From the IMG/VR virus record IMGVR_UViG_3300017741_000086, positions 1 to 20,003 of that record: a stretch of DNA of 20,003 nt. One strand, given 5' to 3'. The translations under genes and the position numbers were made by a program. Position 1 is the stretch's first letter; every line of letters begins with the position of its first letter. This document shows positions 1-20,003 of this stretch, piece by piece. Source of the DNA: a virus. The notes beneath the pieces are model-generated. The model was not told where the DNA came from, ran no database searches, and saw only the letters and a program-made list of their open reading frames with translations.

Positions 1-1
1 A

Positions 2-622
2 CTTGAGTTTCGTCTTGTGAATGATTGGCGGGTTGAATGTGGCCTTAAAAGTTGGAACCTAAACCTTGACGCGCAAGAGCTGGATACCACTGGTCTCGGA
101 GATAAATTCTTTGATGGCGTCAAATCAACCATTAAGGGCGGCGGAACATTTGATTTCATAGTTGAACGTGAAACAATCGACCCAAAAAACAGCACCATTA
201 TTAGCATCCCTAATTATCAAAATGCTGTTCTTTGGACAGGTTCAGCCGATGTGACGACGCTGGTTGATGCCAGCATCACAGATAACCCCAGCTCAACCGG
301 GAATTACAACAATGCAAGCGTTACAGGAGTAGAGCCAGCGCCGAGGCAATACGCGCTGATGGCACGATCTGGCACAAGCAACTTGATGAGGCTTTTGCTT
401 GAGACTCAAGATCAGGCGGAGGCCGATGCAGAGTTTTGGATGATCTCTGAGGAAGCAGCGCGATCAGACAGCGCAAGCGTTGTAAAAGAGCCTGGGGACT
501 TGTTTTACCGAACAAAAATCATCATTACATCAAATGCTATTAGCACAAATGCAGTTGACATCATCACGGGATCAGCTGCATTCGTGACCGTGCGTGAGGT
601 TGAACTGCTCGAAGGGTTGTGA
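2..622 (+). CDS. Tail tube-like (major tail) protein, 5' partial
   Basis: The reading frame is open from the window edge, so the gene begins upstream; 206 codons are visible before TGA at 620-622. A GTG lies at 17, but the codons before it (LEFRL) read like coding sequence, so I treat the gene as truncated by the window. The segment with W, LNLDA, ELDTT and then GGGTFDF resembles phage major tail tube proteins, which carry a similar ELDTT-type motif near the N-terminus and form the inner tail tube. The remainder is a mixed alpha/beta chain ending REVELLEGL. The next genes are appendage proteins, which supports a structural role. A tape-measure gene would normally follow a tail-tube gene and none does, so another tail or neck protein is possible. 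I am sure it is coding, less sure of the exact role. Confidence 0.65.
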   Translation, partial: LEFRLVNDWRVECGLKSWNLNLDAQELDTTGLGDKFFDGVKSTIKGGGTFDFIVERETIDPKNSTIISIPNYQNAVLWTGSADVTTLVDASITDNPSSTGNYNNASVTGVEPAPRQYALMARSGTSNLMRLLLETQDQAEADAEFWMISEEAARSDSASVVKEPGDLFYRTKIIITSNAISTNAVDIITGSAAFVTVREVELLEGL

Positions 623-627
623 CGCTT

Positions 628-672
628 ATGATGAAGGTATTAAACGGCAGCGACTGGAGTAGGCATCGATGA
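628..672 (+). CDS. 14-codon minigene overlapping the fibre start
   Basis: ATG at 628 opens a 14-residue frame (MMKVLNGSDWSRHR) that stops at TGA 670-672. This overlaps the ATG of the fibre gene at 669 in an ATGA arrangement typical of translational coupling. The NGSDW segment is reminiscent of short repeat peptides in phage appendage proteins, so it may be the stub of a lost gene. It could equally be chance. It fills most of the 46-base gap between the tail-tube-like gene and the fibre. Confidence 0.3.
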   Translation: MMKVLNGSDWSRHR

Positions 673-3600
673 CCGACATCATTATCCATAAGCACTCGAT
701 CACCGAGAGCGACGTACCAGCAGCCTCTGAAATTGACATCGGTGAGCTGGCGATTCAAGCAGCTGACGGTCATATCTATCTAAAAAAAACCGATGGCACA
801 ATCAACCGTGTCACGATGCTGCCAGGTGGCACTCAGCAGCAGGTTCTGTATAAGGCTGGCGCAGGTGATTACGCACTGGGCTGGGGGACGATCAGCTCAA
901 CATCGATAGGTGGCACGCTATGGAGCGAGGTTGTTGCAGAAGTGCAGCGTGTTTTTGCGTTGGTTGAAGGCACCGCATCTGTTTTGCTATCGGCACCGGC
1001 AACGCTCACCGCCGGTAGCACTGGCCCGCTTACTGTCAGCGTTGCTGATTCGTCCTATTTGACAGACGGCACCAGCATCACGGGCGTGCTAGGTACGGTG
1101 TATGGAACGCTAAGCCGCAGCGGCACCACATATTCATTTGTTTCAAGTCAAAGTTATACAAGTGACGTTACTTTTGCAACTGGAACACGATTTGCAGCTG
1201 CATTTCTAAACGACACATTTAATCCGCTACGGATTGGCAGCGCCGAGGTTGAAGATAATAACAGCTATACGGAGGGCTCAGGATACAGCCATGCCGTTGT
1301 TGATTCTGCGGGGCGTGTTGGATATGGCCTTAAGCATGACGGCACTTTTGGTGTTCCAAGCGGCAACATTGACTTAGACAACGCAAAAGTTCAAGAAGAT
1401 GTTAGTTTTGCAGATGGATCTGACTATGCGCGGGTTGAAGTTGATATTTCTGGGCGTATTGCCTGGGGCATTAAGAAGGATGGTACTGTTGCGATCAGAA
1501 AGGCTTTAGTCCAAGGCAATAACACTATTGAAGGCAACAGCACCGTTCAAGGCAACAGCACTGTTGAGGGCAATAGCACTGTTGAGGGCAATAGCACTGT
1601 TCAAGGCAACTTAACAGTTCAAGGCGAAACCGTCACCATTGACGTAACCAACCTAACTATTGAAGACAATACAATTCTCTTGAATAAGGGAGAATCAGGC
1701 AATGGAGTTTCATTAGGCAGCGCAGGCATTGAAGTTGATCGAGGTGCAGCAGATAACGTCAGATTTGAATGGAATGAAGCAGATCAGGCATGGGTTGCAG
1801 AAGAATCAATTAAGACTAATTCCTCTTTGTTTTTTAATGGCTCATCTTCAGAAGAAAATTTATCTTACACGGATGGATCGGGATATTATAAAGTAGTTTT
1901 AGATTCTGCGGGGCGTGTTGGATATGGCCTTAAGTCTGATGGATCGTTTGATATTAACGGAGCAGTTGCCACAAAAACAGAACTAGGCTATGAAGCTTAT
2001 GCAAAAGTTGAGTTAGACAATAACAATCGAATTTCCCGCGCTATTCTTGCATCAGGCAAACAATATTTCCCCAAGGCTGATTTTGATGAATTGACGATTA
2101 GGGGGGAGCCGGTAGTTGTAACTTCTAACAGCATAGCGGGTGGGTCGCTAGGGTTGTTTGAGTCACGTTTTGACGGTACAAACAATCAAATTTATCGTCA
2201 CTACAACGGCATTGAAAGCCAACTGACGAGCCAAGGAGACAACACTGGGATTTCGTTTACAGATGAAACTGAAAAGCGGATATTATTTTATACCACCCGA
2301 AATGAGGCATCAGAACCCTATGTGATGGATGCTGATGGGGACTATCAGTGCCCTGCAGTCAGCTCAACGGATATTGCCTGGTGGGGCGATTCAATGTCTT
2401 CTGGTCAAGAAGAAGGCATTGGAACGGCACTTACTGGGCTAAGTGACACCACATCTCGAACAATCAGAAACTTCGGCTACGGAGGGCAATCGTCGATTGT
2501 GGTCGCCATGAGGCAAGGCGCAACAGACTGGACAGGTGAAATCAGTCCGGGCAACACGACCGGCACGATCCCAGCGCTAAATTCCGATTATGTTTCTATC
2601 GGTAACTTTAGAAACTCAATCCTTACAGGTAACATTCAAAAACACGCTGCACTTATAGCTACACAAGGGTGGACCGTAGACGAGGATCCCCTGTCTTATG
2701 GAACGTGGCAGGCATCGGATCCCCCCAATGCGCAATACAATTCATACAAGTTGGTTGACGTATCTATCAACGGAGTGGAGGGCAATATCTGGCGTATCGG
2801 ATCCAATCACGCAAGTGGTTACGTGTTCAAGCGCAAATCCAGCGGAACCTCCGTAACAGTGACTAATCCAGTCAAAATCGAAGTTCTTGGCAACGGTTAC
2901 GACAACACACTAGGCAACGCTCTGACCAATCGAGAGCATGTGCAGTCCACTAGCATCCTGTGGCCCTTTGGAGCGCACACTCCAGGTGGCTTTGCGGCTG
3001 ATAACTACGCCTTTTCGGTGGACATTGAGCGCGATGTACTTAACGCTATGCTGACGCAACTAAGGCCGATAAGCAAACGAGTAATCCTGCTTTATGAGCA
3101 AAGGTCAAACCCTACCAGCAGAAGCACGAATTACATTAGAGATATAATCTATAAAGACGAGTTTTCAGACATATATTATGACTATACCTCTCATTTTGCT
3201 AACGGCGCAGGCAGCATTCCATCATTCAAGGACTGGTTCAACACAAATCATCCAAGCGATTACGCCGACTCAGTGGTTGGATGGCAGGCTCCGTTTGAAA
3301 CTTACAACGGCACGTCAATAGCCGTAATTCCAACGACTAACGCCGTTTCAACCATCTCATTAACCGCAGATGGATCAAGTGGGATTACAGACGGCACCTA
3401 CCTGAGTGTAGATACAACGACGCCAGACCCTAACAACAACCCGTCGTCCAAAGCCCGATGCAGGCTAGGGATCGTAGCGTCTGGTGGAGTCGTCCAGAGC
3501 GCATGGGTTCGGGAGGGGGGCCTTGACTATGCCGTCAACGACGTACTCACGATACCGGTTGGAGCCATCGGCAACACAGCGAACATCACCGCGACAGTCA

Positions 3601-3800
3601 GCTCCATTAGCAACGAGGTCGTCGGAATTGTGCGCAGTCAAAACGGCAGCATCGACGCCTCTCTAAGCTATTCTGAGTTCGATGTAGACAATGGATACCT
3701 CCCGAGAAGTGCGCTACGCGATGGCGTTCACTTTAATAATTACGGAGAGGAATACCTGAATCTTCTCCTGGCCCATCGTATTCAGTCCTTCAATTGGTAA
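669..3800 (+). CDS. Tail fibre with C-terminal SGNH/GDSL hydrolase domain
   Basis: A 1043-residue appendage protein, probably at the tail tip, that would bind and deacylate a surface polysaccharide. The N-terminus (about 1-50) has the phage-fibre pattern in which a GELAI segment is followed by IYLKKTDG. Residues 199-468 hold four related modules of the form Y-x-x-V-x-L/V-D-x-x-x-R-I/V, each followed by a DG-containing turn. A hexapeptide repeat (284-319) leads into a LTIEDNTI segment common in fibres. The hydrolase begins near residue 570: GDS at 573-575 is block I with the nucleophilic serine, NFGYGG is block II, and DGVH (D1018, H1021) is block V. I do not see a canonical GxND block III. 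A glycine- and valine-rich beta segment of roughly 115 residues (about 890-1005) sits inside the hydrolase before block V. GGAG at 654-657 is a possible ribosome-binding site. Confidence 0.85.
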   Translation: MTDIIIHKHSITESDVPAASEIDIGELAIQAADGHIYLKKTDGTINRVTMLPGGTQQQVLYKAGAGDYALGWGTISSTSIGGTLWSEVVAEVQRVFALVEGTASVLLSAPATLTAGSTGPLTVSVADSSYLTDGTSITGVLGTVYGTLSRSGTTYSFVSSQSYTSDVTFATGTRFAAAFLNDTFNPLRIGSAEVEDNNSYTEGSGYSHAVVDSAGRVGYGLKHDGTFGVPSGNIDLDNAKVQEDVSFADGSDYARVEVDISGRIAWGIKKDGTVAIRKALVQGNNTIEGNSTVQGNSTVEGNSTVEGNSTVQGNLTVQGETVTIDVTNLTIEDNTILLNKGESGNGVSLGSAGIEVDRGAADNVRFEWNEADQAWVAEESIKTNSSLFFNGSSSEENLSYTDGSGYYKVVLDSAGRVGYGLKSDGSFDINGAVATKTELGYEAYAKVELDNNNRISRAILASGKQYFPKADFDELTIRGEPVVVTSNSIAGGSLGLFESRFDGTNNQIYRHYNGIESQLTSQGDNTGISFTDETEKRILFYTTRNEASEPYVMDADGDYQCPAVSSTDIAWWGDSMSSGQEEGIGTALTGLSDTTSRTIRNFGYGGQSSIVVAMRQGATDWTGEISPGNTTGTIPALNSDYVSIGNFRNSILTGNIQKHAALIATQGWTVDEDPLSYGTWQASDPPNAQYNSYKLVDVSINGVEGNIWRIGSNHASGYVFKRKSSGTSVTVTNPVKIEVLGNGYDNTLGNALTNREHVQSTSILWPFGAHTPGGFAADNYAFSVDIERDVLNAMLTQLRPISKRVILLYEQRSNPTSRSTNYIRDIIYKDEFSDIYYDYTSHFANGAGSIPSFKDWFNTNHPSDYADSVVGWQAPFETYNGTSIAVIPTTNAVSTISLTADGSSGITDGTYLSVDTTTPDPNNNPSSKARCRLGIVASGGVVQSAWVREGGLDYAVNDVLTIPVGAIGNTANITATVSSISNEVVGIVRSQNGSIDASLSYSEFDVDNGYLPRSALRDGVHFNNYGEEYLNLLLAHRIQSFNW
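1302..1934 (+). repeat. 33-bp exact direct repeat, 600 bp apart, in the fibre gene
   Basis: The same 33 bases occur at 1302-1334 and 1902-1934, both in frame, encoding the DSAGRVGYGLK core of fibre modules 1 and 3. The other two modules encode similar residues with different codons. Perfect synonymous identity between just two modules points to recent duplication or recombination. Confidence 0.9.
1518..1625 (+). repeat. Six 18-bp tandem units (hexapeptide N-S-T-V-E/Q-G)
   Basis: Six in-frame 18-base units at 1518, 1536, 1554, 1572, 1590 and 1608 encode NNTIEG, NSTVQG, NSTVEG, NSTVEG, NSTVQG and NLTVQG. Units 3 and 4 are nearly identical at the DNA level. Alternating polar and beta-branched residues suit a fibrous beta-helical shaft whose length could change by unit gain or loss. 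Confidence 0.95.
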
Positions 3801-3806
3801 CTTTCC

Positions 3807-4757
3807 ATGACACTGATCACTCGCCTCAGCACAAACTTCACTGACACAACGCTTCCGGTTTTGGTAAAGGATCCTGTCATTCCGGCTGCCGGTAGCCGGT
3901 TCTTGTGGGACTTCAAGAACCCTGGCACTTGGAGCGGTGGCGCGACAATCACAGCTTCCGATCCCCTGTATTCTTTGGCTCGTATTGAAGGCGCAACCGG
4001 GCTAAATGTAGGCGACTCCTATATCACTAGCCAGACGACAGCGCGACCGGCTACAGATGCGCCAATAATCATGAATCATGACCAAGCTACTGGTCGAGTA
4101 ACTTTTCCGGCTCAATCTGGGTCGGTTAGTGGTCGTTATGCGCGTTTCATGGAAAGCGCGACGGAGGGAAAATATATTTTCAACGACTTGTCAGATGGTT
4201 ATTGCATGTCGATGTGGCTCTACTTTTCTAGCGGTATGGGCAGCACAAATCGTAGTTTTATGCTTCACAAGCCCTATCTAATCGGCAGGTTTGGGCTGTT
4301 TGTTTCAGTCAGGGAAGATCTTATTAGTTTTCAGAGGTCAACTGGAAGTGGTTTTCCGAAGGATCAAAGCACAACTATTTCCGCTGACGCTAAATACCAA
4401 TCAAGCCATACTGGATTCGCAACCGATGCAATTCATCGCGTGGGCTTTGCTTGGTATAAAGACAGCAGCGGGGCTTGGCAGCAAAAAGCTGTCCTGGATG
4501 AAAGCTCTCTAACAGCTGAATTGCCTACTCCTAACTTTGGCACTGCTGGTCTGGATCTAGGCCAAACCACGCACGACGGTGCTCAAGACCCAAATCAGCT
4601 GCTTTCAGTCGGAATGGATACCTCATACACCGCTGACCTTTACGGCACGGGGTTTGGATTGTATCGGGTCTATGTCGAGAACATCACAGAATCAGGCCGC
4701 ACTCCTGAACAAGTGTGGGCTGCCGACTGGGCACGCGGTAACGGGCGCTTTAGCTAA
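3807..4757 (+). CDS. LamG/concanavalin A-like appendage protein
   Basis: A 316-residue protein starting six bases after the fibre gene, probably in the same transcript. Three landmarks fit a LamG-type jelly-roll. The first is a strand with MSMWLYF near residue 132. The second is IHRVGFAWYKDSSG near 209, which resembles the consensus in which a His precedes the W/Y of a strand with a turn after it. The third is a C-terminal LYRVYVENITESGRTPEQV near 285-303, which resembles the last strand and helix of LamG domains. Such domains bind carbohydrate in phage tail appendages. The N-terminal 60 residues (FLWDFKNPGTW) may attach it to the tail. No strong ribosome-binding site is seen, so it may be translated by coupling. 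A minor tail protein without sugar binding is the alternative. Confidence 0.7.
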   Translation: MTLITRLSTNFTDTTLPVLVKDPVIPAAGSRFLWDFKNPGTWSGGATITASDPLYSLARIEGATGLNVGDSYITSQTTARPATDAPIIMNHDQATGRVTFPAQSGSVSGRYARFMESATEGKYIFNDLSDGYCMSMWLYFSSGMGSTNRSFMLHKPYLIGRFGLFVSVREDLISFQRSTGSGFPKDQSTTISADAKYQSSHTGFATDAIHRVGFAWYKDSSGAWQQKAVLDESSLTAELPTPNFGTAGLDLGQTTHDGAQDPNQLLSVGMDTSYTADLYGTGFGLYRVYVENITESGRTPEQVWAADWARGNGRFS

Positions 4758-4760
4758 CCA

Positions 4761-4889
4761 ATGGATTCCCGCACACTTGAAAATTGGAGGGCTATTGAAA
4801 AAGCCCTTCGAGAGGCTGGTAAAACTGACTGCATGTTTTACCGGCGTGCGGTCGCAATTGTTGCTGGCAGGCCGGACCCTCTAAAATGA
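4761..4889 (+). CDS. 42-aa small phage protein
   Basis: ATG at 4761, three bases after the LamG-like gene, opens a 42-codon frame ending TGA at 4887-4889. The product begins MDSRTLENWRAIEKAL and ends AVAIVAGRPDPLK. It has an amphipathic helix, then a TDCMFYRRA segment. I recognise the general pattern of a tiny protein located just before the lysis genes of cyanophages, but I cannot name a function. A longer out-of-phase frame overlaps it (4579-4884) but runs through the 3' end of the LamG-like gene, so this one is preferred. Confidence 0.65.
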   Translation: MDSRTLENWRAIEKALREAGKTDCMFYRRAVAIVAGRPDPLK

Positions 4890-4912
4890 CAAAGCCGGGA
4901 GTGCTTTAAGCC

Positions 4913-5191
4913 GTGGTTGATATTATTGCTCCGCTGGCTGCAGCGTCACTTGCGATTTTCGGGGATCGGGCTCTAAGCCGTCAAAACCGGGGGAAGGACA
5001 ACGCTCAACGGTCTCGCGATGAGCTACGCGAGACGATGATCGCGCTGGCCAAACTAACGGGGGCAGTTGAACAGATCGGAAGCGCCCTGCAGGAACTTCA
5101 CCTGGACATGAAGGCTGATCGTACCGCGATCTATAAATTATTGAACGAACAGGGAAACAGGATTACGGCTTTAGAAGCCGGGAAGGATTAG
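4913..5191 (+). CDS. 92-aa protein with hydrophobic N-terminus and coiled coil
   Basis: GTG at 4913 starts a 92-residue protein. Residues 2-15 (VDIIAPLAAASLAI) are hydrophobic enough for a short membrane anchor or signal. The rest is charged, with a heptad-like pattern from about 33 to 88 (IALAKLTGAVEQIGSAL and onward), which suggests a coiled coil. Its position between two tiny genes and before the lysozyme suggests a role in lysis, for example a membrane-anchored spanin-like or holin-regulating protein, but no lipobox or other defining motif is present. GGGA at about 4897-4900 is a possible weak ribosome-binding site. The start is not fully certain. Confidence 0.65.
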   Translation: MVDIIAPLAAASLAIFGDRALSRQNRGKDNAQRSRDELRETMIALAKLTGAVEQIGSALQELHLDMKADRTAIYKLLNEQGNRITALEAGKD

Positions 5192-5218
5192 AATTCACTT
5201 GAACTGATGGAGTGGCCG

Positions 5219-5368
5219 ATGAGTATTGAAGAAATCCTGGCGTCACCGATCACTTGGATTGTGATTGCTGCTGCTTCAGAGGTTATTGCTTTATCCCCGA
5301 TGCGCGATAACAGCGTAATCCAGGTTATTTTTCATGCGCTCCGAGCGTTGAAGGGAAAAAGGGGTTAA
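5219..5368 (+). CDS. 49-aa single-span membrane protein, candidate holin
   Basis: ATG at 5219 is preceded by GGAG at 5209-5212 with six bases between, a good ribosome-binding site, and the frame ends TAA at 5366-5368. The 49-residue product has a hydrophobic stretch at residues 10-25 (PITWIVIAAASEVIAL) and a basic C-terminus (LKGKRG). A short protein with one membrane segment and a positive tail just before the endolysin fits a small class III-like holin. I also recall similar small conserved proteins in cyanophages whose function is not established. Being coding is well supported; the holin role is inference. Confidence 0.65.
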   Translation: MSIEEILASPITWIVIAAASEVIALSPMRDNSVIQVIFHALRALKGKRG

Positions 5369-5412
5369 TCCCTGCTGACGGGCGGTGGATCATCCTATTT
5401 GACACACGTTCC

Positions 5413-5601
5413 ATGTGGAGCAGGGTCAACAACATTATCCAACGCCGTAAGTTTTACGCAACGCTGCCCGAAAAACTAGACCAAGCTGAGGATGACTGGC
5501 ACGCAACGCAACCTGCTGCAGTACCACCTCCACAGCGCCTTGACGACCTGCACCTTCGCGCACCATGGCATGAGCCCAAACACCTCGGTTCACCTGAATG
5601 A
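5413..5601 (+). CDS. Possible 62-aa gene overlapping the lysozyme start
   Basis: ATG at 5413 opens a 62-codon frame whose first half (NNIIQRRKFYATLPEKLDQAE) reads like a natural basic-then-acidic helical protein and fills the gap between the small membrane protein and the lysozyme. The second half, from 5492 on, is proline-rich and overlaps the lysozyme in another phase, so it looks like run-on. No clear ribosome-binding site precedes it. It could also be untranslated leader. Low confidence. Confidence 0.35.
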   Translation: MWSRVNNIIQRRKFYATLPEKLDQAEDDWHATQPAAVPPPQRLDDLHLRAPWHEPKHLGSPE

Positions 5602-6196
5602 CCTATTCCGTTACTACCGGAAATTGCCCCATCAGGGTGCTGCGCTAGTAGAGCTAGAAGCCGCAATTCTAAAAGTACAACCAGACATCCTCAACCGTGA
5701 CCAGCCCTGGTACGAGACATGGATTTCAGCTGTAAACGACAAAAGTTACGGCGCGGCGGTGGAGCTTATAAAAAGCTTTGAAGGTTGTCATTTAACTTCA
5801 TATTTGTGTCCTGCTGGTGTACCAACGATTGGCTACGGAAACACCCGGTATCCCGAAGGCCAAAACGTAAGGCTAGGCGAAAGGATTAGCCAGCAAAGGG
5901 CAGAAGAAATGTTGAACTTAGAGATACAACGCACCGCAGAAATTCTTGAAGCCGACGTACCATTTTGGAAAAGCATGAGTTCTAACCAAAAATCGGCCTT
6001 GATCAGTTTTGCCTTTAACCTTGGAGCGTACTTTTACGGTTTGCCGGGCTTTAGTACAATTAGCCACGTACTAAAGAACCGCGAATGGAGTCAAGTACCC
6101 GATGCTTTATTACTTTACCGAAACCCTGGATCGCATTTTGAGGAAGGATTACGCCGTCGTCGCATAGAAGAAGGCCGCGTTTGGTCAACACCGTAA
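5492..6196 (+). CDS. Phage lysozyme (GH24 muramidase) endolysin
   Basis: A 234-residue endolysin that should hydrolyse the MurNAc-GlcNAc bond of host peptidoglycan at lysis. The GH24 signature is clear: E97 (SFEGC), then eight residues to C106, then five to T112 in PTIGYGNT. This is the E-8-C-5-T version of the catalytic motif. NQKSALISFAFNLG (about 169-182) matches the conserved second helix and RRRIEE near the C-terminus is also typical. The first 85 residues form an extra N-terminal domain (LQYHLHSALTT through QPWYETW) of unknown role. There is no Sec signal or SAR segment, so release would need a holin, which the upstream small membrane protein could supply. ATG 5492 is the first start after an in-frame stop at 5477. 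Confidence 0.9.
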   Translation: MTGTQRNLLQYHLHSALTTCTFAHHGMSPNTSVHLNDLFRYYRKLPHQGAALVELEAAILKVQPDILNRDQPWYETWISAVNDKSYGAAVELIKSFEGCHLTSYLCPAGVPTIGYGNTRYPEGQNVRLGERISQQRAEEMLNLEIQRTAEILEADVPFWKSMSSNQKSALISFAFNLGAYFYGLPGFSTISHVLKNREWSQVPDALLLYRNPGSHFEEGLRRRRIEEGRVWSTP

Positions 6197-6214
6197 TTTT
6201 CCCGGCGTTACCAT

Positions 6215-6252
6215 ATAGACAGCTGCAAGTCAAATAGGTTGTTGCAGTCTAT
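6215..6252 (+). other. Interrupted inverted repeat upstream of HNH gene
   Basis: ATAGAC (6215-6220) pairs with GTCTAT (6247-6252) and TGCAA (6224-6228) pairs with TTGCA (6242-6246), leaving a three-base bulge and a 13-base loop. It lies between lysozyme and HNH genes and is not followed by a T-run, so it is not a standard terminator. Confidence 0.4.
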
Positions 6253-6258
6253 TGAGCG

Positions 6259-6573
6259 GTGGTAGTGGACCACCAGATTGACGGGACTGAGCTGGTATCC
6301 CGTAAAAAAGCCAAAGTGCGTTTTCGTGACCATATCTTGCAGCAATGGAACTACTGCTGCGCCTACTGCGCTGAACCGCTGGGAAAGAACGCAACGCTGG
6401 ACCATGTAGTCCCAAAATGGAAAGGCGGTATAACAGAACAACGCAATTTAGTAGGCTGCTGTTTTTCCTGCAATAGCCACAAATCAGGCAACGACTGGCA
6501 GGAATGGTACAGAGAGCGTGACTACTGGAACGAAGCCCGCGAAGCCCGCATTTCTGAATGGACAGAACAGTGA
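6259..6573 (+). CDS. HNH endonuclease
   Basis: A 104-residue protein with a complete HNH (beta-beta-alpha-metal) fold signature: zinc-binding C34-x2-C37, the catalytic DH at 48-49 in DHVVPKWKGG, N63 in QRNLVGC, and C68-x2-C71 with N72 and H74. HNH nucleases cut DNA. In phages they act as homing enzymes or assist packaging. There is no DNA-binding domain beyond the basic N-terminus (SRKKAKVRFRD), so a free-standing homing endonuclease between lysis genes and the convergent operon is plausible. GTG 6259 is the first start after an in-frame stop at 6253-6255; GTG at 6265 is an alternative. The gene ends eight bases from the opposing - strand gene. Confidence 0.85.
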   Translation: MVVDHQIDGTELVSRKKAKVRFRDHILQQWNYCCAYCAEPLGKNATLDHVVPKWKGGITEQRNLVGCCFSCNSHKSGNDWQEWYRERDYWNEAREARISEWTEQ

Positions 6574-6581
6574 AGCACTGA

Positions 6582-6785
6582 TCAGTTAGACGAGTTGCGG
6601 TATATGTGTTCTAACTGGTTTACCACTGGATTACTATCGCCTATGGGCATTCCATCAAGAGGGTTATTGGCGATAAAAAGCAACGGACCATCCATCTCTT
6701 TAACGGCAAGCATACCAATGCGCGGACTGCGTACCAGTACGTGAAGAGCCATGCGCTCGAACCAGTTTAAAAAGATAACTTTCAT
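6582..6785 (-). CDS. 67-aa protein of unknown function downstream of thyX
   Basis: The ATG overlaps the thyX stop by four bases, so it is probably translated by coupling as the last gene of the leftward operon. The product is 67 residues with a hydrophobic/basic N-terminal half (MKVIFLNWFERMALHVLVR) and a loop-rich C-terminal half. I recognise no motif. The opposing HNH gene ends eight bases away and the junction contains the perfect palindrome ACTGATCAGT (6577-6586), but no terminator with a T-run in either direction. Confidence 0.6.
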   Translation of the reverse strand: MKVIFLNWFERMALHVLVRSPRIGMLAVKEMDGPLLFIANNPLDGMPIGDSNPVVNQLEHIYRNSSN

Positions 6786-7420
6786 AGGTTCAGTGTAGGA
6801 AAAACGGCCTCAGCCACGGTTGGAAAGCACTTCTTAAACACGGCTGCACACTGGAACGCGATCTGCCTGTGCTCTAGCTGTGTATCGGTATCAGCCCGCA
6901 ACAGGATGTAATGCACCCAAGACCTTAGTGTCCCCTGCATGTAAAGGGTGGTAGGAGTACAGAGTGGCAGGATACGTCTAGCCGTCTCCTTGGCAACGCC
7001 CCGTTCCAATAGGGTGTCATAAAACAAAAAGGCATCAGCAATAATGCGACCAGCACCTGCTTGGAAGTCTTCCTGATGTTTTGGGTGTATGTCACTGATA
7101 CTGTTCTGCCGATTTTTAGTGTCTTGGCGTCTGAAGTAGGGTATCTCAGCTGGTGCGGTCTTGCTGTAGCGAGTGGAATATTCTTGGAACGAAAAAGATC
7201 GGTGCCGCAGTATCTGAGCGGCAATGTCACGTTCTGTATCAATTTGAACGCACATATTGGCCATCTCAAATGGTGACCAATGCTTGTGCTTCACAAGGTA
7301 TCTAAGCAGCCCTGGTCCGGTTTCCCAATTGTTTTCATTACTGGGATTACTAACCCGTGCCATGCGCACGATCAGCTTTTCAGCGTCTGGAGTTGCCCAG
7401 ACCAATTCAACATTGCTCAT
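6782..7420 (-). CDS. thyX: Flavin-dependent thymidylate synthase ThyX
   Basis: A 212-residue ThyX, which makes dTMP from dUMP using methylene-tetrahydrofolate, FAD and NADPH. The diagnostic RHR-x7-S motif is intact: R72, H73, R74 and S82, followed by TRY at 83-85. The length is normal for the family and no truncation is seen. The start overlaps the end of the upstream zinc-ribbon gene in an ATGA junction, and the downstream 67-aa gene overlaps its stop in the same way, so the three are almost certainly co-translated. Phages carry thyX to raise the dTTP supply for genome synthesis; its place in an operon with DNA polymerase A fits. Confidence 0.95.
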   Translation of the reverse strand: MSNVELVWATPDAEKLIVRMARVSNPSNENNWETGPGLLRYLVKHKHWSPFEMANMCVQIDTERDIAAQILRHRSFSFQEYSTRYSKTAPAEIPYFRRQDTKNRQNSISDIHPKHQEDFQAGAGRIIADAFLFYDTLLERGVAKETARRILPLCTPTTLYMQGTLRSWVHYILLRADTDTQLEHRQIAFQCAAVFKKCFPTVAEAVFPTLNL

Positions 7421-7641
7421 GAATAAAGCGCAGAGATCAAACGTTGCAACGTATCTTTTTTAATGTGGTAATGCTTTCTGCAGGAGATGTGGTCTCTATC
7501 AACAGGAAGTTCCACCGAATAAAAATCTGTAGAACACACCGTACACTTTTTAACCCGTGTTACAGCTACTTCGTGCGAAGAACGAGTTCCACTGGTTGTT
7601 ATGGCACCTTTACCTGAGGCACCGCAATTAGGGCACTCCAT
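7417..7641 (-). CDS. NrdR-like zinc-ribbon protein (copy 1)
   Basis: A 74-residue protein with two zinc-binding pairs, C3-x2-C6 (MECPNC) and C33-x2-C36 (KKCTVC), followed by FYSVELP. This matches the zinc-ribbon half of NrdR, the repressor of ribonucleotide reductase genes, in which the second Cys pair is followed by F-T-x-x-E. The ATP-cone domain of true NrdR is absent. I chose the ATG at 7641 because it forms a TAATG junction with the sigma factor stop; an ATG at 7656 would add five residues inside the sigma gene. Sited between the sigma factor and thyX, it may regulate transcription or bind nucleic acid. It is a paralogue of the protein at 11755-11991. Confidence 0.75.
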   Translation of the reverse strand: MECPNCGASGKGAITTSGTRSSHEVAVTRVKKCTVCSTDFYSVELPVDRDHISCRKHYHIKKDTLQRLISALYS

Positions 7642-8501
7642 TATAAAGGCCCGCAAGTGCCGAGCTTTGCCAGCACATGAAGTTTTCTTAAGGCCCTATG
7701 GCACCTTTGCCTTACACGTTCTCTAGACATACCCAAGTCTTTTGAAACCTTTATGTAGGTCTGCGGCTCACCACCATCAAAAGCAAACACACGTTCCACG
7801 ATGGTACGGTCCACGGGGTTTAGGGTCATCAATAATCTGTCAACGGTGTCACTGCAGAAAAGGTTGTCAAGCTTTTCCATGGGATGCTCACCATCAGTAA
7901 TAAGCTCAACCAAGGTATGTTCTTGAGAATCCAGCCCGGTTCTAGGCTTATCCAAGCTAAGACAGTCTTCACTACGTTCCAGGTACTCCCGCAATCGCTT
8001 AGGGGGTGTAGCACAGTACTCTGCACTTTCCTCTAAGGTGGGCGGTCTACCATGTGACAACTCAAATTGAGGCGCCCACTGGCGCAGCTTTGCCAGTATT
8101 TCCCCGGCATGGGACGGAATGCGGATCATCCGGTCGTGGTAACTCAGGTAGCGACTAATCGACTGCCTGATCCACCAATAGACATACGTGGACAAGGCGT
8201 AACCACGCTCTGGGTCGAACTTTTTAATGCCGTGAGCAAGTCCGATGTTTCCTTCTTGTACAATGTCAAACATTTCTGTGCGCCTGGAACGTAATGTGTA
8301 ACGTTTTGCAATAGAAACCACAAGCCTTAGGTTGCAGTTGATGAGCTTTTGATAGGCCCGCTTACCTGTCCTAATTTCCTTTTCGGTGGGATTTTCAGAT
8401 GTAACCCAAACCTGTACCTGCCGCGCCAACAGTATTTCCTGCTCTTTATTTAAGAGCGGATACCGGACAATGTCCTTCAGATATTCACTAAAGCCGTCCA
8501 T
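7641..8501 (-). CDS. Phage sigma-70 family factor, group 2 (cyanobacterial type)
   Basis: A 286-residue sigma factor that should direct host RNA polymerase to phage promoters. Residues 1-35 (YLKDIVRYPLLNKEQEI) match region 1.2. Residues 55-130 cover regions 2.1-2.4, with NLRLVVSIAKRY, DIVQEGNIGL and FDPERG followed by STYVYWWIRQSISR, the -10 recognition helix, then RMIRIPSH. Region 3 runs to about 185. Region 4 (215-280) ends with MSRERVRQRCHRALRKL, an almost canonical -35-binding helix-turn-helix. Region 1.1 is absent, as in group 2 sigmas. The region 1.2 wording resembles cyanobacterial SigB-like proteins, the best clue to the host. It is joined by TAATG junctions to the gene before (8501) and the zinc ribbon after (7641). 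Confidence 0.93.
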   Translation of the reverse strand: MDGFSEYLKDIVRYPLLNKEQEILLARQVQVWVTSENPTEKEIRTGKRAYQKLINCNLRLVVSIAKRYTLRSRRTEMFDIVQEGNIGLAHGIKKFDPERGYALSTYVYWWIRQSISRYLSYHDRMIRIPSHAGEILAKLRQWAPQFELSHGRPPTLEESAEYCATPPKRLREYLERSEDCLSLDKPRTGLDSQEHTLVELITDGEHPMEKLDNLFCSDTVDRLLMTLNPVDRTIVERVFAFDGGEPQTYIKVSKDLGMSRERVRQRCHRALRKLHVLAKLGTCGPL

Positions 8502-8713
8502 TAGTAAGAAACTTCTACAATGCTTGGCACGTAACCCATGCTGTCTTCGAGGCTACGTGCCACCTGACAAGCTTTTTCAATAGTCACATAGGAGCAGGCG
8601 TCTTCTGCTTTGTACGTTAAACAAACACCGTTGTTAGCTGGAAGTTTTTCGTAGTAGGCCGCAAGATACATGGTTTTACCTTGGCTTTTTGTTTTAAGTG
8701 CGTAGCGGGTCAT
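8501..8713 (-). CDS. 70-aa protein of unknown function before the sigma gene
   Basis: The stop TAA overlaps the sigma factor ATG (TAATG), so it probably couples sigma translation. I place the start at ATG 8713 (MTRYALKTKSQGKTMYL); a TTG at 8755 would add 14 residues but follows no clear ribosome-binding site. The product is a small alpha/beta protein with YLAAYYEKL and a helix TIEKACQVARSLEDSMG. I recognise no family. A gene fused this tightly to a sigma factor could modulate it, for instance as an anti-sigma, but that is only context. Confidence 0.6.
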   Translation of the reverse strand: MTRYALKTKSQGKTMYLAAYYEKLPANNGVCLTYKAEDACSYVTIEKACQVARSLEDSMGYVPSIVEVSY

Positions 8714-8761
8714 CAGCTGGTAAGTAGTAGACTCAGGAAGAGTAGCACAGTACAAAGACTT

Positions 8762-9028
8762 TTACTCGCTGCCTTCAGGAGCTTTACGTGACTTAATACG
8801 GCCTTCCACCCGTTTACGCACAGAAGCCCGCCAAGCAGCTTCATCCTTAGCAACTGCCTCGTTGTAAACCGCAGCCGGGTATTCCCGTTCCAATGCTCTG
8901 TAGACCGCGTTACGAATCCAGGCGGTGGGGCGTGTACCAGCCTTTTCAGCTAGGTCAAACAGCAATTTTGCCCTATGCGGATCAAGAAGAATCTGCATAT
9001 ATGTTTTATTTCCGTGCCTAATCGCCAT
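8762..9028 (-). CDS. Ribbon-helix-helix (CopG/Arc-like) protein
   Basis: An 88-residue protein with the RHH pattern: a short strand KTYMQILLD (about 8-16), helix A RAKLLFDLAEKAG, a turn RPTAW and helix B IRNAVYRALERE. RHH proteins bind DNA as dimers through the strand and usually act as transcriptional repressors. The C-terminal half is charged (AWRASVRKRVEGRIKSRK) and may stabilise the dimer or bind DNA. The start is ATG 9028; a TTG lies just before it. It sits six bases beyond the longest possible start of the next gene and two genes before the sigma factor, so it is a candidate regulator of phage transcription. Function is inferred from fold only. Confidence 0.7.
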   Translation of the reverse strand: MAIRHGNKTYMQILLDPHRAKLLFDLAEKAGTRPTAWIRNAVYRALEREYPAAVYNEAVAKDEAAWRASVRKRVEGRIKSRKAPEGSE

Positions 9029-9065
9029 CAAGTAGTAGCCCAGTAGATTTTAGTCTAGCATTGTG

Positions 9066-9242
9066 CTACCAAAGAAGCGCATTATCAACATGCTTACGCC
9101 AGCCAGTCTGCTGATCCTTACGAGCTTTTGTGCGTTGTTTACGGCAGCCCCGCCTTATTTCCCTAGCACCTTCAAGGAAATTGGCTGCGCGGAGCAAATC
9201 TGCAGTGCTGGCACGCGCTATTTCGTACTGCAAGAACTTCAT
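9066..9242 (-). CDS. 58-aa basic helical protein of unknown function
   Basis: ATG 9242 opens a 58-residue frame (MKFLQYEIARASTADLL onward) with a helix followed by a very basic segment (REIRRGCRKQRTKARKD) that could contact nucleic acid. Upstream in-frame starts reach 9281. It overlaps the 3' end of the next gene upstream by about 70 bases in another phase. Both frames look plausibly coding, so either could be run-on; this one has the more natural composition in the overlap. Confidence 0.45.
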   Translation of the reverse strand: MKFLQYEIARASTADLLRAANFLEGAREIRRGCRKQRTKARKDQQTGWRKHVDNALLW

Positions 9243-9369
9243 AACTATCTGCCGCCCTGTCTCCGGTGGCATAGGCAGCATCCATCACTTCCGCAAGACT
9301 ACGGTAACAACCTGTTTCCTGAGGGCTACGGAAGAACCATCCGTTAAGCGTTCGATAGATGCTGACCAT
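9172..9369 (-). CDS. 65-aa protein of unknown function downstream of polA
   Basis: ATG 9369 lies 13 bases past the polA stop. The first 45 residues (VSIYRTLNGWFF through SYEVLAV) look like a natural small alpha/beta domain with a helix SLAEVMDAAYATG. The last 20, where the frame overlaps the next gene, contain C-x2-C but look less natural. No ribosome-binding site is obvious. No family recognised. Confidence 0.5.
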   Translation of the reverse strand: MVSIYRTLNGWFFRSPQETGCYRSLAEVMDAAYATGDRAADSYEVLAVRNSACQHCRFAPRSQFP

Positions 9370-9382
9370 GCTGCGCTACTTA

Positions 9383-11320
9383 TTAATGGATCTCGGACCA
9401 ACGCTTTCCTACAGAAGGTTCAGCTAGAGGCGGAATATCTCCCAGCCACTTAGCTTCGGCGCTTTCCATTACTTGTTTTAGCTGGTCCGCCCACTGCTGC
9501 GCCTTATCTTCACGAACAAGTAAGAGAATTTCATCGTGGATACAAGCTGCAATTTTTACTTCCTGTTCACCAGCTTCAAGAACCTTTGGCCAGAGGTTTC
9601 CTAGAGCGCATTTAAGGATGGCCGCACCAGCACCTTGAATTGGAGTGTTGCACCTTACCGTAAGGCGGTTCATGTCACCTGGCAGAAAGCGCCGCATATC
9701 AGAGCCTGGGATACGAATTTCGGCCCACCGGTTACTTGCTGTCTTTGATGCGTCTGCAGCATTCTGGTTTTGCCACTGCCTCACACCTGCATAAGTGCTC
9801 AACCATTGGTTACGAATTGTTGCAGCGGCTTCAACCGTCATGGTGACACCAGAGCTAGCAGCGTAATCACGCAAGCCTTTAGCGCCTGACCCATACAGCA
9901 AACCAAAATTGGCGCTTTTCGCAATCTGGCGAGTGCAGCCAATTGCCTCAGCGGTAACCGTGTGGAGGTCTTCACCAGCCTGGAACGCCTTGGTCATCTT
10001 TTCATCCTGCGCCACTGCTGCAGCGAGCCGAAGTTCCATCTGCCCAAAATCCGCATCCACAAGCAGCCAACCATCAGGAGCTTCAACACATTGCCGAAAC
10101 TCTGTATCACGGGGAATTTGCTGGTTGTTGGGCTTGATGCAGGACATACGGCCTGATTCCGCTCCAAGCTGGAGGTAGCTGGCACGTACAAAGCCACCTG
10201 GGTCCATTTTTTCAAGGATCCCTTCAGCCATTTGACGACGCTTTTCACTTTTCTTCCACGCCAAATAGGTCTGTATGACATGGTGATCCGCAGCGTAATC
10301 CTGAAGTGCTGCCCTACTAGCACTAGGCTTACCTGTTTTATTGTCCTTTGGCACTGTCCCCAGAAGTGCTGTGAACTTTTCTAACAATTGCTTGGGACTA
10401 CTTAAGTTAAAGCCTGCTTCTAGCTTGGTCCCACGGCGAGCATCACCCGTAGCTTTTGGCCTGAGGTTAAACGCTTTCGGCGCCGTTTCAATCTGTTCAA
10501 TTTCAGCGTACCACTTCTCGTAGTCTGAGTCTTCGTGCCCCATTTGCGTGACAAGGTCTCGAAGCTTTGAAAGTCTTTGAGTATTTGCTGCTTCTCTTGG
10601 CAGCTTATGTTCCGCTGGAAGCGCATTATCAAGTTCCCGTAAAAAGTCTCTACCGAGCGCATGAATGTCGTGTTGGTAATCAGTACAAAGCTGCTCAAGA
10701 CTGGTACGGTTCCAAGGAAGCCCGGTACGCCACATCTGGGCCATAGCGGGAAGTGCTCTGCACTCTAATGTATAAGCTTCAGACAGCCGTGCATTTTGTA
10801 GTGCTGCTGTAAGTGGATAGTCCAGCTGCAGCAGCACCTCAACATCTTTAGCGGCATAGACCAACTGGTCTCGACTTAAGACTGGAACGCTCCAATCAGA
10901 CCGCTGCTGTTCCTTGTCGAGTTCAATTTTGAGAACACGTTTGGCCACATGGGCCAGTCCGTGTCTGAGGTTAGGCGTTCCATTGTGGTGGAGCTTACTG
11001 GCAAGCATGGTGCAGCCAATCCGGCCACGCACATAGATGTTATGTTCCTGCAACCAACCAAGATCAAACACTGCATTGTGCGCTAACCAGTAACGCTCAC
11101 CATTGGTAAAGAACAGTCGGAGTTTTTGCCAGCCATCTGCATCTAGTTCAAAGCAGTCAATGATGACGATAGTTTTACTAACTTCGCATCCCAGCTGGAT
11201 TAAACGGAGTTTGCCTATTTCAGGCTGTAGCTGGAGCGTTTCAGTATCGAAGGCGATAGAAATGGATGTCGAGATCTTCTGCAGATGCTCGACACCGAAA
11301 AACAAGTTGTAGTCAGACAT
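9383..11320 (-). CDS. polA: DNA polymerase A (family A) with 3'-5' exonuclease
   Basis: A 645-residue replicative polymerase. The N-terminal proofreading exonuclease is intact: Exo I D25-x-E27 (FDTET), Exo II HNAVFD with D86, Exo III Y155-x3-D159. The polymerase motifs are also complete. Motif A is VDADFGQMELR with catalytic D424. Motif B has R464 and K468, then F472, Y476 and G477. Motif C is HDE at 595-597. F472 matches the position of E. coli Phe762. The finger segment between HTVTAEAIG and motif B is about ten residues shorter than in bacterial Pol I. There is no 5' nuclease domain, as usual in phages. The 140-aa GW-repeat gene ends nine bases upstream and no clear ribosome-binding site is present. 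Sequence alone strongly supports the call. Confidence 0.96.
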   Translation of the reverse strand: MSDYNLFFGVEHLQKISTSISIAFDTETLQLQPEIGKLRLIQLGCEVSKTIVIIDCFELDADGWQKLRLFFTNGERYWLAHNAVFDLGWLQEHNIYVRGRIGCTMLASKLHHNGTPNLRHGLAHVAKRVLKIELDKEQQRSDWSVPVLSRDQLVYAAKDVEVLLQLDYPLTAALQNARLSEAYTLECRALPAMAQMWRTGLPWNRTSLEQLCTDYQHDIHALGRDFLRELDNALPAEHKLPREAANTQRLSKLRDLVTQMGHEDSDYEKWYAEIEQIETAPKAFNLRPKATGDARRGTKLEAGFNLSSPKQLLEKFTALLGTVPKDNKTGKPSASRAALQDYAADHHVIQTYLAWKKSEKRRQMAEGILEKMDPGGFVRASYLQLGAESGRMSCIKPNNQQIPRDTEFRQCVEAPDGWLLVDADFGQMELRLAAAVAQDEKMTKAFQAGEDLHTVTAEAIGCTRQIAKSANFGLLYGSGAKGLRDYAASSGVTMTVEAAATIRNQWLSTYAGVRQWQNQNAADASKTASNRWAEIRIPGSDMRRFLPGDMNRLTVRCNTPIQGAGAAILKCALGNLWPKVLEAGEQEVKIAACIHDEILLLVREDKAQQWADQLKQVMESAEAKWLGDIPPLAEPSVGKRWSEIH

Positions 11321-11329
11321 GGGTGGTCT

Positions 11330-11752
11330 TCAAAGAAGTGTGTATTCAGGAAGTGGGCCTGTCCATTCGGACTCGTGTTGGCCTTCGGGACTGTACCATC
11401 CGCTGTCGTCTATACGCCAGCCAGCTGTGCAACGCTTAAGCGCCTTGTAATTTTCCCAAACAGGTTCTTCAGGAAAAGGGTTTCCGTAGTCGTGTTCCCA
11501 GTCGTGTTCGCTGATGCCGGTGGGTGTATACCAGCCACCTTCGTCAGCTTCCCAACCTTCTGCAGTGCGCATTTTCCAGAGCTTGTCTTCGTCGGCCATA
11601 GCGCGATCAACTTGAGCAGCGTTCACAGCGTAGTTATCGAACCAGGCCGCAACCCGAAGGTTGTAATCTGCGGCATCGCTCTGTGCGCAGCTTGGAACGT
11701 TCTTAAGTTTTACGCTTGCAAAGGTGCTGGTGTCAAGTGGGTGTGTAGACAT
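11330..11752 (-). CDS. 140-aa protein with two GW/WYxP repeats
   Basis: A 140-residue acidic protein with two 20-residue copies of one motif, at 66-85 and 111-130. The pattern is G-W-x-x-D-D/E-x-G-W-Y-S/T-P-x-G-x-x-E-x-x-W. Each copy follows a short amphipathic segment. Repeats rich in Trp, Tyr and Pro often form small beta modules for binding, but I know no named family. The first 60 residues look helical. It sits between a zinc-ribbon gene (two-base gap) and polA, in the same transcript, so a role near DNA or nucleotide metabolism is possible but not shown. Confidence 0.65.
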   Translation of the reverse strand: MSTHPLDTSTFASVKLKNVPSCAQSDAADYNLRVAAWFDNYAVNAAQVDRAMADEDKLWKMRTAEGWEADEGGWYTPTGISEHDWEHDYGNPFPEEPVWENYKALKRCTAGWRIDDSGWYSPEGQHESEWTGPLPEYTLL

Positions 11753-11754
11753 GA

Positions 11755-11991
11755 TTAAAGAGGAAAAGTTTCGTAAGAGGTTTGCAAGAGGTTTTTGATG
11801 ATTACCTCTAGCTCTGCAACCCTATCATTGGAGTCAAGGTCGCAGACAATTGGGACTTCAGCTGTAAACCATTTGTAACCACAGGCTGGGCATTTACGGC
11901 CCCGCACAATGCTGCTTTCAAAACGAGGTTTGGTTTGAGTGACCCACCGATCACCTTTTTGCGGTGACCGGTTGCAGTCTGGACAGTTCAT
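11755..11991 (-). CDS. NrdR-like zinc-ribbon protein (copy 2)
   Basis: A 78-residue protein with C3-x2-C6 (NCPDC) and C34-x2-C37 (RKCPACG), followed by WFTAEVP. The spacing and the F-T-A-E segment follow the zinc-ribbon half of NrdR even more closely than copy 1 at 7417-7641. The rest is a short helix (DRVAELEVIIKNLLQT). No ATP cone is present. It has no ribosome-binding site of its own: the ATG at 11991 overlaps the stop of a six-codon minigene. Likely DNA or RNA binding. A role as regulator of nucleotide or replication genes is inference. Confidence 0.75.
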   Translation of the reverse strand: MNCPDCNRSPQKGDRWVTQTKPRFESSIVRGRKCPACGYKWFTAEVPIVCDLDSNDRVAELEVIIKNLLQTSYETFPL

Positions 11992-12008
11992 GCGAGAGGA
12001 TCAGTCAT
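11988..12008 (-). CDS. Six-codon coupling minigene (MTDPLA)
   Basis: A strong ribosome-binding site (AGGAGG at 12016-12021) precedes ATG 12008, which forms TGATG with the stop of the 200-aa gene. The frame is only MTDPLA and stops at TGA 11988-11990, overlapping the ATG of the zinc-ribbon gene in ATGA. The MTD start is shared with neighbouring genes, so it may be the stub of a lost gene that now delivers ribosomes to the zinc-ribbon gene. Confidence 0.5.
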   Translation of the reverse strand: MTDPLA

Positions 12009-12610
12009 CAGTTGTCCTCCTTTTGGGTAATGGGAGCTTCAGAAATCAGCTGTAACAGCGTGTCACGCTGACGGAGGCGGGTGGCGGCTTTGGCGGCGGC
12101 GGTGGCGGCGGTGGACCAAGCGGCGTAGGCGGCGGACCAAGCGGCACTAACGGTGGCAGAGGCGGCGGCACTGGCGTCGGTGGCGTCGGTGGCGGCGGTG
12201 GTGGCGGCAGCCTCAGGCCATTCCTTACCATCTGCTAACAGATCCATCCCTTCAATGACTGGGCCAATAACCGCTTGAATATCATCAGGAACGGGCGGCA
12301 ACGCTCGCAGCTCTGCAGCAAGAAACTTCCAGCCGACGGGGCTCAGATCTTTACCGTCACATGCGACCGCCTGGGGAATTGCAGCAAAGAACGAAAGTGC
12401 TTCATCCGCTGGCAACCCCTCAAAAATAGATTCGGCAATACGGGTGACCATCAGCGGAATACCGTATTCGTTCTCGATAAATTCAGGATCGTCGCGACCG
12501 TTGGCAAGACAGCCGATACAACAGGTCTTGTAAGAGCCTTGCGCAACGCGATCAGCTTTAACGTGAGCAACGACTTCGGATTGAAGCTTTTGAAAGTTTT
12601 TAGTAATCAC
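12008..12610 (-). CDS. 200-aa protein with Ala/Trp-rich helical segment
   Basis: A 200-residue protein starting at GTG 12610, preceded by GGGG (12619-12622) and overlapping the upstream stop in GTGA. Residues 1-130 form a mixed domain with C30, C31 and C34 (TCCIGC), then an EYGIPLMVTRIAESIF helix and a PQAVACDGKDLS loop. Residues 133-177 are mostly Ala, Thr and Ser with W158 and W165 and repeated AAW/AAY steps, predicted to be a long helix. The C-terminal TQKEDN codons encode the ribosome-binding site of the following minigene. Ala-rich helices of this type occur in several phage proteins without known function. I do not recognise the N-terminal domain. Confidence 0.65.
   Translation of the reverse strand: MITKNFQKLQSEVVAHVKADRVAQGSYKTCCIGCLANGRDDPEFIENEYGIPLMVTRIAESIFEGLPADEALSFFAAIPQAVACDGKDLSPVGWKFLAAELRALPPVPDDIQAVIGPVIEGMDLLADGKEWPEAAATTAATDATDASAAASATVSAAWSAAYAAWSTAATAAAKAATRLRQRDTLLQLISEAPITQKEDN
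12072..12212 (+). repeat. GGN-rich low-complexity tract (codes poly-Ala on - strand)
   Basis: About 140 bases are dominated by GGC, GGT and GCG steps on the + strand, with a repeated GGCGGACCAAGCGGC-like unit. On the - strand they encode the Ala/Trp-rich helix of the 200-aa protein. Many closely spaced GG pairs make two-tier G-quadruplexes on the + strand possible. The tract is prone to slippage. Confidence 0.8.
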
Positions 12611-12816
12611 TGGTTGTTCCCCTTTTGTTGTTGTTGTCGATGATCGTCCAAGTCGTCAACCAACTTGCTCATCTCTAAATACCACTGGAAGTTCACATCC
12701 CTGCCTGCGTCAATCAGCCTGCCAGCGGCTAACACAAGTTCATGCAACCGTTTGGTTTTCCAAATGTACTCTGGCTCGATTCCAATAGGCGGACGAGAGG
12801 GGTTGGATTCAGTCAT
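12607..12816 (-). CDS. 69-aa small phage protein of unknown function
   Basis: ATG 12816 is preceded by GGAGAA (12823-12828) encoded within the LENNND end of the upstream gene. The 69-residue product has an N-terminal RPPIGIEPEYIWKTKRL, then a helix AAGRLIDAGR and an NFQWYLEMSKLVDDL segment. I recognise the general pattern of a small phage family in which an I-x-P-x-x-I-W start is followed by a helix and a second W motif; its function is not known to me. Its last codons (KGNNQ) encode the ribosome-binding site of the 200-aa gene, and its stop forms GTGA with that gene's GTG. Confidence 0.65.
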   Translation of the reverse strand: MTESNPSRPPIGIEPEYIWKTKRLHELVLAAGRLIDAGRDVNFQWYLEMSKLVDDLDDHRQQQQKGNNQ

Positions 12817-13135
12817 TGTTGTTCTCCAGTTGGTTGATTAGTTTAAGAAGTTCTTCTTCACTAGCTCCACCAATCAGTCGTTCAAGTTTCTCTTTAGGTG
12901 TTTCAATAAACTTCCACCTACGATGGTTGATTTTGCCATAGATAGTCTCATAGACATCGCCACCCACAGCGCCATAGATATCGCCATTGATGTCGCCACT
13001 TACAGCGCCATAGATATCTCCATTGACATTGCCATAGATGTGGCCAAAGACAGAGCGGACTCTCCAGCCCAGGGCATCCCCGTGCTCAAAACTAACAAGC
13101 TTTAGGACTTCTTCAAGTGTGATTTGTTTGGTCAT
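12809..13135 (-). CDS. 108-aa tetrapeptide-repeat protein (copy B)
   Basis: I set the start at ATG 13135 because AGGAGA (13143-13148) lies just upstream and the first residues (MTKQITLEE) match those of the paralogue at 13743-14066; a longer frame to 13267 has no such support. Residues 30-69 are ten unbroken tetrads of the form x-G-x-[I/V], probably a regular beta-solenoid. The flanks are a short N-terminal helix (LEEVLKLV) and a C-terminal W-x-F-[IV]-E segment followed by a helix EEELLKLINQL. The DNA shows a 36-base repeat (12966 and 13002), equal to three tetrads. The last codons carry the ribosome-binding site and start of the next gene. No function is known to me; a scaffold or binding role is a guess. 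Confidence 0.75.
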   Translation of the reverse strand: MTKQITLEEVLKLVSFEHGDALGWRVRSVFGHIYGNVNGDIYGAVSGDINGDIYGAVGGDVYETIYGKINHRRWKFIETPKEKLERLIGGASEEELLKLINQLENNND

Positions 13136-13172
13136 CAGTTGTTCTCCTGTGTGGTGGGGGTGGTTGAACGTG

Positions 13173-13463
13173 TCATTCAAGGGGGGATGCGATGCAGGTG
13201 TTTGCGTTTTCTTTGATCCATTCAATCGCTTCACTGATAGATAAATCAGGAAAGTCTCTGATGTCAAAATTTCCAGTGGCTAACCAGAAAACTTCATCGG
13301 GGTCACAAAATCCCGTCTCAACATCACGCCAGCCAAAGCCGGTCATTCGATCCACAACTGTGATGGATCCCCATGGTGCGTGATGAGCCTGTTGACTATC
13401 GCCGTCATACATTTGAACATCGTTAAAAACCAAGTCCTTAATCTTTTGTGTTAGGTCAGTCAT
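13173..13463 (-). CDS. 96-aa protein of unknown function
   Basis: ATG 13463 forms TGATG with the upstream stop and is preceded by AGGAGG (13471-13476). The product is acidic and 96 residues long: an N-terminal helix TQKIKDLVFND, a beta-rich middle (GSITVVDRMTGFGWRDVETG), then DLSISEAIEWIKENANT. The last helix has the EAIEWIKEN pattern, faintly echoed by EQVIEWMKAN in the next gene upstream, so the two may share a distant origin. No family recognised. A 37-base gap with a copy of the duplicated handle follows it. Confidence 0.65.
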   Translation of the reverse strand: MTDLTQKIKDLVFNDVQMYDGDSQQAHHAPWGSITVVDRMTGFGWRDVETGFCDPDEVFWLATGNFDIRDFPDLSISEAIEWIKENANTCIASPLE

Positions 13464-13750
13464 CAGTTGTCCTCCTGTGTTGGGCGCATTGCTTCTCGAA
13501 GGTCTTTCAGAAGTTCGTCCTCTTTAATGTAAGCATTTGAAAAATCATCGTAGAGATAATCATAACTTTCATGAGAGTCATGATTCATTAGGTTTGCTTT
13601 CATCCACTCAATCACCTGCTCCAACTGTTCATCACGACCTAAATCGTAAGCGGCTCGCATGTCATCTTCGTCGTAGGGGTTGCTGTATCCAGGCTCGTCA
13701 CCGTGGATTTTGTCCATCATCTCATCAGTCAGTGGGTGTTGGTCAGTCAC
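13463..13750 (-). CDS. 95-aa acidic protein of unknown function
   Basis: I place the start at GTG 13750 because GGAGG (13757-13761) lies six bases before it and the resulting MTDQHPL start matches the MTD/MTE starts of neighbours. A frame open to 13801 has no such site. The product is strongly acidic with a helix DMRAAYDLGRDEQLEQVIEW and an Asp/Tyr-rich stretch (SYDYLYDDFSNAY). It overlaps the upstream gene by eight bases. The C-terminal TQEDN codons encode the ribosome-binding site of the following gene. No family recognised; an acidic DNA-mimic role is conceivable but unsupported. Confidence 0.65.
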   Translation of the reverse strand: MTDQHPLTDEMMDKIHGDEPGYSNPYDEDDMRAAYDLGRDEQLEQVIEWMKANLMNHDSHESYDYLYDDFSNAYIKEDELLKDLREAMRPTQEDN

Positions 13751-14066
13751 TGTTTTCCTCCAGTTGATTGAATGCTTTGAGTAGTTGATCCTTGTCGGCA
13801 CCTTCGTCGATCAGACGCTTAAGTTTGTCCTTTGGGTTTTCAACGAATTGCCATTCGCGTCCGTTGATGGTGCCACCGACGTTGCCGTAAACACTGCTCA
13901 TAACATCGCCTATGACACTGCCCACACTGCCATCGATATCGCCTATGACATTGCACCACACACTGCCATAGACACTGGTTTTGACGTGCCTAACTCGCCA
14001 TGCTCCCGCGACAAACTCAAACTCAACAAGCTTGAGGGCTTCTTCAAGTGTGATTTGTTTGGTCAT
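13743..14066 (-). CDS. 107-aa tetrapeptide-repeat protein (copy A)
   Basis: ATG 14066 follows AGGAGG (14074-14079). The protein is a paralogue of the one at 12809-13135: the same MTKQITLEE start, a central run of x-G-x-[I/V] tetrads (about residues 30-68) broken by one three-residue step, then REWQFVENP and a C-terminal helix ending NQLEENSD. Some tetrads have lost the glycine (for example WCNV, MSSV), so this copy is more degenerate. The repeat is expected to fold as a short beta-solenoid capped by helices. It leads the seven-start cluster. Function unknown. Confidence 0.75.
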   Translation of the reverse strand: MTKQITLEEALKLVEFEFVAGAWRVRHVKTSVYGSVWCNVIGDIDGSVGSVIGDVMSSVYGNVGGTINGREWQFVENPKDKLKRLIDEGADKDQLLKAFNQLEENSD

Positions 14067-14146
14067 TAGTTGTCCTCCTGCGTGGTGGTAGTGGTGGTTG
14101 AAGTTCGTCGATTGGTTGTTGGTTCTGAGTAGTTAGTGGGTGTTGG

Positions 14147-14413
14147 CTAGTCATCGTCAAAAGTAATTGGGGGAATAACGCACCAATCGGTGATCCAGGG
14201 CAACATGCGTAGCACCTGTTCCTGCGTTGGTGCGTTTGTGTGGTCTAGTGGTTCGTCCCAGAGAATGACTGCCTGACAATGGGCAGAGTCAAACTCAGGT
14301 GGATCTAGATGTGTTGCAGGTAAGACCTGAACAGCATCATCAACAATGGCCTGAACAAACAGGGCATCGGATCCTCTGGTGTAGCTGTAGCTGATTAGTT
14401 GAGCGTGGGCCAT
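14147..14413 (-). CDS. 88-aa protein of unknown function
   Basis: ATG 14413 is preceded by GGAG with seven bases between and gives an 88-residue protein (MAHAQLISYSYTRG onward). A GTG at 14449, touching the upstream stop, is possible but has no ribosome-binding site. The product has two beta-rich parts (DALFVQAIVDDAVQVLPATHL and CQAVILWDE) and an acidic end (FDDD). No family recognised. About 80 bases without a gene follow, rich in G and T on the + strand and ending in the leader of the tetrapeptide-repeat gene. Confidence 0.6.
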   Translation of the reverse strand: MAHAQLISYSYTRGSDALFVQAIVDDAVQVLPATHLDPPEFDSAHCQAVILWDEPLDHTNAPTQEQVLRMLPWITDWCVIPPITFDDD

Positions 14414-14448
14414 GGTGGGGCTCCGAACTACTTGCTTACAGTAGCACA

Positions 14449-14754
14449 CTATGTCAGGTGCGCCGTAATGCTGGGGAAGAATTCATGCGCGTAGGTGCTC
14501 ATGACACTGGCATCAATACCAGAATTGAGAGCAATGTCTATGTCGCGTTCCAGTCGGCAGAAGTCCTCGGGCGTGTCGTGGTACAAATCTTCACAAACAC
14601 TGATAGGCAGCAAGTCCGTTACATACGCCGTATATCGCACAATTGCTAAATAGGGCGTCGGTCCTTTTAGCTCGTAGTACGTGATGGTGGCCCATTCTTG
14701 CATTGGACCGCAGTACCTGACACCAGTCTGGCTCAGGAACCAATCATTGAGCAT
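14449..14754 (-). CDS. 101-aa protein of unknown function
   Basis: The frame is open to 14856, but that would overlap the + strand gene at 14779-14967, so I prefer ATG 14754 (MLNDWFLSQTGVRYCGPMQ). The product is a mixed alpha/beta protein with a helical YHDTPEDFCRLERDIDIAL segment and a hydrophobic LAIVRYTAYVTDLLPI stretch that is probably a core strand rather than a membrane span. No family recognised. Its start faces the + strand start at 14779 with only 24 bases between, so the two promoters, if separate, must overlap the opposing genes. Confidence 0.5.
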   Translation of the reverse strand: MLNDWFLSQTGVRYCGPMQEWATITYYELKGPTPYLAIVRYTAYVTDLLPISVCEDLYHDTPEDFCRLERDIDIALNSGIDASVMSTYAHEFFPSITAHLT

Positions 14755-14778
14755 AATGTAGTAGTGAGCATTTTTACA

Positions 14779-14967
14779 ATGGATCCAAACCGTGAATTTG
14801 TCTACGAGCGGTACACCCGTAAAATTTCCAGCTGTGAAGACACGAAGGAACTGCAAGAGCTGGCCTGCAAGTTCTTTCGCCTTTACCTAACACAACAGGA
14901 AGTAGTGGAAAATCTGATCAAAAAGGGCTGGCTACCCGATTTACCCGATGACTCTGACATGCGCTGA
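14779..14967 (+). CDS. 62-aa conserved-looking small protein on the opposite strand
   Basis: ATG 14779 gives a 62-residue helical protein with MDPNREFVYERYTRKISS at its start and LTQQEVVENLIKKGWLP near its end. This pattern is one I associate with small cyanophage proteins of unknown function. It is the only convincing + strand gene between 6573 and 18426. Its last 26 bases overlap antisense to the 3' end of the gene at 14941-15258. A frame open further upstream (14698) is probably not used. The natural composition, high helix content and lack of low-complexity sequence support coding. Confidence 0.7.
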   Translation: MDPNREFVYERYTRKISSCEDTKELQELACKFFRLYLTQQEVVENLIKKGWLPDLPDDSDMR

Positions 14968-15258
14968 TCGTTCTCTACCGGCACGACTCGCATTTTTATT
15001 GGCCGCAACCTGCAAAGCCGTTTGCTTAAAGCAGGCCCGTTTTGTTTCTATAGGAATAGCTTTAAGGAGCTTTTGCACTTTAAAAACAAAAAACTCCTCG
15101 TCTTCACTGGCCTTTTCGTCGGTTATGTGGGACGACTGAACTCCGTTGCATAGAGAGCTAACCATCCAGTAAGAAAAAGCGGGTGATTCCAACAGATCCC
15201 TTAACAGGATGTTTTCAGAAGCTGCGAGGGCGTTTTCGGGCAGATCAAATGTAGGCAT
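14941..15258 (-). CDS. 105-aa protein of unknown function
   Basis: ATG 15258 gives a 105-residue, mostly helical protein: MPTFDLPENALAASENILL, then SPAFSYWMVSSL, an acidic DEKASEDEEFFVFKVQKLL and a basic end (NKNASRAGRERS). No ribosome-binding site or known family is visible. It lies downstream of the 177-aa gene with a 41-base gap and its end overlaps the + strand gene by 27 bases. Composition supports coding, but less clearly than for its neighbours. Confidence 0.5.
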   Translation of the reverse strand: MPTFDLPENALAASENILLRDLLESPAFSYWMVSSLCNGVQSSHITDEKASEDEEFFVFKVQKLLKAIPIETKRACFKQTALQVAANKNASRAGRERSAHVRVIG

Positions 15259-15299
15259 GAGTGTAAGTAGCTTTACTAGAGTAGTGGACCGTCAGAATC

Positions 15300-15833
15300 C
15301 TACACGAAGTCCTCGTCAAAGTCACCAGCCAAGAATTTATTTATCAATTTCTTCAAAAAATACGTCCTTTTTACATCAATATCATCCAATTTTGCATCCA
15401 TACGCTCCACCAAATCTGAAGGCATGTTGCTCACGGTGAAGGTTTGTTTCTGTGCTGGTCCGGGCGTAAGTAACTGCAACTTTTTATTTTCGGACTTAAA
15501 AGTGTTGAAAGAACTAATGAGCGTACCAAACGCTTTGTTGTCGTACTTTGTAGACGGTTGCTGTGCAAGTACCCTAATCGTAGTGCCGGGCTCAATACTG
15601 GCAATAGTTTCCTGTTGCTGCTGAAGGGGCATATCGCTATGGCAGTAACACCGCATACTTGTAGCAGGGTTATTTAAGCGGTCATATATTTGAGCCGAAG
15701 GACTGGTAATTGTACCTTCAATAAACGGGCGCTTATTACTATCAGCAGCGGCAAAAGTTACACAAACTTCAACAGGCAGGCTGTCTGCATACCTCCCCAC
15801 CTTAAAATTAAGTTCGGTTTCTTGCGACAGCAT
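15300..15833 (-). CDS. 177-aa protein, possible ssDNA-binding type
   Basis: ATG 15833 gives a 177-residue protein. Residues 10-120 are rich in predicted strands (VEVCVTFAAAD, PFIEGTITS, GTTIRVLAQQ, FGTLISSF), compatible with an OB-like barrel. The C-terminus ends GDFDEDFV, an acidic/aromatic tail like those of phage and bacterial ssDNA-binding proteins. Just before it, VKRTYFLKKLINKFL is a basic amphipathic helix. It follows the primase-helicase gene in the same direction (45-base gap), where an accessory replication protein would fit. No conserved motif proves this; a repressor or an unrelated protein is possible. A hairpin abuts its start codon. Confidence 0.65.
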   Translation of the reverse strand: MLSQETELNFKVGRYADSLPVEVCVTFAAADSNKRPFIEGTITSPSAQIYDRLNNPATSMRCYCHSDMPLQQQQETIASIEPGTTIRVLAQQPSTKYDNKAFGTLISSFNTFKSENKKLQLLTPGPAQKQTFTVSNMPSDLVERMDAKLDDIDVKRTYFLKKLINKFLAGDFDEDFV

Positions 15834-15856
15834 GTGAAGGCTTGTAAGGCCCTCAC
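15834..15856 (-). promoter_or_regulatory. Hairpin abutting the start of the 177-aa gene
   Basis: The 23 bases just before the ATG form a 10-bp stem (one mismatch, one G-U) with a three-base loop. The arms on the + strand are GTGAAGGCTT and AGGCCCTCAC. In the - strand mRNA it would occupy the whole ribosome-binding region, so it may limit translation. Confidence 0.5.
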
Positions 15857-15878
15857 ATACTACACAGACAAACCTAGA

Positions 15879-18275
15879 TCAGTCGGACCACTTGTTCCAG
15901 GCCGCGTCCATCAGGGCGTCTGATTCCTCCTTGGTACGGTCCATCTCCTTCGCGCGGGGATATTGCCCTGAGTGTCCAGTATGGGCAGAACCCGCACCAT
16001 CACAGGGTTGTGAGGCTGGACAGCCCCCTATATCAGCTGCAATGTGTCCAGGCTCAGTATCCGCACCTAAATCAAGGCTGGACACTTCTTCTTTTCCTGA
16101 GGTGCTGTCCACCCTGACATCCGCTCCAGTGGAAGGGGTTTCCTTGGGTGGACACACATACGCAACCTCTCCACACGCGAGTACAGCCTGGTACGTCTTT
16201 TTTCCGTACCTACCAACCCCTGGAATCTCAGAAATAAGACCGCGCTTTACCAACCGTTGGAGCGACTTCTGGATAGCAGCCGTTTTTCCGCCCACTACTG
16301 GATCGGAATTGAGGTCTGTATTGGAAAATGCACGAGGGTGCCCAATACGAAGCCTCTGGAGCACCTTGTCAGTGACGCTGGAAGGCGATGTATTGCTGTC
16401 ATCGACCTCTGGTGTGAAATCAGCCACGGAGAAGCTCAGGTCGTCTTCTTGGCGCATGATGAGCGCCGTACCGGAACGACCAGACCTGGACTTCTCAATC
16501 GTGATGATTCGGCTGTGCGCTGGAGCGGAACCTTTTTCCACGTCGTCTTTGCTGGGTTTACGGAGTGACCATGTTTCATCGACAGCATCCCGAATGGCAG
16601 AGGTGCCACGAAATCCGCCCTGCTTATTGGCGTGGTGAATGATCAGGATGGTTGTTGCAGGGAACAGCACCCCGTTATTCCTAGTCAGCCAGTACAGCGG
16701 CGTCGCAAAGTCAGACTTGTTTTCATCGAATGCCCTACCACCAGAGCAACCGATCAACGAGTCAATAACAACAAGCTTTGGCTGGACCTTTTCCATCAGC
16801 TTGATGAACTGGGCATAACGCTGGAGCGACCAATCGGTAAGCAGCTTTGTATTGGAGTCCATCGGGTATTCAACTTCTTCCAGCTGCTCTTTGAGCTGGA
16901 TAAGTGGCTGGTCACCATTCAGCAGCAGCACAGAGCCTTGCTGCACTGGAACGTGCTTCCCACGGACCACAAAGGGTGCTCCAGTAGCGATGTGCTTTGC
17001 CAGGGTCCAGGCAGACATGGATTTGCCGTCACCACCAGCGCCATAGATCAGAACAACTGAAGGATGCGGAAGCACATCAGGGATCAGATATTCACGCTGA
17101 CCCTCTAAATCTTGGAGCGCGGCCACATCCATAAGCCCCTTAGCGCCTTCAAACTGAATCTGGTCAACGATTAGTTTTTCGAGTGCAAATTGGTCCCGAT
17201 AACCAGCATCAAGGGCCAAACTATTCAGCTTGAAGTTCATTTCAGCGGGGTTATCCAGCTCCAGATAGGACCGCGCTTTTTCAATTACTTCCTCAAAGGA
17301 CAGCGAAACACGCTGATAGAAAACAGGCTTGGCCTCAACTTCATCAACAACTGAGCCGCAGCCATCACGGGTGAACCTTGCCCGTTCTGGGTCGTAATGA
17401 TCAGCTAGCCGGATAAGGCTTCCAAAGCCCAGACCACCCTGGGACTTAAAGCCATTTTCCCAGCGATTTAGGCAAGGATCTTTGCCATCAGCCCAGTCAT
17501 CTTCGTATTCAGAATCCTGGAGCGACCATTCACGCCACAGGTTGAGACCTTCATCACCAGGCAGGTCGGACTGGAGCATCGCACCGATCTGCCACCACAG
17601 CTGCTCAGAGCCCCTGCCTTGTGGCTGGATGACAGACAGACAGGACTGAGCAATGGCAATCCGTTCTTCGGTGGAACGCATTGACCAGCGGCCATCACGG
17701 ACTGATTTAGTAACTTTCTTGTCGTTCTTGGCCTTGAACGACTGCTTCATAAGCTCTAGAAGCCACCCGGGAGCCTCTGGAACAGCGTTTAGGTCACCTT
17801 CGAGCGTATATGTACCACCAGCGGGGTAAGCACCGTTTAGAAGCCCTTGACGGCCCCACAGAACTTCCCAGCCTTCACCGCTAGCAGCGAGGCTGATGTC
17901 TGAGACCTCAGTCCAAAGTTCGGATGGAACGGTAAACAGGAACTTTGCAGCCGCTTTCTTGGGCGATGTAATGCGTGGAGCGTCAGCTAGGGTTTTGCCC
18001 CACTTGGCCTCAACAGCGCCGAGGTTGGCATCAACGTCAAGGATGACCAGCCCTTCAGAGCGTGGTCCTGTAAAAACACCAACAGCCTGGAACTTTTCGG
18101 GTTCACGTTCAATGACCATCGCCGTGGCTTCGGGCGACATCTTGTCGTGGTGCGCCCTACCAAGCGGATTTTTGCCGCAGGCTTCACCGCCTTTCGGCAT
18201 TGGAACGCCTTTTTTGTAGATAGGCGCTGTTGCCCACTGGTTCGGCAAAGACCGAACAAACGACAGCAGATTCAT
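15879..18275 (-). CDS. Primase-polymerase/helicase (PrimPol, PriCT, RecA-like ATPase)
   Basis: A 798-residue replication protein that should prime and unwind phage DNA. The N-terminal 170 residues are a bifunctional primase-polymerase domain with the catalytic D80-x-D82 (VILDVD). Residues 205-290 match a PriCT-type linker (LWWQIG, LWREWS, RWENGF). A RecA-like, RepA-type helicase follows: Walker A G412-AGGDGKS (K418), Walker B LVVID (D505), then IIHHANK and RGTSAIRDAVDE (547-567), the sensor and arginine segment of this family. Residues about 635-695 look like a winged helix (LQRLVKRGLIS). The last 100 residues are low-complexity, and their DNA holds the TGGACA cluster. No good ribosome-binding site precedes ATG 18275. 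It leads the leftward replication genes, facing the + strand operon. Confidence 0.9.
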   Translation of the reverse strand: MNLLSFVRSLPNQWATAPIYKKGVPMPKGGEACGKNPLGRAHHDKMSPEATAMVIEREPEKFQAVGVFTGPRSEGLVILDVDANLGAVEAKWGKTLADAPRITSPKKAAAKFLFTVPSELWTEVSDISLAASGEGWEVLWGRQGLLNGAYPAGGTYTLEGDLNAVPEAPGWLLELMKQSFKAKNDKKVTKSVRDGRWSMRSTEERIAIAQSCLSVIQPQGRGSEQLWWQIGAMLQSDLPGDEGLNLWREWSLQDSEYEDDWADGKDPCLNRWENGFKSQGGLGFGSLIRLADHYDPERARFTRDGCGSVVDEVEAKPVFYQRVSLSFEEVIEKARSYLELDNPAEMNFKLNSLALDAGYRDQFALEKLIVDQIQFEGAKGLMDVAALQDLEGQREYLIPDVLPHPSVVLIYGAGGDGKSMSAWTLAKHIATGAPFVVRGKHVPVQQGSVLLLNGDQPLIQLKEQLEEVEYPMDSNTKLLTDWSLQRYAQFIKLMEKVQPKLVVIDSLIGCSGGRAFDENKSDFATPLYWLTRNNGVLFPATTILIIHHANKQGGFRGTSAIRDAVDETWSLRKPSKDDVEKGSAPAHSRIITIEKSRSGRSGTALIMRQEDDLSFSVADFTPEVDDSNTSPSSVTDKVLQRLRIGHPRAFSNTDLNSDPVVGGKTAAIQKSLQRLVKRGLISEIPGVGRYGKKTYQAVLACGEVAYVCPPKETPSTGADVRVDSTSGKEEVSSLDLGADTEPGHIAADIGGCPASQPCDGAGSAHTGHSGQYPRAKEMDRTKEESDALMDAAWNKWSD
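15973..16154. repeat. Six alternating TGTCCA/TGGACA sites (candidate iterons)
   Basis: TGTCCA at 15973, 16045 and 16106 alternates with TGGACA at 16017, 16079 and 16149, forming three inverted pairs. The pair at 16106 and 16149 matches over nine bases (TGTCCACCC and GGGTGGACA); the pair at 16045 and 16079 matches over 10 of 11. The sites fall in all three codon phases, so they are not a protein repeat. About 0.1 such sites would be expected by chance in this length. Confidence 0.75.
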
Positions 18276-18306
18276 TTGCTAAACTCATACAGGGAGACAT
18301 GGACAT

Positions 18307-18341
18307 GCGCCCTAGAGTCTTACCAACTCTGGGGCGCTTTT
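18307..18341 (+). terminator. Rho-independent terminator, + strand orientation
   Basis: GCGCCC-T-AGAGT (18307-18318) pairs with ACTCT-G-GGGCGC (18326-18337), a 12-bp stem with one wobble and a seven-base loop, followed by TTTT (18338-18341). It would stop rightward transcription, yet no + strand gene precedes it for over 3 kb. The reverse direction lacks a T-run. Confidence 0.75.
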
Positions 18342-18373
18342 CATTGTAGCGGAGCTGTCCACCCTCATCAATG

Positions 18374-18382
18374 TGCTATATT
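18374..18382 (+). promoter_or_regulatory. Candidate extended -10 promoter for the rightward operon
   Basis: TGCTATATT matches an extended -10 (TG-n-TATAAT with one change). No good -35 hexamer is present; that position (18354-18361) instead contains a TGTCCA site at 18356. Transcription would begin near 18389, about 37 bases before the ssDNA-binding-like gene. Confidence 0.4.
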
Positions 18383-18425
18383 TGCCAAGCACCGGGCAGT
18401 TCTAGCCCACAGCTAAAGCCATTCA

Positions 18426-19004
18426 ATGAGTTTCCTAAAGAACAAAGAGGCCGTTGCAGGCGGCGCAGGCGGCGGTTATCTAAACCCCAGCAAGATCCAG
18501 GCAGGCAGCCAGGTTCGCTTTGCGTTGCTCGCCGAAGAGCCACTGGAATTTTATGAGTGCTGGGGCGAAGCTACAGACGGCAGCGTCAGGCCATTCCGTT
18601 TTCTTGACGATCCATCACCTGCGGATGTTGAGCAAGAAATGGGACCAGGCTATTCACGCCGGATGAACCGGGAAGGCACTGGACCGGAGGCCGTCAAGTT
18701 TGCGATTGCTGTGCCCTGCTACAGCCACGACACAAAGATCATTCAGCTCTTGATCATCACCCAGAAGAGCATCATCAAGGAATTTGACAGCCTTTCCCAA
18801 ATGGAAGACTACGAAAACCTGATGGAATGGGACTTTGTTTTGGGCAAGGAAGGCTCAGGACTGAACACGGAATACACGCTACGGCCTGTACCCCGTAAGT
18901 CCAGCCAAGCGGTGCTGGATAAGGCGTGGGACGCAGCATTAAAGGCTGGTTTTGACATCACCAGGCTGATTGCTGGCGGTAACCCATTCAAGGAAGCTGC
19001 CTAG
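18426..19004 (+). CDS. Putative ssDNA-binding protein
   Basis: A 192-residue protein beginning MSFLKNKEAVAGGAGGGYL, with a Gly-rich N-terminus, then strands (QVRFALLAEEPLEFYECW), VKFAIAVPCYS, KIIQLLIITQKSIIKEFDSL, and YTLRPVPRK near the end. The pattern of a short basic-Gly N-terminus followed by an OB-like beta protein with an exposed aromatic/basic face resembles phage proteins called ssDNA-binding. The place next to the primase-helicase supports this. Unlike T4 gp32 there is no zinc site, and no acidic tail: the chain ends GGNPFKEAA. It is followed by a terminator, so it may be transcribed alone or as the major early product. Coding is certain; function is moderate. Confidence 0.75.
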   Translation: MSFLKNKEAVAGGAGGGYLNPSKIQAGSQVRFALLAEEPLEFYECWGEATDGSVRPFRFLDDPSPADVEQEMGPGYSRRMNREGTGPEAVKFAIAVPCYSHDTKIIQLLIITQKSIIKEFDSLSQMEDYENLMEWDFVLGKEGSGLNTEYTLRPVPRKSSQAVLDKAWDAALKAGFDITRLIAGGNPFKEAA

Positions 19005-19014
19005 CACTTAATAG

Positions 19015-19052
19015 AGCCCCGTGTTCCTATGGCACGGGGTTCACAACTTTTT
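19015..19052 (+). terminator. Terminator-like hairpin after the ssDNA-binding gene
   Basis: AGCCCCGTG (19015-19023) pairs with CACGGGGTT (19033-19041), a nine-bp stem with one G-U and a nine-base loop. A T-run (19048-19052) lies seven bases after, farther than ideal. It probably gives partial termination before the methyltransferase gene. Confidence 0.6.
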
Positions 19053-19062
19053 AAATAAACCC

Positions 19063-19608
19063 ATGAAAGTTTTAATTGCTTGCGAATACAGCGGGGTTGT
19101 CCGCGATGCTTTTATTGCTCAAGGGCATGAAGCTGTTAGCTGCGATTTGCTGCCAAGTGATGCCCCTGGCCCGCATTACCAGTGCCCTGTGGAAGAGATT
19201 CTTAATGACGGGTGGGACATGATGATTGCACACCCACCTTGCACCCACCTTGCAGTATCTGGAGCGCGATGGTTTAAGGACAAAAAGGAACAGCAGAAAG
19301 ACGCGCTCAATTTTGTCCGTTTGCTATTAGATGCCTCTATTGACAGGATTGCGTTAGAAAACCCCGTATCAATTATTTCTAGCCGTATTCGTAAGCCCGA
19401 CCAAGTAATTCAGCCGTGGCAATATGGCCATGGTGAAACAAAAAAAACGTGTTTGTGGTTAAAAAATCTGCCCAAACTATTGCCCACAGACATTGTTGAA
19501 GGGAGGGAAGCACGCATACACAAGATGCCTCCTAGTAAAGACCGCTGGAAGCTACGCAGCACGACCTACAAAGGGATTGCTGCGGCAATGGCAAGCCAAT
19601 GGGGATAA
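19063..19608 (+). CDS. Short C5-cytosine methyltransferase-like protein
   Basis: A 181-residue protein with an AdoMet-binding motif (LIACEYSGVVRDAF, like motif I of C5-methyltransferases), the catalytic PPC at 58-60 (HPPCTHL), and ENP at 99-101 in place of the usual ENV motif VI. A KPDQVIQPWQYGHGETKKT segment and a C-terminal RSTTYKGIAAAMASQW follow. There is no separate target-recognition domain, and the chain is about half the length of standard enzymes, so either recognition is very simple or the substrate differs. It could modify phage DNA to evade host restriction. I chose ATG 19063 (MKVLIACEYS) rather than an upstream start that would begin in the terminator hairpin. Confidence 0.8.
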   Translation: MKVLIACEYSGVVRDAFIAQGHEAVSCDLLPSDAPGPHYQCPVEEILNDGWDMMIAHPPCTHLAVSGARWFKDKKEQQKDALNFVRLLLDASIDRIALENPVSIISSRIRKPDQVIQPWQYGHGETKKTCLWLKNLPKLLPTDIVEGREARIHKMPPSKDRWKLRSTTYKGIAAAMASQWG

Positions 19609-19611
19609 TCG

Positions 19612-19620
19612 TGTTATAGT
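19612..19620 (+). promoter_or_regulatory. Candidate extended -10 promoter before the 48-aa gene
   Basis: TGTTATAGT resembles an extended -10 and has the same form as the element at 18374. The -35 position is poor. Transcription would start near 19627, leaving a leader of about 15 bases that contains GGGAAAGAG, a possible ribosome-binding site. Confidence 0.35.
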
Positions 19621-19641
19621 AGATATGGGAAAGAGTATTTT

Positions 19642-19788
19642 ATGACCTCTAGGGAACAAGTACAAGAACAACGAGAACGGCAGAATAGGCTGGAACGTAT
19701 GTACATGGACGATGGCCGGGACGACCCTAAGCACCCCTACCACAGACTGTTCACCGGACTTAAGCAAGGTGCCGGAAACAAAGATTGA
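19642..19788 (+). CDS. 48-aa charged small protein
   Basis: ATG 19642 gives 48 residues: a charged helix (TSREQVQEQRERQNRLERM) then DDGRDDPKHPYHRLFTGL and a basic end. I recognise the overall pattern (charged helix, D-x-x-HP, TGL) from small cyanophage proteins, but no function is known to me. A six-codon frame (MGKSIL) at 19625 ends in ATGA at this start, though its ATG is probably part of the leader. It overlaps the following small gene by 20 bases if that gene starts at GTG 19769. Confidence 0.65.
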   Translation: MTSREQVQEQRERQNRLERMYMDDGRDDPKHPYHRLFTGLKQGAGNKD

Positions 19789-19918
19789 AACAGAATCCGA
19801 CTCGATGGTACGTATCACGGTCGGCGATAAGGTCGGTTGGGTTAGTTCATATCACTTAATAGTCCCGAAGGAAAATCAGCTTATAAACGCATGGCTAGCC
19901 AAACACAGGAAAAGCTGA
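19769..19918 (+). CDS. 49-aa small beta-rich protein
   Basis: Starting at GTG 19769 the product is 49 residues (MPETKIETESDSMVRITVG onward), with strands MVRITVGD and KVGWVSSYHLIVP, then a helix ENQLINAWLAKH. ATG 19805 would give 36 residues; I prefer the GTG because the sequence before the ATG (ETESDS) looks coding and contiguous with the domain. No motif is recognised. It overlaps its neighbours on both sides, typical of dense early phage operons. Confidence 0.55.
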   Translation: MPETKIETESDSMVRITVGDKVGWVSSYHLIVPKENQLINAWLAKHRKS

Positions 19919-20003
19919 ATAACCTAGGTAGAAATACCCTGGTACGTGATGATTCTGGCCCTTTCCGCGTGTATCGGGATGACGCTGGCAGCGTTTTTCA
20001 CAG
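19891..20003 (+). CDS. Start of a further gene, 3' partial, possible PD-(D/E)XK nuclease
   Basis: ATG 19891 opens a frame that runs off the window after 37 codons. It starts MASQTQEKLNNLGR and ends with FRVYRDDAGSVFH. A Tyr-x-Asp-Asp-x-Gly turn followed by an FHS-type segment occurs near the N-terminus of some phage RecB-like exonucleases, which is the basis for the guess. It overlaps the previous small gene by 28 bases. Coding is likely, the function speculative. Confidence 0.5.
   Translation, partial: MASQTQEKLNNLGRNTLVRDDSGPFRVYRDDAGSVFH

Follow-up and report, generated by a model that had tools for sequence, protein, structure and literature searches.

A siphovirus-type phage probably carries a rack of exchangeable small-gene cassettes, with short-homology recombination acting at a joint that combines the stop codon of one gene with the ribosome-binding site and start codon of the next. 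The array lies on the minus strand (14078-11988) of the window, the 20-kb IMG/VR phage fragment (20,003 nucleotides) analyzed here, and holds six small genes and one 6-codon frame (the ‘minigene’). How small phage genes without assigned function enter and leave genomes is a long-standing question; to our knowledge, border homology is usually not found, so that illegitimate recombination is assumed. The record in this case is unusually complete: it includes the site both empty and filled, intermediate states, scars, and stretches of DNA common to unrelated phage types. It gives a testable sequence for accessory-gene exchange in cyanophages, and a motif for finding further arrays.

The array and its start-site joint

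A near copy of GGAGGACAAC-N1-2-RTG (8-10 of 10 matches) occurs at all seven array starts, always with one or two bases between motif and start codon, as an earlier note on this DNA had claimed for seven consecutive genes. Scoring every RTG triplet in the window, on either strand, gave exactly seven with at least 8/10, and these were the array starts. The other plausible gene starts (n = 27) scored 7/10 at best, a value reached by two genes, and most had a Shine-Dalgarno match of no more than 3-4 bases. The core genes thus lack such sites, as the note had stated, and strong sites do not precede most other genes of the window. Plain counting of the motif as a 10-mer with two mismatches anywhere gave no enrichment in the window (17 vs. 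16.0 in shuffles) and was discarded as uninformative. Because these loose counts match the shuffles, the signal comes from where the copies stand, at gene starts, and from how nearly exact they are. The features of the region are as follows.

14147..14413, minus strand: conserved upstream flank gene, 88 aa, MAHAQ...; homology of the relatives' flank stops at 14147-14154
14044..14154, minus strand: remnant cassette, an HPLT-family-like start (ATGACTAGCCAACACCCACTAACT) joined to the tail of a different gene, one that contig L036 has
14064..14078, minus strand: joint 1, GGAGGACAACTAATG; GGAGGACAAC-TA-ATG, 10/10
13743..14066, minus strand: cassette gene 1, 107 aa, G-[DSN]-[VI]-x tetrapeptide-like repeat family (MTKQITLEEALKLV)
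13748..13761, minus strand: joint 2, GGAGGAAAACAGTG; GGAGGAAAAC-A-GTG, 9/10
13463..13750, minus strand: cassette gene 2, 95 aa, HPLT family (M-T-x-Q-HPLTDE ... QLEQVIEW ... AMRPTQEDN)
13461..13475, minus strand: joint 3, GGAGGACAACTGATG; GGAGGACAAC-TG-ATG, 10/10
13173..13463, minus strand: cassette gene 3, 96 aa, with homologues in four contigs
13133..13147, minus strand: joint 4, GGAGAACAACTGATG; GGAGAACAAC-TG-ATG, 9/10; also the end of a 503-bp block common to the window and podovirus contig L012
12809..13135, minus strand: cassette gene 4, 108 aa, tetrapeptide-like repeat family; 98% identity in L176
12814..12827, minus strand: joint 5, GGAGAACAACAATG; GGAGAACAAC-A-ATG, 9/10
12607..12816, minus strand: cassette gene 5, 69 aa; 99% identity, with matches only in L176/L187
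12608..12622, minus strand: joint 6, GGGGAACAACCAGTG; GGGGAACAAC-CA-GTG, 8/10
12008..12610, minus strand: cassette gene 6, 200 aa, a conserved N-terminal part followed by an Ala-rich tail; 11-member family
12006..12020, minus strand: joint 7, GGAGGACAACTGATG; GGAGGACAAC-TG-ATG, 10/10; docked on the DUF3310 start
11988..12008, minus strand: ‘minigene’ MTDPLA followed by a stop, a DUF3310 (T7 gp1.7-like) remnant
11755..11991, minus strand: conserved downstream flank gene, 78 aa, zinc-ribbon, NrdR-like (PF22811 just under cut-off)

The joint lies inside the last codons of five upstream genes, whose products end in LEENSD, QEDN, LENNND, KGNNQ and QKEDN, and on this point too the note was right. 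The exceptions are cassette gene 3, whose stop lies 26 nt before its next joint, and joint 1, which is preceded by a truncated reading frame. The stop region of the upstream flank gene (...GACGATGACTAG) is the upstream docking edge of the array, and homology of the downstream flank picks up again at 12011-12003 in all relatives. In the remnant cassette, 14140-14062 matches L036 at 90%; past the joint, the gene there differs.

Cassette gene 1 is a paralogue of gene 4 (12-member family alignment), and the HPLT family of gene 2 is the commonest in arrays, with 31 members. The protein of gene 3 is 99% identical in L012, a T7-like podovirus, and in L175, 93% in L176 and 87% in L036. With dN/dS of about 0.3 for gene 6 and mostly about 0.2 for DUF3310, both are under purifying selection. 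The minigene, listed as a gene in the note, does have a start with a joint, but it is not a separate gene: a 222-bp in-frame deletion between two GATCCT repeats reduced a DUF3310 gene that is intact (80 aa; PF11753, E 2.5e-20) in L036 and in all empty-site relatives. DUF3310 is the T7 gp1.7-like nucleotide kinase family. Searches of Pfam, PHROGs and PADLOC returned no solid match for the functions of the six cassette genes, and AlphaFold models were too poor to use as search queries (mean pLDDT 57 for gene 4 and 49 for gene 6).

Joints have the general form (CCA/CAA)n-CACAGGAGGACAACTGATGACT(G/A)A and are alike over about 20-40 bp; the consensus of 22 family representatives, two or three of which may be non-array genes, is (CCA)n-CACAGGAGGACAACTGATGACTRA. 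Stop and start overlap (TGATG, TAATG or ATGA) in 50 of 73 non-redundant joints, and in 7 more the upstream stop is the TGA of ACTGA, so that an incoming frame is terminated at the joint in two of its three possible registers. A frame arriving in the remaining register is fused in frame to the next gene, as seen in one case in which two HPLT starts are fused (L032:9957-10328). Since the stop is encoded within the joint, unrelated proteins share ends such as QEDN, LENN or QEEN, a warning that DNA joints can impose short shared protein tails. The joint folded no better than shuffles and held no inverted repeat; the single hairpin observed per array sits at its upstream edge, in L039, L065, L066, L069, L072 and L080.

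Empty sites, filled sites and breakpoints

The metagenomic contigs that we compared included 80 relatives gathered by DNA polymerase. In about 18 contigs with a polymerase 92-98% identical to that of the window, the array is absent, and sequence matching the window from 14154 upward runs straight into the DUF3310 gene (...GAATTTGATGACTGATCCTGTC...). The two genes overlap there in GATGACTGA, of which TGA is the upstream stop and ATG the DUF3310 start. More distant relatives (78-79%) have the same overlap and no array; because this outgroup is empty too, we take the empty state as ancestral and the arrays as derived. About 12 relatives carry inserts of varied content at that spot, from one gene (L038, L069 and L080) to 11 (L036). 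While the flanks are about 90% identical, the genes between joints were gained, lost, duplicated and reordered, which answers a check proposed in the note, namely whether relatives differ in gene content between joints. A constant gene order with diverged borders, which the note had named as refuting, is not what the relatives have. L036, with a polymerase 99% identical to that of the window, holds relatives of window genes 2, 3, 4 and 6 in a changed order, gene 6 being present twice and gene 2-type genes three times.

A second docking site precedes an 84-aa gene near window 8755-8700, whose start is also ATGACT in relatives. This site holds three cassettes in L054, one in L049 and a remnant in L077, where the joint now stands before the core gene. 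Docking at this other ATGACT gene is one of the scars that fit the cassette reading, together with a tandem joint and the in-frame fusion of two starts. The joints were gained together with the array. DUF3310 at empty sites has no joint, and a gene with joints on both sides in L014 (T4-like) is bare in the cultured T7-like phage S-RIP1, at 88.8% DNA identity; for these reasons, the joint goes with the array, not with the gene.

An all-against-all comparison of 32 array loci yielded 257 unique alignment ends near joints. Ends fell on a joint in both sequences in 59 cases, compared with 6.5 expected (maximum 17 in 1,000 random shifts), and this was also true under stricter cuts (at least 90% identity, at least 100 bp), with 25 of 109 ends on joints vs. 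2.9 expected. Breakpoints inside the joint, another check named in the note, were thus found. For example, window 13627-13131 matches L012 with 97.6% identity over 503 bp, and past the joint the genes differ; outside the array, L012 has no detectable DNA in common with the window. The L012-type arrangement was seen again in a second metagenome (L031/L175). L069 and L074, which could be variants within one population, are 99.7% identical over 4.8 kb from a joint onward, with unrelated genes ahead of it. The window and L036 have a common 80-bp tail ahead of a joint; beyond it lies gene 1 in the window and gene 3 in L036. About three quarters of the breakpoints lie off joints, and some of these coincide with different short repeats (the HPLT core at 13627, GATCCT in DUF3310). 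Joints are favoured as breakpoints, not exclusive, and the off-joint breakpoints in short repeats fit homology-driven exchange in general.

Cassettes have been transferred between unrelated phage types. The core genes of the window encode a Pol I-type DNA polymerase, a primase/helicase, a single-strand binding protein, ThyX and a sigma factor. Because the nearest named phages are Synechococcus phage S-SKS1 for the array genes and S-CBS4 for the primase, a picocyanobacterial host is likely. Joint arrays also occur in the T7-like podovirus contigs L012 and L031/L175 (L012 codes for a T7-type RNA polymerase, a primase/helicase and an exonuclease) and in the T4-like cyanomyovirus contig L014 (primase 96% identical to that of S-WAM2; ribonucleotide reductase genes). 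Further arrays are found in siphovirus-type or other contigs, namely L183/L195 (terminase, portal and a ThyX-like gene), L176 and L194, which has nine joints within 3.7 kb of its 56 kb. Cultured S-SKS1, a phage of Synechococcus WH7803, has two perfect joints. Across the T7-like, T4-like and siphovirus-type contigs and S-SKS1, genes of at least 15 unrelated families have the joint in front of them. In search of a host source, genomes of 84,980 species were scanned for the joint, with 51 scattered matches in Olsenella, Nostoc, Arthrobacter and others. No match carried Synechococcus or Prochlorococcus in its title, and we attribute the 51 to chance and to ordinary ribosome-binding sites. For the repeat protein, 386 cyanobacterial genomes gave just two weak matches. 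These searches found no host source, and at the sensitivity used the cyanobacterial genomes were without such arrays.

Proposed cassette exchange and alternative explanations

In the exchange that we propose, a cassette runs from one start codon up to the next ribosome-binding site, and the joint does three jobs, providing the upstream stop, a strong Shine-Dalgarno site and the start of the next gene. Like joints would allow ordinary short-homology recombination between arrays, within or between phages, during co-infection. Whole genes would be added, deleted, duplicated or replaced with every product still expressible. Arrays dock where a core gene starts with ATGACT, and would be transcribed as one unit. 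That joint homology drives the exchange, rather than selection merely keeping survivors, is something we infer, as are the recombination activity with its pathway and recombinase, co-transcription, and the functions and benefit of the genes. The turnover among relatives supports the cassette rack suggested in the note, whereas its statement that the joints let recombination swap genes is a reading of patterns.

Limited searches recognized no recombinase in a near-complete 43-kb relative. Close to its array, the phage of L176 encodes a Sak-like annealing protein together with an exonuclease, and a frame next to them looks RusA-resolvase-like by eye; no Sak-like protein turned up in the window's 43-kb relative. 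Rad52-like phage recombinases act on short, diverged homology (PMC3945230). More tentatively, and with somewhat less than even confidence, we suggest that marine picocyanobacterial phages of the podo-, myo- and siphovirus types share one standard joint, kept for trade and instant expression of accessory genes. If true, this would be a community-wide standard for cassette exchange without a dedicated site-specific recombinase, and it would also stamp a common C-terminal tail (QEDN/LENN) on unrelated proteins.

The joint could instead be a dedicated translation signal, in the form of a strong or regulated ribosome-binding element common to co-expressed early genes, as proposed for the start-associated SAS repeats discussed below, with random recombination from which intact signals survive. 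A Shine-Dalgarno match of 4-7 bases at the correct spacing, which core genes mostly lack, would fit such a signal, as would a stop/start overlap suggestive of translational coupling and the purifying selection on the genes (dN/dS about 0.3). However, identity among the 22 family representatives extends far past the rRNA-pairing bases (CACA before, an ACAACT spacer, ATGACTRA after). A control with a permuted spacer and the same Shine-Dalgarno and start was found in 4 viral contig stretches vs. 29 for the real joint, a contrast inflated by kinship among the 29, and other short repeats that are not gene starts are also used as breakpoints. We consider this explanation unlikely. Selection for intact genes or a special translation signal could also keep joints alike, and random recombination with survival of intact genes also predicts breakpoints at gene borders.

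Tandem duplication of an ancestral cassette in one lineage, with joints inherited and genes diverged past recognition, would account for the many paralogues (a single array can have two or three HPLT or repeat genes), but at least 15 families have no detectable similarity, near-identical blocks lie in unrelated phage backbones, and the same gene occurs with and without joints; this origin seems very improbable. Hardly credible is the insertion of cassettes at the joint by a site-specific system (an integron-like integrase, homing or transposition). Insertion at the two docking sites is precise, and a leader duplication flanks the L054 and L049 inserts, but tyrosine recombinase (PF00589) is absent from seven records including those of 43 kb and 56 kb, the joint has no fold or inverted repeat, and the duplications are long leaders or plain homology with no fixed target-site size.

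Relation to known systems

The earlier note knew of no description of this layout, yet related ones exist in the SAS of cluster K mycobacteriophages, the PeSLs of T4-type phages and the older idea of ‘boundary sequences’. The SAS is a 13-bp asymmetric repeat with AGGAG in ribosome-binding position; each genome has 11-19 copies, which lie a few bases ahead of non-structural genes that are unrelated to one another (PMC3203893). Like the joint, it stands in ribosome-binding position before unrelated genes and extends further than rRNA pairing needs (PMC3203893). Its consensus GGGATAGGAGCCC, however, differs from that of the joint (CACAGGAGGACAACTGATGACTRA), and SAS genes usually follow gaps of more than 50 bp, whereas joints mostly overlap the upstream stop (50/73). 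SASs are spread over half the genome and joints are clustered in one array. The cited portion of PMC3203893 reports no gene turnover at SAS borders, in contrast to the turnover at joints.

PeSLs consist of a promoter and terminator hairpins (Arbiol 2010 and Comeau 2014, via PMC4503421 and PMC3950731). Both PeSLs, which lie in hyperplastic regions, and joints are small repeats at gene borders where accessory genes are shuffled by recombination, and the gene gain and loss with breakpoints in the repeat that marks PeSLs is also found in the joint array. The joint does not have this promoter-plus-stem-loop build and is a ribosome-binding/start sequence without a hairpin; unlike PeSLs, it occurs at nearly every array gene and is common to T7-, T4- and siphovirus-type phages. 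Boundary sequences of mosaic phages (PMC3029335) likewise involve homologous recombination at short border sequences, as in the Brujita/Island3 event at about 50 bp of C-terminal homology, and in the arrays, too, the modules that are exchanged have a short sequence in common where they meet. They are said to be unidentifiable at most mosaic borders (PMC3029335); one joint, in contrast, serves all array borders and many phage types. Since the border-homology principle is already known (PMC3029335), the array is a variant of a known principle. It resembles T4 PeSLs and mycobacteriophage SASs and equals neither; what is new is one standard ribosome-binding/start joint for the whole array, common to phages of three builds.

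Integron arrays line up single-gene units and exchange them at one common site, and the joint array is alike in both respects; unlike in integrons, the start codon forms part of the joint site. We rejected an integron/attC mechanism, having found no integrase in records that may be fragments (one is near-complete, at 43 kb) and no attC-like fold. Finally, the ‘ORFanage’ of S-PM2 (PMC4503421) is a similar block of small ORFans in a cyanophage, with poor synteny and easily lost, and many of its ORFs also start with ATGACT. It was rejected as the same system, as the joint is absent (scores 2-7). The known deletion junction in this ORFanage has a short repeat, AACAACA.

Borders of the arrays

A hairpin, TGTACGGC-CCTCA-GCCGTACA, and a conserved leader stand ahead of the first cassette, at the upstream edge of the array, in L039, L065, L066, L069, L072 and L080. 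Together they look similar to the promoter early stem-loop (PeSL) of T4-type phages, and may act as terminator and promoter of the array. Arrays also have a second docking site:

window 8762-8700, also L054, L049 and L077: the site lies at a core gene whose counterparts in relatives start with ATGACT

In L054 and L049, a leader sequence (TTTGTACTGTGCTACTCTTCCTGGG...) is duplicated and flanks the inserts at this site.

Fused genes and tandem joints

Two N-termini of HPLT, the most frequent array gene family, are fused in frame in L032 (MTNQHPLTDK...MTNQHPLTDE; 9957-10328, minus strand). In L195, a tandem pair of joints (GGAGAATAACTGATGGAGGACAACTGATG; about 2085-2125, reverse-complement coordinates) encloses a micro-ORF, MEDN; this arrangement is probably a scar of recombination.

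The S-PM2 ORFanage

Many ORFans of the S-PM2 ORFanage (L192, AJ630128 5786-15450) start with ATGACT (MTD/MTE/MTN) and have overlapping stops; GGAGGACAAC is absent at its ATGACT-starting ORFans. These starts perhaps represent a sister joint. A short repeat, AACAACA, lies at the junction of a known spontaneous deletion in this ORFanage.

The gene 6 family

In gene 6, the last cassette gene (window 12610-12008), and its family (alignment A2), the first 130 residues are well conserved, followed by an Ala-rich tail of varying length, encoded by GCC-rich repeats.
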